DNA from: Streptomyces sp. ICBB 8177
Lineage (GTDB): Bacteria > Actinomycetota > Actinomycetes > Streptomycetales > Streptomycetaceae
Assembly: GCF_003144095.1 (NCBI RefSeq)
Contig: NZ_NSKH01000023.1
Coordinates: 965,611-1,029,610 of the forward strand
Direction: 5' to 3'
Length of the DNA: 64,000 bases
Positions within the stretch are counted from its first letter, which is position 1; the number at the start of each line of letters is the position of its first letter. This document shows positions 1 through 64,000 of the stretch, piece by piece. The position numbers were made by a program, and so were the translations under genes. The notes beneath the pieces were generated by a model, which did not search any database, was not told where the DNA came from, and worked only from the letters and a program-made list of their open reading frames with translations.

Positions 1-40
1 TCTCCAGGGACACCAGTGGTCTTCGGGGGCCAGGTCACGA

Positions 41-82
41 CGAGTCCACCGTCGGACTCGCTCAGCGCGGGCGGTCGCCCGC
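41..82. repeat. Two adjacent short hairpins upstream of the chaplin gene
   Basis: A perfect 7-bp inverted repeat (CGAGTCC-accgtc-GGACTCG, 41-60) is followed at once by a second (GCGGGCG-gt-CGCCCGC, 67-82). They could terminate a gene left of the window or lie in the leader of the chaplin mRNA. No promoter could be assigned between them and the start codon. Confidence 0.4.
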
Positions 83-115
83 GTGTACCCGGATACACCA
101 GAAGGCAGGGAACAC

Positions 116-919
116 ATGAGGCAGGTCGCGAAGAAGGGCCTGATCACCGCTGTCGCCACCGGAGGCGTCCTCGCCGTCACCGGCGGCTGCGCCTACGCGG
201 ACGCGGGCGCGACCGGAGCCGCGGTCGGATCCCCCGGGGTCCTGTCCGGCAACACCGTCCAGGTGCCGGTCCACGTGCCGGTCAACGTCTGCGGCAACAC
301 CGTCAACGTGGTCGGCGCGCTCAACCCGGCGTTCGGCAACAAGTGCGCCAACGTCTCGGCCCACCACGGCCACGGTCACGGCGCCGGGCACGCCGCGGCG
401 GGCTCCGGCGCGGTCGGCCACAGCGTCGGCTCCCCGGGTGTCGGCTCGGGCAACACCGCGCAGGTGCCGGTCCACGTCCCGGTGAACGCGTGCGGCAACT
501 CCGTCGACGTGGTCGGCGCACTCAACCCCACGTTCGGCAACAGTTGCGGCAACGTCTCGGTCACCCACGAGCACAAGCCCACTCCGCCGCACCACTGCCC
601 GCCGCCGCATCACGTGACGCCGCCGCAGCACCACCACCACGGCCACCAGCCGCCGCCGCACCACTGCCCGCCGCCGCACCACGTGACGCCGCCGCAGCAC
701 CACACGCCGCCGGCCCCCCAGCACCACACGCCGCCGGCGCACCACGCGCCCGTCCCGTCGCAGCCGGTGCACTACGCCCCGCCGCAGCACGTGACGACGC
801 CGCCGGTGCTCGCGCACACCGGTGCCGACCAGGCCGGGACCGCGGGCATCGCCGGTGCCGCGTTCCTGCTCGCCGGTGTCACGCTGTACCGCAAGGGACG
901 CGCCGTAGCCGGTCGCTGA
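116..919 (+). CDS. Long chaplin with two chaplin domains and a sortase signal
   Basis: Chaplins are secreted amyloid-forming surface proteins that make streptomycete aerial hyphae hydrophobic; long ones are attached to the wall by sortase. The start chosen (116) gives a Sec signal peptide ending near residue 30 (CAYADA). Two chaplin domains follow (about 38-81 and 108-152), each with the hallmark VNxCGNxVxVVGALNPxFGN pattern and two cysteines. A linker of about 80 residues rich in His and Pro leads to LAHTG (232-236), a hydrophobic segment and a basic tail, the class E sortase layout. It corresponds by position and architecture to chpC of S. coelicolor, but the linker is unlike the Gly/Pro/Asn linkers I know from that family. 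Whether it is the chpA, chpB or chpC orthologue cannot be settled from the sequence alone. Confidence 0.93.
   Translation: MRQVAKKGLITAVATGGVLAVTGGCAYADAGATGAAVGSPGVLSGNTVQVPVHVPVNVCGNTVNVVGALNPAFGNKCANVSAHHGHGHGAGHAAAGSGAVGHSVGSPGVGSGNTAQVPVHVPVNACGNSVDVVGALNPTFGNSCGNVSVTHEHKPTPPHHCPPPHHVTPPQHHHHGHQPPPHHCPPPHHVTPPQHHTPPAPQHHTPPAHHAPVPSQPVHYAPPQHVTTPPVLAHTGADQAGTAGIAGAAFLLAGVTLYRKGRAVAGR
584..703 (+). repeat. 51-base direct repeat inside the chaplin linker
   Basis: Bases 584-634 recur at 653-703 with one mismatch, a period of 69 bases or 23 codons. Each copy encodes a PPHHCPPPHHVTPPQHH-type unit, so the linker carries paired histidines and one cysteine per repeat. This is a coding repeat produced by local duplication. 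Confidence 0.9.
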
Positions 920-1044
920 CCCGCGCACAGCCGGCCGTGCCGCCGCCCGGCAGCGGGCGGACCCGCCAGGCCATGGCGTTCAGGAACAGGGCCGGGGCAG
1001 CCGCGTTCTCGCGGCCGCCCCGGCCCTGCCCTTGTGCGCCACGG

Positions 1045-1233
1045 TCACCAGGTGGCGCGGACCTGGCGGATGATCCGGCGCCGCAGCCGCACCTTGCGGC
1101 TCCCGTCCGGATACAGCCGCAGGCGCTCCAGTTCCCAGTGCCCGTACTCGGCGTGGTCGGTCAGCAGGCGCCGTGTGGCGTTGCGGGAGACGCCCCTCGG
1201 GACGTACACGTCTTGAAACTCGTATTCCGGCAT
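1045..1233 (-). CDS. Small conserved DUF5703-type protein
   Basis: A 62-residue basic protein starting MPEYEFQDVYVPRG and ending RRRIIRQVRATW; this sequence pattern is that of the actinobacterial DUF5703 family, whose function is not known. I see no signal peptide, membrane segment or metal-binding cysteines. The central region (LLTDHAEYGHWELERL) is predicted amphipathic and the C-terminal third is very rich in arginine, so nucleic-acid or phosphate contact is possible but only inferred. A start three codons upstream (1242) is also possible; the MPEYEF start is preferred because the family begins this way. It is transcribed divergently from the next gene, with only 47 bases between the two starts. 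Confidence 0.8.
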   Translation of the reverse strand: MPEYEFQDVYVPRGVSRNATRRLLTDHAEYGHWELERLRLYPDGSRKVRLRRRIIRQVRATW

Positions 1234-1267
1234 CGGATCCATTGTGCGGCCAACCGCCCTGTGCGGA

Positions 1268-1273
1268 TAGCGT
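1268..1273 (+). promoter_or_regulatory. Probable -10 box of a leaderless promoter
   Basis: TAGCGT ends 7 bases before the ATG at 1281, and no Shine-Dalgarno sequence precedes that ATG. The spacing suggests transcription starts at or next to the start codon. Confidence 0.45.
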
Positions 1274-1280
1274 CTGCCTC

Positions 1281-1943
1281 ATGTCTGATGCCGCGCAGCC
1301 AACCGTTGCCGAGGTACGCGCCGCCGCCGAGGCGGTCAAAGCAGCCATCGACCGCCATCTGGCCGCCATCGAGAACCGCATCGGCGACGACGACCCGGCC
1401 GTCTTCGCCGCGTTCGACGACCTCGCCACCGCGGCCGAGGCCTACGACGAGCTGCTCTACGACACCTATGACGAGGTCACGCCCTTCGAGATCCCCACGG
1501 ACACGCTGCCCGCCTACTCCGGGCCCAGGGAGCCGAACGCGATCAGCCTGCTGATCCGGCGCGACTACGCCGTCACCGACCCGCAGCGGCTGCTCGCCCA
1601 GGCCGAACGCGTCGGCGGCCCGGCCGGTGCGGGCGGCGGCGGGGTGGGCGCCGGGATCGGCGTGCTGTTCGGCGAGTTCGAACCGGACGAGATCGCCGCG
1701 CGCCACAAGGAGTTCGGTTTGGAGGAGGGCGACTCCACGCTGTGGGTGTCGGCCGCGGAACCCGCGGAGCCGGGGGAGTGGCTGTCCGCGCCGTTCGACC
1801 AGGCCGACCCCGCCATGGTGATCTGCCGCTTCGACGTCAGCGCGGTCTTCGACGACGAGGGCGACGAGGACTACGACGGGAACGGCGCCACCAAAGCCGC
1901 GAGCGGCGGCGCCGGGACGGCGGGGGCCACGACGGACGACTGA
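1281..1943 (+). CDS. Conserved streptomycete protein of unknown function
   Basis: A 220-residue soluble acidic protein with no signal peptide or membrane segment. Residues 1-75 are helical and rich in Ala/Glu (MSDAAQPTVAEVRAAAEAV), the middle has a conserved-looking LLIRRDYAVTDP segment near residue 95 and a glycine run near 117-123, and the last 40 residues form a low-complexity acidic then Gly/Ala/Thr tail. I do not recognise a characterised family. The start at 1281 was chosen because the helical domain begins there and a -10-like TAGCGT lies 7 bases upstream. It converges on the RecD2-like gene and is separated from it by a 14-bp perfect stem. Confidence 0.75.
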   Translation: MSDAAQPTVAEVRAAAEAVKAAIDRHLAAIENRIGDDDPAVFAAFDDLATAAEAYDELLYDTYDEVTPFEIPTDTLPAYSGPREPNAISLLIRRDYAVTDPQRLLAQAERVGGPAGAGGGGVGAGIGVLFGEFEPDEIAARHKEFGLEEGDSTLWVSAAEPAEPGEWLSAPFDQADPAMVICRFDVSAVFDDEGDEDYDGNGATKAASGGAGTAGATTDD

Positions 1944-1954
1944 ACCCGCAAAGC

Positions 1955-1987
1955 CCGCGGGGCCCACCGTGCCGGTGGGCCCCGCGG
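1955..1987. terminator. Bidirectional terminator between convergent genes
   Basis: A perfect 14-bp stem (1955-1968 with 1974-1987) closes a 5-base loop between the stop codons at 1943 and 1995. There is no T-tract, as is usual for streptomycete terminators. Confidence 0.8.
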
Positions 1988-1994
1988 TGCGACG

Positions 1995-4178
1995 TCAGGC
2001 CTGCGCGACCGCCTCCGCGTCCGCCGTCTGCTCGCGCAGGACGGCCCGCAGCCGTGTCGTGCGCTCCTTCGCCGGGACCTCCCGTACCGCCTGGGCCAGC
2101 ACCTGGTCGACACCCTGGACGACGGACAGGTGGCGCTGCGCACGGCTGAACGCCGTGTAGACCCAGGAGCGGGTCAGCGACGGCGCGGCGTCGCCCGGCA
2201 GCACCACGACCACCGCGGGCCAGCACGTGCCCACCGCCTGGTGCGCGGTGACCGCCCAGCCGTGCCGCAGCGCGCCGCGCACCCGCTCCGGCGGCACCAC
2301 GACCGGCGTGCCCTCGCAGTCCAGGCGCAGGCCCTCGGCGTCACCCGAGACCACGGTCCCCGGCACCGCCAGGCCGGGGCCCTGCACGTACACCACCCGG
2401 TCTCCGGGGTCGAAGCCGGCGAACCGGCCGGGGCCGGGATTCAGCCGTTCCTTGAGCGCCGCGTTGAGCGCCCGCGTGCCCGCCAGGCCGCCGTGGCCGG
2501 GGGTGACGACCTGGGTCCGCTCCGCCGGGACGCCGATGACCCGGGGCACGGAATCGGCCACCAACTGCACCGTGCGGTGCACCGCCTCGGCCGGCTCGCG
2601 CACCGGGACGATCACGACTTCCCTGCCCGGCGCCTCGACCGGCTCCAGCTCGCCGATCGCGATGCCCGACACCAGGTCGCCGACCGGGCCCGGGTCCGGG
2701 GTGCGCGAGACGACCTGCGGGCACACCTTCGCCGCCAGCAGGTCGGCGAACGCCCGGCCGGGACCCGCCGACCACAGCACCGCGGGATCGCCGCTGAGGA
2801 CCAGCCGCGCGCCGTCCGGCACCGCCTCGACCAGCGTCGCCGCGCGCTCGACGTCCAGCTGCGGCGCGTCGAGCACGGCCAGCAGGTCGAGTTCGAGCGC
2901 GCCGTCCGCGCCGCGTCCGGGGCCCTCGGCGCCGGAGAGCAGCCCGTCGACGGTGACCGCGGCGCCCTCGGCCCCGGTGCCCAGCAGCGCGGCCAGCCGC
3001 CGCCTGCCGCCCTCGGTGTGCGCCGCCGCCCAGGCGCGCAGCCCGGCGGCGCGGGCCGCAGCGACCAGGGCGGCCGGCTCGGCGCGGGCCGCCTCGCCGC
3101 CGGTGTGCGCCACCAGACCGCTCCCGGCGACGGCCCGGACCAGCGCGGCGGCCGACGGCGAGGGCGCGGCGGCCTCGATCGCGGCCCAGTCCGCCCGTCC
3201 GCGGGCGGCGACGGGGACGGCGGCGTCGTCCTCGGCGCCGGTGCCGGCATCGGCCGCCGCGGTGTCGCCACCGGCAGCCTCCTCGGCGGAGCCGTCCGTC
3301 CCGGCCGCGTCCGCCTCGGCCTCACCGCCCAACGGCGGCCCCCCGTCGCCCTGTTCGCCCGATTCCGCCTCGAAGGTGTTCAGCAGCCGTACCAGCCCGT
3401 CCGCGAGGCTCTCCTCGGCCAGCGCGTACCGGTCGAGCGCCAGCAGCACGGTGACCGGCGGCCCCTCGTCGCCGGAGGGCGCGGGACGTCCCGCGCCCTC
3501 CGGCTCGTCCTGGAAGACCATCACCTGGCCCTCCTCGACAGCCCTGCGCAACGCGTCCTCCGCGTCCGGCACCGACTGCCCGCGCAGTGCCTCCAGCAGT
3601 ACGGACCATTCCAGCGCGGTGTGCCCGGCGTCCGCGGCGCGGCGCATCAGCCAGCCGGTGACGGCCCGGCCGCGCCGCTCGTCACCGGGGCCGCAGGCGT
3701 CGCCGAGCAGCACGCGGGCGAAGCCGTCCGCCTGGTCGGGCCGCACCCCCGAGAGGGAGAGCACCAGCCAGGGGTCCTCGGCGAGCAGCTCCCCGGCGCG
3801 CTCGCCGAGCGCCTCGACGGCGGGGCCGGCCAGCGTCTGAGGCGCTCCACCCCGCGCCAGCACCGCCCGCGCGGCGGCCAGCGGCTCCTGGGGCAGCGGC
3901 GCGGAAGGCGCGGGAACGGCGGCGGGGGCCGCGGCGGGAGGCGCCGCCGGGGCGGACGCGGGCGCCTCGGCACGCGGCCGGGGCGGCGCCGACGCGGCAC
4001 GGGACTCGTCGGCCGGTTCGCGGCGCTCGATGGCCTTCACGGCCGCCGCGAGCCGCGCGAGCTCAAGGGAGCCGCCCGGCGCCCCCGCGCCACCGGCGGC
4101 GGACTGCCGTCCGGTCGGCTCCGCCCGCCCGGGCGTGCGCTCCGCCGGTGCCCCGTCCGCCCCGTCCGTGCTGCTCAT
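1995..4178 (-). CDS. RecD2-like pseudo-helicase with degenerate ATPase motifs
   Basis: This 727-residue protein has the outline of a RecD2-type SF1 helicase. Residues 1-110 are low-complexity Pro/Ala. Residues 117-215 resemble the RecD2 helix-hairpin-helix region (LSGVRPDQADGFARVLLGD, then AGHTALEW). Residues 345-485 align with the first motor domain, but the Walker A position reads TGGEAARAE (359-367) where GGPGTGKT is expected, so the catalytic Lys is lost. The Walker B position reads AVLDAPQLD (434-442) where a DEAS motif is expected. The second motor domain keeps motif V-like TAHQAVG (644-650) and motif VI-like YTAFSRA (674-680). The frame is intact and codon use matches its neighbours, which argues against a decaying pseudogene. 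ATP hydrolysis is unlikely; a DNA-binding or partner-binding role is inferred. It may be cotranscribed with the aldo/keto reductase 22 bases upstream. Confidence 0.8.
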   Translation of the reverse strand: MSSTDGADGAPAERTPGRAEPTGRQSAAGGAGAPGGSLELARLAAAVKAIERREPADESRAASAPPRPRAEAPASAPAAPPAAAPAAVPAPSAPLPQEPLAAARAVLARGGAPQTLAGPAVEALGERAGELLAEDPWLVLSLSGVRPDQADGFARVLLGDACGPGDERRGRAVTGWLMRRAADAGHTALEWSVLLEALRGQSVPDAEDALRRAVEEGQVMVFQDEPEGAGRPAPSGDEGPPVTVLLALDRYALAEESLADGLVRLLNTFEAESGEQGDGGPPLGGEAEADAAGTDGSAEEAAGGDTAAADAGTGAEDDAAVPVAARGRADWAAIEAAAPSPSAAALVRAVAGSGLVAHTGGEAARAEPAALVAAARAAGLRAWAAAHTEGGRRRLAALLGTGAEGAAVTVDGLLSGAEGPGRGADGALELDLLAVLDAPQLDVERAATLVEAVPDGARLVLSGDPAVLWSAGPGRAFADLLAAKVCPQVVSRTPDPGPVGDLVSGIAIGELEPVEAPGREVVIVPVREPAEAVHRTVQLVADSVPRVIGVPAERTQVVTPGHGGLAGTRALNAALKERLNPGPGRFAGFDPGDRVVYVQGPGLAVPGTVVSGDAEGLRLDCEGTPVVVPPERVRGALRHGWAVTAHQAVGTCWPAVVVVLPGDAAPSLTRSWVYTAFSRAQRHLSVVQGVDQVLAQAVREVPAKERTTRLRAVLREQTADAEAVAQA

Positions 4179-4200
4179 CGTGCTTCCTCGCCTGCCTCAC

Positions 4201-5181
4201 TCACAGCGTGCTCCAGCCGTCGTCCGGGTACCGGTGCACGGGCGCCGACACGTCGTCCAGCGCCTGGTTGATCTCTTCCGGAAGCGTAAGGGCCTCCACT
4301 GACAACGCCTCGCCGAGCTGCCGCGCGTCGCGGGCGCCGAGGACCGGCGCGGTCACCCCGGGCCGGTCGCGCACCCACGCGAGCGCCACCTGGAGCGGGG
4401 AGACCGCCAGCCCGTCGGCGGCGGTCACCACCGCGTCGACGATGTGCCCGGCCGCGTCGTCCAGGTAGGGCGCGACGAACGGCGCGAGGTGTTCGGATGC
4501 GCCCCGGGAGTCCTGCGGGACGCCGTTGCGGTACTTGGCCGTCAGCACCCCCCGGCCCAGCGGCGAGGAGGGCAGCAGGCCCACCCCGAGGTCGCGTGCG
4601 GCGGGCAGCACCTCGCGCTCCACCCCGCGTTGCAGCAGCGAGTACTCCATCTGTATCGAGGCCAGCGGGGTCCGGCCGATGCCGGCGAGCTGCCAGGTGG
4701 CGGCCTTGGCCAGCTGCCAGCCGGAGAAGTTCGACACCCCGGCGTAGCGCGCGCGTCCGGTGGAGACCGCGATGTCCAGCGCCTGGAGCGTCTCCTCCAG
4801 CGGCGTCCCGGCGTCGAAGGCGTGCACCTGCCACAGGTCCACGTGGTCGGTGCCCAGCCGCCGCAACGAGGCGTCCAGCGCGGACAGCAGGTGGCCGCGC
4901 GAGCAGTCGAAGCGCCGGTCGGGGTGCGGGACGCTGCCCGCCTTGGTGGCGATCACCAGGTCGGAGCGTGGCACGAGGTTCTCCAGGAGCCGCCCGAGCA
5001 GGTACTCCGCCCCGCCGTCGGCGTACACGTCGGCGGTGTCGACCAGGCTGCCGCCCGCTTCCCAGAAGGTCTTCAGCTGGTCCGCCGCGTCGCGTTCGCC
5101 GGTGTCCCGGCCCCACGTCAAAGTGCCCAACCCCAGTCGCGAGACGCGCAACCCCGTACGGCCGAGATGCCTTTGCTCCAT
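4201..5181 (-). CDS. Aldo/keto reductase
   Basis: A 326-residue NADPH-dependent aldo/keto reductase, predicted cytoplasmic TIM barrel. Family marks are the N-terminal LGRTGLRVSRLGLGTLTWG, the catalytic Asp/Tyr region DTADVYADGGAEYLLG (about residues 50-65), ATKAG with the catalytic Lys, LWQVHAFD near the catalytic His, GVSNFSGWQL, and PLGRGVLT in the cofactor loop. The start at 5181 gives the family's MEQRHLGRTG beginning; the reading frame stays open further upstream but that extension has no family similarity. It is divergent from the LLM-class oxidoreductase (128 bases between starts). Substrate unknown. Confidence 0.9.
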   Translation of the reverse strand: MEQRHLGRTGLRVSRLGLGTLTWGRDTGERDAADQLKTFWEAGGSLVDTADVYADGGAEYLLGRLLENLVPRSDLVIATKAGSVPHPDRRFDCSRGHLLSALDASLRRLGTDHVDLWQVHAFDAGTPLEETLQALDIAVSTGRARYAGVSNFSGWQLAKAATWQLAGIGRTPLASIQMEYSLLQRGVEREVLPAARDLGVGLLPSSPLGRGVLTAKYRNGVPQDSRGASEHLAPFVAPYLDDAAGHIVDAVVTAADGLAVSPLQVALAWVRDRPGVTAPVLGARDARQLGEALSVEALTLPEEINQALDDVSAPVHRYPDDGWSTL

Positions 5182-5285
5182 GTCCGGTGACACTACTGGC
5201 CGACGGCCCGCCGTGGCGCGGTGTGGCACACCCGACAGGCGTGGAAGGGGCCGGACCGCGCTACAGTCCGGAAGGACGACGACGT

Positions 5286-5297
5286 TACTGTTCAGTA
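5286..5297. promoter_or_regulatory. 12-base palindrome over the oxidoreductase leader
   Basis: TACTGTTCAGTA is a perfect palindrome (TACTG-TT-CAGTA) lying directly beside the Shine-Dalgarno region of the gene starting at 5309. It could be an operator for a dimeric regulator; none is encoded next to it. Confidence 0.35.
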
Positions 5298-5308
5298 GGG
5301 AGACCGTT

Positions 5309-6358
5309 ATGCGGCTCGGCATCAACCTCGGCTACTGGGGTGCCGGAATGGACGCGGACAACCTCGCGGTCGCGCGCGAGGCGGACCGGCTCGGCTACGC
5401 GGTCTGCTGGGCCGCCGAGGCGTACGGGTCCGACGCGGCGACCGTGCTGTCGTGGGTGGCGGCCCAGACCGAGCGGATCGACGTCGGCTCCGCGATCTTC
5501 CAGATCCCGGCGCGCACCCCGGCGATGACCGCGATGACCGCCGCCACGCTGGACACCCTCTCCGGCGGCCGGTTCCGGCTGGGCCTCGGCGTGTCCGGGC
5601 CGCAGGTGTCCGAGGGCTGGTACGGCGTGAAGTTCGACAAGCCGCTGGCGCGCACCCGCGAGTACGTGGAGATCGTCCGCAAGGCGATGTCCCGCGAACG
5701 CCTGTCGCACGAAGGCGAGCACTGGACGCTGCCGCTGCCCGGCGGCCCCGGCAAGCCGCTGAAGCTGACGGTGCACCCGGTGCGCGAGCACATCCCGCTG
5801 TACATCGCCGCCATCGGCCCGAAGAACCTGGAGCAGACCGGCGAGATCGCCGACGGCGCGCTGCTGATCTTCCCCTCCGCCGAGCACCTTCAGGAGACCG
5901 CCATCGCCCCGATCCGCGCGGGCCGCGAGAGGGTGGGCCAGACCATGGACGGCTTCGACGTCTGCCCGACCCTGCCGATCGCGCTCGGCGACGACGTGGA
6001 CGCGCTGGCCGACCTCTTCCGCCCGTACACCGCGCTGTACGTCGGCGGCATGGGCAGCCGCAAGCAGAACTTCTACAACCGGCTCGCCCAGCGCATGGGG
6101 TACGAGAAGGAAGCCGCCGAGATCCAGGACAAGTACCTGGCCGGCGACAAGGACGGCGCCGCCGCCGCCGTGCCGCGCGACCTGATCGACTCCACCAGCC
6201 TGCTCGGCGGCGTCGAGCGCATCGCCGACCGCATGCGCGCCTACGCCGAGGCGGGCGTCACCACGCTCACCCTGACCCCGGCGGGCTTCACCCTGGACGA
6301 GCGGCTGGCGGCCCTGCGCGCCGGAGTCGAGGCAGCGGAGCACGCCGGCCTGGCGTGA
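5309..6358 (+). CDS. LLM-class F420-dependent oxidoreductase
   Basis: A 349-residue luciferase-like monooxygenase/F420-dependent oxidoreductase. It starts MRLGINLGYWGAG, continues with the TIM-barrel strands typical of the class (VCWAAEAYGSDAATVLSWVA, then IDVGSAIFQIPARTPAMTAM), and contains the GRFRLGLGVSGPQVSEGWYG region seen in F420-binding members. Such enzymes use reduced deazaflavin F420 for hydride transfer, but the substrate cannot be read from the sequence. The start at 5309 has an AGGGAGA ribosome site 5-11 bases upstream. It is followed by a 17-bp perfect stem. Confidence 0.9.
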   Translation: MRLGINLGYWGAGMDADNLAVAREADRLGYAVCWAAEAYGSDAATVLSWVAAQTERIDVGSAIFQIPARTPAMTAMTAATLDTLSGGRFRLGLGVSGPQVSEGWYGVKFDKPLARTREYVEIVRKAMSRERLSHEGEHWTLPLPGGPGKPLKLTVHPVREHIPLYIAAIGPKNLEQTGEIADGALLIFPSAEHLQETAIAPIRAGRERVGQTMDGFDVCPTLPIALGDDVDALADLFRPYTALYVGGMGSRKQNFYNRLAQRMGYEKEAAEIQDKYLAGDKDGAAAAVPRDLIDSTSLLGGVERIADRMRAYAEAGVTTLTLTPAGFTLDERLAALRAGVEAAEHAGLA

Positions 6359-6389
6359 TCCCACGCGCCGCGGCCCGGCCCGTGCCGGA

Positions 6390-6434
6390 CACCCGCCCGG
6401 CGGCGGACGTCCAACGCCCGCCGCCGGGCGGGTG
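6390..6434. terminator. Bidirectional terminator
   Basis: A perfect 17-bp stem (6390-6406 with 6418-6434) with an 11-base loop lies between the convergent stops at 6358 and 6473. Confidence 0.8.
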
Positions 6435-6472
6435 GTTGACGGCCACGTCAGGGTCAGGCCGGCGTAAGCCCG

Positions 6473-7078
6473 TCAGTGCGGAACGAGCCGCCCCAGCAGA
6501 CGGCCGAAGTCGATCAGACGGGCTATCTGCCCCGGGCCGCCGTCCTCCAGCGACTTGCTGAAGCGGAACGCCTCGGGGCGCAGCCGTGCCGAGGCGACCG
6601 GGGAGTCCGGATCGGTCTGCACGGCGCTCAACTCGTGCGGCGTGGCGGTCGCGAGGACCAGGTAGACGCCGCGGTCCACCCGGGCGCCGCGCTCGTCGCG
6701 CCCCACCAGCGTGCGCATCCCGACGTGGCCGATCGCGCCCAGCGGCAGCACCTGGATCGAGGAGTCCAGCACCGTGCCCCCGGGCGCCGCCTCGTCGGCC
6801 AGCTCCTCGCTGTGCCACAGGATGAGCCGGCGGCCGTCGCACACGGCCGCCTCCTGCCACACCGACGCCCCCGCCTCCGTCAGGTCCACCACCCGCTCCA
6901 GGGTGAAGCCGCGCACCTTGCGGCGGCCGAGCACCCCGCCGACCGCCTCCAACGCGACGTCCGCGTGCAGGAAGTAGGCCCGGGCGGCGTCCTCCAGGCG
7001 GGTGTACGGCGACCAGTCGGACCCGGCAGGTCCCAGACGTCCCGTCCCCGGACGACTTCTGGCCGCCTTGCTGAACAT
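6473..7078 (-). CDS. Conserved hypothetical protein
   Basis: A 201-residue soluble protein beginning MFSKAARSRPGTGRLGP. I do not recognise the family. The body alternates beta and helix: YFLHADVALEAVGGVLGRRK, then LTEAGASVWQEAAVCDGRRL, then TVLDSSIQVLPLGAIGHVG and GVYLVLATATPHEL, ending in a helical segment (GQIARLIDFGRLLGRLVPH). No signal peptide, membrane helix or metal motif is visible. The start is uncertain: a GTG two codons earlier (VDMFSK) is possible, and the open frame continues upstream into sequence that looks non-coding. It lies downstream of corA on the same strand but with 336 bases between, so separate transcription is likely. Confidence 0.7.
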   Translation of the reverse strand: MFSKAARSRPGTGRLGPAGSDWSPYTRLEDAARAYFLHADVALEAVGGVLGRRKVRGFTLERVVDLTEAGASVWQEAAVCDGRRLILWHSEELADEAAPGGTVLDSSIQVLPLGAIGHVGMRTLVGRDERGARVDRGVYLVLATATPHELSAVQTDPDSPVASARLRPEAFRFSKSLEDGGPGQIARLIDFGRLLGRLVPH

Positions 7079-7414
7079 GTCCACCTGCTTCGCGATCCCG
7101 TCCCCTGGTGTCCCACTGCCCTTTGGCACCTTACCCAGCCATACCGACAGGCACGGGGGAGAACTGCGGTGAAAGGGCTGGGGCGGCGGCGCGCGGGCCG
7201 GGACGGGCACATCGGGACGGCCCGGACAGGACGGCGGACAGCGCCGGTGCGGAGGGCGCGTCGCACCACGTCGTGACGTTTCTGCGGCCGTGGTGGGGGC
7301 TCGGGGGGTCTTCCCCGCCACGGCCGACACCCCTTCAACGCCCCGGCGGCCGAAGGGTTACGGGTCCGGCGGCGGGCGACAGGCGGCGTGCGGCGAAGCG
7401 CGGCCGCCGGTCGC
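7079..7414. other. Intergenic region between corA and the conserved hypothetical gene
   Basis: These 336 bases hold no convincing gene. They contain the corA terminator hairpin (7286-7325) and, nearer 7078, presumably the promoter of the hypothetical gene; I could not pick out a clear -10 box. Confidence 0.6.
7286..7325 (-). terminator. Probable corA terminator
   Basis: A 13-bp stem with one G-T wobble (7286-7298 with 7313-7325) lies downstream of the corA stop in the direction of its transcription. Confidence 0.6.
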
Positions 7415-8407
7415 TCACAACCAGTCGCGCTTGCGGAAGAACCGGTAGAGCACCGCGCACACCATGAGCATGCCGACCAGCACCACCGGATAGCCGTAGC
7501 GGGTGTGCAGCTCCGGCATGTGGTCGAAGTTCATGCCGTACACCCCGGCGATGAGCGTGGGCACCGCCGCGATCGCCGCCCACGCGGAGATCTTGCGCAT
7601 GTCGTCGTTCTGCCGCACGCCCACCTGCGTCAGATGGGCGCCGAGTATGTCGGTCAGCAGCCGGTCGAGCCCCTCGACCTGCTCGGTGACGCGGGCGAGG
7701 TGGTCGCTGACGTCGCGGAAGAACGGCCTGCTGCGCGGGCTGACGTACGGCACGCCCGCCTCCGCGAGCCGCCGCATCGGCTCGACGAGCGGCTGCGTCG
7801 CCCGGCGGAACTCCAGCACCTGCCGCTTGAAGCCGTAGACCCGGCTCGCGGTGTTCTTCGCGTCGGCGCCGTCCGGCGCGAAGACCTCCTCCTCCAACTG
7901 GTCGAGGTCCACCTGCAACTCGGCCGCCACGTCGATGTAGTGGTCCACGGTGGCGTCGCCGACCGCGTACAGCACCGCGCAGGGGCCGTGCGCCAGCACC
8001 TTCGGGGCCTCCTCCAGGCGCCTGCGCACCTCCGCCAGCGCCTGCCCCTCGCCGTGCCGCACCGTCACCACGAACGAGTCGCCGACGAAGACCATCAGCT
8101 CCTCCGTGGACACGCTGGAGGTCGCGTCGTCGTACGTGCACGGCTTGAGCACCAGGAACAGCGAGTCGTCGTAGACCTCCAGCTTGGGCCGCTGGTGCGC
8201 GGTGAGCGCGTCCTCGACCGCCAGCGGGTGCAGCCCGAACTCGCCGGACACGAGCGAGAACTCCTCCGGCGTGGGCTCGTGCAGCCCGATCCACAGGAAC
8301 GCGTCGCCGTCCCTGCGGGCCTCGGCGAGGGCGTCGGAGAAGTCGGCGGGGCCCGGGGTGCGGTGCCCGCCCTTGTAGATGGCGCAGTCCACGATCACGC
8401 CGGACAT
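7415..8407 (-). CDS. corA: CorA-type magnesium/cobalt transporter
   Basis: A 330-residue CorA family divalent cation channel. The N-terminal two thirds form the cytoplasmic domain (IGLHEPTPEEF, LHPLAVEDALTAHQRPK, then FLVLKP), followed by the long stalk helix (EFRRATQPLVEPMRRLAEAG and LLTDILGAHLTQVGVRQND). The first membrane helix ends in the signature YGMNF (GMN selectivity motif) near residue 294, and the second ends at the basic C-terminal tail FFRKRDWL. Length is normal for the family. It assembles as a pentamer in the plasma membrane and is gated by cytoplasmic Mg2+ in known members. It is divergent from the histidine phosphatase gene. Confidence 0.95.
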   Translation of the reverse strand: MSGVIVDCAIYKGGHRTPGPADFSDALAEARRDGDAFLWIGLHEPTPEEFSLVSGEFGLHPLAVEDALTAHQRPKLEVYDDSLFLVLKPCTYDDATSSVSTEELMVFVGDSFVVTVRHGEGQALAEVRRRLEEAPKVLAHGPCAVLYAVGDATVDHYIDVAAELQVDLDQLEEEVFAPDGADAKNTASRVYGFKRQVLEFRRATQPLVEPMRRLAEAGVPYVSPRSRPFFRDVSDHLARVTEQVEGLDRLLTDILGAHLTQVGVRQNDDMRKISAWAAIAAVPTLIAGVYGMNFDHMPELHTRYGYPVVLVGMLMVCAVLYRFFRKRDWL

Positions 8408-8444
8408 TGTGCCCGCCGTCTTCGGGGAAGTCGTAGCCGAGCCG

Positions 8445-8450
8445 TACGCT
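8445..8450 (+). promoter_or_regulatory. Probable -10 box of a leaderless promoter
   Basis: TACGCT ends 7 bases before the ATG at 8458, and there is no Shine-Dalgarno sequence between. It lies just outside the corA start on the other strand. Confidence 0.5.
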
Positions 8451-8457
8451 CGTGACC

Positions 8458-9153
8458 ATGCCCACTGTCATCCTGGTCCGGCACGGCCGGTCCACCGCCA
8501 ACGCGGACGGGGTTCTCGCCGGCTGGAGTCCGGGCGTCGCCCTGGACGAGCACGGCGCCGCCCAGGCCGCCGCACTGGCCGGACGCCTCGCCGACCTGCC
8601 GGTCCGCGCCGTCGTCAGCAGCCCGCTGCAGCGCTGCCGGGAGACCCTGGCCCCGCTGCTGGCCGCCCGCCCCGAGCTGCCCTCGTACACCGACGACCGG
8701 CTGGGGGAGTGCCGCTACGGCGACTGGACCGGCCGCAAGCTCGCCGAGCTGGCGGACGAGCCGCTGTGGCAGACCGTCCAGCGCCACCCCTCGGCGGCCG
8801 TCTTCCCCGGCGAGGACGGCGAGTCGGTGCGCGCCATGCAGCACCGCGCCGTGGAGGCGATACGCGACTGGAACGAGCGGATCGAGCGCGAGCACGGACC
8901 CGACGCGCTCTACCTGGTCTGCTCGCACGGCGACATCATCAAGTCGGTCGCCGCCGACGCGCTCGGGATGCACCTGGACCTCTTCCAGCGGCTGTCCGTC
9001 GAACCCTGCTCGGTGACCGCCGTCCGCTACACCCCGATGCGGCCCTACGTGGTGCGGCTGGGCGACACCGGCGAGTTCTCGGGCCTGGTGCCGCGCCTGG
9101 CGCAGGGCGCCGCGGACGACGCGGTGGTCGGCGGAGCCACGGGCGCACCGTGA
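8458..9153 (+). CDS. Histidine phosphatase family protein (MSMEG_4193 type)
   Basis: A 231-residue phosphoglycerate-mutase-like histidine phosphatase. The phospho-acceptor motif LVRHGRSTAN is at residues 6-15, followed by SSPLQRCRETL, the acidic GECRYGDWTG segment, and the second catalytic His in LVCSHGDIIKS (about 158-168). The sequence and neighbours fit the actinobacterial subfamily always found near DUF3090, SCO1664-type and mshC genes. No substrate is known to me for this subfamily. A GTG two codons earlier (8452) is an alternative start; the ATG fits a leaderless start because TACGCT ends 7 bases upstream. Confidence 0.92.
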   Translation: MPTVILVRHGRSTANADGVLAGWSPGVALDEHGAAQAAALAGRLADLPVRAVVSSPLQRCRETLAPLLAARPELPSYTDDRLGECRYGDWTGRKLAELADEPLWQTVQRHPSAAVFPGEDGESVRAMQHRAVEAIRDWNERIEREHGPDALYLVCSHGDIIKSVAADALGMHLDLFQRLSVEPCSVTAVRYTPMRPYVVRLGDTGEFSGLVPRLAQGAADDAVVGGATGAP

Positions 9154-9252
9154 TCCCCTGGCGCAGTAGGGTGGTGCAACGGATTCCACGCGGCCCCCAG
9201 CGCGGCCGTACGCACTGAGTACAAACCGTCCAGTCGAGCAAACGGAGCGAAC

Positions 9253-9849
9253 GTGCCCCGTCAGGTGTTCTTCTACGAGCAGCCGGACCGGTTCGTGGCC
9301 GGCACGGTCGGGCAGCCCGGTCAGCGCACCTTCTTCCTCCAGGCCACCGCCGCCGGTCGCACCACCAGCGTCGCGCTGGAGAAGAGCCAGGTGGAGGCGC
9401 TCGCCGAACGGGTCGACGAACTCCTCGACGAGGTGGTGCGGCGCAGCGGCGGCAGCACCTCGGTGCCCGCGGTCGCCCCGGCGGAGCTCGCCGACACCGC
9501 GCCGCTCGACACGCCCGTCGACGAGGAGTTCCGGGTCGGCACGATGGCCCTGGCCTGGGACACCGCGGCCGAGCGCATGATCCTCGAGGCGCAGGCCCTG
9601 GTCGAACTGGACACCGACGAGATGTCGTCGGACGACCTGGAGGCGGCCGAGGAGATGCTGCTCCAGGACGAGGAGAACGGCCCCCCGATGCTGCGCGTGC
9701 GGCTCACCGGCGCGCAGGCCAGGTCGTTCGCCAAGCGGGCGCTCGAGGTGGTCTCGGCGGGCCGTCCGCCCTGCCCGCTGTGCAGCCTGCCCCTGGACCC
9801 GGAAGGACACGTATGCCCGCGTCAGAACGGGTACCGCAGGGCGGGCTGA
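9253..9849 (+). CDS. DUF3090 family protein with C-terminal zinc-ribbon-like motif
   Basis: A 198-residue soluble protein of the actinobacterial DUF3090 family, starting MPRQVFFYEQPDRFVAGTVG from a GTG codon. The N-terminal part is predicted beta-rich; residues 50-70 form a helix (EKSQVEALAERVDELLDEVV). The middle is acidic. The end carries CPLCSLPLDPEGHVCPR (about 174-190), a C-x2-C...H-x-C cluster suggesting a bound zinc. No enzymatic role is known. It follows the histidine phosphatase by 99 bases, and its last 37 bases overlap the next gene, so the two are probably translationally coupled. Confidence 0.88.
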   Translation: MPRQVFFYEQPDRFVAGTVGQPGQRTFFLQATAAGRTTSVALEKSQVEALAERVDELLDEVVRRSGGSTSVPAVAPAELADTAPLDTPVDEEFRVGTMALAWDTAAERMILEAQALVELDTDEMSSDDLEAAEEMLLQDEENGPPMLRVRLTGAQARSFAKRALEVVSAGRPPCPLCSLPLDPEGHVCPRQNGYRRAG

Positions 9850-10679
9850 CGCCCACCGCGACGCCGTCGCACGCGGCCCGCGTGGCGTCCCCGGACACCG
9901 AGGCCGACCTCGACCTGCTCACCCGTGGCGAGCTGACCGTGCGCGGCAGGCTGCGCGAGGCGTCCAACGCCGTCCTGTACTGCGCGGTCGCCCTCGACGG
10001 CCGGGAGGCCGCCTGCGTCTACAAGCCGGTCGCCGGGGAGCGCCCGCTGTGGGACTTCCCCGACGGTACCCTGGCCGCCCGCGAGGTCGCCGCCTACCTG
10101 GTCTCCGAGGCCACCGGCTGGGACCTGGTACCGCCGACCGTGCTGCGCGACGGGCCGTACGGCGAGGGCATGTGCCAGCTGTGGATCGAGGCCGACCCCG
10201 GCACCGCCCTGCTGGCCCTGGTCGAACAGGACGAGCCGGGCCCTGGCTGGAAGGCCGTGGTCGAGGCCGAGGTCGCCGAGGGCCGCACGGCGCTGCTGGT
10301 GCACGCCGACGACGAGCGGCTGCGGCGGCTGGCGGTGCTGGACGCGGTGATCAACAACGCCGACCGCAAGGGCGGCCACCTGCTGCCCACCGCCGACGGC
10401 CGGCTCTACGGCATCGACCACGGGGTGACCTTCCACACCGAGGACAAGCTGCGCACGCTGCTGTGGGGCTGGGCGGGCGATCCGCTGACCGAGGAGGCGC
10501 ACGCCGTCCTGCGCGGCCTGGGCGCCGCGCTGGACGGCGATCTGGGCGCCCGGCTGGCCGCTCTGCTCACCCCCGCCGAGACCGACGCCCTGCGGGCCAG
10601 GACCGCGGCCCTGCTGGCCTCGGGACGCCATCCCGAGCCGGGGGGCGGCTGGCCCGCCATCCCGTGGCCCCCGGTGTGA
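9813..10679 (+). CDS. SCO1664 family protein (PI3/4-kinase/HipA-like fold)
   Basis: A 288-residue member of the actinobacterial SCO1664 family. The start at 9813 is supported by GGAAGGA six bases upstream, inside the end of the DUF3090 gene. An N-lobe-like part (LREASNAVLYCAVALDG, CVYKPVAGERPLWDFPDG with a candidate ATP-binding Lys) is followed by the catalytic-loop pattern DAVINNADRKGGHLL (about 178-192) and YGIDHGVTFH (about 199-208), corresponding to the N and DxG residues of phosphatidylinositol-kinase/HipA-like enzymes. It is therefore probably a kinase or nucleotidyl transferase, but the substrate is unknown. Overlap with DUF3090 and the nearby mshC suggest a shared process. Confidence 0.88.
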   Translation: MPASERVPQGGLTPTATPSHAARVASPDTEADLDLLTRGELTVRGRLREASNAVLYCAVALDGREAACVYKPVAGERPLWDFPDGTLAAREVAAYLVSEATGWDLVPPTVLRDGPYGEGMCQLWIEADPGTALLALVEQDEPGPGWKAVVEAEVAEGRTALLVHADDERLRRLAVLDAVINNADRKGGHLLPTADGRLYGIDHGVTFHTEDKLRTLLWGWAGDPLTEEAHAVLRGLGAALDGDLGARLAALLTPAETDALRARTAALLASGRHPEPGGGWPAIPWPPV

Positions 10680-10783
10680 CCGCGCCGCGCCACGCTCGTA
10701 TGCACGTCGGGGCCGGTTGCGGCAAGACCGCCCATCCGGCCAACCCCGGCCGTCCCGGGTCGTAGCGGGAACGTTCGTCCGGT

Positions 10784-10789
10784 TAGGCT
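10784..10789 (+). promoter_or_regulatory. Probable -10 box of the mshC promoter (leaderless)
   Basis: TAGGCT ends 6 bases before the mshC ATG at 10796, and the gap GGTTAGGCTCGGGAC contains no ribosome-binding site. The transcript probably begins at the start codon. Confidence 0.5.
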
Positions 10790-10795
10790 CGGGAC

Positions 10796-12025
10796 ATGCA
10801 TGCCTGGCCCGCTTCGGAGGTTCCCGCCCTGCCCGGCAGGGGACACGAACTCCGCCTCCACGACACCGCGACCGGCGGTACGGTCACCCTGGACCCCGGT
10901 CCCGTCGCCCGCATCTACGTATGCGGCATCACTCCCTACGACGCCACGCACATGGGGCACGCGGCCACCTACACCGCGTTCGACCTGGTGCAGCGCGTGT
11001 GGCTCGACACGAAGCGGCAGGTCCACTACGTACAGAACGTCACCGACGTCGACGACCCGCTGCTGGAGCGCGCCGTCGCCACCGGTGTCGACTGGACCGA
11101 GCTGGCGGAGCGTGAAACCGCCCTGTTCCGCGAGGACATGACGGCCCTGCGGCTGCTGCCGCCGCGTCACTACATCGGCGCGGTCGAGGCGATACCCGGG
11201 ATCGTCCCGCTGGTGGAGCGGCTGCGCGAGCAGGGCGCCGCCTACGAACTCGACGGCGACGTGTACTTCTCCGTCGAGTCCGACCCGCACTTCGGCGGTG
11301 TCTCGGGTCTCGACGCCGCGACCATGCGCCACCTGTCCGCCGAGCGCGGCGGCGACCCGGACCGCCCGGGCAAGAAGAACCCGCTCGACCCCATGCTGTG
11401 GATGGCCGCCCGCGACGGCGAGCCCAGCTGGGACGGCGGTTCGCTGGGCCGCGGCAGGCCCGGCTGGCACATCGAGTGCGTCGCCATCGCGCTGGACCAC
11501 CTCGGGATGGGCTTCGACGTCCAGGGCGGCGGCTCCGACCTCGCCTTCCCGCACCACGAGATGGGCGCCTCCCACGCGCAGGTGCTCACCGGCGAGTTCC
11601 CGATGGCCAAGGCGTACGTGCACGCCGGGATGGTCGGTCTCGACGGCGAGAAGATGTCGAAGTCCAAGGGCAACCTGGTCTTCGTCTCGCGGCTGCGGCA
11701 GGACGGCGTCGATCCGGCCGCCATACGCCTCGCCCTGCTGTCCCGTCACTACCGCGCCGACTGGGAGTGGACCGACGGGGTGCTGGACGAGGCGGTCGCC
11801 CGGCTCGGCCGCTGGCGCGCCGCCGTCTCCCGGCCGGACGGCCCGTCGGCCGAGGAACTGGTGGAACAGGTCCGCGCGGCGCTCGCGGACGACCTGAACG
11901 CGCCCGCCGCGCTCGCCGCGGTCGACGCGTGGGTGGCGCGGCAGGACGCCGAGGGCGGGACCGACACCGGCGCGCCCGGGCTGGTCTCGCGGGCGGTGGA
12001 CGCGCTGCTGGGCGTCGCGCTGTAG
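10796..12025 (+). CDS. mshC: MshC, cysteine:1D-myo-inosityl 2-amino-2-deoxy-alpha-D-glucopyranoside ligase
   Basis: MshC joins cysteine to GlcN-Ins with ATP in mycothiol biosynthesis, the main low-molecular-weight thiol pathway of actinobacteria. The 409-residue protein is a cysteinyl-tRNA-synthetase relative without the anticodon-binding domain: it has [18 protein letters not shown] (about 37-54) with the zinc cysteine and HIGH-like [14 protein letters not shown] in the middle, FPHHEMG for zinc/cysteine binding, and KMSKSKGN (about 285-292). The start codon ATG at 10796 fits the family N-terminus ([12 protein letters not shown]). It is the last gene of the phosphatase-DUF3090-SCO1664 cluster and is followed by a very strong terminator stem. 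Confidence 0.97.
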
Positions 12026-12044
12026 CACCGCGCGGCGGTCACGC

Positions 12045-12090
12045 GCACGAGGGCGGCCCCGGCCGGAGACGGCCGGGGCCGCCCTCGTGC
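12045..12090. terminator. Very strong bidirectional terminator between mshC and parJ
   Basis: A perfect 20-bp stem (12045-12064 with 12071-12090) with loop GGAGAC, extendable by three more pairs including one wobble, separates the convergent stops at 12025 and 12104. Confidence 0.9.
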
Positions 12091-12103
12091 GTGCGCGGGC
12101 GCG

Positions 12104-13222
12104 TCAGTCCTCGCCGGAGCCGTCCGCCGCGTCACCAGTGTCGGAGTCGGAGCCCGAACCGGAGTCTCCGTCGCCCCGGCCCTCCTGGTCCCGGCTGTCC
12201 TCGTCCCGGTCGCCGGCGTCCTCGGGGCCCGAGTCGCCCCGGTCGCCGTCCTCGCGGTCCTCCTTGTCCTCCCGGTCCCGGGGGAACGGGCCGCCCTGGC
12301 CCGTGGTGCCCCGGCGGAACGGGCCAGGGCCGCCCAGCTCGCCGCCCTCGGTGGCGTGTGAGGCGCCCTGGCCGCCGGGCTGGCCGTCGCGGCGGCGCAG
12401 GTAGCGCTCGAACTCCCGGGCGATGGCCTCGCCCGACGCCTCCGGGAGCTCCGCGGTGTCCCGCGCCTCCTCCAGCGTCTGCACGTACTCCGCCACCTCG
12501 CTGTCCTCGGCGGCGAGTTGGTCCACGCCCAGCTGCCAGGCGCGGGCGTCCTCGGGGAGTTCGCCGGTGGGCACCCGCAGGTCGATCAGGTCCTCCAGCC
12601 GGTTGAGCAGCGCCAGCGTCGCCTTGGGGTTGGGCGGCTGCGACACGTAGTGCGGCACCGCGGCCCACAGGCTGACGGTGGGGATGCCCGCGTGCGTGCA
12701 GGCTTCCTGGAGGATGCCGACGATGCCGGTCGGGCCCTCGTAGCGCGACTCCTCCAGGCTGAGGGTGCGGGCGAGGTCCGGGTCGGAGGTGACGCCGGTG
12801 ACCGGGACCGGGCGGGTGTGCGGGGTGTCGCCGAGCAGCGCGCCCAGGATCACCACCATCTCCACGCCCAACTCGTGCGCGAAGCCCAGCAGTTCGTTGC
12901 AGAACGACCGCCAGCGCATGCTGGGCTCTATGCCCCGGACCAGGACCAGGTCGCGCGGGGAGGGGCCGGGGACGCGGACCACGGACAGCCGGGTGGTGGG
13001 CCAGGTGATCTTCCGGGTCCCGTTGTCCAGCCATACCGTGGGCCGGTTGACCTGGAAGTCGTAGTAGTCCTCGGCGTCGAGCGCCGCGAAGACCTCCCCC
13101 TTCCACTCCCGGTCCAGGTGGGCGACCGCGCTGGACGCGGCGTCCCCGGCGTCGTTCCAGCCCTCGAACGCGGCCACCATGACCGGGTCGATCAGCTCGG
13201 GTACCCCCGAGAGCTCGATCAC
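12104..13222 (-). CDS. parJ: PAC2 family protein, ParJ orthologue
   Basis: A 372-residue PAC2-fold protein (related to proteasome-assembly chaperones). The start is a GTG at 13222 with GGAAGGAGG just upstream, giving MIELSGVPELIDPVMVAAFEGWNDAGDAAS. Other family marks are LVLVRGIEPSMRWRSF, VVILGALLGDTPHTRPVPVTG and SLWAAVPHYVSQPPNPKA. In S. coelicolor the gene at this position, between mshC and glpD, is parJ (SCO1662), reported to bind ParA and affect chromosome segregation at sporulation; the assignment here rests on family and position. The last 75 or so residues are a disordered tail of Asp, Glu, Arg, Gly and Ser (for example DREDKEDREDGDRGDSGP), which I would not expect to belong to the folded domain. 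Confidence 0.88.
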   Translation of the reverse strand: MIELSGVPELIDPVMVAAFEGWNDAGDAASSAVAHLDREWKGEVFAALDAEDYYDFQVNRPTVWLDNGTRKITWPTTRLSVVRVPGPSPRDLVLVRGIEPSMRWRSFCNELLGFAHELGVEMVVILGALLGDTPHTRPVPVTGVTSDPDLARTLSLEESRYEGPTGIVGILQEACTHAGIPTVSLWAAVPHYVSQPPNPKATLALLNRLEDLIDLRVPTGELPEDARAWQLGVDQLAAEDSEVAEYVQTLEEARDTAELPEASGEAIAREFERYLRRRDGQPGGQGASHATEGGELGGPGPFRRGTTGQGGPFPRDREDKEDREDGDRGDSGPEDAGDRDEDSRDQEGRGDGDSGSGSDSDTGDAADGSGED

Positions 13223-13399
13223 CCAGTGCCTCCTTCCGTCCTCGGCGGAGCGTCCGCCGCGAACCGTTGCGCCGCCCACGGCACGGGCGGCCCGACTTCA
13301 GTGCGCCACCAGCCTACGGCTTTCGCCGCGCGAGTCCGCAGACCTCGTGAGTCCGGCGGACGCCGACCCCGGACGGGACGCGGACGTCCTCGCGAACGC

Positions 13400-13437
13400 G
13401 GACGGCCGGGCGGAAGGGGCCCTCCGTCCGGCCGTCC
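13400..13437 (-). terminator. Probable terminator of the glpFKD operon
   Basis: A stem of 10 perfect pairs (13400-13409 with 13428-13437) continues inward with mismatches. It lies 23 bases beyond the glpD stop in the direction of transcription. Confidence 0.65.
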
Positions 13438-13459
13438 CGCGCGCGAACGCGCCCTGCCG

Positions 13460-15067
13460 TCAGCCGCGCGCGGCCAGCAGCCCGCCCACCCGGTCGCGCA
13501 CCTCGTCGGTGTCCAGGCCGCGGATGGTCAGCGTGGTGCGGCGGCGCAGCACGTCGTCGACCGTCTCGGCCCACTCGTGGTCACGGGCGTAGACGACCTG
13601 GGCCCAGATCTCCGGGCCGTCGGGGTGTATGCGCTCGCCCAGCGCCGGGTCCTCGTTCACCAGCCGGGCGATGTCGAACGACAACGCGCCGTAGTGCGTC
13701 GCCAGATGACGGGCCGTCAGCGGATCGATGCGGGTGCCGGGCTCGCGGTCCACCAGCAGCCGGTGGGCGACCGCGTTGGGGTTGGCGACGCCCGGCAACG
13801 GCACCCGGCGCACCAGGTCGCCGATGGGCTGCATGTCCTCGCCCAGCGGGTGACCGGGCAGCTCGGCGAGCTTGCGCATCACCGTGCGGCCGATGTGCCG
13901 GTAGGTGGTCCACTTGCCGCCGGCCACCGACAGCATGCCGCCGCGGCCCTCGGTCACCACGGTCTCGCGCTTGGCCTGCGCCACGTCGCCGGGGCCGCCG
14001 GGCAGCACCCGCAGGCCCGCGAAGGCGTAGGTCATCAAGGACCGGTCCAGGTCGGCGTCCCGGATGGAGAACGCCGCCTCGTCCAGGATCTGCTGGATGT
14101 CGGACTCGGTGGCCCGCACGTCCGCCGGGTCGCCCTCGTACACCTCGTCGGTGGTGCCCAGCAGCAGCTGGTCCTCCCACGGCAGGGCGAAGGTGATGCG
14201 GTACTTGTCGATCGGGGTGGCCATGGCGGCCTTCCAAGGCGACTTGCGCCTCATCACGATGTGCGCGCCCTTGGACAGGCGGATCGACGGGTCGGCGCCG
14301 CTGTCCTCCAGCTTGCGCAGGTGGTCGACCCAGGGGCCGGTGGCGTTGAGGACCACGCGCGCGTTGACGCCGAACTCGGCGCCGTCGACGCGGTCCTTCA
14401 GCTCCGCGCCGCTGACCCGGCCGCGGGTGAAGCGCAGCCCGGTCACCTCTGCGTGGTTGAGCACCACGGCACCGGACTCCACGGCCGCGCGGACCGTCAT
14501 GACGGCCACCCGCGAGTCGTTCATCTGGTGGTCGTAGTAGACCGCGACGGCCTTGAGGTTGTCGGTGCGCAGGCCGGGGTTGGCGGCCTGCGCCTTGGCC
14601 GGGGAGATCACCTTGCCGACGCCGTCGCCGAAGGCGGACAGCGCCGAGTAGGCGAACACGCCGGCGCCCAGCTTGGCGGCGCCGACCGGGCCGCCCTTGT
14701 AGACCGGCAGGTAGAACGTGAGCGGGTTGACCAGGTGCGGGGCCACGTCCTTGGCCAGCACCCGCCGCTCATGGTGGTTCTCCGCGACCAGCTTGACCGC
14801 GCCGGTCTGCAGGTAGCGCAGACCGCCGTGCACCAGCTTGGAGGACGCGGACGAGGTGGCGCCGGCGAAGTCGCCGGCGTCCACCATCGCGACCCGCAGC
14901 CCGGCCTGGGCCGCGTGCCAGGCCACCGAGGTGCCCAGGATGCCTCCGCCGATCACGAGCAGATCGTACGTGGCGTGGCTCAGGAGATCCCGGGTCTCGC
15001 TGCGGCTTGCGTTGCGACCGGCGGCCGGATGCGTCCCGAGGGTCGGGACGCTCTGCAGGGTGGTCAT
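13460..15067 (-). CDS. glpD: Aerobic glycerol-3-phosphate dehydrogenase GlpD
   Basis: GlpD oxidises sn-glycerol 3-phosphate to dihydroxyacetone phosphate at the membrane and passes electrons to quinone. The 535-residue protein has the FAD-binding motif DLLVIGGGILGTSVAWHAA (about 35-53), the family signature SSKLVHGGLRYLQTG (about 75-89), and KGAHIVMRRK, ending in the GlpD C-terminal domain. Length is normal. It is the third gene after glpF and glpK (stop of glpK 9 bases before the glpD start), corresponding to the S. coelicolor gyl operon glpD1. Expression is expected to be induced by glycerol through GylR. Confidence 0.97.
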   Translation of the reverse strand: MTTLQSVPTLGTHPAAGRNASRSETRDLLSHATYDLLVIGGGILGTSVAWHAAQAGLRVAMVDAGDFAGATSSASSKLVHGGLRYLQTGAVKLVAENHHERRVLAKDVAPHLVNPLTFYLPVYKGGPVGAAKLGAGVFAYSALSAFGDGVGKVISPAKAQAANPGLRTDNLKAVAVYYDHQMNDSRVAVMTVRAAVESGAVVLNHAEVTGLRFTRGRVSGAELKDRVDGAEFGVNARVVLNATGPWVDHLRKLEDSGADPSIRLSKGAHIVMRRKSPWKAAMATPIDKYRITFALPWEDQLLLGTTDEVYEGDPADVRATESDIQQILDEAAFSIRDADLDRSLMTYAFAGLRVLPGGPGDVAQAKRETVVTEGRGGMLSVAGGKWTTYRHIGRTVMRKLAELPGHPLGEDMQPIGDLVRRVPLPGVANPNAVAHRLLVDREPGTRIDPLTARHLATHYGALSFDIARLVNEDPALGERIHPDGPEIWAQVVYARDHEWAETVDDVLRRRTTLTIRGLDTDEVRDRVGGLLAARG

Positions 15068-15075
15068 ATCTCTAC

Positions 15076-16620
<1,545 letters not shown>

Positions 16621-16675
16621 TGGTGCTCCTGAGGTCTGGTGAGGGTGCGGTGGTCGGTCTCGTCCGGGTGCGGCA

Positions 16676-17473
16676 TCAGGCGAACGCGAGCTGGTAGATA
16701 CCGCCCGCGATGGCGCCGCCGATCAGCGGACCCACCACCGGTATCCACGCGTAGCCCCAGTCGGAGCCGCCCTTGTTGGGCAGCGGCAGCAGGGCGTGGA
16801 CGATGCGCGGGCCGAGGTCGCGCGCGGGGTTGATGGCGTAGCCGGTCGGGCCGCCGAGCGACAGGCCGATGCCGACCACCAGCAGCGCGACCATCAGGGT
16901 GCCCAGGCCGTTGAGGGCCAGGCCCTTCGTCATGCCCATCGTCAGGATGAAGAGCACCAGCACGGTGGTCCCGATGATCTCGGTGGCCAGGTTCTGGGCG
17001 ACGTTGCGGATCTCCGGGCCGGTGGAGAAGATCCCCAGCACCGGACCGCCGGGCTGACCGGGGCGGTCCTCCTCCCGGGTGACCGGGCCCGCCGGGTCGG
17101 CCTGCGTGCCGCCGACGATCTCCGGGTCGGTCATGTGCGCGGCGAACTGCCCGTAGTAGGCGAGCCACACCAGGGTGGCGCCGATGATCGCGCCGAGGAT
17201 CTGACCCCCGAGGTAGACCGGCACCTGGCTCCACTGGCCGGTCTTGATGGCCACGCCGAGGGTCACCGCCGGGTTCAGCTGCCCGCCGGACAGGCCGTTG
17301 GAGATGTAGGCGCCGGCCAGGACGGCGAAGCCCCACCCGAAGGCGATCGCCACCCATCCGGCGCCCTTGGCCTTGGAGTGCTTGAGCGTGACGGCGGCGC
17401 ACACACCGCCACCGAGAAGAATCAGAACGGCGGTACCGATGAGTTCGCCGACGAAGACGTGGCCGTTGGACAA
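16676..17473 (-). CDS. glpF: Glycerol uptake facilitator GlpF
   Basis: A 265-residue aquaglyceroporin of the MIP family that lets glycerol cross the plasma membrane by facilitated diffusion. Six membrane helices can be traced. The two pore motifs are [12 protein letters not shown] (about 60-71) and [13 protein letters not shown] (about 210-222); the Asp after the second NPA-Arg is typical of glycerol-conducting channels. It is the first gene of the glpFKD operon, and the promoter lies in the 209 bases before the gylR stop. Confidence 0.97.
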
Positions 17474-17539
17474 AGCGGGCTCCTTACGTTCTCATGCCCA
17501 TCCGATGAGCAAGGTGGCGGACCCCGGGTCCCGTCCGGT

Positions 17540-17563
17540 GTTCGACAATGTCGACCGCCGAAC
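17540..17563 (-). promoter_or_regulatory. Candidate GylR operator upstream of glpF
   Basis: Two nested inverted repeats overlap: TCGACA-a-TGTCGA (17542-17554) and GTTCG...CGAAC (17540-17544 with 17559-17563). On the glpF strand the sequence reads TTGTCGAACACC, sharing TGYCGAACACC with the repeat upstream of gylR, which suggests one regulator binds both. Confidence 0.5.
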
Positions 17564-17682
17564 GGAAGTTTTGCTCTCGGTATTCATGGCGTCAAGGGGC
17601 GCGGAGACCGCTCCCGGTGAAGAGCCCAAACAGTTATCAACGGTCCTCGCGGACATTCCGTACGCGTCGCGCACCCGCCGCC

Positions 17683-18450
17683 TCACTGGAAGCGCCCCCC
17701 GCCCAGGTCGCGGGAGACCGACCGGGCGCAGTCGCGCACCGCGGCCACCAGCCGGGCCCGCACCTCGCCGCCCTCGCACATCCGCTCCACCGCGCCGGTG
17801 ATGCCCACCGCCCCCACCGGCATCCGCCGCCGGTCGTGGATGGGCGCCGCCACCGAGGCCACCCCGTCCCAGGTCTCCTCCAGGTCCACCGCCCAGCCGC
17901 GGGCGCGGGTCAGATCGAGCACCGCCTCGAAGTCCGGCACGGACGTCACCGTGCGCGGGGTGAACTCCTCCCGCGCGCCCTCCAGCGCCTCGGAGTGCGC
18001 CACCGGGTCGTACGCGGCCAGCACCTTGCCCAGCGCCGTGCAGTGCAGCGGCTGCATCGCGCCGATCTCCAGCACCTGGCGGCTGTCGTCCGGCCGGAAG
18101 ACGTGGTGCACGATCAGGACGCCCTGCTGGTGCAGGACGCCCAGGTAGACGCTCTCGCCGCTGGAGCGGGCCAGGTCGTCGGTCCACACCAGGGCGCGGG
18201 CGCGCAGCTCGTGGACGTCCAGGTAGCTGTTGCCCAGGCGCAGCAGCTCGGCGCCCAGCTGGTAGCGGCCGGAGGCGGTGTCCTGTTCCACAAAGCCCTC
18301 CTGCTGGAGGGTGCGCAGGATGCCGTGCGCGGTCCCCTTGGCCAGGCCGAGCGTGGACGCGATGTCGGTCAGCCCCAGCCGTCGTTCGCCGCCGGCGAGC
18401 AGCCGCAGGATCGCGGCCGCGCGCTCGACCGACTGGATGCTTCCTGCCAT
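17683..18450 (-). CDS. gylR: GylR, IclR-family regulator of the glycerol operon
   Basis: A 255-residue IclR family repressor. The N-terminal winged helix-turn-helix (SIQSVERAAAILRLLAGGER, then LTDIASTLGLAKGTAHGILR) spans residues 3-65, and the C-terminal effector domain contains HVFRPDDSRQVLEIGA, LHCTALGKVLAA and GITGAVERM. In S. coelicolor GylR represses the gyl operon until glycerol-3-phosphate is present and also limits its own expression. The start at 18450 matches the family N-terminus. It is transcribed in the same direction as glpFKD and lies directly upstream of it. Two operator-like repeats are found 76-109 bases before its start. Confidence 0.95.
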   Translation of the reverse strand: MAGSIQSVERAAAILRLLAGGERRLGLTDIASTLGLAKGTAHGILRTLQQEGFVEQDTASGRYQLGAELLRLGNSYLDVHELRARALVWTDDLARSSGESVYLGVLHQQGVLIVHHVFRPDDSRQVLEIGAMQPLHCTALGKVLAAYDPVAHSEALEGAREEFTPRTVTSVPDFEAVLDLTRARGWAVDLEETWDGVASVAAPIHDRRRMPVGAVGITGAVERMCEGGEVRARLVAAVRDCARSVSRDLGGGRFQ

Positions 18451-18525
18451 AGGGCCAACCTCCGTGTGCCGCCGTTGTCCTCGGCCCGCCCGCGGGTGTC
18501 CGGGCAGGGCCACTTGCGGTCGGCA

Positions 18526-18559
18526 ATGCTGAACAGCATCGGGCGATGCCGAACACCAT
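18526..18559 (-). promoter_or_regulatory. Paired operator-like palindromes upstream of gylR
   Basis: ATGCTGAACAGCAT (18526-18539, perfect palindrome) and ATGCCGAACACCAT (18546-18559) share the pattern ATGCYGAACANCAT and have centres 20 bases apart, two helical turns. They are likely sites for GylR autoregulation. Confidence 0.55.
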
Positions 18560-18686
18560 CGTAGGCAAAAGTCTGCCAACCGTGTCCCGGCCCGCACACG
18601 CCACCCTCCGGATCCGGCCACCGCGTTCAGCCGGTCGGCCCGTCCCACCCTTCGGAACGCTCTGCGTCGTCCGGGCCCGACGCCGC

Positions 18687-18692
18687 TAGGCT
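18687..18692 (+). promoter_or_regulatory. Probable metH -10 box
   Basis: TAGGCT lies 70 bases before the metH ATG. Transcription from it would begin near 18699, at a TGCGCA...TGCGCA inverted repeat (18700-18705 with 18720-18725) that encloses the palindrome CTCGCGAG. Confidence 0.45.
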
Positions 18693-18761
18693 GGCCGGGT
18701 GCGCATCTCGCGAGCGGGGTGCGCAAAGCCGACAGCCGTCGCATCCCAGGGAGCAGTTCCT

Positions 18762-21700
18762 ATGGCCTCGCCGTCCCAGCAGACCGCCCAGCAGTCCCGC
18801 GCAGCCGCCCTCCGAGAGGCGCTCGCCACCCGCGTGGTGGTGGCCGACGGCGCGATGGGGACCATGCTGCAGGCCCAGGACCCGTCCCTCGACGACTTCC
18901 AGGGCCTGGAAGGCTGCAACGAGGTCCTCAACGTCACCCGGCCCGACATCGTCTCCGCCGTGCACGAGGAGTACTTCGCGGCCGGCGTCGACTGCGTCGA
19001 GACCAACACCTTCGGGGCCAACCTCGCCGCCCTCGGCGAGTACGACATCGCGGACCGCATCTTCGAACTGGCCGAGGCCGGCGCCCGCATCGCCCGCGAG
19101 GTCGCTGACGGCTTCGCCACCCCCGATCGCCCGCGCTGGGTGCTCGGCTCGGTCGGCCCCGGCACCAAACTGCCCACCCTCGGCCACGCGCCGTACGCCG
19201 CGCTGCGTGACGCCTACCAGACCGAGGTCGAGGGGCTGATCGCCGGCGGCGCGGACGCCGTCCTGGTGGAGACCACCCAGGACCTGCTCCAGACCAAGGC
19301 CTCCCTCATCGGTGCCCGCCGGGCCCTGAAGGCGGCCGGTGTCGACCTGCCGCTGCTGTGCCAGGTCACCGTGGAGACCACCGGCACCATGCTGCTCGGC
19401 TCCGAGATCGGCGCCGCGCTGACCGCCCTGGAGCCCCTCGGCATCGACCTGATCGGCCTCAACTGCGCCACCGGCCCTGCCGAGATGAGCGAGCACCTGC
19501 GCTACCTCGCCCGGCACGCCCGCGTCGGCGTCTCCGCGATGCCCAACGCGGGCCTGCCCGTCCTCGGCAAGGACGGCGCCCACTACCCGCTGACCCCGGC
19601 CGAACTCGCCGACGCCCAGGAGGTGTTCGTCCGCGAGTACGGCCTGTCGCTGGTCGGCGGCTGTTGCGGCACCACGCCCGAGCACCTGCGCCAGGTCGTC
19701 GAGCGGGTCCGCGGCCACGAGATCACCCCCCGCAGCCCGCGCCCCGAGCCGGGCGCCGCCTCCCTCTACCAGACCGTGCCGTTCCGCCAGGACACCTCGT
19801 ACCTGGCCATCGGTGAGCGCACCAACGCCAACGGCTCCAGGAAGTTCCGCGAGGCCATGCTGGACGGCCGCTGGGACGACTGCGTGGAGATGGCCCGCGA
19901 GCAGATCCGCGAGGGCGCCCACCTGCTCGACCTGTGCGTCGACTACGTGGGCCGCGACGGCGCCGCCGACATGCGCGAGATCGCCGGCCGCCTGGCGACC
20001 GCCTCCACCCTGCCGATCGTGCTGGACTCCACCGAACCGGCCGTCATCCAGGCCGGACTGGAGCTGCTGGGCGGGCGCGCCGTCATCAACTCCGTCAACT
20101 ACGAGGACGGCGACGGCCCCGACTCCCGTTTCCAGAAGGTCACCGCGCTCGCCGTCGAGCACGGCGCCGCCCTGATCGCCCTCACCATCGACGAGCAGGG
20201 CCAGGCCCGCACTCCCGAGCACAAGGTCGCCGTCGCCGAACGGCTGATCGCCGACCTGACCGGCAACTGGGGCGTGCACGAGAGCGACATCATCGTCGAC
20301 TGCCTGACCTTCACCATCGCCACCGGCCAGGAGGAGTCCCGCAAGGACGCCGTCGCCACCATCGAGGCGATCCGCGAGCTCAAGCGCCGCCACCCCGACG
20401 TGCGGACCACCCTGGGCCTGTCGAACGTCTCCTTCGGCCTCAACCCGCCCGCCCGGATGGTCCTCAACTCGGTCTTCCTCAACGAGTGCGTCGAGGCGGG
20501 CCTGGACTCGGCGATCGTGCACGCCGCCAAGATCCTGCCCATCGCCCGCATCCCCGAGGAGCAGCGCGAGGTCGCCCTCGACCTGATCTACGACCGCAGG
20601 CGCGAGGGCTACGACCCGTTGCAGCGGTTCCTGGAGCTGTTCGAGGGCGTCGACACCAAGTCGGTCAAGGCTGGCCGCGCCGAGGAACTCGCCGCCCTGC
20701 CGCTGGACGAGCGCCTCCAGCGCCGCATCATCGACGGGGAGCGCAACGGTCTGGAGGCCGACCTCGACGAGGCGCTGCGCGAGCGGCCCGCCCTGGAGAT
20801 CGTCAACGACACGCTGCTGGAAGGCATGAAGGTGGTCGGCGAGCTGTTCGGCTCCGGCCAGATGCAGCTGCCGTTCGTGCTCCAGTCCGCCGAGGTGATG
20901 AAGAACGCGGTGGCCTACCTGGAACCGCACATGGAGAAGAGCGACGAGGCGGGCAAAGGCACCATCGTGCTCGCCACGGTCCGCGGCGACGTCCACGACA
21001 TCGGCAAGAACCTCGTCGACATCATCCTGTCCAACAACGGCTACAACGTGGTCAACCTCGGCATCAAGCAGCCCGTCTCGGCGATCCTGGACGCCGCCCA
21101 GGAACACAGGGCCGACGTGATCGGCATGTCCGGGTTGCTGGTGAAGTCCACGGTGATCATGAAGGAGAACCTGGAGGAGCTCAACCAGCGCGGGCTGTCC
21201 GCCGACTACCCCGTCATCCTCGGCGGCGCCGCCCTCACCCGCGCCTACGTCGAGCAGGACCTGCACGAGATCTACCAGGGCGAGGTCCGCTACGCCCGCG
21301 ACGCCTTCGAGGGCCTGCGGCTGATGGACGCGCTCATCGCCGTCAAGCGCGGCGTCCCCGGCGCCACCCTGCCGGAGCTCAAGGCCCGCCGGGTGCCCAG
21401 GCGCGAGGTGCAGGAGGCCGAGCCGCAGGAGAACCTCGGCCAGGTCCGCTCCGACGTCGCCACCGACAACCCGGTGCCCGCCCCGCCGTTCTGGGGCAGC
21501 CGCGTCGTCAAGGGCATCCCGCTCAAGGACTACGCCTCCTGGCTGGACGAGGGCGCCCTGTTCAAGGGGCAGTGGGGCCTGAAGCAGGCCCGCGCGGGCG
21601 GACCCACGTACGAGGAACTGGTGGAGAACGAGGGCCGGCCCCGGCTGCGGGGACTGCTCGACAAGCTCCAGACCGAGGGCCTGCTGGAGGCCGCCGTCAC

Positions 21701-22265
21701 CTACGGCTACTTCCCGTGCGCCTCCAAGGGCGACGACCTGATCGTGCTGCACGAGGACGGCTCGGAGCGGGTCCGCTTCACCTTCCCGCGCCAGCGCCGC
21801 GGCCGCAGGCTCTGCCTGGCCGACTTCTTCCGGCCGCAGGAGTCCGGAGAGACCGACGTGGTCGGCTTCCAGGTGGTCACCGTCGGAGCCAGGGTCTCCG
21901 AGGCGGCCAACCAGCTGTTCGCCGCCGACTCCTACCGCGACTACCTGGAGCTGCACGGCCTGTCCGTCCAGCTCGCCGAGGCGCTCGCCGAGTACTGGCA
22001 CGCCCGCGTCCGCGCCGAGCTGGGCTTCGGCGGGGAGGACCCGGCGGACGTGGAGGACATGTTCGCCCTGAAGTACCGCGGCGCCCGCTTCTCGCTGGGC
22101 TACGGCGCCTGCCCCGACCTGGAGGACCGGGCGAAGATCGCCGAGCTGCTGGAGCCGGGCCGGATCGGCGTCGAGCTGTCGGAGGAGTTCCAGCTGCATC
22201 CCGAGCAGTCCACGGACGCCATCGTGATCCACCACCCGGAGGCGAAGTACTTCAACGCCAGGTAG
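18762..22265 (+). CDS. metH: Cobalamin-dependent methionine synthase MetH
   Basis: MetH transfers a methyl group from 5-methyltetrahydrofolate through cobalamin to homocysteine. At 1167 residues all four modules are present: a homocysteine-binding barrel (VVVADGAMGTML near residue 26; zinc cysteines in LNCATGP near 233 and GGCCGTTPEH near 299), a pterin-binding domain (GERTNANGSRKF near 351), the cobalamin domain with DVHDIGKNLVD (about 743-753, His being the lower cobalt ligand), and the C-terminal AdoMet reactivation domain from about residue 890. The ATG at 18762 has GGGAGC upstream; the frame opens earlier but that part has no similarity to the family. A terminator-like stem follows. Confidence 0.98.
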   Translation: MASPSQQTAQQSRAAALREALATRVVVADGAMGTMLQAQDPSLDDFQGLEGCNEVLNVTRPDIVSAVHEEYFAAGVDCVETNTFGANLAALGEYDIADRIFELAEAGARIAREVADGFATPDRPRWVLGSVGPGTKLPTLGHAPYAALRDAYQTEVEGLIAGGADAVLVETTQDLLQTKASLIGARRALKAAGVDLPLLCQVTVETTGTMLLGSEIGAALTALEPLGIDLIGLNCATGPAEMSEHLRYLARHARVGVSAMPNAGLPVLGKDGAHYPLTPAELADAQEVFVREYGLSLVGGCCGTTPEHLRQVVERVRGHEITPRSPRPEPGAASLYQTVPFRQDTSYLAIGERTNANGSRKFREAMLDGRWDDCVEMAREQIREGAHLLDLCVDYVGRDGAADMREIAGRLATASTLPIVLDSTEPAVIQAGLELLGGRAVINSVNYEDGDGPDSRFQKVTALAVEHGAALIALTIDEQGQARTPEHKVAVAERLIADLTGNWGVHESDIIVDCLTFTIATGQEESRKDAVATIEAIRELKRRHPDVRTTLGLSNVSFGLNPPARMVLNSVFLNECVEAGLDSAIVHAAKILPIARIPEEQREVALDLIYDRRREGYDPLQRFLELFEGVDTKSVKAGRAEELAALPLDERLQRRIIDGERNGLEADLDEALRERPALEIVNDTLLEGMKVVGELFGSGQMQLPFVLQSAEVMKNAVAYLEPHMEKSDEAGKGTIVLATVRGDVHDIGKNLVDIILSNNGYNVVNLGIKQPVSAILDAAQEHRADVIGMSGLLVKSTVIMKENLEELNQRGLSADYPVILGGAALTRAYVEQDLHEIYQGEVRYARDAFEGLRLMDALIAVKRGVPGATLPELKARRVPRREVQEAEPQENLGQVRSDVATDNPVPAPPFWGSRVVKGIPLKDYASWLDEGALFKGQWGLKQARAGGPTYEELVENEGRPRLRGLLDKLQTEGLLEAAVTYGYFPCASKGDDLIVLHEDGSERVRFTFPRQRRGRRLCLADFFRPQESGETDVVGFQVVTVGARVSEAANQLFAADSYRDYLELHGLSVQLAEALAEYWHARVRAELGFGGEDPADVEDMFALKYRGARFSLGYGACPDLEDRAKIAELLEPGRIGVELSEEFQLHPEQSTDAIVIHHPEAKYFNAR

Positions 22266-22272
22266 CCGCGGG

Positions 22273-22305
22273 CGCCGGGGCTGCGCGCGCCGCCCCCCGG
22301 CGTTT
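22273..22305 (+). terminator. Probable metH terminator
   Basis: An 8-bp stem CGCCGGGG/CCCCGGCG (22273-22280 with 22295-22302) is followed by TTT, just after the metH stop. Confidence 0.55.
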
Positions 22306-22446
22306 CCCCTGGTGAAGCCCGTGGGTCACGCGCTCGACGGGCGGATGATCCATCCCGGAAGTACACTGGACGGTCCGGTGGAGGCCGGTCGCTCACCGCG
22401 TCAGTGGTGGACGGCCGGCCTCTTCGTCCCCTACGGAGGTATCCGG

Positions 22447-23148
22447 ATGACCAGCAGCGTCCCCGCCGTCCAGGTCCAGCACACCGACGGCCCGTCCCCG
22501 CGGGCCGTGCTGCTCGACATGGACGGCACCCTGGTGGACACCGAGGGGTTCTGGTGGGCCGCCGAGAGCGAGGTCTTCGCCGGGCTGGGCCACGTCCTGG
22601 GGGAGGAGCACCGCCAGGTCGTCATCGGCGGCCCGATGACCCGCAGTGTCGCCCACCTGATCGCCGTCACCGGCGTCCGGCAGAGCTTCGACGAGCTGTC
22701 CGTACTGATCAACGCCCGGTTCGCCGAACTCATCGGCCGCGGCGTCCCGTTGATGCCCGGCGCCCGGCGCCTGCTGACCGAACTGGCCGCCCACCAGGTG
22801 CCCACGGCGCTGGTCTCCGCCTCCCACCGCCACATCATCGACATGGTGCTGCGCTCCCTCGGCCCGGAGAACTTCGCCCTGTCGGTCGCCGGCGACGAGG
22901 TCACCCACACCAAACCGCACCCCGAGCCGTACCTGACGGCCGCCGCCGGGCTCGGCGTCGACCCGGCCGAGTGCGTGGTCGTGGAGGACACCCTGACCGG
23001 GGTCGCCTCCGCCGAGGCGGCCGGCTGCCGGGTGGTCGCCGTGCCCTCGCTGGTGCCCGTCGCGGCGGCTCCCGGGCGCACCGTCGTGCCGTCCCTGGAA
23101 CAGGTCGACCTGACTTTTCTTCGCTCGGTGATGGCGCCCGCCGCCTGA
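22447..23148 (+). CDS. HAD-family phosphatase
   Basis: A 233-residue haloacid-dehalogenase superfamily hydrolase of the beta-phosphoglucomutase-like subgroup. Motif I is VLLDMDGTLVDTE (about 21-33), motif II falls in ALVSASHR, and motifs III/IV are HTKPHPEPYL and CVVVEDTLTGV. A small cap domain follows motif I. It would act on a small phosphorylated metabolite in the cytoplasm; which one cannot be told. The start at 22447 is supported by ACGGAGGT 7 bases upstream. It follows metH on the same strand after 181 bases and a probable terminator. Confidence 0.92.
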   Translation: MTSSVPAVQVQHTDGPSPRAVLLDMDGTLVDTEGFWWAAESEVFAGLGHVLGEEHRQVVIGGPMTRSVAHLIAVTGVRQSFDELSVLINARFAELIGRGVPLMPGARRLLTELAAHQVPTALVSASHRHIIDMVLRSLGPENFALSVAGDEVTHTKPHPEPYLTAAAGLGVDPAECVVVEDTLTGVASAEAAGCRVVAVPSLVPVAAAPGRTVVPSLEQVDLTFLRSVMAPAA

Positions 23149-23615
23149 AACGATGACGGTGAAGGAACTGCCCGTGCACTGAGCGTGCCGCGCAATTCGC
23201 CGCGAGAACTCTCGGCTCCCGCCTGCTCATTTTCCGTGACGAATACGCTGATCGAATTCCGGAACGGCCGCGTACGAGAGGTTCCGTGATTCTTGTCACT
23301 GGCGCGCCCGTTGACGTGACCCGGTGCATGTGCTGAACGACGGGCCCTGAAGCCCTTTCCGGCGCCCTTGTGTCCCGTTTGGTGGCCGCAAGGGAAGAAC
23401 GCGCCGGTGTCCGGATATCGGAGTGCGACGCGTCGTTATCTCGGTGTGATTCCGCCTCAACTGGTCCGTGTTCTGGTGCAGTCAGGCGTTCCTACTAGGG
23501 TCTTCGCTGGTCAATGCCGAAACACCAGATCGGCATTGGGCAACGGATTCACGAGATGCCGCTCACCAAGCCGCCGTGACCGCTGCCGCCGCACCGAGAC
23601 CTTGAAGGAGGGCCG
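23149..23615. other. Non-coding stretch before the orphan binding-protein gene
   Basis: About 470 bases with lower GC than the flanks and no convincing reading frame. A TAGGGT at 23496-23501 is a candidate -10 box for the downstream gene(s). I see no tRNA, riboswitch-like conserved core or insertion-sequence remnant. Confidence 0.5.
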
Positions 23616-23921
23616 ATGACCGCCTACCCGGACGCACGGCGCGGGACGCACCCCGCCGTGCACCGCTCCCGCGCGGCCGTCCTCAGCCGGTGCGACGGCG
23701 GCCCTGCCGCGCGGAGCGAGAACTTTGGCGCCTCCTTGGTACGGAACCACCGCAACCTCGGTATCGTCGCGGAAGCGTGCGACACGGACCGCGGTGGTGT
23801 GCACGGACCCCTCGCCGAACGGGGCGTCCCGCACACGGTGTTGGCCGGCCCGCCACACCCGTCCGCCAAGGAGCCGCTCCACTCCGCCGTCCCAGCGTGG
23901 ACACAGGTACGACACCGATGA
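23616..23921 (+). CDS. Possible 101-residue small gene of unknown function
   Basis: An open frame starting at an ATG preceded by an excellent ribosome site (GAAGGAGGG, ending 3 bases before the ATG). About five sixths of its codons end in G or C, less biased than its neighbours but above what an arbitrary frame need show. The product (MTAYPDARRGTHPAVHRSRA...) is rich in His, Arg and Pro, has no signal peptide or recognisable domain, and resembles nothing I know. It ends 79 bases before the substrate-binding protein and could be a leader gene. It may also be spurious. Confidence 0.35.
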   Translation: MTAYPDARRGTHPAVHRSRAAVLSRCDGGPAARSENFGASLVRNHRNLGIVAEACDTDRGGVHGPLAERGVPHTVLAGPPHPSAKEPLHSAVPAWTQVRHR

Positions 23922-24000
23922 TGTACGGGGGAGCGGGCGGCGCCGGCGTAGCGCCCTCCGCAGTGCGAACAGCCAACGCCGACAAGGGAGACCAACGAGG

Positions 24001-25599
24001 ATGAATCGCAAGCTACTGGTGCTGCCGGCCGTGGTGGGCCTGATCGCGCCCGCCCTTGCCGCGTGCGGTGGTTCGAGCGGCGGCAGTGGGGGCGGCGGCG
24101 ACGCCATCGTCGTGGGCACTACCGACCAGATCGAGGTGACCAAGGACAGCCCGGCACCGCTGGATCCGGCCGACTCCTACGACATCGGCGAATGGAACAT
24201 CCTCGGCAACACCCTGCAGACCCTGCTGAGCTTCCCGCCCACCGGCACCGACCCCGTCCCGGACGCCGCGAGCAAGTGCGGCTTCACCGACCAGCTGGGC
24301 GAGACCTACCGCTGCACCCTGCACAGCGGTCTGAAGTTCTCCAACGGTGACCCGCTGACCTCGAAGGACGTCAAGTTCTCCATCGACCGTCAGCTGGGCA
24401 TCCACGACCCCAACGGTCCGTCCTCGCTGCTCGACAACGTCGACAAGGTCGAGGCCCCGACGGACGACACCGTCGTCTTCCACCTCAAGACCCCGGACGC
24501 CACCTTCCCCTACAAGCTGGCGACCCCGGCGGCGGCGATCGTCGACAGCAAGGTCTACCCGAGCAACAAGATCCTCGCCGGCACCAAGCTCGTCGGCTCC
24601 GGCCCGTACAAGCTGGACTCCTTCAAGCAGGGCGACGAGGCGGTCTTCGACAAGAACCCCAACTACAAGGGCGCCTTCAAGCTCAACAACGACAAGATCA
24701 TCCTGCGGTTCTACAAGTCCTCCGCCGCGATGGTCCAGGCGTTGCAGAACGGCCAGGTCGACGTCGTCAACCGCACCATGACGCCGGACGAGATAGCCAA
24801 GTTCCAGGACACCACCTCCAGCAAGATCAACCTGGTGGAGGCGCCCGGCTCGGAGATCCGCTACCTGGTCTTCAACACCAACGACCCCACCGTCAAGAAC
24901 GCCGCCGTCCGCAAGGCCGTCGCCGAGGTCGTCGACCGCGAGGCATTGGTCCGCGACGTCTACGCGCGCACCTCCGAGGCGCTGTACTCCATGATCCCGC
25001 AGGGCATCACCGGTCACAGCAACTCGTTCTTCAACACCTACGGCGACCCCAGCGTCACCAAGGCCAAGCAGACGCTGCAGAAGGCCGGTATCAGCACCCC
25101 GGTGCACCTGACGCTGACCTACACCACCGACCACTACGGCTCGGTGACGGCCAACGAGTTCGCCGAGCTGAAGAAGCAGCTGGAGGCCAGCGGCCTGTTC
25201 AAGATCACGCTCCAGGGCGTGCCGTGGGACTCCTTCCGAACCGCCTCGCTCAACGGCCAGTACCAGGTGTGGGGCATGGGCTGGTTCCCCGACTTCCCGG
25301 ACCCGGACAACTACCTGGCGCCGTTCATGGGCAAGGACAACATCCTCGGGACGCCGTACCGCAACAGCCAGATCGAGAACCAGATCATCCCGGCCGAGCG
25401 CAAGCAGACCGAGCGCAGCGCGGCCGTGAACAGCTTCGAGACCGCGCAGCAGGACCTCGCTGACGACGTGCCGTTCATCCCGCTGTGGCAGGGCAAGCAG
25501 TACCTGGCCGCCAAGAACGACATCACGGGCACCGAGTGGGCGCTGAACTCCTCCTCGGAGCTCCAGTACTGGGAGCTGGGCCGCGGCGTCTCGGAGTGA
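24001..25599 (+). CDS. Family 5 extracellular substrate-binding lipoprotein (peptide/nickel-type ABC uptake)
   Basis: A 532-residue DppA/OppA-type binding protein. The signal peptide ends in the lipobox LAAC (Cys at residue 21), followed by a Ser/Gly linker and the mature domain: TTDQIEVTKDSPAPLDPADS, then LHSGLKFSNGDPLTSKDVKF (family 5 signature), LVGSGPYKLDSFKQGD and NAAVRKAVAEVVDREALVRDVY. It would capture a peptide or similar ligand outside the membrane and deliver it to an ABC permease. No permease or ATPase gene is adjacent. AGGGAG lies upstream of the ATG at 24001, with GAGG closer in. A 22-bp perfect stem ends the unit. Confidence 0.93.
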   Translation: MNRKLLVLPAVVGLIAPALAACGGSSGGSGGGGDAIVVGTTDQIEVTKDSPAPLDPADSYDIGEWNILGNTLQTLLSFPPTGTDPVPDAASKCGFTDQLGETYRCTLHSGLKFSNGDPLTSKDVKFSIDRQLGIHDPNGPSSLLDNVDKVEAPTDDTVVFHLKTPDATFPYKLATPAAAIVDSKVYPSNKILAGTKLVGSGPYKLDSFKQGDEAVFDKNPNYKGAFKLNNDKIILRFYKSSAAMVQALQNGQVDVVNRTMTPDEIAKFQDTTSSKINLVEAPGSEIRYLVFNTNDPTVKNAAVRKAVAEVVDREALVRDVYARTSEALYSMIPQGITGHSNSFFNTYGDPSVTKAKQTLQKAGISTPVHLTLTYTTDHYGSVTANEFAELKKQLEASGLFKITLQGVPWDSFRTASLNGQYQVWGMGWFPDFPDPDNYLAPFMGKDNILGTPYRNSQIENQIIPAERKQTERSAAVNSFETAQQDLADDVPFIPLWQGKQYLAAKNDITGTEWALNSSSELQYWELGRGVSE

Positions 25600-25629
25600 T
25601 CCGGACGGCGGCCCGCCAGGGCCGGTGAC

Positions 25630-25676
25630 GAAGGGGTGGGCCCCGGCGCGTAGCACGCGCCGGGGCCCACCCCTTC
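25630..25676. terminator. Very strong bidirectional terminator
   Basis: A perfect 22-bp stem (25630-25651 with 25655-25676) with a 3-base loop lies between the convergent stops at 25599 and 25702. Confidence 0.9.
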
Positions 25677-25701
25677 TACGGCCTTCCCCGCCGGGAGCGG
25701 G

Positions 25702-26373
25702 TCAGGACGCCCCTGGCCGCACCAGGCCGCTCTCGTACGCGTACACCGCCGCCTGCACCCGGTCCCGCAGGCCCAGCTTGGTCAGCACATGGCCGACGTG
25801 CGTCTTGACGGTGGTCTCGCTGACGAACAGCTCGGCGGCGATCTCGGCGTTGGACAGCCCCCTGGCGACCAGCTTGAGCACCTCCACCTCGCGCTCGGTC
25901 AGCGTGCCCAGCGCCTGCGGCAGCGGCTCCTCGCCGGACGGCAGCCGTCCCGCGTACTTGTCCAGCAGCCGCCGCGTGATGCTGGGCGCGAGCATCGCCT
26001 CGCCCGCCGCCACCACCCGGATCGCCTGCACCAGCTCGACCGCGGGCGCGTCCTTGAGCAGGAAGCCGCTGGCGCCCGCGCGCAGCGCCTCCACCACGTA
26101 CTCGTCCAGGTCGAACGTGGTCAGCACCAGCACCTTCGCCGGGCCGTCCCGCCCCGGGCCGGTGATCTGCCGGGTCGCCTCGACACCGTCCATCCGGGGC
26201 ATCCGGATGTCCATCAGCACTACGTCGGGCTGCAGCGCGCGCACCTGCTCCAGCGCCTGCAGGCCGTCCCCGGCCTCGCCGACCACCGCGAGGTCCGCCT
26301 CCGCCTCCAGGATCATCCGGAAACCGGTGCGCAACAGCGGCTGGTCGTCCACCAGCAGGACGCGGATCGCCAC
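25702..26373 (-). CDS. NarL/LuxR-type response regulator (orphan)
   Basis: A 223-residue response regulator. The receiver domain (1-120) has the acidic pair in VLLVDDQPLLR, the phospho-acceptor Asp in PDVVLMDIRMPRMDG, the switch Thr in VLVLTTFDLDEY and the Lys in GFLLKDAP. The LuxR-type HTH follows (LTEREVEVLKLVARGLSNAEIA, then VSETTVKTHVGHVLTKLGLRD). The start is GTG at 26373 with GAAGGAG just upstream. No histidine kinase is encoded nearby, so its partner and targets are unknown. It is transcribed behind the RecB-type nuclease with 41 bases between. Confidence 0.93.
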   Translation of the reverse strand: MAIRVLLVDDQPLLRTGFRMILEAEADLAVVGEAGDGLQALEQVRALQPDVVLMDIRMPRMDGVEATRQITGPGRDGPAKVLVLTTFDLDEYVVEALRAGASGFLLKDAPAVELVQAIRVVAAGEAMLAPSITRRLLDKYAGRLPSGEEPLPQALGTLTEREVEVLKLVARGLSNAEIAAELFVSETTVKTHVGHVLTKLGLRDRVQAAVYAYESGLVRPGAS

Positions 26374-26414
26374 GGGATCTCCTTCGGGCAGGGGGCGGTC
26401 GGCCCCATTCTGGC

Positions 26415-27365
26415 CTAACCGGCCGGATCGGTCGGCACCAGATCGTCCGGAGCGGTCCGCGTCGTGGGCAGCGGATAGACCGGGGGCGTGCCGCCGAACG
26501 AGGGGCACAGCGCGCGGTGGTCGCACCAGTCGCACAGCTTGCCGGGCCGCGGGCGCCAGTCACCGGTCTCGGTGGCCCGCCGGATGGCCTCCCACAGCGC
26601 CAGCAGCTTGCGCTCCACCCCGCGCAGGTCCTGCTCGGTCGGGTCGTAGGTCAGCACGTCGCCGCTGCCGAGGTAGACCAGCTGGAGGCGGCGCGGCACG
26701 ACCCCGCGCAGCCGCCACAGCACCAGCGCGTAGAACTTCATCTGGAACAGCGCCTCGGCCGCGTACTCCGGGCGCGGCGCCTTGCCCGTCTTGTAGTCGA
26801 CCACCCGCAGGTCGCCGGTGGGCGCCACGTCCAGCCGGTCCACGTAGCCGCGCAGTACCAGGCCCGACTCCAGCGCAGTCTCCACGTACAGCTCGCGCTC
26901 GGCCGGCTCAAGGCGTGTCGGGTCCTCCAGCGAGAACCAGCGCTCCACCAGCCGCTCCGCGCTCTCCAGCCACCGCGCCAGCCGCTCCGCCCCGCCCTCC
27001 GCGTCCGCCGGCGTCCCGGTTCCGCCCGCTGCCCCGGCGGCGTCCACCGCGTCCGCCACCCCGGTGGCCGAGTCCGGCGCGAACAGCTCGGCCAGCTCGG
27101 GGCGCTCGGCCAGCAGCCGCTGCCACTGCGGCGCCACCATCGAACGGGCCAGCACCGGCGTACGCTCGATCGCGGGGACGTCGAACAGCCGCTCGAGCAC
27201 CGCGTGGACCACCGTCCCGCGGGTCGCCGCCTCGCTCGGCTTCTCCGGAAGCCGGTCGATGACCCGGAAGCGGTACAGCAGCGGGCAGCGCATGAAGTCC
27301 CCGGCCCGGGACGGCGACAGCGACGACGGGGGCCTGGGAGCGGCGAGTTCGGGCCTGGCGTTCAT
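26415..27365 (-). CDS. RecB/Cas4-like PD-(D/E)XK nuclease with Fe-S cysteine cluster
   Basis: A 316-residue single-domain nuclease of the RecB/PDDEXK_1 family. It starts with SLSPSRAGDFMRCPLLYRF (first cluster cysteine), then RGTVVHAVLERLF with the metal-binding His, the catalytic LRVVDYKTGKAPR (Asp and Lys), QMKFYALVLWRL, and KLCDWCDHRALCPSF at the C-terminus with three further cysteines. The four cysteines match the 4Fe-4S arrangement of AddB and Cas4. A DNA end-processing role is inferred from the family. No helicase partner or CRISPR locus is near. The start at 27365 was chosen because family similarity begins just after it. Confidence 0.9.
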   Translation of the reverse strand: MNARPELAAPRPPSSLSPSRAGDFMRCPLLYRFRVIDRLPEKPSEAATRGTVVHAVLERLFDVPAIERTPVLARSMVAPQWQRLLAERPELAELFAPDSATGVADAVDAAGAAGGTGTPADAEGGAERLARWLESAERLVERWFSLEDPTRLEPAERELYVETALESGLVLRGYVDRLDVAPTGDLRVVDYKTGKAPRPEYAAEALFQMKFYALVLWRLRGVVPRRLQLVYLGSGDVLTYDPTEQDLRGVERKLLALWEAIRRATETGDWRPRPGKLCDWCDHRALCPSFGGTPPVYPLPTTRTAPDDLVPTDPAG

Positions 27366-27480
27366 GGCACAGACCCTAAGGGGCGCCACTGACATCGAAC
27401 GCACACCGCGTCGTTACCATCGACGGCAGACGCCCCGTACCGCATGATCGAGTACGGGGTTCACCTGACGAGGGGACACA

Positions 27481-28725
27481 GTGGACAACAGCGGGCATCC
27501 GCAGTCCGGCAGCGGGGGAGCGCCCCCCGGACCGCCACCCAAGGGCGGCGGGGACGGCAAGCGCCCGCGCGAGGCGGGAGGCGGCATCCTCATGGGCCGC
27601 CCCTTCGGAGTGCCGGTCTACGTCGCGCCCAGCTGGTTCCTGGTCGCCGCGCTCATCACCTGGGTCTTCGGCGGCCAGCTCGACCGGGTCCTGCCCGGTC
27701 TGGGCGCCGCCCGCTACCTGGTGTCGCTGTTCTTCGCGGTCGCCTTCTACGCCTCCGTGCTGGTCCACGAACTCGCCCACACGGTCGCCGCACTCCGCTT
27801 CGACCTGCCGGTGCGCCGCATCCAGCTCCAGTTCTTCGGCGGTGTCTCGGAGATCGAGAAGGAGTCCGAAAGCCCCGGCCGGGAGTTCGTGCTGGCCTTC
27901 GTCGGACCGCTGCTGTCCCTGGTGCTCGCCGGGGTCTTCTACCTCGGCATGCGCGGCGTCACCCCCGGCACCGTGCCCGGCGTGCTGCTCGCCGGGCTGA
28001 TGGTCTCCAACCTCATCGTCGCCGCCTTCAACCTGCTGCCCGGCCTGCCGCTGGACGGCGGCCGGATGCTGCGCGCCGTGGTGTGGAAGCTCAGCGGCAG
28101 GCCGATGACCGGCACCGTCGCCGCCGCCTGGACCGGCCGCGCGCTCGCCGTCGCCGTGCTGATCGGGCTCCCGCTGCTCAGCTACGCGGGCGGGCGCGGC
28201 GACCAGACGGCCGTCACCGGTGCCGACTCGCTCACCGACGCGCTGCTCGCCGCCATCCTGGCCGCCATCATCTGGACCGGCGCGGGCAACAGTTTGCGCA
28301 TGGCCCGGCTGCGCGAGCGGCTGCCCGGCCTGCGCGCCCGCACCCTGACCCGCCGCGCGGTCCCGGTCGAACCGGCCACCCCGCTGTCCGAGGCGCTGCG
28401 CCGGGCCAACGAGGCGGGCGCCCGCGCGCTGGTCGTCGTCGATCCGCAGGGGGACGCCACCGGCCTGGTCCGGGAGAGCGCGATCATGAGCATCCCCGAG
28501 CACCGCCGCCCCTGGGTCGCCGTCAGCGGCCTCACCCAGGAGCTGCGGCCCGGGATGCGGGTCTCGGCCGAGCTGTCCGGCGAGGAACTCCTGGACACCC
28601 TGCGCGAGACCCCGGCCAGCGAGTACCTGGTCCTGGAGCCCACCGGCGAGATCTACGGTGTCCTGTCCACCGCGGACGTCGAGCGGGCGTTCGTCCAGGC
28701 GATGGCCCAGCCGACCCGCCCGTAG
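27481..28725 (+). CDS. Site-2 protease (M50) with CBS domains
   Basis: A 414-residue intramembrane zinc metalloprotease. A short Gly/Pro cytoplasmic leader precedes the first membrane helix. The catalytic HExxH is in SVLVHELAHTVAALRF (about 93-108), and the third zinc ligand is the Asp of FNLLPGLPLDGGRML (about 183-197). Two more membrane helices surround these, and a CBS-domain pair occupies about 300-405 (EPATPLSEALRRANEAGARA...EYLVLEPTGEIYGVLSTADVE), suggesting regulation by adenine nucleotides. Substrates such as anti-sigma factors are typical but cannot be deduced here. It starts at GTG 27481 with GAGGGG upstream, and diverges from the nuclease gene. Confidence 0.93.
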   Translation: MDNSGHPQSGSGGAPPGPPPKGGGDGKRPREAGGGILMGRPFGVPVYVAPSWFLVAALITWVFGGQLDRVLPGLGAARYLVSLFFAVAFYASVLVHELAHTVAALRFDLPVRRIQLQFFGGVSEIEKESESPGREFVLAFVGPLLSLVLAGVFYLGMRGVTPGTVPGVLLAGLMVSNLIVAAFNLLPGLPLDGGRMLRAVVWKLSGRPMTGTVAAAWTGRALAVAVLIGLPLLSYAGGRGDQTAVTGADSLTDALLAAILAAIIWTGAGNSLRMARLRERLPGLRARTLTRRAVPVEPATPLSEALRRANEAGARALVVVDPQGDATGLVRESAIMSIPEHRRPWVAVSGLTQELRPGMRVSAELSGEELLDTLRETPASEYLVLEPTGEIYGVLSTADVERAFVQAMAQPTRP

Positions 28726-28783
28726 CCCGCCCCGACCTGGAGCGCGGGCGCCGGCGGCGGCCGGGGCACCCCCTGACCTCCGA

Positions 28784-28789
28784 TACGCT
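28784..28789 (+). promoter_or_regulatory. Probable -10 box of a leaderless trmI promoter
   Basis: TACGCT ends 6 bases before the trmI ATG at 28796; the intervening bases have no ribosome site. Confidence 0.45.
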
Positions 28790-28795
28790 GTTCAC

Positions 28796-29785
28796 ATGTC
28801 CGAACCGACCGGTGCCGCCCGCCGTCGCGGGCCCTTCCAGGTCGGGGACCAGGTCCAGCTCACCGACCCCAAGGGACGCCACCACACCTTCACGCTCGAA
28901 GCGGGCAAGAGCTTCCACACCCACAAGGGCTCTTTCCCGCACGACGAGCTGATCGGCGCCCCCGAGGGCAGTGTCGTGCGTACCACGGGGAACATCGCGT
29001 ACCTCGCGCTGCGGCCCCTGCTCCCCGACTACGTCCTGTCCATGCCCCGCGGTGCCGCCGTGGTCTACCCCAAGGACGCGGGGCAGATCCTGTCGATGGC
29101 CGACATCTTCCCCGGTGCGCGGGTGGTCGAGGCGGGAGTCGGCTCCGGCTCGCTCAGCTGCTTCCTGCTGCGCGCCGTCGGCGACCAGGGCATGCTGCAC
29201 AGCTACGAGCGCCGGCCCGACTTCGCCGAGATCGCCGCGGACAACGTGCGCCGCTACTTCGGCGGCGAGCACCCGGCCTGGCAGCTGACCGTCGGCGACC
29301 TGCAGGACAACCTGTCGGACACCGACGTCGACCGCGTCATCCTCGACATGCTCGCCCCCTGGGAGTGCCTGGACCCGGTCTCCAAGGCCCTGGTGCCCGG
29401 TGGCATGCTGTGCGCCTACGTCGCCACCACCACACAGCTGGCGCGCACCGTCGAGGCGATCCGCGAACACGGCACGTTCAACGAGCCGACCGCGTGGGAG
29501 ACCATGGTGCGCACCTGGCACGTGGAGGGTCTCGCCGTACGGCCGGACCACCGCATGATCGGCCACACCGGCTTCCTGCTCACCGCCCGCCGCCTCGCCG
29601 ACGGTGTCGAGCCCCCGATGCGCCGCCGCAGGCCCGCCAAGGGGGCCTACGGCGAGGACTACGCGGGCTGGGGGGCGAAGGACGCCACCCCGGCCGCGAG
29701 GGACGCCGCCTCGACCGCGAAGGACGCCGCCCCCGCCCCCCGCGACAGCGCCGCCGCCCCGCAGGAGGAGCCCCCGACCGCGTAG
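28796..29785 (+). CDS. trmI: tRNA (adenine-58-N1)-methyltransferase TrmI
   Basis: TrmI methylates N1 of adenine 58 in the T-loop of tRNAs using AdoMet. The 329-residue protein has the N-terminal beta-barrel (PFQVGDQVQLTDPKGRHHTF, then YLALRPLLPDYVLSMPRGA), the Rossmann motif I VVEAGVGSGSLSCFLL (about 111-126), DVDRVILDMLAPWECL and the C-terminal catalytic segment, ending GRTARPSTCQ-like on the other strand only and thus not relevant. The last 40 residues are a disordered repeat of Ala/Pro with KDA and RDA units. Actinobacteria carry this gene upstream of the proteasome region, as here. Confidence 0.93.
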   Translation: MSEPTGAARRRGPFQVGDQVQLTDPKGRHHTFTLEAGKSFHTHKGSFPHDELIGAPEGSVVRTTGNIAYLALRPLLPDYVLSMPRGAAVVYPKDAGQILSMADIFPGARVVEAGVGSGSLSCFLLRAVGDQGMLHSYERRPDFAEIAADNVRRYFGGEHPAWQLTVGDLQDNLSDTDVDRVILDMLAPWECLDPVSKALVPGGMLCAYVATTTQLARTVEAIREHGTFNEPTAWETMVRTWHVEGLAVRPDHRMIGHTGFLLTARRLADGVEPPMRRRRPAKGAYGEDYAGWGAKDATPAARDAASTAKDAAPAPRDSAAAPQEEPPTA

Positions 29786-30088
29786 CCCCGTCGCCCTGGG
29801 GGAGCCGGGTCCGCGCCCGCCCCTTTTGGGCGCACGGCGCACCCCTCGGAGCGCATGGCACGCCCCAACCCTCCGGCGCCGCCGCCGAGTTCCCCGTCGC
29901 GGGAACCCGGCGGCGGCGCCGAGCCGTTGGCTGATCAAGGGGGCGCTCCCGCGTCGCCCGCAGTCCGCATGCGCACGCGGCCCCGACGACCACCGCCCCG
30001 GTGGTCCCGCACCCGTGTGACCTGTGGCACCATGCTGGCCACCCCTTCGGACACGCCATACGGCCCGAGTTCCAGGAGACGTTCGCGC
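29786..30088. other. Intergenic region between trmI and the secreted-protein gene
   Basis: About 300 bases hold a compound hairpin (29875-29920) and, near 30073-30078, AGGAGA, the ribosome site of the next gene. I see no further gene. Confidence 0.6.
29875..29920 (+). terminator. Terminator-like compound hairpin
   Basis: A perfect 12-bp outer stem (29875-29886 with 29909-29920) encloses a 6-bp inner stem (29889-29894 with 29901-29906). It lies 89 bases after trmI. Confidence 0.65.
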
Positions 30089-30649
30089 GTGCAGCCTTCC
30101 GCCGGACCGGACCTTCCGCACACCCGCGCCACCGCGGCGCACTGGCTCGCGACCGGCCTCGGCGTCGCCGCCGCCGTCGCGATCTGCGTGGTCGCGCAAC
30201 CCGCGGGCGCCGCGCCCACCATCGCCCCCGCCACCGCACCCGGCGCCCCGAACGCCTCGGCCGCCCACTACCCCATCGCCTGCCACGGCCTGCCGGTCGA
30301 CGTGGTCTCCAAGGCCGCCGCCGACCTCGACGGCGACGGCCGCCCCGAGACGGTCGCCGTGGTCCGCTGCGACGCCCCCACCGGCACCCCGCCCAGTGGC
30401 GTCTACGTGCTCGACCCGCCCGCCACCCCGGGCGGCCGGCCGCGCGTCGTCGGCACGCTGGTCGACCCCGCCAACAAGCTCAGCCTGCGTGACTTCACCG
30501 TCACCGGGCGCACCGTCTCGGCCACCCTGCTCGGCTACTCCTCGAACCAGGTCCCGCGCTGCTGCCCGGACCTGGCGCGGAAGTTCAGCTGGGAGTGGAA
30601 CGACGGCCGCTACGTGGCGATCCCCGGCCCGCACGCCAACAGCGTCTGA
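30089..30649 (+). CDS. Small secreted protein of unknown function
   Basis: A 186-residue protein with an N-terminal signal peptide (AAHWLATGLGVAAAVAICVV, cleavage probably after QPAGA or GAAPT). The mature part has AHYPIACHGLPVDVVSKA, then AADLDGDGRPETVAVVRC, resembling the DxDGDG calcium-binding repeats of FG-GAP/dockerin type, and ends with SSNQVPRCCPDLARKFSWEW. Four cysteines could form two disulphides. The GTG start at 30089 was chosen for the signal peptide and for AGGAGA upstream. I recognise no characterised family; calcium binding is inferred. It converges on the ferredoxin gene across a 13-bp stem. Confidence 0.75.
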   Translation: MQPSAGPDLPHTRATAAHWLATGLGVAAAVAICVVAQPAGAAPTIAPATAPGAPNASAAHYPIACHGLPVDVVSKAAADLDGDGRPETVAVVRCDAPTGTPPSGVYVLDPPATPGGRPRVVGTLVDPANKLSLRDFTVTGRTVSATLLGYSSNQVPRCCPDLARKFSWEWNDGRYVAIPGPHANSV

Positions 30650-30771
30650 GGCCCGTGCCGAGAGCGTCTGCGCGACAGGCCGGCCGGGACGGGCTGCGGC
30701 CCGAGGCCGTTACGAAAAGCCTGCCGCGCCGCCCGTACGCGACCCGTGCCCGACCGGTCATCGCGGGTGAA

Positions 30772-30802
30772 CGCCCCGGCGGTTCCCCGAACCGCCGGGG
30801 CG
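30772..30802. terminator. Bidirectional terminator
   Basis: A perfect 13-bp stem (30772-30784 with 30790-30802) with a 5-base loop lies between the convergent stops at 30649 and 30808. Confidence 0.8.
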
Positions 30803-30807
30803 GCGCG

Positions 30808-31107
30808 TCACTGCGCGTCCGGCCCGTACACCTCGACGCGGTCGGAGACCCTGCGCACGTGGATGCAGTCGCCGGGACACTCCTTCGCGGAGTCCACCAC
30901 GTCGGTCAGCAGCGGCAGCGGCACGGGAACGGTCGCCCCCGGCTCTGCGCGCAACTCCTCGTCCTCGCCCTTGACGTAGGCGAGCCCGTCGATGTCCAGC
31001 TCGAAGACCTCAGGCGCGTACTGGGCGCAGATCCCGTCGCCGGTGCACAGGTCCTGGTCGATCCAGACCTCCAGCTCCTCGCCCGCAGCGCCCACAGCCT
31101 CGCTCAC
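30808..31107 (-). CDS. Small ferredoxin
   Basis: A 99-residue ferredoxin of the actinobacterial single-cluster type. The acidic N-terminal part EELEVWIDQDLCTGDGIC carries the first two cluster cysteines in C-x5-C spacing; YAPEVFELDIDGLAYV follows, and the third is in DSAKECPGDCIHVRRV. The pattern C-x5-C...C-P suggests a 3Fe-4S or single 4Fe-4S cluster; the extra Cys in CPGDC might supply a fourth ligand. Such proteins pass electrons to P450s or other oxidoreductases. None lies nearby; the gene is divergent from arc. The GTG start at 31107 has GAGGGA upstream. Confidence 0.9.
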   Translation of the reverse strand: MSEAVGAAGEELEVWIDQDLCTGDGICAQYAPEVFELDIDGLAYVKGEDEELRAEPGATVPVPLPLLTDVVDSAKECPGDCIHVRRVSDRVEVYGPDAQ

Positions 31108-31417
31108 GAAAATCCCTCGCCTGCCGTTCGTCGTCTCGCCCGGTCGTCCGGTCCGCGCCGTTGCGCAGGCCGTGCGTACCCGCCCGGGACGGTCCCGGAA
31201 CCGCCGGGAATAACGGATCCTGGCGGGTGTTGACCAAACTGACGATACAACCGGTCGCTTTCCGATGTTGTTGGGTGGGTATCTCCCTGACGTGGGGGCG
31301 CGCGCAAGGGTGAAGATCGGACACACCCCGACCGGGTTTGTGATCTAGGGGTTTCAACCCGCACCGGCCCAGGTAGGGTCTGAAAGCGTCCAGCTCCCCA
31401 TGGAGGAGGTGAGGACC
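31108..31417. other. Divergent promoter region of the ferredoxin and arc genes
   Basis: A 310-base gap richer in A and T than the genes around it. It holds a TAGGGT (31374-31379), likely the arc -10 box, and GGAGGAGG just before the arc start. A GTTTC/GAAAC-like segment at 31350-31355 has no clear partner. No gene is seen. Confidence 0.55.
31374..31379 (+). promoter_or_regulatory. Probable arc -10 box
   Basis: TAGGGT lies about 40 bases before the arc start codon; a start site near 31386 would leave a leader of about 30 bases with GGAGGAGG. Confidence 0.5.
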
Positions 31418-33184
31418 GTGGCAGCCCACGACGACGACATCAACCGTGGCAACCGGCCCGCACGGGGTTCGGAGGACCCCGCGAGCCAGGTGGCCTTTCT
31501 CGAGCAGGAAATCGCCGTCCTGCGACGTAAGCTCGCCGACTCTCCGCGTCACACGAGGATTCTCGAAGAGCGGATCGTCGAGCTCCAGGCCAACCTGGCA
31601 GGCGTGTCCGCGCAGAACGAACGGCTGGCCAACACCCTGCGTGAGGCTCGCGACCAGATCGTGGCCCTCAAGGAGGAAGTGGACCGGCTCGCCCAGCCGC
31701 CTGCCGGATTCGGTGTCTTCCTGCAAGCGAACGAGGACGGTACGGCCGACATCTTCACCGGCGGCCGGAAGCTGCGGGTGAACGTCAGCCCGTCCGTCGA
31801 GGTGGACGAACTCCGGCGTGGCCAGGAGGTCATGCTCAACGAAGCGCTCAACGTGGTCGACGCCATGGAGTTCGAGAGCGTCGGCGACATCGTCACCCTC
31901 AAGGAGATCCTGGAGGACGGCGAACGGGCGCTGGTGATAGGGCACACCGACGAGGAGCGGGTGGTCCGGCTCGCCGAGCCGCTGCTCGACGTCACCATCC
32001 GCGCAGGCGACGCCCTGCTGCTCGAGCCGCGCTCCGGCTACGTCTACGAGGTCGTCCCCAAGAGCGAGGTCGAGGAACTCGTCCTGGAGGAAGTCCCGGA
32101 CATCGACTACGACAAGATCGGCGGCCTGGGCAACCAGATCGAGCTGATCCGCGACGCGGTCGAACTCCCCTACCTCTACCCGGACCTGTTCCGGGAGCAC
32201 GAACTGCGCCCGCCCAAGGGTGTCCTGCTCTACGGCCCGCCCGGGTGCGGCAAGACGCTCATCGCGAAGGCGGTCGCCAACTCCCTTGCCAAGAAGGTCG
32301 CCGAGGTCACCGGGCAGCCCCAGGGCAAGAGCTACTTCCTGAACATCAAGGGCCCCGAGCTGCTCAACAAGTACGTCGGTGAGACCGAGCGGCACATCCG
32401 CCTGGTCTTCCAGCGGGCCCGGGAGAAGGCGAGCGAGGGCACCCCCGTCATCGTCTTCTTCGACGAGATGGAATCGCTCTTCCGCACCCGCGGCTCCGGC
32501 GTCAGCTCGGACGTGGAGAACACCATCGTCCCGCAGCTGCTCGCCGAGATCGACGGCGTCGAGGGCCTGGAGAACGTCATCGTCATCGGCGCCTCCAACC
32601 GCGAGGACATGATCGATCCGGCCATCCTGCGTCCTGGCCGGCTGGACGTGAAGATCAAGATCGAGCGTCCGGACGCCGAGGCCGCCAAGGACATCTTCTC
32701 GAAGTACCTCACCGCGAAGCTCCCGCTGCACACCGACGACCTGTCGGAGCACGGCGCCTCGCCCGAGGCCACCGTCGGCGCCATGATCCAGTCGGTGGTC
32801 GAGCGGATGTACGCCGAGTCCGAGGAGAACCGCTTCCTGGAGGTCACCTACGCCAACGGTGACAAGGAGGTCCTGTACTTCAAGGACTTCAACTCCGGTG
32901 CCATGATCCAGAACATCGTGGACCGGGCCAAGAAGATGGCGATCAAGGACTTCCTCGACCACAACCAGAAGGGCCTGCGCGTCTCCCACCTGCTCTCGGC
33001 CTGCGTGGACGAGTTCAAGGAGAACGAGGACCTGCCGAACACCACCAACCCGGACGACTGGGCCCGCATCTCCGGAAAGAAGGGCGAGCGGATCGTCTTC
33101 ATCCGCACCCTCGTCACCGGCAAGCAGGGCGCCGACACCGGTCGCTCGATCGACACCGTGGCCAACACCGGGCAGTACCTGTAG
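31418..33184 (+). CDS. arc: Proteasome-activating AAA ATPase ARC (Mpa)
   Basis: ARC/Mpa is the hexameric unfoldase that recognises Pup on tagged proteins and feeds them into the 20S proteasome. The 588-residue protein has an N-terminal coiled coil (about 13-75, [17 protein letters not shown] and [20 protein letters not shown]) that binds Pup, two OB folds (about 80-210), and the AAA domain with GPPGCGKT (about 275-282), [10 protein letters not shown] (Walker B) and RPGRLDVKI. It ends GQYL, the penultimate-Tyr gate-opening tail. The GTG start at 31418 is preferred over the ATG at 31400 because GGAGGAGG lies between them at a proper distance and the family begins (M)AAHDDDIN. Confidence 0.97.
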
Positions 33185-33190
33185 GACGCC

Positions 33191-33243
33191 GTCCGGCTGC
33201 CGGGTACCGGTCCCCACCGGTACCCGCGGCCGGACATGTTTTT
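33191..33243 (+). terminator. Rho-independent terminator after arc
   Basis: An 11-bp inner stem (33201-33211 with 33216-33226) and a 7-bp outer stem (33191-33197 with 33229-33235) are followed by GTTTTT. It is one of the few terminators in the window with a clear T-tract. Confidence 0.9.
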
Positions 33244-33305
33244 CCTGGTCGGGGCCGAAGCCGAGGAAAGCGCCAAATGATCTCCCCACCGCCCTCCTCG
33301 CGCTC

Positions 33306-33311
33306 TACGCT
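33306..33311 (+). promoter_or_regulatory. Probable dop -10 box
   Basis: TACGCT lies 34 bases before the dop ATG, downstream of the arc terminator; AAGGAGGG follows as the ribosome site. Confidence 0.45.
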
Positions 33312-33344
33312 CTTCGGTACCGCGCCACGCGCAAGGAGGGCCGC

Positions 33345-34856
33345 ATGACCGTACGGCGAGTAATGGGGATCGAGACGGAGTACGGGATCTCCGTCCCGGG
33401 CCACCCGAACGCCAATGCCATGCTCACCTCGTCCCAGATCGTCAACGCCTACGCGGCGGCGATGCACCGGGCGCGCCGGGCCCGCTGGGACTTCGAGGAG
33501 GAGAACCCGCTGCGGGACGCCCGCGGCTTCGACCTCGCCCGCGACTCCGCGGACTCCAGCCAGCTCACCGACGAGGACATCGGGCTGGCCAACGTGATCC
33601 TCACCAACGGTGCCCGGCTCTACGTCGACCACGCCCACCCGGAGTACAGCGCCCCGGAGGTCACCAACCCCCGGGACGCGGTGCTGTGGGACAAGGCGGG
33701 GGAGCGGATCATGGCCGAGGCGGCCGAGCGGGCCGCACAGCTGCCCGGCGCGCAGCCCATCCACCTGTACAAGAACAACACGGACAACAAGGGCGCCTCT
33801 TACGGCACCCACGAGAACTACCTCATGAAGCGGGAGACCGCCTTCTCGGACATCGTCCGCCATCTGACCCCGTTCTTCGTCTCCCGCCAGGTCGTCACCG
33901 GCGCGGGCCGGGTCGGCCTCGGCCAGGACGGCGGGGAACACGGCTTCCAGATCAGCCAGCGGGCGGACTACTTCGAGGTCGAGGTGGGACTGGAGACCAC
34001 CCTCAAGCGGCCCATCATCAACACCCGCGACGAGCCGCACGCGGACGCCGAGAAGTACCGCAGGCTGCACGTCATCATCGGCGACGCCAACCTGTCGGAG
34101 ATCTCCACCTACCTCAAGCTGGGCACCACCTCCCTGGTCCTGTCCATGATCGAGGACGGCTTCATCGCCGTCGACCTGGCCGTGGACCAGCCGGTGCGCA
34201 CCCTGCACCAGGTCTCCCACGACCCCGGTCTGCGACACCTCATCACGCTGCGCAGCGGCCGCACTCTCACCGCGGTGCAGCTCCAGATGGAGTACTACGA
34301 GCTGGCCCGCAAGTACGTCGAGGACCGCTACGGCACCGACGCCGACGAGCAGACCAGGGACGTGCTGACCCGCTGGGAGGACGTCCTGGGGCGCCTGGAG
34401 AGCGATCCCATGAGCCTGGCGGGCGAGCTGGACTGGGTGGCCAAGCGGGAGCTGCTGGAGGGCTACCGCAGGCGCGACGGCATCGACTGGGACGCCGCCC
34501 GGCTCCACCTCGTCGACCTCCAGTACGCGGACGTACGCCCCGACAAGGGCCTGTACAACCGTCTGGTGGCCCGGGGGCGCATGAAGCGGCTGCTGGACGA
34601 GGACGCGGTCTCCAGGGCCCGTATCAAGCCTCCTGAGGACACCAGGGCGTACTTCCGGGGGCGCTGCCTGGAGCAGTACGCGGACGACGTGGCGGCCGCC
34701 TCGTGGGATTCGGTCATCTTCGACCTGCCGGGCCGTGACTCCCTGCAACGGGTGCCCACCCTGGAGCCACTGCGCGGCACCCGCAACCACGTCAAGGAAC
34801 TGCTGGACCGCTGCCGCACGGCGGAGGACCTGGTCCGGATCCTCTCGGGAGGCTGA
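33345..34856 (+). CDS. dop: Deamidase of Pup, Dop
   Basis: Dop converts the C-terminal Gln of Pup to Glu and also removes Pup from tagged proteins. It is a carboxylate-amine-ligase-fold relative of PafA. The 503-residue protein has [14 protein letters not shown] (about 6-19, Mg/ATP binding), the Dop-specific loop (about 45-80, [18 protein letters not shown]), the catalytic Asp in [12 protein letters not shown], and FKNNTDNKG-like [38 protein letters not shown] and the C-terminal Pup-binding region complete it. It lies between arc and pup and has its own promoter-like box. Confidence 0.97.
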
Positions 34857-34986
34857 AAGGCGGCCCGGGAGGGAATCATCCAGGTGACCCCGGAGCGTTG
34901 AAGGGGTTGAACCGGCTCACCGGCCGGCCCGGGCCGCCGCGGCACGGGGCCACCGGAGAAACAGGGCCGATGTCGGACCCGGCTTG

Positions 34987-35013
34987 TAGGGTCTGATCTT
35001 GCAGGACATGCAA
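34987..35013 (+). promoter_or_regulatory. pup promoter with inverted repeat at the expected start site
   Basis: TAGGGT (34987-34992) is a likely -10 box; 6 bases on lies the perfect inverted repeat TTGCA-ggaca-TGCAA (34999-35013), spanning the predicted transcription start. GGGTGAGGGG precedes the ATG. Confidence 0.45.
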
Positions 35014-35033
35014 CCGAGCGGGGTGAGGGGCAC

Positions 35034-35249
35034 ATGGCTACCAAGGACACCGGCGGGCAGCAGCGGGCGACGCGTTCCACCGAGGAGGTCGAGGAGACCA
35101 CCGAGGACGAGCAGTCCACCTCGGACCTCAAGGAGCGCCAGGAGAAACTCTCGGACGACGTGGACTCCGTCCTGGACGAGATCGACGACGTCCTGGAGGA
35201 GAACGCGGAGGACTTCGTCCGGAGCTTTGTCCAAAAGGGCGGTCAGTAA
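35034..35249 (+). CDS. pup: Prokaryotic ubiquitin-like protein Pup
   Basis: Pup is the disordered 71-residue tag that PafA attaches to lysines of target proteins. The central coiled region SDLKERQEKLSDDVDSVLDE binds ARC, and the end EDFVRSFVQKGGQ has the invariant Gly-Gly followed by Gln, so Dop must deamidate it before ligation. The C-terminal half is strongly acidic, as in other Pups. It stands between dop and prcB. Confidence 0.98.
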   Translation: MATKDTGGQQRATRSTEEVEETTEDEQSTSDLKERQEKLSDDVDSVLDEIDDVLEENAEDFVRSFVQKGGQ

Positions 35250-35424
35250 GCCGCGAGGACCCGGCCCGCGCGACGGGAGGGAGCGCTTCCGCGAGGAGAG
35301 CGCCCCCGTCGTCGGCGGGCCGCGCCGTCCCCCGGCCCGGGCGCGGCCGACGTCGCCCGCGGTACGCGGTCGGCGTGGGCCGTTCGGCTCCGGCTCCGGA
35401 TGTGGATCACCGCCGTCCGGCGGG

Positions 35425-35430
35425 TAGGGT
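35425..35430 (+). promoter_or_regulatory. Probable prcBA -10 box
   Basis: TAGGGT lies about 100 bases before the prcB start in the 280-base gap after pup. The same hexamer occurs before arc and pup. Confidence 0.4.
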
Positions 35431-35529
35431 CCTGGCGTACCGTGCACCAACCGCAACTGACGCATCAGAAGAGCTCAAGGACGACCCGGACGTCCCACGT
35501 CGGGCCGCCGCATACCTGGAAGGAAACGT

Positions 35530-36375
35530 GTGGAAGCCAACACTCGTAGCACCGGGCGTCTACCAGCTGCCTTCCTGACGCCCGGATCGTCGTCGTTCAT
35601 CGACTTCCTGGGGTCGCACGCGCCCGAACTCCTGCCGGGCAACCGCTCGTTGCCCCCGGTGCAGGGCGCCGTGGAGATCCCGCACGGCACCACCATCGTC
35701 GCCGCCGTCTTCCCCGGCGGTGTCGTGCTCGCCGGTGACCGCCGCGCCACGATGGGCAACGTCATCGCGCAGCGCGACATCGAGAAGGTCTTCCCCGCCG
35801 ACGAGTTCTCCGCGGTTGGCATCGCCGGCACCGCGGGCCTGGCGGTGGAGATGGTCAAGCTCTTCCAGCTGGAGCTGGAGCATTACGAGAAGATCGAGGG
35901 CGCCACGCTCTCCCTGGAGGGCAAGGCCAACCGGCTGTCCACGATGATCCGCGGCAACCTCGGCATGGCCCTGCAGGGCCTGGCCGTGGTCCCGCTCTTC
36001 GCGGGCTACGACACCGACCGCGAGCGGGGCCGGATCTTCTCCTACGACGTGACCGGCGGCCGCTCCGAGGAGCACGGCTTCGCGGCCACCGGCTCCGGTT
36101 CGGTCTTCGCGCGCGGCGCCCTGAAGAAGCTGTACCGCAAGGACCTGACGGAGCAGCAGGCGGTCACCGCCGTCGTCCAGGCGCTCTACGACGCCGCCGA
36201 CGACGACTCGGCGACCGGCGGCCCCGACCTCGCCCGGCGGATCTATCCGATCGTCACCGTCATCACCGAGGACGGCTTCCGCAGGCTCGGTGACGAGGAG
36301 GGCGCGGACATCGTGCGCGCCATCCACGAGCAGCGGCTCCAGGAGCCGGACGGCCCGCGGGCCTCCGTCCTGTAG
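35530..36375 (+). CDS. prcB: 20S proteasome beta subunit PrcB
   Basis: PrcB provides the proteolytic sites of the 20S core particle. The 281-residue precursor has a 53-residue propeptide (including [17 protein letters not shown]) cut before Thr54 in [10 protein letters not shown]; this Thr is the N-terminal nucleophile. Asp and Lys needed for catalysis are present in [17 protein letters not shown] and [14 protein letters not shown] start at 35530 follows GGAAGGAA. It is immediately upstream of prcA (59 bases), and the two are surely one operon. Confidence 0.98.
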
Positions 36376-36434
36376 GCGGCGAGAGCCACGTGACCGGAAA
36401 GCACTCCGCACTGACAGAAAGGGACGGATAGCCG

Positions 36435-37196
36435 GTGTCGACGCCGTTCTATGTCTCACCACAGCAGGCCATGGCGGACCGCGCCGAGTACGCCCGCAAG
36501 GGCATCGCGCGCGGACGCAGCGTCGTCGTGCTCCAGTACACCGACGGCATCCTCTTCGTCGCCGAGAACCCGTCCCGGGCGCTCCACAAGGTCAGTGAGA
36601 TCTACGACCGCATCGCCTTCGCCGCGGTCGGCAAGTACAACGAGTTCGAGAACCTGCGGATCGGCGGCGTGCGCTACGCCGACCTGCGCGGTTACACCTA
36701 CGACCGGGACGACGTCACGGCCCGGGGCCTGGCGAACGTCTACGCGCAGACGCTGGGCACCATCTTCTCCAGCGTGGGCGAGAAGCCGTACGAGGTGGAG
36801 CTGATCGTGGCGGAGGTCGGCGCGGCCCCCGAGGACGACCAGATCTACCGTCTGCCGCACGACGGCTCCATCGTGGACGAGCACGGCGCGGTGGCGGTCG
36901 GCGGCAACTCCGACCAGATCGGCAGCTACCTCGACCAGCGCCACCGCGACGACATGACGCTCGCCCAGGCGCTCAAGCTCGCCGTGGACTCCCTCAGCAG
37001 GGACAACAACGGGGGTGAACGGCGGCTGACCGCCGAGCAGTTGGAGGTCGCGGTGCTGGACCGCACCCGGCCCCAGCAGCGCAAGTTCCGCCGGGTGCTG
37101 GGCGGTGCGCTGACCCGGCTTCTGGAGTCCGGGGCCGCCGAGACCCCGGTGGCGGACGACGCCGGGACGGACGAGGACTCCACCGAGCAGGAGTAG
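36435..37196 (+). CDS. prcA: 20S proteasome alpha subunit PrcA
   Basis: PrcA forms the outer heptameric rings that gate entry to the proteasome. The 253-residue protein starts [20 protein letters not shown] (the alpha-type N-terminal helix and gating segment), then [20 protein letters not shown] and [20 protein letters not shown]. It lacks the catalytic Thr propeptide, as alpha subunits do. A non-conserved acidic tail ([13 protein letters not shown]) ends it. GTG start at 36435. A 16-bp stem follows. Confidence 0.97.
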
Positions 37197-37215
37197 CCGC
37201 TTTCGACAGCGGTGT

Positions 37216-38328
37216 TCACCGTGGTTCCACCGGGCACGGCCCGGTGGAACCACGGATCGCCAACTCGACCGGCAGGTCGCCGCGTTGCGGGCTGCCGCCG
37301 TCGACCACGGCGAGCAGCGCGGCCATGCCACGCGCCCCCGCCTCGTCGGCCGGGAGCCGGACGGTGGTCAGTTCGGGTTCCACCGCGGTCGCCAGCGCCA
37401 GGTCGTCGAACCCGGTGACCGACACGTCCAGCGGCACCCGCAGCCCGAGGCGCCGCGCCGCCTTGCAGGCACCCGCGGCGAGCACGTCGTCGTCGCAGAC
37501 CAGGGCGGTCGGCCTGGGCCCCGGCGCGGTCAGCGCGTCGTGCGCGGCCCGCAGACCGCCCTCGACACTGAGCGCCGCCGCCCGCCGGGTCACCACGGCG
37601 CCCGGCAGGTCGCGCGTCGCCGAGTCGAACGCGGCGCGGCGGACCCGGAAGGTCCAGGAGTCGACCGCGGAGGCGATGTGCGCGATCCTGCGGTGGCCGA
37701 GGGCCGCCAGATGGCCCGTCACCTGCCGCATGCCGGAGGCGAGGTCGAGGTTGACGGTGGCCGCCGCCCCGCTCTGCGCCGGATCGCTGTCCAGCATGAC
37801 CAGCGGCAGCCCGTCGGCGCCGCTCTCCCGGGGCGCCGCGGCCGCCTCCCCGCTGATCGCGGCCAGCGCGTCCGCCGCCATCGAGGAGGCGATCACCCCG
37901 TCCAGCGCCGCCCGCGCCGAGCCGAACGGGTCGCGGGCCGGGCCCACGCCCTCCGGCGACGGGTAGAGCACCACCCCGAAGTCGTGCGCGGCGGCGACCC
38001 GCGCGGCGCCGGTGTAGACCCGGGCGAAGTACTCGTTGGTGAGCGCGGGCACCACCAGCAGCGCGGTCCTGGTGCGGCCGAGCCGCAGGCTGCGGGCCGC
38101 GAGGTTGGGCCGGTAGCCCAGCCGCAGGGCGGTCTCCCGCACCGCGTCCGCCGTCGCCGGGGAGACCCGCCCGTGCCACTTGCCGCCGAGCACGAGCGAG
38201 ACCGTGGCCTGCGAGACGCCCGCCTCGCGTGCGACGTCCCGCGAGGTGGGACGCGGGGTGGGCGGCACCTGCTGCTTCCTTCCGTCGGGCCCCGCGGTCC
38301 GTGGGTTGGACGTGCGAGGTCCGCCCAT
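37216..38328 (-). CDS. LacI-family transcriptional regulator
   Basis: A 370-residue LacI/PurR-type regulator. After a 30-residue extension the helix-turn-helix reads SRDVAREAGVSQATVSLVLG, with the hinge helix GYRPNLAARSLRLGRTRT, and then a periplasmic-binding-protein-like effector domain (ALLVVPALTNEYFARVYTG, GVIASSMAADAL, LGHRRIAHIAS, VSVTGFDDLALATAVEPELT). It would bind an unknown small ligand. It is divergent from an MFS transporter and probably controls it and itself through the inverted repeat between them. Start at 38328 (MGGPRTSNPRT) is likely; one nearer the HTH is possible. Confidence 0.9.
   Translation of the reverse strand: MGGPRTSNPRTAGPDGRKQQVPPTPRPTSRDVAREAGVSQATVSLVLGGKWHGRVSPATADAVRETALRLGYRPNLAARSLRLGRTRTALLVVPALTNEYFARVYTGAARVAAAHDFGVVLYPSPEGVGPARDPFGSARAALDGVIASSMAADALAAISGEAAAAPRESGADGLPLVMLDSDPAQSGAAATVNLDLASGMRQVTGHLAALGHRRIAHIASAVDSWTFRVRRAAFDSATRDLPGAVVTRRAAALSVEGGLRAAHDALTAPGPRPTALVCDDDVLAAGACKAARRLGLRVPLDVSVTGFDDLALATAVEPELTTVRLPADEAGARGMAALLAVVDGGSPQRGDLPVELAIRGSTGPCPVEPR
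37219..37255. terminator. Terminator between prcA and the LacI-type gene
   Basis: A perfect 16-bp stem (37219-37234 with 37240-37255) with a 5-base loop lies 23 bases after the prcA stop. It also lies inside the last 13 codons of the convergent LacI-type gene. Confidence 0.85.
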
Positions 38329-38330
38329 GC

Positions 38331-38359
38331 TACGTATGACACGATCGACGTTATACGTA
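38331..38359. promoter_or_regulatory. Candidate operator between lacI-type and MFS genes
   Basis: TACGTAT (38331-38337) and ATACGTA (38353-38359) form a perfect 7-bp inverted repeat with 15 bases between, in an AT-richer stretch beginning 2 bases before the regulator's start. It probably overlaps both promoters. Confidence 0.55.
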
Positions 38360-38422
38360 AAACCTCGCGTGGGTGAGCCGCGCACGACACCGCGGGCACG
38401 GGCTCGCGGGAACGGGGAGGAC

Positions 38423-39673
38423 ATGGCGACCGGCTATCTGCCGCTGCTGCGTACCCGGCACGCGCTGCGGCTGCTGACCGGCACTCTGGTCGGGCGGCTG
38501 CCCAACGCGACCGCCGCGCTGGCGATCGTGCTGTTCACCCGGGCCCACGGCGGCGACTTCACCCTCGCCGGAGCGCTGTCCGCGGTCTACGGGCTCGGCA
38601 ACGCGGTCGGCCAGCCGGTGCTGGGGCGGCTGGTCGACAAGCGGGGCCAGCCCGGCGTACTGCTCGGCGGCGCCGTGGTCTCCGCCGCCGCGACCACGCT
38701 GTTCGCCCTGACCGGCCCCCGCCCGCTGCCGGTGGCCTGCGCGGCGATGGCGGTGGCGGGCCTGGCCGCGCCGCCGCTGGAGGGCGCGCTGCGGGCCCTG
38801 TGGCCGAGCGTGCTGGGCGGACGGCAGGAGCAGGTGCACGCCGCCTACGCGCTGGACGCCGCCGCGCAGGAAGTGATGTTCGCGGTCGGCCCGCTGCTGG
38901 TCACGCTCATCGTGGCCGCCGCCTCGACCGCCGCCGCGCTGGTGACGCTGGCGCTGGTCGGCGTCGCCGGCACGCTGTGCGTGGTCACCTCCGGGCCCTC
39001 GCGCCGCTGGCGGGCGGGGGAGCGCGACGCGCACTGGCTCGGGCCGCTGCGCTCACGCGGCCTGCTGACGCTGCTGGGCTCACTGTTCTTCGTCGGGCTG
39101 GCGCTCGGCTCGATCGCGGTGGCCGCCGTGGCCTACGCCGACGCGCACGGCGGCGGCATGGTCTCCAGCTGGCTGCTGTCCGCGCTGGGCCTCGGCGCGC
39201 TCGTCGGCGGGGTCACGTACGGCACGCGCACCTGGGCCGGCGTGCCGGAGCGGCGGCTGCGGCTGCTGATGCTCGCCCTGGCCGTCTCCTACCTGCCGTT
39301 GGTGGCCGACGCGCCGGTCGCGGTGATGACCGCGCTGTCCGCGCTCGCCGGGCTGTTCCTCGCGCCGGTGCTCGCCTGCGCGTTCGTCGTCGTCGACCGG
39401 CACGCCCCGGCGGGCACCGTCACGGAGGCGTTCTCCTGGCTGGTGACCGCGTTCGGCGTCGGCGCCTCGGTGGGCACCGCCGCGGCCGGTCCCGCCGCCC
39501 AGTACGGCGCCGCGCGGGCCGCCTTCGCCGTCGCGGGGGCGGGCGGCACGGTCGCGTTGCTGGTCCTGTCGGCCGGTAGCCGCTTTCTCGCCGCGCCAAA
39601 CCTGCGGCAGCGGAAGGAAAATGATCGAACCGTGCCCGCCGAACCCGGTTTCAGCAGTAGTCATCAGGCGTAA
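38423..39673 (+). CDS. MFS transporter
   Basis: A 416-residue major facilitator superfamily protein with about 11-12 membrane helices, for example TAALAIVLFTRAHGG (helix 1), GGAVVSAAATTLFALTG and LLLVLSAG near the end. The loop between helices 2 and 3 reads GNAVGQPVLGRLVDKRGQPG, matching the MFS GxxxDRxGR-type signature. It resembles drug- or metabolite-exporters; substrate not identified. GGGAGG precedes the ATG at 38423. Its end overlaps the putative promoter of pafA (stop at 39673, pafA start at 39683). Confidence 0.88.
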   Translation: MATGYLPLLRTRHALRLLTGTLVGRLPNATAALAIVLFTRAHGGDFTLAGALSAVYGLGNAVGQPVLGRLVDKRGQPGVLLGGAVVSAAATTLFALTGPRPLPVACAAMAVAGLAAPPLEGALRALWPSVLGGRQEQVHAAYALDAAAQEVMFAVGPLLVTLIVAAASTAAALVTLALVGVAGTLCVVTSGPSRRWRAGERDAHWLGPLRSRGLLTLLGSLFFVGLALGSIAVAAVAYADAHGGGMVSSWLLSALGLGALVGGVTYGTRTWAGVPERRLRLLMLALAVSYLPLVADAPVAVMTALSALAGLFLAPVLACAFVVVDRHAPAGTVTEAFSWLVTAFGVGASVGTAAAGPAAQYGAARAAFAVAGAGGTVALLVLSAGSRFLAAPNLRQRKENDRTVPAEPGFSSSHQA

Positions 39674-39676
39674 TGT
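39671..39676 (+). promoter_or_regulatory. Possible -10 box of a leaderless pafA promoter
   Basis: TAATGT overlaps the MFS stop codon and ends 6 bases before the pafA ATG. No ribosome site lies between. Confidence 0.35.
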
Positions 39677-39682
39677 TCAGTC

Positions 39683-41044
39683 ATGGACCGCCGCATTTTC
39701 GGGCTGGAGAACGAGTACGGCGTCACGTGCACGTTCCGGGGACAGCGACGCCTGTCGCCGGACGAGGTGGCGCGGTACCTCTTCCGCCGTGTCGTGTCAT
39801 GGGGTCGCAGCAGCAACGTCTTCCTGAAGAACGGCGCCCGTCTCTACCTCGACGTGGGTTCGCACCCGGAGTACGCCACTCCCGAGTGCGACAACGTGAC
39901 CGAACTGGTCACGCACGACAAGGCGGGGGAGCGCATCCTGGAAGGCCTGCTGGTGGACGCCGAGCGCAGGCTCCACGAGGAGGGGATCGCCGGCGACGTC
40001 TATCTGTTCAAGAACAACACCGATTCCGCGGGCAATTCGTACGGCTGCCACGAGAACTATCTCGTCGCCCGGCACGGTGAATTCTCCCGCCTCGCCGACA
40101 TCCTGATTCCGTTCCTGGTCACGCGTCAGCTGCTGTGCGGCGCGGGCAAGGTGCTCCAGACGCCGCGCGGCGCGGTCTACTGCGTCAGCCAGCGCGCCGA
40201 GCACATCTGGGAGGGCGTCAGCTCGGCCACCACGCGGTCGCGCCCCATCATCAACACCAGGGACGAGCCGCACGCCGACGCCGAGCGCTACCGCAGGCTG
40301 CACGTCATCGTCGGCGACTCCAACATGTCCGAGACGACCATGCTGCTCAAGGTCGGCGCCACCGACCTGGTGCTGCGCATGATCGAGGCGGGCACCGTGA
40401 TGCGCGACCTGACCCTGGAGAACCCGATCCGGGCCATCCGCGAGGTCAGCCACGACATAACGGGACGCCGCAAGGTGCGGCTGGCCAGCGGCCGGGAGGC
40501 CTCCGCGCTGGACATACAGGAGGAGTACTACTCCAAGGCGGTCGACTTCTGCGAGCGCCGGGGCATCCGCAGCGGGGTCACCGCGCAGGTCCTCGACCTG
40601 TGGGGCCGCGCCCTCGAGGCGATCGGCTCCGGCGACCTGTCGTCGATCGGCACCGAGATCGACTGGGTGATGAAGTACCAGCTCATCGAGCGGTACCGCA
40701 AGCGCGACAACATCACCATGTCGCACCCCAGGATCGCGCAGATAGACCTCGCGTACCACGACATCCACCGCCGCCGCGGGCTGTACTACCTGCTGGAGCG
40801 CAAGGGCCAGGCCAAGCGGATCTGCGACGACCTGCGGATCTTCGAGGCCAAGTCGGTGCCCCCGCAGACCACCCGGGCGCGGCTGCGCGGGGACTTCATC
40901 CGGCGGGCCCAGGAGCAGCGCCGCGACTTCACCGTCGACTGGGTGCACCTGAAGCTGAACGACCAGGCGCAGCGCACGGTGCTGTGCAAGGACCCGTTCC
41001 GTTCGGTGGACGACCGGGTGGAGAAGCTGATCGCCGGAATGTGA
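39683..41044 (+). CDS. pafA: Pup-protein ligase PafA
   Basis: PafA links the C-terminal Glu of Pup to lysines of target proteins with ATP. The 453-residue protein shares the fold of Dop but lacks the Dop loop: [18 protein letters not shown] at the N-terminus, the catalytic Asp in [18 protein letters not shown] (about 52-69), [19 protein letters not shown] and [20 protein letters not shown]. The C-terminal domain (about 395-453) binds Pup. It is separated from prcBA by the LacI/MFS pair and may be leaderless, as no ribosome site precedes its ATG. Confidence 0.97.
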
Positions 41045-41125
41045 TCCGGTCGTGAGGCGATCGGCGCCCGCCACGATCTCCATACGTTCATCACACGAGT
41101 CACATGAGGCGTCAAGCGAGCGCCG

Positions 41126-41154
41126 GGGCCCCGTACGTTTCTCGTACGGGGCCC
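41126..41154 (+). terminator. pafA terminator
   Basis: A perfect 12-bp stem (41126-41137 with 41143-41154) with loop TTTCT is followed by TTCCTT. Confidence 0.8.
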
Positions 41155-41207
41155 TTCCTTCGTCGTACAGTGGGCCGCATTGCCCGCTCGCGACCCCGGT
41201 TGGACTG

Positions 41208-42194
41208 ATGACTCGCACTACGTTCGTACGACGCGCCGCCGCGATGCTGGTGGCACCGGCCCTCCTGCTCACCGCGGCGGCCTGTGGATCCAACTCATCG
41301 AGCGGTTCCTCCGGCGCGGTGGCCCAGGTCACCGGCAAGGAGGGCAGCAAGCCCGCCATCACCATCCCCAAGAAGGGTGACCCGTCGAAGAGCACCGTCG
41401 TCAAGACGCTCGACGCGGGCTCCGGCTCGGCCATCAAGAAGGGCGACTGGGTCCGGGTCGACGTCCAGGCGGAGAACTGGAAGACCGGGCAGCCCATCGT
41501 CAGCTCCTGGACCACCACCTCGTCGGCGAACAGCCCGCACCAGCAGCTGGTGCTCCAGACCGGTCAGGCCAGCCAGCAGCTGCCGGAGAAGGTGCTCGAC
41601 GCGGTCGTCGGCCAGAAGACCGGCAGCCGGGTCCTGGTGCAGGGCACCGCGGGCGACCTCGTCGGCTCCGGGCTCAACCCGCAGTCCGGCATCTCCGCCT
41701 CCGACACCCTGGTGTGGGTGGTCGACGTGGCCGCGGCCGGCAGCTTCGACGCCAAGGCCGAGGCCAAGGGCGCCCAGGCGCCCAGCCAGTCGGGTCTGCC
41801 GACCGTGCAGTCGCCCTCGCAGAAGGCGGCCGTCATCACCATCCCCAAGGGCGAGAAGGCGCCGGCCCAGCTCAAGCAGCAGGTGCTGATCCAAGGCACC
41901 GGGCCGGTCGTCAAGAAGGGCCAGGGCCTGATCGCGCAGTACACCGGAGTCATGTGGTCCAACGGCAAGAAGTTCGACTCGTCCTGGGACCACGGCGGCG
42001 CCACCGGCTTCCAGATCGGCACCGGCTCGGTCGTCCCCGGCTGGGACAAGGCCCTGGTCGGCAAGCACGTCGGCGACCGGGTGCTCATCGTGATCCCGCC
42101 CGCGGACGGCTACGGCTCCCAGGGCAACCCCCAGGCGGGCATCTCGGGCACCGAGACGCTGGTCTTCTCGGTCGACATCCTGGGCACCGTCTGA
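41208..42194 (+). CDS. Lipoprotein with two FKBP-like domains
   Basis: A 328-residue exported peptidyl-prolyl isomerase. Residues 1-25 form a lipoprotein signal peptide with lipobox TAAAC. An N-terminal FKBP-like domain (about 70-180, KKGDWVRVDVQAENWKTGQP, EKVLDAVVGQKTGSRVLV, GISASDTLVWVVDV) is followed by a linker rich in Gln/Ser/Pro and a canonical FKBP domain (about 225-328, LIAQYTGVMWSNGKKFDSSW, FQIGTGSVVPGWDKALVGKH, SGTETLVFSVDIL). The first domain lacks several active-site residues of the second (VPGWD and the YGxQG loop), so it may be structural or substrate-binding. It would act at the outer face of the membrane on proline isomerisation of secreted proteins. Confidence 0.9.
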   Translation: MTRTTFVRRAAAMLVAPALLLTAAACGSNSSSGSSGAVAQVTGKEGSKPAITIPKKGDPSKSTVVKTLDAGSGSAIKKGDWVRVDVQAENWKTGQPIVSSWTTTSSANSPHQQLVLQTGQASQQLPEKVLDAVVGQKTGSRVLVQGTAGDLVGSGLNPQSGISASDTLVWVVDVAAAGSFDAKAEAKGAQAPSQSGLPTVQSPSQKAAVITIPKGEKAPAQLKQQVLIQGTGPVVKKGQGLIAQYTGVMWSNGKKFDSSWDHGGATGFQIGTGSVVPGWDKALVGKHVGDRVLIVIPPADGYGSQGNPQAGISGTETLVFSVDILGTV

Positions 42195-42258
42195 TCACCT
42201 GCGTGGGCCGGGGTGGCAGACTGTCCCGGTTGCAGACAACGCACTGAGGAGCACCGAC

Positions 42259-42630
42259 GTGAACATCGACAAGCCCGAGATCGACTTCCCGGGCGGCGAG
42301 CCGCCGGCCGACCTGGAGATCAAGGACATCTGGGAGGGCGACGGCGAGGAGGCCAAGGCCGGCCAGACCGTCACCGTCCACTACGTGGGCGTCTCCTTCA
42401 GCACCGGTGAGGAGTTCGACGCGAGCTGGAACCGCGGTCAGCCGTTCCGCTTCCCGCTGGGCGGCGGCCGGGTCATCAAGGGCTGGGACCAGGGCGTGCA
42501 GGGCATGAAGGTCGGGGGGCGGCGCCAGCTGACCATCCCGGCCCACCTCGCCTACGGCGACCAGAGCCCCACCCCGGCGATCCAGCCCGGCGAGACCCTG
42601 ATCTTCGTGGTCGACCTGCTCGCGGTCTGA
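42259..42630 (+). CDS. FKBP-type peptidyl-prolyl cis-trans isomerase
   Basis: A 123-residue single-domain FKBP, cytoplasmic (no signal peptide). It contains TVTVHYVGVSFSTGEEFDAS, RVIKGWDQGVQGMKVGGRR and HLAYGDQSPTPAIQPGETLI, all active-site regions of the family. GTG start at 42259 with GAGGAG upstream. It follows the two-domain FKBP lipoprotein by 64 bases. Confidence 0.96.
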   Translation: MNIDKPEIDFPGGEPPADLEIKDIWEGDGEEAKAGQTVTVHYVGVSFSTGEEFDASWNRGQPFRFPLGGGRVIKGWDQGVQGMKVGGRRQLTIPAHLAYGDQSPTPAIQPGETLIFVVDLLAV

Positions 42631-42654
42631 GCGAGCCTGGTTCGCACCCGCGTT

Positions 42655-42698
42655 CCGACGGCGGCCCCCGCCCTTCGCGGCGGGGGCCGTCGGCTTTT
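42655..42698 (+). terminator. Terminator after the FKBP gene
   Basis: A GC-rich stem of 15 pairs with a 3-base bulge (42655-42672 with 42679-42693) is followed by CTTTT. Confidence 0.8.
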
Positions 42699-42758
42699 GC
42701 GGCGGGCGCGCGGAGCGGTAGGTTCGACGGCGGAACAGCTGAACAGGAGGGGTGCGTC

Positions 42759-43730
42759 GTGGCCATCGCCAAGGCCGAGCGACTGATGAACCTGGCACTG
42801 TGCCTGATGAACACCCGTCGCCCGCTCGCCAAGCGGGAGTTGCGCCTGTCCATCGAGGCCTACCGCGAGATCGGCACCGAGGACGCGTTCAACCGGATGT
42901 TCGAGCGCGACAAGGACGACCTGCGGGAGCTCGGCATGGTCATCGAGACCGTCGAGGGGCTCGACGGCGAGACCGGCTATGTGGCCCGCCGCGACCGCAA
43001 CCGCCTCCCCGAGATCGCCCTGGACGCCGAGGAGGCCGCCGCGCTGAGCCTGGCCGCCAGGGTGTGGCAGCAGGCCCGCCTCGCCGGTGCCGCCAGCGGC
43101 GCCCTGCAGAAGCTGCGGGCGGCCGGCGTGCCGTTCACCGAGGAGGGCTACGGCGGCGAAGGACACAGCGTCATCGAGCCGCACATCCCCGCTCACGAGC
43201 CCGCGTTCGAGCCGCTGATGCTCGCCGCCCGCGACCGCCGCCCCGTCGTCTTCGAGTACCGCAAGGCCACCGCGGTGCGCCCGGAGACCCGCGAGGTCGA
43301 GCCGTGGGCCCTGGAGTGCTGGCGCGGCCACTGGTACCTGGCCGGGTGGGACCGCGAGCGCGCCGCCCGCCGGGTCTTCCGGCTCAGCCGCATCACCGGC
43401 CGGGTCCGGCCGCGCGGCGGCCGGTTCACCGCCGAGGTGCCCGACCACGTCGACGTGCGGCAGACGGTGGCGAGCTGGGCCGGGGAGGGCGCCACCTCCA
43501 CCGCCCGCATCCGGCTGCGCCGAGGCGCCGGCTACCCGCTGCGCGCGAAGGCGGTCGAGACCGTCCCCGCGAGCGGCGAGTGGGCGGCGGACTGGGACGA
43601 GCTGGAGATCCCGTACGGGCACGGGCTCGACGCCTGGCTGGTGGAGTTCGGGGCGGACGCGGTGGTGCTCGCCCCCGAGGAACTGCGCGCGGACGTCGTC
43701 GACCGGCTGCGCGCCGTGGCGAAGGGCTGA
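42759..43730 (+). CDS. pafB: PafB, WYL-domain transcription activator
   Basis: PafB and PafC form a heterodimer that activates the LexA-independent DNA-damage response in actinobacteria. The 323-residue protein has an N-terminal winged helix (AKAERLMNLALCLMNTRRPL, then AFNRMFERDKDDLRELGM), a WYL domain (VFEYRKATAVRPETREVEPWALECWRGHWYLAG; here residues about 165-200) and the C-terminal WCX extension. GTG start at 42759 with AGGAGGGG upstream. It lies 12 bases upstream of pafC, so both are cotranscribed. Confidence 0.95.
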   Translation: MAIAKAERLMNLALCLMNTRRPLAKRELRLSIEAYREIGTEDAFNRMFERDKDDLRELGMVIETVEGLDGETGYVARRDRNRLPEIALDAEEAAALSLAARVWQQARLAGAASGALQKLRAAGVPFTEEGYGGEGHSVIEPHIPAHEPAFEPLMLAARDRRPVVFEYRKATAVRPETREVEPWALECWRGHWYLAGWDRERAARRVFRLSRITGRVRPRGGRFTAEVPDHVDVRQTVASWAGEGATSTARIRLRRGAGYPLRAKAVETVPASGEWAADWDELEIPYGHGLDAWLVEFGADAVVLAPEELRADVVDRLRAVAKG

Positions 43731-43742
43731 GGGGGCCACGAG

Positions 43743-44702
43743 GTGTCCAACGCGATCGACCAGACCCGGCGCATGCTGTCCCTGGTGACCTACCTGCGCG
43801 AGCGGCCCGGCGCCCGGGTCGGCGAGGTGGCCCGCGCCTTCGGGGTCAGCGAGGCCGAACTCATCGGCGACCTCAACGTGCTGCCCATGTGCGGCACCAG
43901 CTTCCGCGGCGGCGACCTGCTGGACATCGACACCGACGGCGAACACATCTGGTGGCACAACGCCGCCACCGCCGACGAGGTCGCCCAGCCGCTGCGGCTC
44001 GCCGCCGACGAGGCGACCGCCCTGCTGGTGGCCGCTCGCGCGGTGGCGACCCTGCCGGGGCTGCGCGAGAGCGACCGGCAGGCGCTGCTGCGGGCCTGCG
44101 CCAAGCTGGAGACGGCGGCCGGTGAGGCTGCCGGGGCCAGCTCGCGGCTTTCGGTGACCTTCGAGTCCGAGGGCGGTGTCTTCGCCGACGTGGACCGGGC
44201 CATCGCCGAGCGGCGCAGGCTGTGGATCCGCTACTACTCGCCCGCCCGCGACGAGCTGACCGAGCGTGAGGTGGACCCGATCCGGCTGTTCGCGGTCGGC
44301 CACACCTACTTCGAGGGCTGGTGCAGGCTCTCGGAGGACCGCCGCACCTTCCGGCTGGACCGGGTCGCGGAGATCAAGCTGCTGGACGAGCCGTCCGACC
44401 CGCCGCCCATCGAGCCGCGTGACCTGTCGGCCGGTCTGGTGCAGCCCGCGGGCGACGACCCCGAGGTGGTCGTGGAGGTGGGCCCCGGCGGGCGCTGGGT
44501 CGCCGAGTACTACCCGTACGACAGCGCCGAGGAACTGCCGGACGGCGGGCTGCGCGTCACCCTGCGCACCCCCGACCCGGGGTCGCTGCGCAGGCTGGCG
44601 CTGCGCCTGGGGCGCGACGGCCGCATCGTCTCCCCGCCGGCCCTGGCCGACAGCGCCCGGGCCGCCGCCGAGCGGGCGCTCGCGGCGTACGGCGAGCGGT
44701 GA
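43743..44702 (+). CDS. pafC: PafC, WYL-domain partner of PafB
   Basis: A 319-residue protein with the same layout as PafB: winged helix (IDQTRRMLSLVTYLRERPGA, RVGEVARAFGVSEAELIGDL), WYL domain (LWIRYYSPARDELTEREVDP, then TYFEGWCRLSEDRRTFRLDR) and a C-terminal WCX part. It needs PafB to bind the RecA-NDp type promoters of repair genes. The GTG start is 12 bases after the pafB stop with GGGGGC in between. A small zinc-ribbon gene follows after 13 bases. Confidence 0.95.
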   Translation: MSNAIDQTRRMLSLVTYLRERPGARVGEVARAFGVSEAELIGDLNVLPMCGTSFRGGDLLDIDTDGEHIWWHNAATADEVAQPLRLAADEATALLVAARAVATLPGLRESDRQALLRACAKLETAAGEAAGASSRLSVTFESEGGVFADVDRAIAERRRLWIRYYSPARDELTEREVDPIRLFAVGHTYFEGWCRLSEDRRTFRLDRVAEIKLLDEPSDPPPIEPRDLSAGLVQPAGDDPEVVVEVGPGGRWVAEYYPYDSAEELPDGGLRVTLRTPDPGSLRRLALRLGRDGRIVSPPALADSARAAAERALAAYGER

Positions 44703-44715
44703 GGAGCGACGCACC

Positions 44716-44949
44716 ATGACGCCCACCGTGCACGACGTGGTCTTCCGCGCGGCCTGCCCCGACTGCCGGGGACGCTTCGAACTGGCCGCCGCCGCCCTGC
44801 GCCTGGCCATCGGACGCACCGCGCGGACCACGTTCTACTCCTTCACCTGCCCCGACTGCGGCGCCGCGGTCCGCAAGCCCGCGGGCGAACGCATCGTGGA
44901 ACTGCTCACCGGCGGCGGAGTCCGCACGATGCGGCTGCACGTCGGCTGA
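44716..44949 (+). CDS. Small zinc-ribbon protein after pafC
   Basis: A 77-residue protein with two C-x2-C knuckles, RAACPDCRGRFELAAAA (about 12-28) and SFTCPDCGAAVRKPAGE (about 38-54), consistent with one structural zinc. The C-terminal helix reads ERIVELLTGGGVRTMRLHVG. It starts 14 bases after pafC with GAGGAGCG upstream, so it probably belongs to the pafBC operon. No function is known to me; DNA or protein binding is possible. Confidence 0.8.
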   Translation: MTPTVHDVVFRAACPDCRGRFELAAAALRLAIGRTARTTFYSFTCPDCGAAVRKPAGERIVELLTGGGVRTMRLHVG

Positions 44950-45024
44950 CGCCGGTCCCGCCTGTCCGGCCCGACCGGCTCGCGTCCCGGCGGACCGTGT
45001 GACCGGCCGCCGGGGGAGAGGCAC

Positions 45025-45030
45025 TAGGCT
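45025..45030 (+). promoter_or_regulatory. Probable -10 box of a leaderless promoter
   Basis: TAGGCT ends 6 bases before the ATG at 45037, without a ribosome site. Confidence 0.4.
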
Positions 45031-45036
45031 CGCCGC

Positions 45037-45240
45037 ATGCTCTGGCTCTTCGTCTGGACCGGCCTCGCGTTCTGCGGGATCGCGGTCCTCGGTGTCCTCG
45101 CGATCCGGGTCCACCTGGAGGTCCGCAGGCTCTCCGCGAGCATCGCCGCCGGTTCGCGGGCGATCGCGGGCGCGGCGGAGGAGTTCCAGCGCACCGCGGA
45201 GCCGCTGGCGGTCCGGGCGGGCGAGATCGCGCGCCGGTGA
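45037..45240 (+). CDS. Small membrane-anchored protein
   Basis: A 67-residue protein with one N-terminal membrane helix (LFVWTGLAFCGIAVLGVLAI, about 4-23) followed by a helical, Ala/Glu/Arg-rich cytoplasmic segment (VHLEVRRLSASIAAGSRAI). The position, just before tatC, is where tatA usually stands, but the protein lacks the TatA signature (a short FG hinge and KLP), so I do not call it tatA. Conserved small proteins of this kind occur here in streptomycetes; function unknown. Confidence 0.7.
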   Translation: MLWLFVWTGLAFCGIAVLGVLAIRVHLEVRRLSASIAAGSRAIAGAAEEFQRTAEPLAVRAGEIARR

Positions 45241-45431
45241 CCGCCTGCGGACGGTACCGGCCGGAGGGGTAGGCTGACGGCGCCGCCCCGGTCGCGGGCC
45301 GTCCAGGCCGCCCGGGGGCGGTGACGCGACGGTTCCCCGGGGATTGCCAGGGGTTCACCACAGCGCGTTACCATCGCTCCACCGAGACCCAAGCCGACGA
45401 CGACGGCTGCCGCACGAGATGAGGACGTGGG

Positions 45432-46361
45432 TTGCTCAAGTCCGCCCGCAAGACGAAGGACCCCGAGGGGCGGATGCCGCTCGTGGACCACCTGCGTGAG
45501 CTGCGCAATCGCCTCGTGAAGTCGTTGCTGGCGGTGGGCGTGGTCACCGCGGTCGCGGCGTACTTCCAGAAGCGGCTGATCGAGTTCCTCGCCCACCCGC
45601 TGCTGAAGGCGGTGGGCTGTCACGGCCCGGCCTCCGAACTGCTCAGCGGCGCCCACCCGTGCGCCAACCTGACCGTGAGCGGCATCCTCGGCCCGTTCAG
45701 CATCGCCTTCAAGGTGGCGCTGATGGCCGGCGTGGTCTGCGCGGCCCCGGTCTGGCTCTATCAGCTGTGGGCCTTCGTCGCCCCGGGCCTGCACGCGCAC
45801 GAGAAGCGCTACGCGATCTCGTTCGTCAGCGCGGGCGTGCCGTTGTTCGCCCTCGGCGGCTACTTCGCGTACACGATCCTGCCGACCTCGGCCTCGGTGC
45901 TGCTGCACCTGACCCCGGCCCACGTGACCAACCTCGTCCCGGTCGACGACTACATCGACCTGGTGACGCGGATGGTGGTCGTCTTCGGGCTCGCCTTCGA
46001 GCTGCCGCTGCTGCTGGTCCTGCTGAACTTCGGCGGCATCCTCAGCGGCCGCAGGATGCTGCGCTGGTGGCGCTGGATGGTCATGGGCATCACCGTCTTC
46101 ACCGCCATCGCCACGCCCACCACCGACCCGGTCGGCATGCTCGCGCTGGCCGTGCCGATCGTCGTGCTCTACTTCGTCGCCGTCGCGATCTCGCTCGTCC
46201 ACGACCGCCGCAAGGAGAAGCGGGCCGACGACGGTCTTTCGCCGGACGAGGCCTCCGACCTGGACCTCACCCCCGAGGGCCTGCCCGCGGTCGAGCCGGT
46301 CGCGACGCCCTCCGCGCTGCCGGAGGCCGACCGCACGGACGGCTTCGACGACGCCACCTGA
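45432..46361 (+). CDS. tatC: Sec-independent protein translocase TatC
   Basis: TatC is the receptor of twin-arginine signal peptides. The 309-residue protein has MPLVDHLRELRNRLVKSLLA at the N-terminus (the conserved Glu and Leu-Arg of the binding site), six membrane helices, AFVAPGLHAHEKRY in the second cytoplasmic loop and FALGGYFAYTILP. It has an acidic cytoplasmic C-terminal tail. The start is TTG at 45432 with GATGAGGAC upstream. TatA, its usual neighbour, is not encoded in the 191 bases before it or elsewhere in the window. Confidence 0.95.
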   Translation: MLKSARKTKDPEGRMPLVDHLRELRNRLVKSLLAVGVVTAVAAYFQKRLIEFLAHPLLKAVGCHGPASELLSGAHPCANLTVSGILGPFSIAFKVALMAGVVCAAPVWLYQLWAFVAPGLHAHEKRYAISFVSAGVPLFALGGYFAYTILPTSASVLLHLTPAHVTNLVPVDDYIDLVTRMVVVFGLAFELPLLLVLLNFGGILSGRRMLRWWRWMVMGITVFTAIATPTTDPVGMLALAVPIVVLYFVAVAISLVHDRRKEKRADDGLSPDEASDLDLTPEGLPAVEPVATPSALPEADRTDGFDDAT

Positions 46362-46422
46362 TCGCGGGGCAGCGGTGAGCCGGGGCCCGGAAAAGATCAC
46401 ACGGGCTGTCGGACCCGGCCGG

Positions 46423-46428
46423 TAGGCT
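46423..46428 (+). promoter_or_regulatory. Probable helY -10 box
   Basis: TAGGCT lies 10 bases before the helY ATG; no ribosome site intervenes, so the leader is very short or absent. Confidence 0.4.
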
Positions 46429-46438
46429 CGTAGGCACG

Positions 46439-49273
46439 ATGACCGACGAGATCTCACCAGCCGAGCGCTACGCCGCCGCCCGGCGCCGCGCGGCCGAGCA
46501 GGCCACCGCCTTCGGCTCCTTCCGCGAGATGTACGACTTCGACCTGGACCCGTTCCAGATCGAGGCCTGCCAGGAGATGGAGGCGGGCAAGGGCGTGCTG
46601 GTGGCGGCGCCCACCGGCTCCGGCAAGACCATCGTGGGCGAGTTCGCGGTCCACCTCGCGCTGCGCGAGGGCCGCAAGTGCTTCTACACCACGCCCATCA
46701 AGGCCCTGTCCAACCAGAAGTACGCGGACCTGGCCCGCCGCTACGGCCCCGAGCGGGTCGGCCTGCTCACCGGCGACAACAGCGTCAACTCCGAGGCGCC
46801 CGTGGTGGTGATGACCACCGAGGTGCTGCGCAACATGCTCTACGCGGGCTCGCAGACCCTCGACGGCCTCGGCTACGTCGTCATGGACGAGGTGCACTAC
46901 CTCTCCGACCGCTTCCGAGGGGCGGTCTGGGAGGAGGTCATCATCCACCTCCCCGAGTCGGTCACCCTCGTGTCGCTGTCGGCCACGGTCTCCAACGCCG
47001 AGGAGTTCGGCGACTGGCTGGACACCGTGCGCGGCGACACCGCCGTGATCGTCTCCGAGCACCGCCCGGTCCCACTGTGGCAGCACGTGCTGGCGGGCCG
47101 CCGGATGTACGACCTGTTCGAGGAGAAGGACGGCGCCGGCCCCGGCGGCCGCCTGGAGGTCAACCCCGACCTGGTACGGCTCGCGCGGATGGAGAACACC
47201 CGCACCTTCAACCCGCGCGACCGCCGCCGCCGGGGCTACGAGGCGGACCGCGAACGCGACCGCCGCCAGCGCAGCCGCATCTGGACGCCCGGCCGCCCCG
47301 AGGTCGTCGAACGGCTGGACGCCGAGGGCCTGTTGCCCGCCATCACGTTCATCTTCAGCCGCGCCGGCTGCGAGTCGGCCGTCCAGCAGTGCCTGTACGC
47401 GGGACTGCGGCTCAACGACGAGGAGGCGAGGGCGAAGGTCCGCGCCATCGTCGAGGAGCTCACCGCCGCCATCCCCGACGAGGACCTCAACGTCCTGGGC
47501 TACTTCGAGTGGCTGGAGGGCCTGGAGCGCGGCATCGCGGCGCACCACGCGGGCATGCTGCCGACCTTCAAGGAGGTCGTCGAGGAACTCTTCGTACGGG
47601 GCCTGGTCAAGGCGGTCTTCGCCACCGAGACGCTGGCCCTGGGCATCAACATGCCCGCGCGCTCGGTGGTGCTGGAGAAACTCGTCAAGTGGAACGGCGA
47701 GACGCACGCCGACATCACCCCTGGCGAGTACACCCAGCTGACCGGCCGGGCCGGCCGCCGGGGCATCGACGTCGAGGGGCACGCCGTGGTGCTGTGGCAG
47801 CGCGGCATGGACCCGGGGGCGCTCGCCGGCCTCGCCGGGACCCGCACCTATCCGCTGCGCTCCTCCTTCAAGCCCTCGTACAACATGGCCGTCAACCTCG
47901 TAGGCCAGTTCGGGCGGCACCGCTCGCGGGAGCTGCTGGAGACCTCCTTCGCCCAGTTCCAGGCGGACCGCTCGGTGGTCGGCATCTCCCGCCAGGTGCA
48001 GCGCAACGAGGAGGGCCTGGCGGGCTACCGGCGGGGCATGACCTGCCACCTGGGCGACTTCGAGGAGTACGCCCGGCTGCGCAGGGAGCTGAAGGACCGC
48101 GAGGCGGAGCTGTCGCGGCAGGGCGCCGCGCACCGCAGGGCGGCCGCCGCCGAGGCGCTGGAGAAGCTGCGTCCCGGCGACATCATCCACGTGCCCGCGG
48201 GACGCTTCGCGGGGCTGGCGCTGGTGCTGGACCCGGGCGTGCCCGCCGGACGCAGCCCGGGCCGCTCCCGGCAGCGCCCCGGCTACCACGACTTCGACGA
48301 CAGCCCCCGCCCGCTGGTGCTCACCGCCGAACGCCAGGTCAAGCGGCTGGCGCCGACGGACTTCCCCGTCCCGGTGGAGGCGCTGGAGCGGATGCGCATC
48401 CCCAAGTCGTTCAACGCGCGCAGCCCGCAGTCGCGGCGCGACCTGGCCTCCGCGATGCGCTCCAAGGCCGGCTCGGCGGGCGTCCACGCGCCCCGGCGCC
48501 GCAAGGACCGTTCCGCGGCGGCCGACGACACCGAGATCGCCCGGCTGCGCACCGAGATCCGGGCCCACCCGTGCCACGGCTGCGACGAGCGCGAGGACCA
48601 CGCCCGCTGGGCCGAGCGCTACCACCGGCTCCAGCGCGACACACGGCAGTTGGAGCGCCGCATCGAGGGACGCACCAACACCATCGCCCGCACTTTCGAC
48701 CGCATCTGCGCGCTGCTGACCGAACTCGGCTATCTGGAGGGCGACACCGTCACCGGCGACGGGCGGCGGCTGTCGCGGCTGTACGGCGAACTGGACCTGC
48801 TGGCCAGCGAGTGCCTGCGCGACGGCGTCTGGGAGAACCTGGGCCCGGCCGAACTGGCCGCCTGCGCCTCGGCGTTGGTCTACGAGGCCCGTGCGGCCGA
48901 CGACGCGATGCCACCGAAGGTGCCGGGCGGCGCGGCGCGGGAGGCACTGGGCGAGATGGTACGCATCTGGTCCCGCCTGGACGACCTGGAGGAGCGGCAC
49001 AAGATCAACCAGACCGAGGGCGTCGGCCAGCGCGAGCCGGATCTCGGCTTCGCCTGGATCGCCCACCAGTGGGCCTCCGGCAAGGGACTGGACGCGGTGC
49101 TGCGCGAGGCGGACATGCCCGCCGGGGACTTCGTGCGCTGGACCAAGCAACTGATCGACGTGCTGGGCCAGATCGCCGAGGCGGCGCCGCAGGACAGCAC
49201 CGTGCGGCGCACGGCCCGCAAGGCGGTGGACGGGTTGCTGCGCGGGGTGGTCGCGTACTCCTCGCTGGGGTGA
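46439..49273 (+). CDS. helY: DEVH-box helicase HelY (Ski2/Mtr4-like)
   Basis: A 944-residue superfamily 2 RNA helicase of the Ski2-like type found throughout actinobacteria. The motor has VAAPTGSGKTIVGEFAVHLA (Walker A about 57-64), TTPIKALSNQKYADLA, MDEVHYLSDR (DEVH about 150), SLSATVSN and QLTGRAGRRGID. The C-terminal part (DSHCT domain, about 740-944) resembles that of Mtr4. It probably unwinds structured RNA during decay or ribosome assembly, but its actinobacterial role is little known. It is near-leaderless and lies 77 bases after tatC. Confidence 0.95.
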   Translation: MTDEISPAERYAAARRRAAEQATAFGSFREMYDFDLDPFQIEACQEMEAGKGVLVAAPTGSGKTIVGEFAVHLALREGRKCFYTTPIKALSNQKYADLARRYGPERVGLLTGDNSVNSEAPVVVMTTEVLRNMLYAGSQTLDGLGYVVMDEVHYLSDRFRGAVWEEVIIHLPESVTLVSLSATVSNAEEFGDWLDTVRGDTAVIVSEHRPVPLWQHVLAGRRMYDLFEEKDGAGPGGRLEVNPDLVRLARMENTRTFNPRDRRRRGYEADRERDRRQRSRIWTPGRPEVVERLDAEGLLPAITFIFSRAGCESAVQQCLYAGLRLNDEEARAKVRAIVEELTAAIPDEDLNVLGYFEWLEGLERGIAAHHAGMLPTFKEVVEELFVRGLVKAVFATETLALGINMPARSVVLEKLVKWNGETHADITPGEYTQLTGRAGRRGIDVEGHAVVLWQRGMDPGALAGLAGTRTYPLRSSFKPSYNMAVNLVGQFGRHRSRELLETSFAQFQADRSVVGISRQVQRNEEGLAGYRRGMTCHLGDFEEYARLRRELKDREAELSRQGAAHRRAAAAEALEKLRPGDIIHVPAGRFAGLALVLDPGVPAGRSPGRSRQRPGYHDFDDSPRPLVLTAERQVKRLAPTDFPVPVEALERMRIPKSFNARSPQSRRDLASAMRSKAGSAGVHAPRRRKDRSAAADDTEIARLRTEIRAHPCHGCDEREDHARWAERYHRLQRDTRQLERRIEGRTNTIARTFDRICALLTELGYLEGDTVTGDGRRLSRLYGELDLLASECLRDGVWENLGPAELAACASALVYEARAADDAMPPKVPGGAAREALGEMVRIWSRLDDLEERHKINQTEGVGQREPDLGFAWIAHQWASGKGLDAVLREADMPAGDFVRWTKQLIDVLGQIAEAAPQDSTVRRTARKAVDGLLRGVVAYSSLG

Positions 49274-49315
49274 GGTGGCGGTCGCCCGGGGCCGCCGCCT
49301 TGGCCGCCGCGTCCC

Positions 49316-49327
49316 GGGGCGCGCCCC
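49316..49327. terminator. Short palindrome between helY and the glycohydrolase
   Basis: GGGGCGCGCCCC is a perfect 12-base palindrome next to the stop of the convergent gene; it is weaker than the stems at the other convergent junctions. Confidence 0.3.
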
Positions 49328-50275
49328 TCAGCGCCGGTCCGCCGCCACCGCCGCGCCGTCCAGCCGCAGGGCCAGCGCGGTCAGCTCGGGGGTGCGCAGG
49401 ACGCGCCCCGGGCTGCCGGGCAGCGGTACGTGCAGGTGGTGCGTCCAGCGGGCCGGGATCGCGGCGAGGCCGTACACCGCCCCGGCCAGCCCGCCGGTGA
49501 CCGCCGCCACGGTGTCGGTGTCGCCGCCCAGGTCGACCGCCGCGCCGAGGGCCGCCTCGAAGGACGTGGTGGTGCGCAGTGCCCAGACGGCCGAGCCGAG
49601 GCAGGGCCACACGGCGCCGTTGAACTCGGTGGCCCGCGACGGATGCCAGTCGGGCCCGAGCACCCAGGCCCAGCGTTCGCGGTGCGCCGGGTCGACGGCG
49701 TCCAGCGCGTCCGCGAGCCCGGCGCAGGGGTCCTCGCCGTCCAGCGCGATGCGCAGCAACTCGTGGTAGAGCGCCGAGCCCTCCCACGCGGACGGGTCGC
49801 CGTGGGTGAGGGCGGCGAGCGCGCGGGCCGCCTCCATGGTGGCCTGCCGGCCCAGCGCCGCGTGGTAGACCGCCGAGGTGGTCGCCCGCATGAGGGCGCC
49901 GTTGCCCGCGGCGCGGCGGTGGGTGCCGTAGTACCGGGCCGCCGCCAGGTCCCATGGCTCGCCCGAGGTCAGCACGGCCTCCGTCTGGAGCCCCATGTCC
50001 TTGGGTTCCGCGGCGGCCCAGCGCTGGAAACGCGAGAAGACGTCGGCCGGGTCGAAGCCGCCGCGCTCCAGCAGGGACTCGGCGACCAGCACGGCCATCT
50101 GGGTGTCGTCCGTCGCCTCGCCCGCCTCCCAGCCGCCGCCCGCGCACATCATTCCGGCGCCGTCGGGGAAGCGCGCCCGGTACGCTCCGGGCGGGCCGAA
50201 CTCGAAGGGTGCGCCCAGCGCGTCTCCGGTCGCGGATCCCACGACCGCCCCGGCCACCCGATCCTCACGTCGCAT
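49328..50275 (-). CDS. ADP-ribosylglycohydrolase family protein
   Basis: A 315-residue DraG-type protein. The two metal-binding segments are present: GEATDDTQMAVLVAESL (about 52-68) and VDLGGDTDTVAAVTGGLAGA (about 254-273), which bind two Mg2+ or Mn2+ ions. The N-terminal GAVVGSATGDALGAPFEF also fits the family. It would remove ADP-ribose from protein or nucleic-acid targets, or act on a related ribosyl compound. The start at 50275 gives the family N-terminus MRREDRVAGA; longer open frame upstream shows no similarity. Confidence 0.92.
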   Translation of the reverse strand: MRREDRVAGAVVGSATGDALGAPFEFGPPGAYRARFPDGAGMMCAGGGWEAGEATDDTQMAVLVAESLLERGGFDPADVFSRFQRWAAAEPKDMGLQTEAVLTSGEPWDLAAARYYGTHRRAAGNGALMRATTSAVYHAALGRQATMEAARALAALTHGDPSAWEGSALYHELLRIALDGEDPCAGLADALDAVDPAHRERWAWVLGPDWHPSRATEFNGAVWPCLGSAVWALRTTTSFEAALGAAVDLGGDTDTVAAVTGGLAGAVYGLAAIPARWTHHLHVPLPGSPGRVLRTPELTALALRLDGAAVAADRR

Positions 50276-50352
50276 GCCGGCGACGCTATCGGTCACCGCG
50301 CCCGGTGCCGCCGCCACGCGCCGGATCCGCGAGTGAGCGTCTGGCAAAACCG

Positions 50353-50389
50353 CGAACGGCCGGGGTCCGCGGTGAACACCGGCCGTTCG
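50353..50389 (-). terminator. Terminator after the siderophore-interacting protein gene
   Basis: A perfect 11-bp stem (50353-50363 with 50379-50389) lies 60 bases beyond the stop at 50450 in the direction of transcription. Confidence 0.65.
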
Positions 50390-50449
50390 TGGTCGGAACG
50401 ACGGCTCGTCAGGTGACGGGGCGCCGGGGCATCGCCCCGTATGGGTGGG

Positions 50450-51301
50450 TCAGGAAGCGGCGCCGCCCTCCTGCTCGGACTCCACCTGGCGGTTCCAGTC
50501 GGACTTCGACGCCTGCCAGCCGTCCTCGTCGGCGCCGGTGCGCCAGTAACCCGAGACCGACAGCCGCTCACGCTCGATCCCGCGCTCCACGCGCAGGTAG
50601 CGGCGCAGCTCCTTGACGAAATTAGCCTCGCCGTGCACGAAGACGTGCGGTGTCCCGGCGGGGAAGGGCAGCGCCCGCACGGCCGCCACCAGCGCCTCGC
50701 CGACCGGGCGGTCGCCGCGGTGCAGCCAGGTGATCCGGACGCCGGGCGGGGCCTGGAGCTTCTGCTCCTCCCGCTCGTCGGCGACCTCGACGAAGACGTG
50801 CGCCACCGCGTCCCCTTCGAGTGCGAGCCGCTCGATCGCCGCGGCGATCGCGGGCAGCGCGCTCTCGTCACCCGCGAGCAGGTGCCAGACGGCTGCCGGG
50901 TCCGGGGCGTAGGCGCCGCCGGGGCCGGTGAACAGCAGCTGGTCGCCGGGCCGCGCGTTCGCCGCCCACGGGCCCGCGATGCCCTCGTCGCCGTGGTGCA
51001 CGAAGTCGACGGTCAGCTCGCCGGCGTCCGGGTCCCAGTGCCGCACGGTGTAGGTGCGGGTGCGGGGCCACCGCTCGCGCGGCAGTTCCTCGCGGATCCG
51101 CCGCAGGTCGAACGGCTCCGGGAGGGCGGTGCCGTCCTGCGGGAAGACCAGCTTGACGTAGTGGTCGGTGTACGTGCCCGCGGTGAAGCCGTCGAGGTCG
51201 CCTCCGAGCACCACCCTGATCATGTGCGGGGTCAACCGCTCGGTGCGCAGGACGCTCCCCCGGAAGACCGGACGCGACCTGCGCTGCGGGGCCTCAGCCA
51301 T
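50450..51301 (-). CDS. Siderophore-interacting protein (ferric-siderophore reductase)
   Basis: A 283-residue FAD-containing reductase of the SIP family, which frees iron from ferric siderophores in the cytoplasm. The FAD-binding region is RTYTVRHWD (about 84-92) and LTVDFVHHGDEGIAGPWA; the NAD(P)H domain includes WHLLAGDESALPAIA and VHGEANFVKELRRYL. The ATG at 51301 has AGGGAG just upstream. A palindromic iron box precedes it, so expression is expected to rise when iron is scarce. Confidence 0.94.
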   Translation of the reverse strand: MAEAPQRRSRPVFRGSVLRTERLTPHMIRVVLGGDLDGFTAGTYTDHYVKLVFPQDGTALPEPFDLRRIREELPRERWPRTRTYTVRHWDPDAGELTVDFVHHGDEGIAGPWAANARPGDQLLFTGPGGAYAPDPAAVWHLLAGDESALPAIAAAIERLALEGDAVAHVFVEVADEREEQKLQAPPGVRITWLHRGDRPVGEALVAAVRALPFPAGTPHVFVHGEANFVKELRRYLRVERGIERERLSVSGYWRTGADEDGWQASKSDWNRQVESEQEGGAAS

Positions 51302-51332
51302 ACACACTCCCTGATCACACGAAGTCTATGAG

Positions 51333-51346
51333 TTAGGCAAGCCTAA
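51333..51346 (-). promoter_or_regulatory. Iron box (DmdR1/IdeR-type)
   Basis: TTAGGC-AA-GCCTAA is a perfect palindrome matching the core of DtxR/IdeR boxes (TTAGGTTAGGCTAACCTAA), 32-45 bases upstream of the siderophore-reductase start. It explains iron control of that gene. Confidence 0.85.
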
Positions 51347-51414
51347 CCTCATATCCCGCCGCGCGGAAGGGTTTTTCGCCGCAATCGATATATCGGCGAC
51401 GTATCAAATGTCTA

Positions 51415-52356
51415 TCATACGTGGGCGTTGGCGTGTGCGTTGGCCAAAGCTTCAATGGTGCGGCGGAGCGAGCCGCCCAGGCCCCAGCGGCCCGACAGCT
51501 TCTCCAGGGCTGCCGGGTCGGCCGGCCCGCTCGGCAGCGCCGGATCGAGCTCCGGCAGCGGAACGTCCCGGGCCACCCTGACGACCTTCGGCGCCACCGC
51601 CAGATACGCGGACGCCTCCAGTAGGCGCTTGCGCTGCGCCGGGGTCAGTCCGGACGCCGGATCGGCCGCCGCGGCCTGGATCCCGGCCAGGTCGCCGTAC
51701 CGCGCCAGCAGCTTCGCCGCCGTCTTCTCGCCGATCCCCGGCACGCCCGGCAGTCCGTCGCTGGGGTCGCCGCGCAGCAGGGCCAGGTCGGCGTAGCCCG
51801 AGCCGTCCACACCGTACTTCTCGCGCAGGGCCGCCTCGTCGGTGACGTTCAGCGTGCCGACGCCCTTGACCGGGTACAGCACACGCACCCCGCGGGTGTC
51901 GTCCACCAACTGGTAGAGGTCGCGGTCGCCGGTGACGATGTCCACCGGGCCCCGGGCGCGCTCGGTGAGGGTGCCGATGACGTCGTCCGCCTCGTAGCCC
52001 GGGACGCCGACGCGGGCGACGCCCAGCGCGTCGAGGACGGCCTCGATCACCGGCACCTGCGGCGACAGCGTGTCCGGCACCTCCTCCACGTCGGACCCCG
52101 CCGGGACCTCCTCGGCCACCCGGTGCGCCTTGTAGGAGGGGATCAGCTCGACCCGCCACCGCGGGCGCCAGTCCGCGTCCATGCACGCCACCAGCTCGCC
52201 GGGGGAGTGGTCGTCGACGAGCCGGGTGATGAAGTCCAGCAGCCCGCGCACGGCGTTCACCGGTGTCCCGTCGGGCGCCTTCACGGACTCGGGGACGCCG
52301 AAGTAGGCCCGGAAGTAGAGGCTGGCGGTGTCGAGCAGCATCAGACGTGAGGTCAT
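51415..52356 (-). CDS. 5'-3' exonuclease (PolA N-terminal domain type)
   Basis: A 313-residue stand-alone FEN-like nuclease. The acidic metal-binding residues are in LMLLDTASLYFRAYFG, ACMDADWRPRWR, YEADDVIGTLTER and VTGDRDLYQLVDD; the H3TH DNA-binding motif is GDPSDGLPGVPGIGEKTAAK (about 195-214). No polymerase domain follows. It probably removes RNA primers or flaps alongside PolA. The C-terminus repeats the dipeptides NAHANAHV. Confidence 0.93.
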   Translation of the reverse strand: MTSRLMLLDTASLYFRAYFGVPESVKAPDGTPVNAVRGLLDFITRLVDDHSPGELVACMDADWRPRWRVELIPSYKAHRVAEEVPAGSDVEEVPDTLSPQVPVIEAVLDALGVARVGVPGYEADDVIGTLTERARGPVDIVTGDRDLYQLVDDTRGVRVLYPVKGVGTLNVTDEAALREKYGVDGSGYADLALLRGDPSDGLPGVPGIGEKTAAKLLARYGDLAGIQAAAADPASGLTPAQRKRLLEASAYLAVAPKVVRVARDVPLPELDPALPSGPADPAALEKLSGRWGLGGSLRRTIEALANAHANAHV

Positions 52357-52650
52357 GCGGGCGATGATGCCCTACCGGCGGCGCGACCCGGAGGCGGCGA
52401 GGGATGGCGTGCCGAAGGGGGCGAAACGGGCGGCTGACTGTCGGCGCGCCACCCGGTCCGGCCGTCTCCTGCCGGACTCCGCCGTTCACCGTCGGGCTCT
52501 CCGGTCGTAAAGCGGTCATACACCCTCGTACCACCCTCGTTTCCTGTGACCCGCACCACTCTTTGTTTGGTCGGTACAACCTTGGGCAGCGGCTCGGGCT
52601 GGAGCGGCCCGGGTGCATCGGGCCGCCTTCGTTCGACCCGAGAGGTACGT

Positions 52651-53727
52651 GTGTCCACCCTTCAAGCCGACCACTTGTTCAAGGTCTTCGGGAGACATCC
52701 CGAGGACGCGGTGCGCGAGCTCCAGCACGGGGCGGAGCGTGACGCGCTGCGCGACGGCGGGACCACCGCCGCCGTGATCGACGCGTCGTTCACCGTCGAG
52801 CCCGGCGAGATCTTCGTGGTCATGGGTCTCTCCGGTTCCGGCAAGTCCACGCTGCTGCGCATGCTCAACGGACTGCTGGAACCGACCACCGGGCGCGTGC
52901 TGTTCGACGGCCAGGACCTGACCGCGCTCGACCCGCGCGAACTGCGCCGGGTCCGCTCCCGCGAGATCAGCATGGTCTTCCAGCACTTCGCCCTCTTCCC
53001 GCACCGCAGCGTGCTGGAGAACGCCGCGTACGGGCTCCAGGTCCAGGGCGTCGAGCGCGCCGAGCGGCTGCGCCGCGCCACCGAGGCGCTGCGGCTCGTC
53101 GGGCTCGACGGCTGGGAGAAGTCCTGGCCCGACGAGCTGTCCGGCGGCATGCAGCAGCGCGTGGGCCTGGCCAGGGCGCTGGCCACCGACGCCAAGCTGC
53201 TGCTGATGGACGAGTCGTTCAGCGCGCTGGACCCGCTGATCCGCCGCGACATGCAGGATCAGCTGCTCGAACTCCAGCGCACCCTGCGCAAGACCATCGT
53301 CTTCATCACCCACGACCTCAACGAGGCCATGCGGCTCGGCGACCGCATCGCCGTGATGCGCGACGGCCGGATCACCCAGATCGGCACCGCCGAGCAGATC
53401 GTCACCGAACCCGCCAACGACTACGTGGCCTCGTTCGTCAAGGACGTCGACCGCTCCCGGGTCCTGACCGCCGCCTCCGCCATGGTGGAGCCGAACCGCC
53501 CGGACGCCGGCGCGTGCGGCTGCGAGGGCGTGACCCCGCGCACCCCGCTGGCCGACCTGCTCGCGGTGAGCGCCCGGGTGCCGCACCCGGTCGCCGTGCG
53601 CGACGAGGCCGGGGCGCTGCTCGGCGTGGTGCCCCGGCAGCGGCTTCTGACCCTGCTCGGCGACCACGAGGGCGGTCCGCTGCCCTGCGACGCCGCTCTC
53701 GCGGACAAGGAGGTGGCCGGTGCCTAG
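52651..53727 (+). CDS. Glycine betaine/proline ABC transporter ATPase
   Basis: A 358-residue ProV/OpuAA-type ATPase. Walker A is MGLSGSGKSTLLRML (about 57-71), then FQHFALFPHRSVLENAA, signature DELSGGMQQRVGLARAL and Walker B KLLLMDESFSALDPL. Only one short CBS-like segment follows (VPHPVAVRDEAGALLGVVPR), where OpuAA proteins commonly have two; before it comes the unusual Cys pair ACGCEG. The GTG start at 52651 follows GAGAGG. It overlaps the next gene by 8 bases, so the two are translationally coupled. Confidence 0.93.
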   Translation: MSTLQADHLFKVFGRHPEDAVRELQHGAERDALRDGGTTAAVIDASFTVEPGEIFVVMGLSGSGKSTLLRMLNGLLEPTTGRVLFDGQDLTALDPRELRRVRSREISMVFQHFALFPHRSVLENAAYGLQVQGVERAERLRRATEALRLVGLDGWEKSWPDELSGGMQQRVGLARALATDAKLLLMDESFSALDPLIRRDMQDQLLELQRTLRKTIVFITHDLNEAMRLGDRIAVMRDGRITQIGTAEQIVTEPANDYVASFVKDVDRSRVLTAASAMVEPNRPDAGACGCEGVTPRTPLADLLAVSARVPHPVAVRDEAGALLGVVPRQRLLTLLGDHEGGPLPCDAALADKEVAGA

Positions 53728-55540
53728 GCTGCGTCTCGGTGACTGGGTGAACAACGCCGTCACCTTCCTCACCCACCACTTCGCCTGGCTCTTCGACGCC
53801 GTCAGCAGCGTCGTGTCCGGCATGTACGACGGCGTCAACGCGGTGCTGTCGGCGCCCTCGCCGCTGCTGATGGCCGGGATCCTGGCCGTGCTGGCGTTCT
53901 GGCTGCGCGGCCTGACCGCCGCCGTGCTGGCGTTCCTGGGGTTCGCGCTGGTGGACTCCGTGCAGCAGTGGGGCGCGGCGATGCAGTCGCTGTCCCTGGT
54001 CCTGGTCGCGACCGTGATCACCATCGTGATCGCCGTCCCCGTAGGCATCGCCGCCGCCCGCCGCAAGGGCGTGTCCGCCGCGGTGCGCCCGGTGCTGGAC
54101 TTCATGCAGACGATGCCCGCGTTCGTCTACCTCATCCCCGGCATCATCTTCTTCGGCCTGGGCACCGTCCCCGGCGTCATCGCCACCATCGTCTTCGCCA
54201 TGCCGCCCGGCGTGCGCATGACCGAACTGGGCATCCGCCAGGTCGACGGCGAACTCGTCGAGGCCGCCGAGGCGTTCGGCACGACCCCGCGCGACACCCT
54301 GCTGCGCGTCCAGCTCCCGCTGGCCCTGCCGACCATCATGGCGGGCGTCAACCAGGTCATCATGCTCGCCCTGTCCATGGTCGTCATCGCGGGCATGGTC
54401 GGCGCCGGCGGCCTCGGAGCCCAGGTCTTCACCGCGATCAGCCAGGTCAACGTCGGCCTGGGCTTCGAAGGCGGCATCTGCGTCGTCATCCTGGCGATGT
54501 ACCTGGACCGGATGACCGGCGCCCTCGGCAGCCGGGTCTCGCCGGTCGGCCGCCGCGCCCTGGCCAAGGCCGCCGCCGCGTCGCCGCGCGCCTCGCGGGT
54601 GCTGCGCTACCGGCCCAGCACCGCCGTGGCCACCGTGGGCGTCGTCGTCCTCGCGCTGGTCGCGGGCGGCGTGGGGATCTGGGGCGGCAACGGCGACGGC
54701 GCCCCCAAGGTCTCCGCCGCCGACAACGTCGGCAAGGGAAAGACGGTCAACCTGGGCTACATCTCCTGGGACGAGGGCATCGCCTCCACCTTCCTGTGGA
54801 AGGAGATCCTGGAGGAGCGCGGCTACAAGGTGAACGCCAAGACCTACGACGTCGGCGCGCTCTACACCGGCATGGCCGACGGCAACGTCGACTTCCAGAC
54901 CGACTCCTGGCTGCCCACCACGCACGCCCAGTACTGGAAGAAGTACGGCAAGGACCTCACCGACCTCGGCTCCTGGTACGGCCCGACCTCCGAGGAGATC
55001 TCGGTGCCGTCCTACGTCAAGGACGTCCACTCGCTGGCCGACCTCAAGGGCAAGGCGTCCGAGTTCAACGGCCAGATCATCGGCATCGAGCCGGGCGCGG
55101 GCGAGATGAGCATCATCAAGGACAAGGTGATGCCCGCCTACGGCCTCGACAAGGAGTACACCCTCACCACCGGCTCCACCCCCGGCATGCTCGCCGAACT
55201 CCAGCGGGACTACGCGCAGAAGAAGCCGGTGGCCGTCGTGCTGTGGTCGCCGCACTGGGCGTACGACAAGTACAGCCTGACCAAGCTGAAGGACCCGATG
55301 GGCGCGTTCGGCAGCGGTGACCACATCCACAGCCTGGGGTCCAGGGACTTCCCGTCGAAGTTCCCCGCCGTCGCCGGGTGGCTGAAGAACTTCCACCTGA
55401 GCGAGAAGGACCTGACCAGCCTGGAGGCGTCCATCCAGGACGCGGGCCAGGGCAACGAGCAGCAGGGCGTGCGCGACTGGCTGAAGAAGCACCCCGGCCT
55501 GGTCGACAAGCTGGCACCGGTCGGCGGCAAGTCCGCCTGA
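53720..55540 (+). CDS. Fused permease and binding protein of the glycine betaine transporter
   Basis: A 606-residue fusion. Residues 1-285 form a ProW-type permease with about six membrane helices and the EAA-like loop EAAEAFGTTPRDTLLRVQLP. After one more membrane helix (about 300-325) comes a ProX/OpuAC-type substrate-binding domain (about 340-606), held on the outer face: VNLGYISWDEGIASTFLW, VDFQTDSWLPTTHAQYW and VLWSPHWAYDKYSLT supply the tryptophans expected in the betaine-binding cage. This is the Lactococcus OpuABC-type arrangement. With the ATPase it forms a complete osmoprotectant importer. GTG start at 53720. Confidence 0.93.
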   Translation: MPRLRLGDWVNNAVTFLTHHFAWLFDAVSSVVSGMYDGVNAVLSAPSPLLMAGILAVLAFWLRGLTAAVLAFLGFALVDSVQQWGAAMQSLSLVLVATVITIVIAVPVGIAAARRKGVSAAVRPVLDFMQTMPAFVYLIPGIIFFGLGTVPGVIATIVFAMPPGVRMTELGIRQVDGELVEAAEAFGTTPRDTLLRVQLPLALPTIMAGVNQVIMLALSMVVIAGMVGAGGLGAQVFTAISQVNVGLGFEGGICVVILAMYLDRMTGALGSRVSPVGRRALAKAAAASPRASRVLRYRPSTAVATVGVVVLALVAGGVGIWGGNGDGAPKVSAADNVGKGKTVNLGYISWDEGIASTFLWKEILEERGYKVNAKTYDVGALYTGMADGNVDFQTDSWLPTTHAQYWKKYGKDLTDLGSWYGPTSEEISVPSYVKDVHSLADLKGKASEFNGQIIGIEPGAGEMSIIKDKVMPAYGLDKEYTLTTGSTPGMLAELQRDYAQKKPVAVVLWSPHWAYDKYSLTKLKDPMGAFGSGDHIHSLGSRDFPSKFPAVAGWLKNFHLSEKDLTSLEASIQDAGQGNEQQGVRDWLKKHPGLVDKLAPVGGKSA

Positions 55541-55602
55541 CCGTCGGCCGGCGGCCGGTACGACAGCGGTACGCCGCCGTGGTACCGGCCGCGCGGTGCC
55601 GA

Positions 55603-55644
55603 GGCGGCGGTGCGGTGCGGAGCGGTCCGCACCGCACCGCCGTC
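55603..55644 (+). terminator. Terminator after the betaine transporter
   Basis: A 15-bp perfect stem (55606-55620 with 55627-55641), extendable to 18 pairs with a wobble, lies 66 bases past the stop. A second perfect 11-bp inverted repeat (GCGGCCGGTAC...GTACCGGCCGC) lies just before it. Confidence 0.85.
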
Positions 55645-55709
55645 GTATGCCGGTACGTCGGCCACGCCGTAGCATCGGCGGCATCCGGTCGCCCCGAAGG
55701 GAGCCCCAC

Positions 55710-56429
55710 GTGCGTGTGGTCTCGCTGGTCCCCTCGCTCACCGAGGCGGTCGCGGTCACCGCGCCGGGACTGCTGGTCGGGGCCACCGACTGGTGCGCTC
55801 ACCCGGCGGACCTCGACGTCGTACGCGTCGGCGGCACCAAGAACCCCGACACCGCCCGCGTCGCCGGCCTCGCACCGGATCTCGTGATCGCCAACGAGGA
55901 GGAGAACCGGGCCCCCGACCTCGCGGCGCTGCGGGACGCGGGTCTGCGGGTGATGGTCACCGAGGTCCGCGACCTCGGCCAGGCGTTCGGTGAACTGCAC
56001 CGGGTGCTGGTGGACGGCTGCCGCCTGCCCCGGCCCGGGTGGCTCGACGACGCCGAGCGCGCCTGGCGTTCGGTGGACGCGCCAACTCGCCGCCCGCGCG
56101 CGGTCGTTCCCGTCTGGCGGCGCCCGTGGATGGTCCTCGGGCGCGACACCTTCGCGGGCGACCTGCTGGCGCGGCTCGGCGTGGACAACGTCTACGCGAC
56201 GCACTCCGAGCGGTATCCACGTCTGTCGATCGGTGAACTGCGCGACTGCGGGGCGCGGTTGGTGGTCCTGCCCGACGAGCCCTATCGCTTCACGGCCGAC
56301 GACGGGCCCGAGGCGTTCTGCGGCATTCCCGCCGCACTGGTGAGTGGCCGTCACCTCACCTGGTACGGACCGTCGTTGACGCAGGCGCCCGCCGTGCTGG
56401 GGGAGGCGCTGCGGGCCGCGCGGGGCTGA
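55710..56429 (+). CDS. Helical-backbone metal-receptor-like protein without a signal peptide
   Basis: A 239-residue BtuF/FecB-type binding-protein fold. It starts directly with the first strand (VRVVSLVPSLTEAVAV), continues through GTKNPDTARVAGLAPDLVIA and NEEENRAPDLAALRDAG, and ends with SGRHLTWYGPSLTQAP. Typical family members are secreted lipoproteins that bind vitamin B12 or ferric chelates, but no signal peptide, lipobox or upstream in-frame candidate exists here; the GTG at 55710 has GAAGGGAG upstream. It should be cytoplasmic. The ligand is unknown, and no transporter genes for B12 are near. Confidence 0.8.
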   Translation: MRVVSLVPSLTEAVAVTAPGLLVGATDWCAHPADLDVVRVGGTKNPDTARVAGLAPDLVIANEEENRAPDLAALRDAGLRVMVTEVRDLGQAFGELHRVLVDGCRLPRPGWLDDAERAWRSVDAPTRRPRAVVPVWRRPWMVLGRDTFAGDLLARLGVDNVYATHSERYPRLSIGELRDCGARLVVLPDEPYRFTADDGPEAFCGIPAALVSGRHLTWYGPSLTQAPAVLGEALRAARG

Positions 56430-56433
56430 CCGG

Positions 56434-56447
56434 CCTCGCACGCGAGG
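56434..56447. terminator. Short hairpin between convergent genes
   Basis: CCTCGC-ac-GCGAGG is a perfect 6-bp stem in the 20-base gap between stops at 56429 and 56450. Confidence 0.4.
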
Positions 56448-56449
56448 GG

Positions 56450-58639
56450 TCATGAGCCCGCCGGGGCGCGCTGCCCGGGGGAGATCCGGGTCAGGTTCTC
56501 GACGGCCGCGCTCAGCCAGACCTCGGCGTCACCCACGTGCAGCATCGTCGGGCCGTCCGCGTGGTCGGCCGCCGCCGCGTGCAGCGCCACCGGCAGCGCC
56601 TCGGCGGCCGGGCCGGGCAACCGGTCCGCCCGGGCGGCCCGCACGCGTGCCGCCTCCTCGCGGTAGGCGCCGGCGGTGGCCGCGGCCGACCGCAGCAGGT
56701 GGTCCGCGGCGCGCGGCGACGCCGCCAGGGCGTCCGGCGGACAACGGCGCAGCAACGCCTCCGTGCCGCGCACCAGGAACTGCCCCGCCAGCAGCGTCGC
56801 CTGCCAGTCGACACGGGTCATCCGCGGATCGCGGCGCTCGCTCTGGTACTGGGCGAACGCCGCCTCCGCCAGCAGCATCCGGTACCGTGCGCCGGGCAGC
56901 GCCGGGCGGCCGCCGTCATCAGGCCCCGGCCGGGGCAGCGGGCGGCCGGTCAGCAGGGCCGCGGTGTCCTCGACCACCCGGGCCGTCGCGGTCAGCAACC
57001 CGGCCGCCGTACGGCACAGTTCGCCACTGCCGCCGCGCGGCCACGCGCACAGCCCGGCCATCGCACCCACCAGCGCCCCGGCCAGCACGTCCTCCGCCCG
57101 TGTCTCCGCCAACCGCCAGTTCGCGGGCGCCAGTTGGCCGAACGCCATCGCCACCACCACGGTGAACAGCCCCTGCCCCCAGCCCACCCCCAGCAACGGT
57201 CCCAGCACGAACGCGACCAGCATCACCACCGGCAGCGCGGCCACGTAGAAGACGGGGCGGTGGCCGAAGCCCAGCAGCAGCGCGGCGGCGACCGCGGCGC
57301 CCACCAGCGTCCCGGTCAGCGCAGGACGCAGCGCGGTACGGGTGTCGGACGCCGACCCGCGCATGAGCGTGAGCGTCGCCAGCATGACCCAGAAGCCGTG
57401 CGACAGGTCCAGCGTCCCGGCCACCACGCGCGCAGCCACCAGCGCGAGCGCGGTGCGCACCGCGCTCTGGAACGGGACGGAGCGCGGCGTCAGGTGCAGT
57501 CGTGCCCGGTGCCACCACAACTCCACCGGACCGCGGTCGGCGTACCACAGCGGGCCCGGGCGCTCGGCGGGCGGCGTGTCGTCCGGAGGCGTCGGCGCGC
57601 CCCGGCACACCCGGGCGGTCAGCACCACGAAGCGCACGACGACCGCGATGTCCAGGGTGACGCAGTTGATGCGCAGCCTCGTGAGGTCCGGCAGGCCGGT
57701 GTGGCGGGCGGCGGCGCGTTCGCGCTCCGCGGTGAACGCGGCGATCGCCTCGTCCAGCGGCCCGGCCGCGGGCGCGGGTCCCGAACCGGCGAACGCCCGG
57801 CCCGCCTCGCGCAGCGCGCGGGCCGTCGCGTCCTGGAGGCCGGTGACGCGCGGATCGGGCCCGTTCACGCCCTCCACCAGCGCCGGCAGCCGCTCGCAGC
57901 GCGCGGCGGCGTACCGCAGGGCGGCGGCCGCCTGGCTGCGCGCGCGGTCGCGCACCCCGGGCGACGCGGGACGCAGCATGGGCGGCACGGTGCTGAACCG
58001 CAGCCGTTCCATCGCCTCCCCGGTGCGGCGCAGCGCCCCCTCGGCACGACCGGGGTCCGCCGGCGCCGCCACCACGTCCGCGAGGTCGTCCGCCGCCCGG
58101 GCCAGGCGGTCGGTGTAGCGGGGAGGCGGCGGATCGGGCCACAGGAGGAGCTCGCCCGCGGCCAGCAGGACGACGCCAATGGTCACTCCGGCCAGCCGCG
58201 AGAGCAGCGAGCCGGGATCGTACGGCGGGAAGCACGGGAGGATGTAGAAGAGCTGGAGCCCGCTGCTCAGGCCCACCACACGCGGTCCGCCCACGCCCGC
58301 GTACGACACGACGAACCCCACCAGCAGCATCCCGCAGGCCGCCGCCCAGGTGCGCACCGCGAGCGCGGTGCCGGCCGCGATCAGGGCGTACGCGACGGGC
58401 AGCACGCACAGCAGGGTCCTCGCCCGGCGCGCCGGGCCACCGCCGAGCTGCGACAGCGCGCCCAGGGCGACCGCGGCGAAGAGCGCGTAGACGGCCATGA
58501 CCGGGTCGGACAGCCCGTAGCGGCAGGCGTAGAAGCCGCCGACCGCGGCCGTGGTGGTGCGGACCGCGTGCCGCACGGTGAGCAGTCCTGGGTCCCGTTC
58601 GCGCAGCCGCGCGACGACACCGTGAGGCAGCCCGCGCAC
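56450..58639 (-). CDS. FUSC-family membrane protein
   Basis: A 729-residue membrane protein of the FUSC/aromatic-acid-exporter-like family. There are two sets of about five to six membrane helices (about 35-170 and 385-520) separated by a long soluble helical region (about 180-340), with a second soluble segment at the C-terminus (about 530-729). TTTAAVGGFYACRYGLSDPVM and QSAVRTALALVAARVVAG open the two membrane halves, and WVMLATLTLMRGSASDTRTA is the typical FUSC segment after the first helix of the second half. The transported compound is unknown; efflux of aromatic or weak acids is inferred from the family. Confidence 0.85.
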   Translation of the reverse strand: MRGLPHGVVARLRERDPGLLTVRHAVRTTTAAVGGFYACRYGLSDPVMAVYALFAAVALGALSQLGGGPARRARTLLCVLPVAYALIAAGTALAVRTWAAACGMLLVGFVVSYAGVGGPRVVGLSSGLQLFYILPCFPPYDPGSLLSRLAGVTIGVVLLAAGELLLWPDPPPPRYTDRLARAADDLADVVAAPADPGRAEGALRRTGEAMERLRFSTVPPMLRPASPGVRDRARSQAAAALRYAAARCERLPALVEGVNGPDPRVTGLQDATARALREAGRAFAGSGPAPAAGPLDEAIAAFTAERERAAARHTGLPDLTRLRINCVTLDIAVVVRFVVLTARVCRGAPTPPDDTPPAERPGPLWYADRGPVELWWHRARLHLTPRSVPFQSAVRTALALVAARVVAGTLDLSHGFWVMLATLTLMRGSASDTRTALRPALTGTLVGAAVAAALLLGFGHRPVFYVAALPVVMLVAFVLGPLLGVGWGQGLFTVVVAMAFGQLAPANWRLAETRAEDVLAGALVGAMAGLCAWPRGGSGELCRTAAGLLTATARVVEDTAALLTGRPLPRPGPDDGGRPALPGARYRMLLAEAAFAQYQSERRDPRMTRVDWQATLLAGQFLVRGTEALLRRCPPDALAASPRAADHLLRSAAATAGAYREEAARVRAARADRLPGPAAEALPVALHAAAADHADGPTMLHVGDAEVWLSAAVENLTRISPGQRAPAGS

Positions 58640-58724
58640 GCCCCGAGCGTAGGCCGCGCCGCCGCACCCCGCGACTTCGCGGAACGCGCGCTCCTCGGCG
58701 GACGCCGTCGAGCGGTCCCGGGCG

Positions 58725-59516
58725 TCAGCCTCCGCACTGGCGGAGCATCATGGCCTTGTCCGGGCCGGTGACGGGAAGTGCGTACTTGAGCGACACCTGC
58801 GCGAACCGCACCACGTACGCGCACCGGATCGCCTTGTTCGGCGGCAGCCAGCTCGCGGGGCCCGAGTCGCCTTTGGCGGAGTTGGCGGGGCCGTCGACCG
58901 GCATGAGGTTGAGGGGGTCGTTGGCGATCCGTTCGCGCTCGGCCCTGGTCCAGCGGGCGGCGCCCATCTGCCAGTCGTAGGACAGCGGCATCACGTGGTC
59001 GATCTGCACGGTGGCGGCGTGCTGTTTGGTCCAGTCGATGACCTTTCCGGTGTACGGGTCGTCCAGCGTCATCGACGTCACCACGCACGTCGACCCGGCC
59101 CGGAACACCACGTCCTGGCCGTCGCGCCTGAGCACGTCGTCGCGGGTGTCGCAGCCGTTGTGGGCGTAGGGGACACCCTGGGCGGAGTCCGTCCACGCGT
59201 AGCCGAACTGCTCGCGCGAGTAACCGGTCCTGGGCCCGCGGCCCTTCGTCGTGACCCTCGCGATCAGCGCCCGCGCGGCCGCCCGGTCGGCGCTCGTCGT
59301 CAGGGGCGCGAGGCCCGGCCTGGTGCCGTCGGGGTCGGCCAGCGGGCTGGTGGCGTGACCGGCGGCGGCCGACGTCGCGGGCCCGGGCCCCGCCGGGCCG
59401 CCCGCCGCGTCACCGCCGGCCGCCCGGCACCCCGGGACCAGCGCCAGCGCCGCCACCACGGCCACCGGGACCCCGGCCCACCGACGTGCACCGACCGACG
59501 ACGACCGCCCGCGCAT
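58725..59516 (-). CDS. Exported HNH-type endonuclease-like protein
   Basis: A 263-residue protein with an export signal (VAVVAALALVPGCRAAG, a possible lipoprotein signal with Cys near residue 30) and a DUF1524/GmrSD C-terminal-like HNH domain. Motifs are QIDHVMPLSYDWQMGA (about 180-195), NDPLNLMPVDGPANSAKGD and SWLPPNKAIRCAYVVRF. Four Cys outside the signal could form disulphides. Such proteins are common and secreted in streptomycetes; nuclease activity is inferred from the HNH pattern. The start is taken at 59516, where the signal peptide begins; the frame stays open far upstream on the same strand but does not code. Confidence 0.85.
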   Translation of the reverse strand: MRGRSSSVGARRWAGVPVAVVAALALVPGCRAAGGDAAGGPAGPGPATSAAAGHATSPLADPDGTRPGLAPLTTSADRAAARALIARVTTKGRGPRTGYSREQFGYAWTDSAQGVPYAHNGCDTRDDVLRRDGQDVVFRAGSTCVVTSMTLDDPYTGKVIDWTKQHAATVQIDHVMPLSYDWQMGAARWTRAERERIANDPLNLMPVDGPANSAKGDSGPASWLPPNKAIRCAYVVRFAQVSLKYALPVTGPDKAMMLRQCGG

Positions 59517-59569
59517 GATCGTTTCCCCTCCCCGCCGCAGCCGCGGCCACACCACCCCGCGACGGACTC

Positions 59570-60277
59570 CTACCCGCGCGCCGCCGCTTCCACCAACGCC
59601 CGCACCACCCGGGTGTCGTCGCCGACCTCCGGGTGCCACTGCACGCCCAGCGCGAAGCCCGCTCCGGTGGCCTCCAGCGCCTCCACCGTGCCGTCCTGCG
59701 CCGCCGCCGAGGCCACCAGGCCCGCGCCCAGCCGGTCCACCGCCTGGTGGTGATGGCTCGCCACGCCGAACGATCCGGGCAGCAGTTCGCCGATCCGGGT
59801 GCCGGGGACGGTCTCGACCGCGTGGTCGGTGAAGACGCCGGGGCGGGGGTTGTGGCCGTCGTGGCCGACCGTCTCGGGCAGGTGCTGGGCGAGCGTGCCG
59901 CCCGCGGCGACGTTCATCAGCTGCATGCCCCGGCAGATGCCGAGCACCGGCAGCCCGCAGTCCAACGCCGCCCGCAGCAGGGCGAGTTCCCACGCGTCGC
60001 GCTCCGGGCAGGGAGTGCCGGTGCGCGGGTGCGGCGCGGCGCCGTACAGTGCGGGGTCGAGATCCTCGCCGCCCGCCAGCACCAGCCCGTCCAGCCGCTC
60101 CACCAGCCGGGCGGCCCCGTCCGGCGTCTCGTCCGGCGGCAGCATCACCGCGAGCCCGCCGGCGGCGCGCACGTACGAGGGGTAGAAGGCGGGCAGCAGC
60201 GCGGCACGCATCGACCACGCGCCCCAGTGCGCCTCGGTGAAGTAGGTGCTGATCCCGATCAGCGGCTTGCGGTCCAA
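59570..60277 (-). CDS. Gamma-glutamyl hydrolase (peptidase C26, PuuD-like)
   Basis: A 235-residue class I amidotransferase-like hydrolase. The nucleophile Cys is in PVLGICRGMQLMNVAAGG (about 102-119), and the His and Glu are in SHHHQAV and ALGVQWHPEVGD. It would split gamma-glutamyl amides such as those made by the GlnA4-type enzyme beside it, releasing glutamate. The TTG start at 60277 with GGGGAGG upstream is the best supported start; a TTG further upstream is less likely. It follows the GntR gene, with a candidate operator in between. Confidence 0.9.
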   Translation of the reverse strand: MDRKPLIGISTYFTEAHWGAWSMRAALLPAFYPSYVRAAGGLAVMLPPDETPDGAARLVERLDGLVLAGGEDLDPALYGAAPHPRTGTPCPERDAWELALLRAALDCGLPVLGICRGMQLMNVAAGGTLAQHLPETVGHDGHNPRPGVFTDHAVETVPGTRIGELLPGSFGVASHHHQAVDRLGAGLVASAAAQDGTVEALEATGAGFALGVQWHPEVGDDTRVVRALVEAAARG

Positions 60278-60329
60278 CGCGTCGCCTCCCCGTCCGGCCC
60301 TGCCACGGCATCCGGGCCCGCCGTGGCTC

Positions 60330-60351
60330 AATGGTACGCAACCATACCTTT
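60330..60351. promoter_or_regulatory. Candidate GntR operator upstream of the gamma-glutamyl hydrolase gene
   Basis: AATGGT-N10-ACCTTT matches the pattern AAWGGT-N10-ACCTTW shared with the site at 61181-61202. The same stretch also contains ATGGT-acgca-ACCAT (60331-60345). It lies about 53-74 bases upstream of the hydrolase start. Confidence 0.6.
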
Positions 60352-60373
60352 GGTTCGCCGTGGGTGCCGCGGG

Positions 60374-61150
60374 TCAGGTGAGGAAGCCGCGCAGCAGTGA
60401 CGCCGTGCCCGCGCAGTGCTCGCGCATCATCTCGCGGGCCCCGTCGGTGTCGCCCTCCAGGATCGCGTCGAGCAGCGCCGCGTGCTGGTTCTGCGAGTGC
60501 TCCAGGTTGCGCACCAGCAGCGGGATGCGGTCCAGCAGGTCGTTGACGGTGGCCCGCACGCCGGCGTACGCGGCGGCCAGCGACGGCGACCCCGACAGCT
60601 CCGCCAGCGTCAGGTGGAGCCGGGTGTCCAGCCTGCGGTACTCGCCCAGCGGCGCGTCGTTGGTGGCCGCCAGGCACGTCTGTAGCCGGTCCTCCTCCTC
60701 GGCGGTCAGCTCCCGTGACGCGCACAGCTCCGCGGCGCCCACCTCCAGCACCTCGCGGAACCGCAGCACGTCGGCCACGTCGATCTGCTCGACCCGCCGG
60801 CGCAGCTCGTCGCGTCCCGCCGCGCCCGTGCCCGCGTCGGCCAGCGCGCCCGCCCGGTAGCGCACGAAGGTGCCGCCGTACCGCCCGCGCCTGCTCTCCA
60901 CCAGGCCCTGGTCCTGGAGCACTTTCAGCACGTCCCGCAGCGTGACCCGGCTGATCCGCAGCCGCTCCGCCAACTCCCGCTCCGACGGCAGGCGTTCGCC
61001 GTAGGAGACCAGGCCGAGCCGCAGCACCTGGAGGATCTGCTCCAGCGCCTCCTCGAAACCGCTGCCCGCGCGCACCGGCCGCAGCACGGTGGACAGCCCT
61101 TCGTCGCCGCCCGGGGGGCTGTCGTCCCCGGCGTCCCGCGACTCGCTCAT
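60374..61150 (-). CDS. GntR/FadR-type regulator of monoamine utilisation
   Basis: A 258-residue GntR regulator with an FCD effector domain. The winged helix includes RLPSERELAERLRISRVTLRDVLKVL-type sequence (about 52-77; RISRVTLRDVLKVLQDQGLV), followed by the FCD helical domain (LRFREVLEVGAAELCASREL, then RLHLTLAELSGSPSL with a metal-binding His, and HAALLDAILEGDTDGAREMM). It stands between the hydrolase and glnA4 and is flanked by two matching inverted repeats, so it probably represses this cluster until an amine or its glutamylated product is present. In S. coelicolor the gene here is SCO1614. Confidence 0.93.
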   Translation of the reverse strand: MSESRDAGDDSPPGGDEGLSTVLRPVRAGSGFEEALEQILQVLRLGLVSYGERLPSERELAERLRISRVTLRDVLKVLQDQGLVESRRGRYGGTFVRYRAGALADAGTGAAGRDELRRRVEQIDVADVLRFREVLEVGAAELCASRELTAEEEDRLQTCLAATNDAPLGEYRRLDTRLHLTLAELSGSPSLAAAYAGVRATVNDLLDRIPLLVRNLEHSQNQHAALLDAILEGDTDGAREMMREHCAGTASLLRGFLT

Positions 61151-61180
61151 CGATCTTCCTCCCGCGCCCTCTTCCCAACC

Positions 61181-61202
61181 AAAGGTCTCTGTGTATACCT
61201 TA
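61181..61202. promoter_or_regulatory. Candidate GntR operator between regulator and glnA4
   Basis: AAAGGT-N10-ACCTTA has the same geometry as the site at 60330-60351, and AACCAAAGGT (61177-61186) is shared in inverted form (ACCTTTGGTT at 60346-60355). It lies 34-55 bases before the glnA4 start and 31 bases before the regulator start. Confidence 0.65.
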
Positions 61203-61235
61203 TAGCTCCCGGTCCACCGACAGGAGGCTCACCCC

Positions 61236-62603
61236 GTGGCAGACCGTACGCCGCCGCTGTCCGCAGCCGAACTGCGCCGCCTCGTCGACTCCGGCGAGAT
61301 CGACACCGTCGTGCTGGCCTTCACCGACATGCAGGGGCGCCTGCAGGGCAAGCGCTTCGCGGCACGCTTCTTCCTCGACGACGTCCTCGACCACGGCACC
61401 GAGGGCTGCAACTACCTGCTCGCCGTCGACGCCGAGATGAACACCGTCGACGGCTACGCGATGTCCTCCTGGGAGCGCGGATACGGCGACTTCGCCATGC
61501 ACCCTGACCTCGCCACGCTGCGCCGCACCCCCTGGAACCCCGGCACCGCCATGGTCACCGCCGACCTCGCCTGGCACGACGGCACCCCGGTCACGGCCTC
61601 CCCGCGGCAGATCCTGCGCCGCCAGCTCGACCGGCTCGCCGAACGCGGCTGGAGCGCGCAGGTCGGCACCGAGCTGGAGTTCATGGTCTTCAACGACTCC
61701 TACGAGGACGCCTGGAGCCGCGGCTACCGGGCGATGAACCCGGCCAACCAGTACAACGTCGACTACTCCGTCCTCGGCACCGGCCGCGTCGAGCCGCTGC
61801 TGCGGCGCATCCGCAACGAGATGGCCGCCGCGGGCATGACGGTGGAGTCCGCCAAGGGCGAGTGCAACCTCGGCCAGCACGAGATCGCCTTCCGCTACGA
61901 CGAGGCGCTCACCACCTGCGACCAGCACGTGATCTACAAGACCGGGGCCAAGGAGATCGCCGCGCAGTCCGGCAAGTCGCTCACCTTCATGGCGAAGTAC
62001 GACGAGCGCGAGGGCAACTCCTGCCACATCCACCTGTCGTTGCGCGACGAGGCCGGACATCCCGTCTTCGCCGACCCCAGCGGCGAGGCGGGCATGTCGA
62101 AGACCATGCGCCACTTCCTCGCGGGACAGCTCGCCGCGCTGCGTGAGTTCACCCTGCTGTACGCGCCGAACATCAACTCCTACAAGCGCTACCGCCCCGG
62201 CTCCTTCGCGCCCACCGCCGTCGCCTGGGGCCCCGACAACCGCACCTGCGCGCTGCGGGTCGTCGGCCACGGCCACTCGCTGCGCTTCGAGAACCGCGTA
62301 CCCGGCGGCGACGTCAACCCCTACCTGGCCGTGGCAGGACTGATCGCGGCGGGACTGCACGGCGTCGACGAGCGGCTGGAGTTGGAGGCCGCCTGTACCG
62401 GCAACGCCTACCGCGCGGACGCCGCCCACGTGCCCACCACCCTGCGCGAAGCCGCCGAGCTGTGGCGAAGCGGACCGCTGGCCAGGGCGGCCTTCGGCGA
62501 CGACGTGGTCGACCACTACGCCAACATGGCCCGCGTCGAGCAGGACGCGTACGACAGCGCCGTCACCGACTGGGAACGCTTCCGCTCCTTCGAACGCATG
62601 TGA
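61236..62603 (+). CDS. glnA4: Glutamine-synthetase-like gamma-glutamylmonoamide synthetase GlnA4
   Basis: A 455-residue type I glutamine-synthetase fold enzyme. In S. coelicolor the gene at this position (SCO1613) encodes GlnA4, which glutamylates ethanolamine instead of ammonia. Motifs: FTDMQGRLQGKRFAARFF near residue 30, GTELEFMVFND (about 145-155, metal binding), NLGQHEIAFRY, SCHIHLSLRDEAG and RPGSFAPTAVAWGPDNRTCA. The tyrosine segment of adenylylation in housekeeping GlnA is not clearly conserved (GNAYRADAAHV), so regulation by adenylylation is unlikely. GTG start at 61236 with AGGAGG upstream. Cotranscription with the downstream aldehyde dehydrogenase is probable. Confidence 0.9.
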   Translation: MADRTPPLSAAELRRLVDSGEIDTVVLAFTDMQGRLQGKRFAARFFLDDVLDHGTEGCNYLLAVDAEMNTVDGYAMSSWERGYGDFAMHPDLATLRRTPWNPGTAMVTADLAWHDGTPVTASPRQILRRQLDRLAERGWSAQVGTELEFMVFNDSYEDAWSRGYRAMNPANQYNVDYSVLGTGRVEPLLRRIRNEMAAAGMTVESAKGECNLGQHEIAFRYDEALTTCDQHVIYKTGAKEIAAQSGKSLTFMAKYDEREGNSCHIHLSLRDEAGHPVFADPSGEAGMSKTMRHFLAGQLAALREFTLLYAPNINSYKRYRPGSFAPTAVAWGPDNRTCALRVVGHGHSLRFENRVPGGDVNPYLAVAGLIAAGLHGVDERLELEAACTGNAYRADAAHVPTTLREAAELWRSGPLARAAFGDDVVDHYANMARVEQDAYDSAVTDWERFRSFERM

Positions 62604-62721
62604 CGTGACCGACGCAAGTGACGTGACGAGCCCGTTCGCGGCGCGCCGCAGCCGGTCGCCGTCGCCGCGGGTCCCACGACCCGTCGCCGCCCCCGGAGCC
62701 CCGCAGCCAAAGGAAACGCCC

Positions 62722-64000
62722 GTGCCCGACCAGCACCCCACCGAGCACCTCGTACTCAACCCGGCGACCGAGGAGTTGATCGCCACCGTCCCCGCCACGC
62801 CACCCGACGAGGTGGACGCCGCCGTCGCCAGGGCGGTGCGCGCGCAAGTCCGCTGGGCCGCCACCGCCCCCGCCGACCGGGCCCGGCTGCTGCGCCGGTT
62901 CGCGGCGGTGGTCGACCAGCACCGAGAGGAACTGGCCGAGTTGGAGGTCCGCGAGGCGGGCCATCCGATCGGCAACGCCCGCTGGGAGGCGGGCAACGTC
63001 CGCGACCTGCTTGAGTACGCCGCCGGGGGAGTGGAACGCCTCAACGGCGCACAGATCCCGGTGCCCGCAGGCCTGAACGTCACCTTCCATGAACCGCTGG
63101 GCGTCGTCGGCGTCATCGTGCCGTGGAACTTCCCGATGCCCATCGCCGGCTGGGCCACCGCCCCCGCGCTCGCCGCGGGCAACGCCGTCGTGCTCAAGCC
63201 CGCCGAGACCACCCCGCTCACCGCCCTGCGACTGGCCCAACTCGCCCTGGAATCCGGCCTGCCCGAGCACCTCTTCCAGGTACTGCCCGGAGCGGGCCCG
63301 GTCGCGGGGGCGGCGCTCGTCGACCACCCGGACGTCGCCAAGATCGTCTTCACCGGGTCCACGACGGTCGGCAAGCAGGTCATGGCCCGGTGCGCCGGGC
63401 AGGTCAAGCGGGTCACCCTGGAACTCGGCGGCAAGAGCCCCAACATCGTCTTCGCCGACGCCGACGTCGAGGTCGCCGCCCTGGCCGCGCCGATGGCGTT
63501 CCTCGACAACACCGGCCAGGACTGCTGCGCCCGCACCCGCATCCTGGTGCAGCGCTCCGTGTACGAGCGGTTCATGGAACTGCTGGAGCCCGCCGTGCTC
63601 GGCGTGACCGTGGGCGACCCGGCCGACCCGGCGACGGCGGTGGGCCCGCTGATCTCCGCCGCCCAGCGCGAACGCGTCCGCTCCCACGTCCCCGAGGACG
63701 CCCCGGCCGCCATCCGCGGCGAGGCCCCCTCCGGCAAGGGCTTCTGGTACCCGGCGACCGTGCTGACCGGCCTCGCGCCGGACGCGCCCGAGGTCACCGA
63801 GGAGATCTTCGGGCCGGTGGCCGTCGTGCTGCCCTTCGAGGACGAGGCGGACGCCGTGCGGCTGGCCAACGCCACCTCGTACGGGCTCGCCGGATCGCTG
63901 TGGACCCGCGACGTCGGCCGCGCGATCCGGGTCTCCCGCGCCGTCGCGGCGGGCAACCTGTCGGTCAACTCGCACAGCAGCGTGCGCTACTGGACCCCCT
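62722..64000 (+). CDS. Aldehyde dehydrogenase, cut by the window edge
   Basis: At least 426 residues of an NAD(P)-dependent aldehyde dehydrogenase; the stop codon lies beyond 64000. The start is GTG at 62722 with AAAGGAAA upstream. Present are VIVPWNFPMPIAGWATAPAL (cofactor site), KIVFTGSTTVGKQVM, catalytic Glu234 in TLELGGKSPNIVFAD, catalytic Cys268 in NTGQDCCARTRIL and EEIFGPVAVVLPF. It would oxidise the aldehyde formed from gamma-glutamyl-ethanolamine or a similar product in the pathway with glnA4, the hydrolase and the GntR regulator. It is 118 bases behind glnA4. Confidence 0.93.
   Translation, partial: MPDQHPTEHLVLNPATEELIATVPATPPDEVDAAVARAVRAQVRWAATAPADRARLLRRFAAVVDQHREELAELEVREAGHPIGNARWEAGNVRDLLEYAAGGVERLNGAQIPVPAGLNVTFHEPLGVVGVIVPWNFPMPIAGWATAPALAAGNAVVLKPAETTPLTALRLAQLALESGLPEHLFQVLPGAGPVAGAALVDHPDVAKIVFTGSTTVGKQVMARCAGQVKRVTLELGGKSPNIVFADADVEVAALAAPMAFLDNTGQDCCARTRILVQRSVYERFMELLEPAVLGVTVGDPADPATAVGPLISAAQRERVRSHVPEDAPAAIRGEAPSGKGFWYPATVLTGLAPDAPEVTEEIFGPVAVVLPFEDEADAVRLANATSYGLAGSLWTRDVGRAIRVSRAVAAGNLSVNSHSSVRYWTP

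Follow-up and report, generated by a model that had tools for sequence, protein, structure and literature searches.

Why does a streptomycete keep an intact gene for a RecD2-like protein whose ATPase motifs are gone? The question is raised by a gene, here called pseudo-RecD2, in the window, the stretch of 64,000 nucleotides from Streptomyces sp. ICBB 8177 that was analysed as a whole. The gene occupies 1995..4178 on the minus strand, with an ATG at 4178 and a stop ending at 1995, and encodes 727 residues. Its ribosome-binding site, GAGGAAG (4183..4189, minus strand), lies within the 22 nt between its start and the stop of an aldo/keto reductase (AKR) gene (4201..5151, minus strand; PF00248), which is directly upstream and, by synteny, a conserved neighbour. 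The other side of the locus is marked by a convergent gene (1281..1943, plus strand), which is conserved by synteny, has no Pfam or NCBIfam match, and is kept in several actinomycete families even where the RecD2-like gene is missing. Among the neighbours of pseudo-RecD2 in the window, no nuclease gene was identified. Two genes away, at 83-919 (plus strand), inspection by eye revealed a probable ChpC homologue, a secreted chaplin-like protein that has two repeats of the chaplin type and, at its C-terminus, a sortase-type LAHTG motif. A conserved protein without a Pfam match is encoded at 6473-7330 (minus strand), between luciferase-like and CorA genes. As the gene lies between mshC and the chaplin gene, pseudo-RecD2 presumably corresponds to about SCO1672 of S. 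coelicolor. No paper on SCO1670-SCO1673 was found in the open-access literature, and the accessible part of Rocha et al. (2005) lists RecD2 in Streptomyces with the two copies not separated.

The first point to settle was what the protein has kept and what it has lost. Like the SF1B helicase RecD2 (D. radiodurans 3e1s/3gp8 and B. subtilis), it has the order HHH - 1A - 2A/2B and a C-terminal motif. Its N-terminal HHH_RecD2 domain spans residues 104-187 (3618..3869, minus strand; Pfam PF14490, 27.2 bits against a cut-off of 27), and a UvrD_C_2 match with motifs V and VI covers residues 639-687 (2118..2264, minus strand; PF13538, 38.2 bits). Unlike RecD2, it lacks both Walker motifs, the Gln of motif III and motif IV. 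The same genome has a separate, intact canonical RecD2 (L001), with 840 bits to the RecD2 equivalog model TIGR01448; pseudo-RecD2 scores 101.7 bits, far under the curated cut-off of 500. When the two proteins are aligned, TGGPGCGKS of L001 corresponds to TGGEAARAE in the former Walker A (residues 359-367; 3078..3104, minus strand), and VVDEAS corresponds to VLDAPQ, in which LDAP (residues 436-439; 2862..2873, minus strand) is aligned to DEAS of Walker B. Because of a two-residue deletion, the exact position of the lost Walker A Lys depends on the alignment. Motif III has changed from GDxxQLPS to GDPAVLWS (GDVDQLPSV in L001, GDPAVLWSA here), and motif IV from FRQ/LHRQ to SRTPD. Motif V is partly kept as TAHQAVG, and the Arg of motif VI, R679, is invariant in a 25-row alignment. 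Thus, by the usual marks of RecD2 membership, the N-terminal HHH_RecD2 domain is present, and the GGxGxGK[ST] of Walker A and the DE of Walker B are absent. The first-pass annotation had described a RecD2-like protein in an intact frame that retains the HHH domain and the second motor domain with Walker A and B lost; the frame and both domain matches were recovered, and the replaced residues read exactly as claimed. No canonical Walker A was found elsewhere, as GxxxxGK[ST] does not occur anywhere in the 727 residues, and the sole match among the orthologues, in L008, lies outside the homologous region. Two other leads were dropped. The C-terminal RxTRLxxLL is not a new pseudohelicase motif, since it is also present in Walker-intact and, more loosely, in canonical RecD2 proteins; and with regard to an anti-phage role, PADLOC gave only weak generic matches to the helicase C-terminus.

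Where such a protein comes from can be seen in the wider family. Relatives were collected by a profile search of the class, then fetched and aligned; families are given as codes, with f1 being the Streptomycetaceae. Walker-intact members occur in f7, f10, f12, f14, f16, f18 and f21. These orthologues (L066-L070, L078-L085 and L087; 325-437 bits to TIGR01448) are in the same clade as pseudo-RecD2 and, where flanks are available, at the same locus, but carry full GGPGTGKS, DEAS or DETS, GDPAQLPS and HRAQGSEW motifs. Dead members comprise all Streptomycetaceae examined, f17, in which the copy is full length with Walker A replaced differently from f1, and f8. Short dead forms of roughly 320-430 residues (trimmed to homology) are present in f28, f31, f2, f20 and f6; they keep the two RecA-like domains but little of the HHH domain and the 2B insert. 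Wherever enough flank is present, dead, short and intact forms share one chromosomal setting, with the AKR gene upstream, followed by genes for a histidine phosphatase, a DUF3090 protein and an SCO1664-family protein and by mshC. The exception is f18, in which the AKR gene was not seen and the histidine phosphatase gene is the near neighbour; a PMT_2-like (below cut-off) membrane glycosyltransferase-type gene also lies there, at 6260-8206 (plus strand) of L084, a few nucleotides after the Walker-intact copy and on the same strand. In f1, f8, f6 and some members of f31 and f28, the other side of the locus carries the same convergent gene. Canonical RecD2 genes are located elsewhere in the genomes. 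This is thus one ancestral gene and not a repeated capture of fragments. In f13, f19 and the f17 genera g33, g62 and g95, the AKR gene is present and no RecD2-like gene was found beside it.

The distribution of canonical RecD2 bears on one possible job for the dead copy, namely that of an antagonist or decoy that tunes the activity of canonical RecD2 by competing with it for the same DNA or for the same contacts with SSB/RecA. In favour of this idea, Streptomycetaceae and f17 have both a canonical RecD2 and the dead copy, and RecD2 of Bacillus acts with RecA and SSB (PMC12143592). However, in f28, f31, f2, f20 and f6 dead copies persist with no canonical RecD2 found above the cut-off, which argues against a general antagonist role, and we regard this explanation as improbable. 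Among families with the intact form, f18 has a canonical RecD2 as well; in f7, f10, f12, f14, f16 and f21 none over the cut-off was found, so that the intact form is the strongest RecD2-like gene there. Several actinomycete families, represented by L090-L097 and L099, seem to be devoid of any canonical RecD2 that passes the family cut-off.

How often the motor was lost was addressed with three trees. In a gene tree made without the Walker columns, all dead rows form one clade (100/99), and the intact forms and canonical RecD2 fall outside it; the dead genes evolve fast, so long-branch attraction is a worry for this tree. A tree of rpoB from 24 genomes of the same set has a single branch between the dead and the intact families (92/88, recovered in 97% of bootstrap trees). 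The AKR tree on its own does not bring the dead families together, and in that analysis f22 (L098) was scored as dead, although it is represented only by an N-terminal piece next to a contig end. The gene and rpoB trees are best read as a single, ancient loss of the ATPase and do not favour several independent losses. The term pseudohelicase, as defined for Deinococcus PriA, implies descent from an active helicase. Here, such descent is indicated by the gene tree and by the Walker-intact orthologues at the same locus, whose activity is read from their motifs. It also implies that the catalytic motifs were lost and the gene maintained, as is found in the replaced motifs, in the occurrence across Streptomycetaceae genomes and in the dN/dS values given below. 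Judged by sequence comparison, the gene is a member of a long-lived actinobacterial pseudohelicase lineage.

Is the gene then still under selection, or is it simply decaying? An orthologue was found in 119 of 121 Streptomycetaceae genomes; the relatives known by name are Streptomyces, Kitasatospora, Actinacidiphila and Streptantibioticus. The two genomes without one are fragmented assemblies (670 and 1650 contigs), one of which has a contig that breaks off at the reductase gene. All well-assembled orthologues that were re-read have an open frame, and the 'stops inside' flags that were re-read, at nine loci, all lay at the normal C-terminus. G073, from a 76% complete genome, is broken across several frames, and G083 is split over two. 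Two Streptomycetaceae orthologues (L177 and L178) have a much longer stretch between HHH domain and motor in a single open frame. In close pairs dN/dS is 0.13-0.30 (pooled, 0.22), compared with 0.10 for the adjacent AKR gene, a clear sign of purifying selection at the level of codons. Conservation, dN/dS and intact frames rule out simple decay or sequencing error, and conservation and dN/dS also rule out chance, in keeping with the annotation's view that this is not a fresh pseudogene. At the reductase locus, several f17 genera and genomes of f13 and f19 lack the gene, and some families show progressive shortening, as a functionless relic on its way to loss might; against the dN/dS well below 1, the near-complete occurrence, the intact frames and the retention since the ancestor of several families, we consider a relic very improbable. 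As the ATPase-dead copy is still preserved by selection, it should have a useful job other than DNA unwinding.

The replaced site itself could be thought to do that job. The degenerate motifs, for which a survey of streptomycete orthologues had been suggested, are common to all examined, and besides the Walker motifs (I and II), motifs III and IV are missing from the Streptomycetaceae sequences too. None of the 82 distinct Streptomycetaceae sequences covering the site has a Walker A or GK[ST] there, and the Asp of Walker B is lost in 82/82, with Asp at the Glu position in 82/82. This Asp, D437, is thus invariant, and E367 is found in 76/82; together with the conserved H358 and G360, they might form a site rebuilt for another ligand or ion, which would make the protein a sensor or a new enzyme. 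In wider pairs, with dS partly at saturation, dN/dS is 0.23 for the segment of the former Walker A and 0.21 for that of Walker B, against 0.36 for the whole protein. However, by column entropy the two segments are only moderately conserved (31st and 18th percentile), and f17 and the short forms do not share these residues, so a rebuilt site seems quite improbable to us. The most conserved windows are instead residues 491-501, 525-537, 560-586 and 637-654, mainly in domain 2A and motif V, with the lowest-entropy windows at 560-586 in domain 2A (2421..2501, minus strand).

Structure prediction agrees with retention of a folded body. Among solved structures, the closest by sequence is RecD2 of Deinococcus (3e1s; E 1.5e-15). 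The AlphaFold model of the 727 residues (mean pLDDT 75.8, with disordered N-terminus and linker) matches 3e1s with Z 29.6 and rmsd 3.1 A over 493 aligned residues at 26% identity; the next structural match is RecD of RecBCD, with Z about 19. The linker (residues 267-328; 3195..3380, minus strand) is acidic and weakly constrained (dN/dS 0.86 in the wider pairs), with pLDDT mostly below 50. A dead form of 381 residues was predicted from only 8 sequences with mean pLDDT 89.6 and Z 26.3 against 3e1s over 340 residues. The RecD2 fold is thus retained in both predicted models, and it appears from them that a folded body of two domains has been preserved by selection even where little of the HHH domain and the 2B insert remains.

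What might this body do? By analogy, the retained parts would point to a static component of recombination or fork metabolism that binds DNA or protein. In the explanation that we prefer, and to which as a whole we give about an even chance, the locus first held a working RecD2-type SF1B helicase, which is still Walker-intact in actinomycetes of other families. ATP binding and hydrolysis would have been lost once, in an ancestor common to Streptomycetaceae and several families related to them, with the folded protein kept. The protein would now be a static part that holds ssDNA or DNA at forks, a partner from repair or replication, or both, through the 2A/2B-motif V face of the former motor and also, in Streptomycetaceae, through the HHH domain. 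Any helicase activity would come from the separate canonical RecD2 of the genome. For DNA or fork binding together with a partner, we put the probability at about one half. DNA binding is not assured, as the protein is acidic and short dead forms have lost most of the HHH domain; with the 2B insert also reduced in these forms, DNA binding may not be what the dead forms have in common. The charge of the protein, which has 4 Lys in 727 residues and no domain with raised basic charge, was judged uninformative or mildly adverse as a sign of DNA binding. The same observations suit a protein-interaction scaffold that does not bind DNA, in which a partner from repair, replication or metabolism would dock on the RecA-like domains, and the HHH domain would be a leftover. 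The reductase gene adjoins in nearly all families examined, and the short forms are still predicted to fold confidently. In Streptomycetaceae and f17, however, both the HHH domain and the 2B region have been retained under constraint, and we regard such a scaffold as a serious but rather unlikely alternative.

The static, binding part that we prefer has known precedents. The dead SF1 domains of RecC and AddB use an old ssDNA track to read Chi (PMC4824097), a mode to which that of pseudo-RecD2 is likened. As here, the SF1 fold was kept after loss of the ATPase motifs, but those are UvrD-like domains inside a helicase-nuclease complex, whereas pseudo-RecD2 is an SF1B RecD2 relative beside a reductase gene. 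PriA of Deinococcus radiodurans, a bacterial fork helicase that has lost Walker A/B and its ATPase, still binds DNA and DnaB (PMC4504706); it belongs to another helicase family and has milder motif changes, whereas pseudo-RecD2 is a paralogue with its motifs replaced outright. RecD2 that is active works at forks together with SSB and RecA (PMC12143592). The annotation had proposed a helicase fold recycled for DNA or protein binding, perhaps as a regulator of replication or recombination. Loss of the motor with long retention is strongly supported, and binding is the natural reading that fits these precedents; no specific regulatory role could be shown by computation.

Pseudohelicases as such are already known, and the new element is one that derives from RecD2 and is conserved over several actinomycete families, of which no description was found in the open-access literature. 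To our knowledge, few bacterial pseudohelicases with a long evolutionary record are known. Tentatively, and with less than an even chance of being right by some way, the protein may be a conserved recombination or fork factor made from a motor-dead RecD2, which like RecC/AddB would read DNA structure or sequence and control resection or restart in Streptomyces and relatives, with the cut-down form as its minimal working core. The gene is nearly universal in Streptomycetaceae, and the label 'RecD-like helicase' would mislead. Intact, dead full-length and dead cut-down copies at one locus provide a natural series for the use of a helicase fold after loss of its motor.
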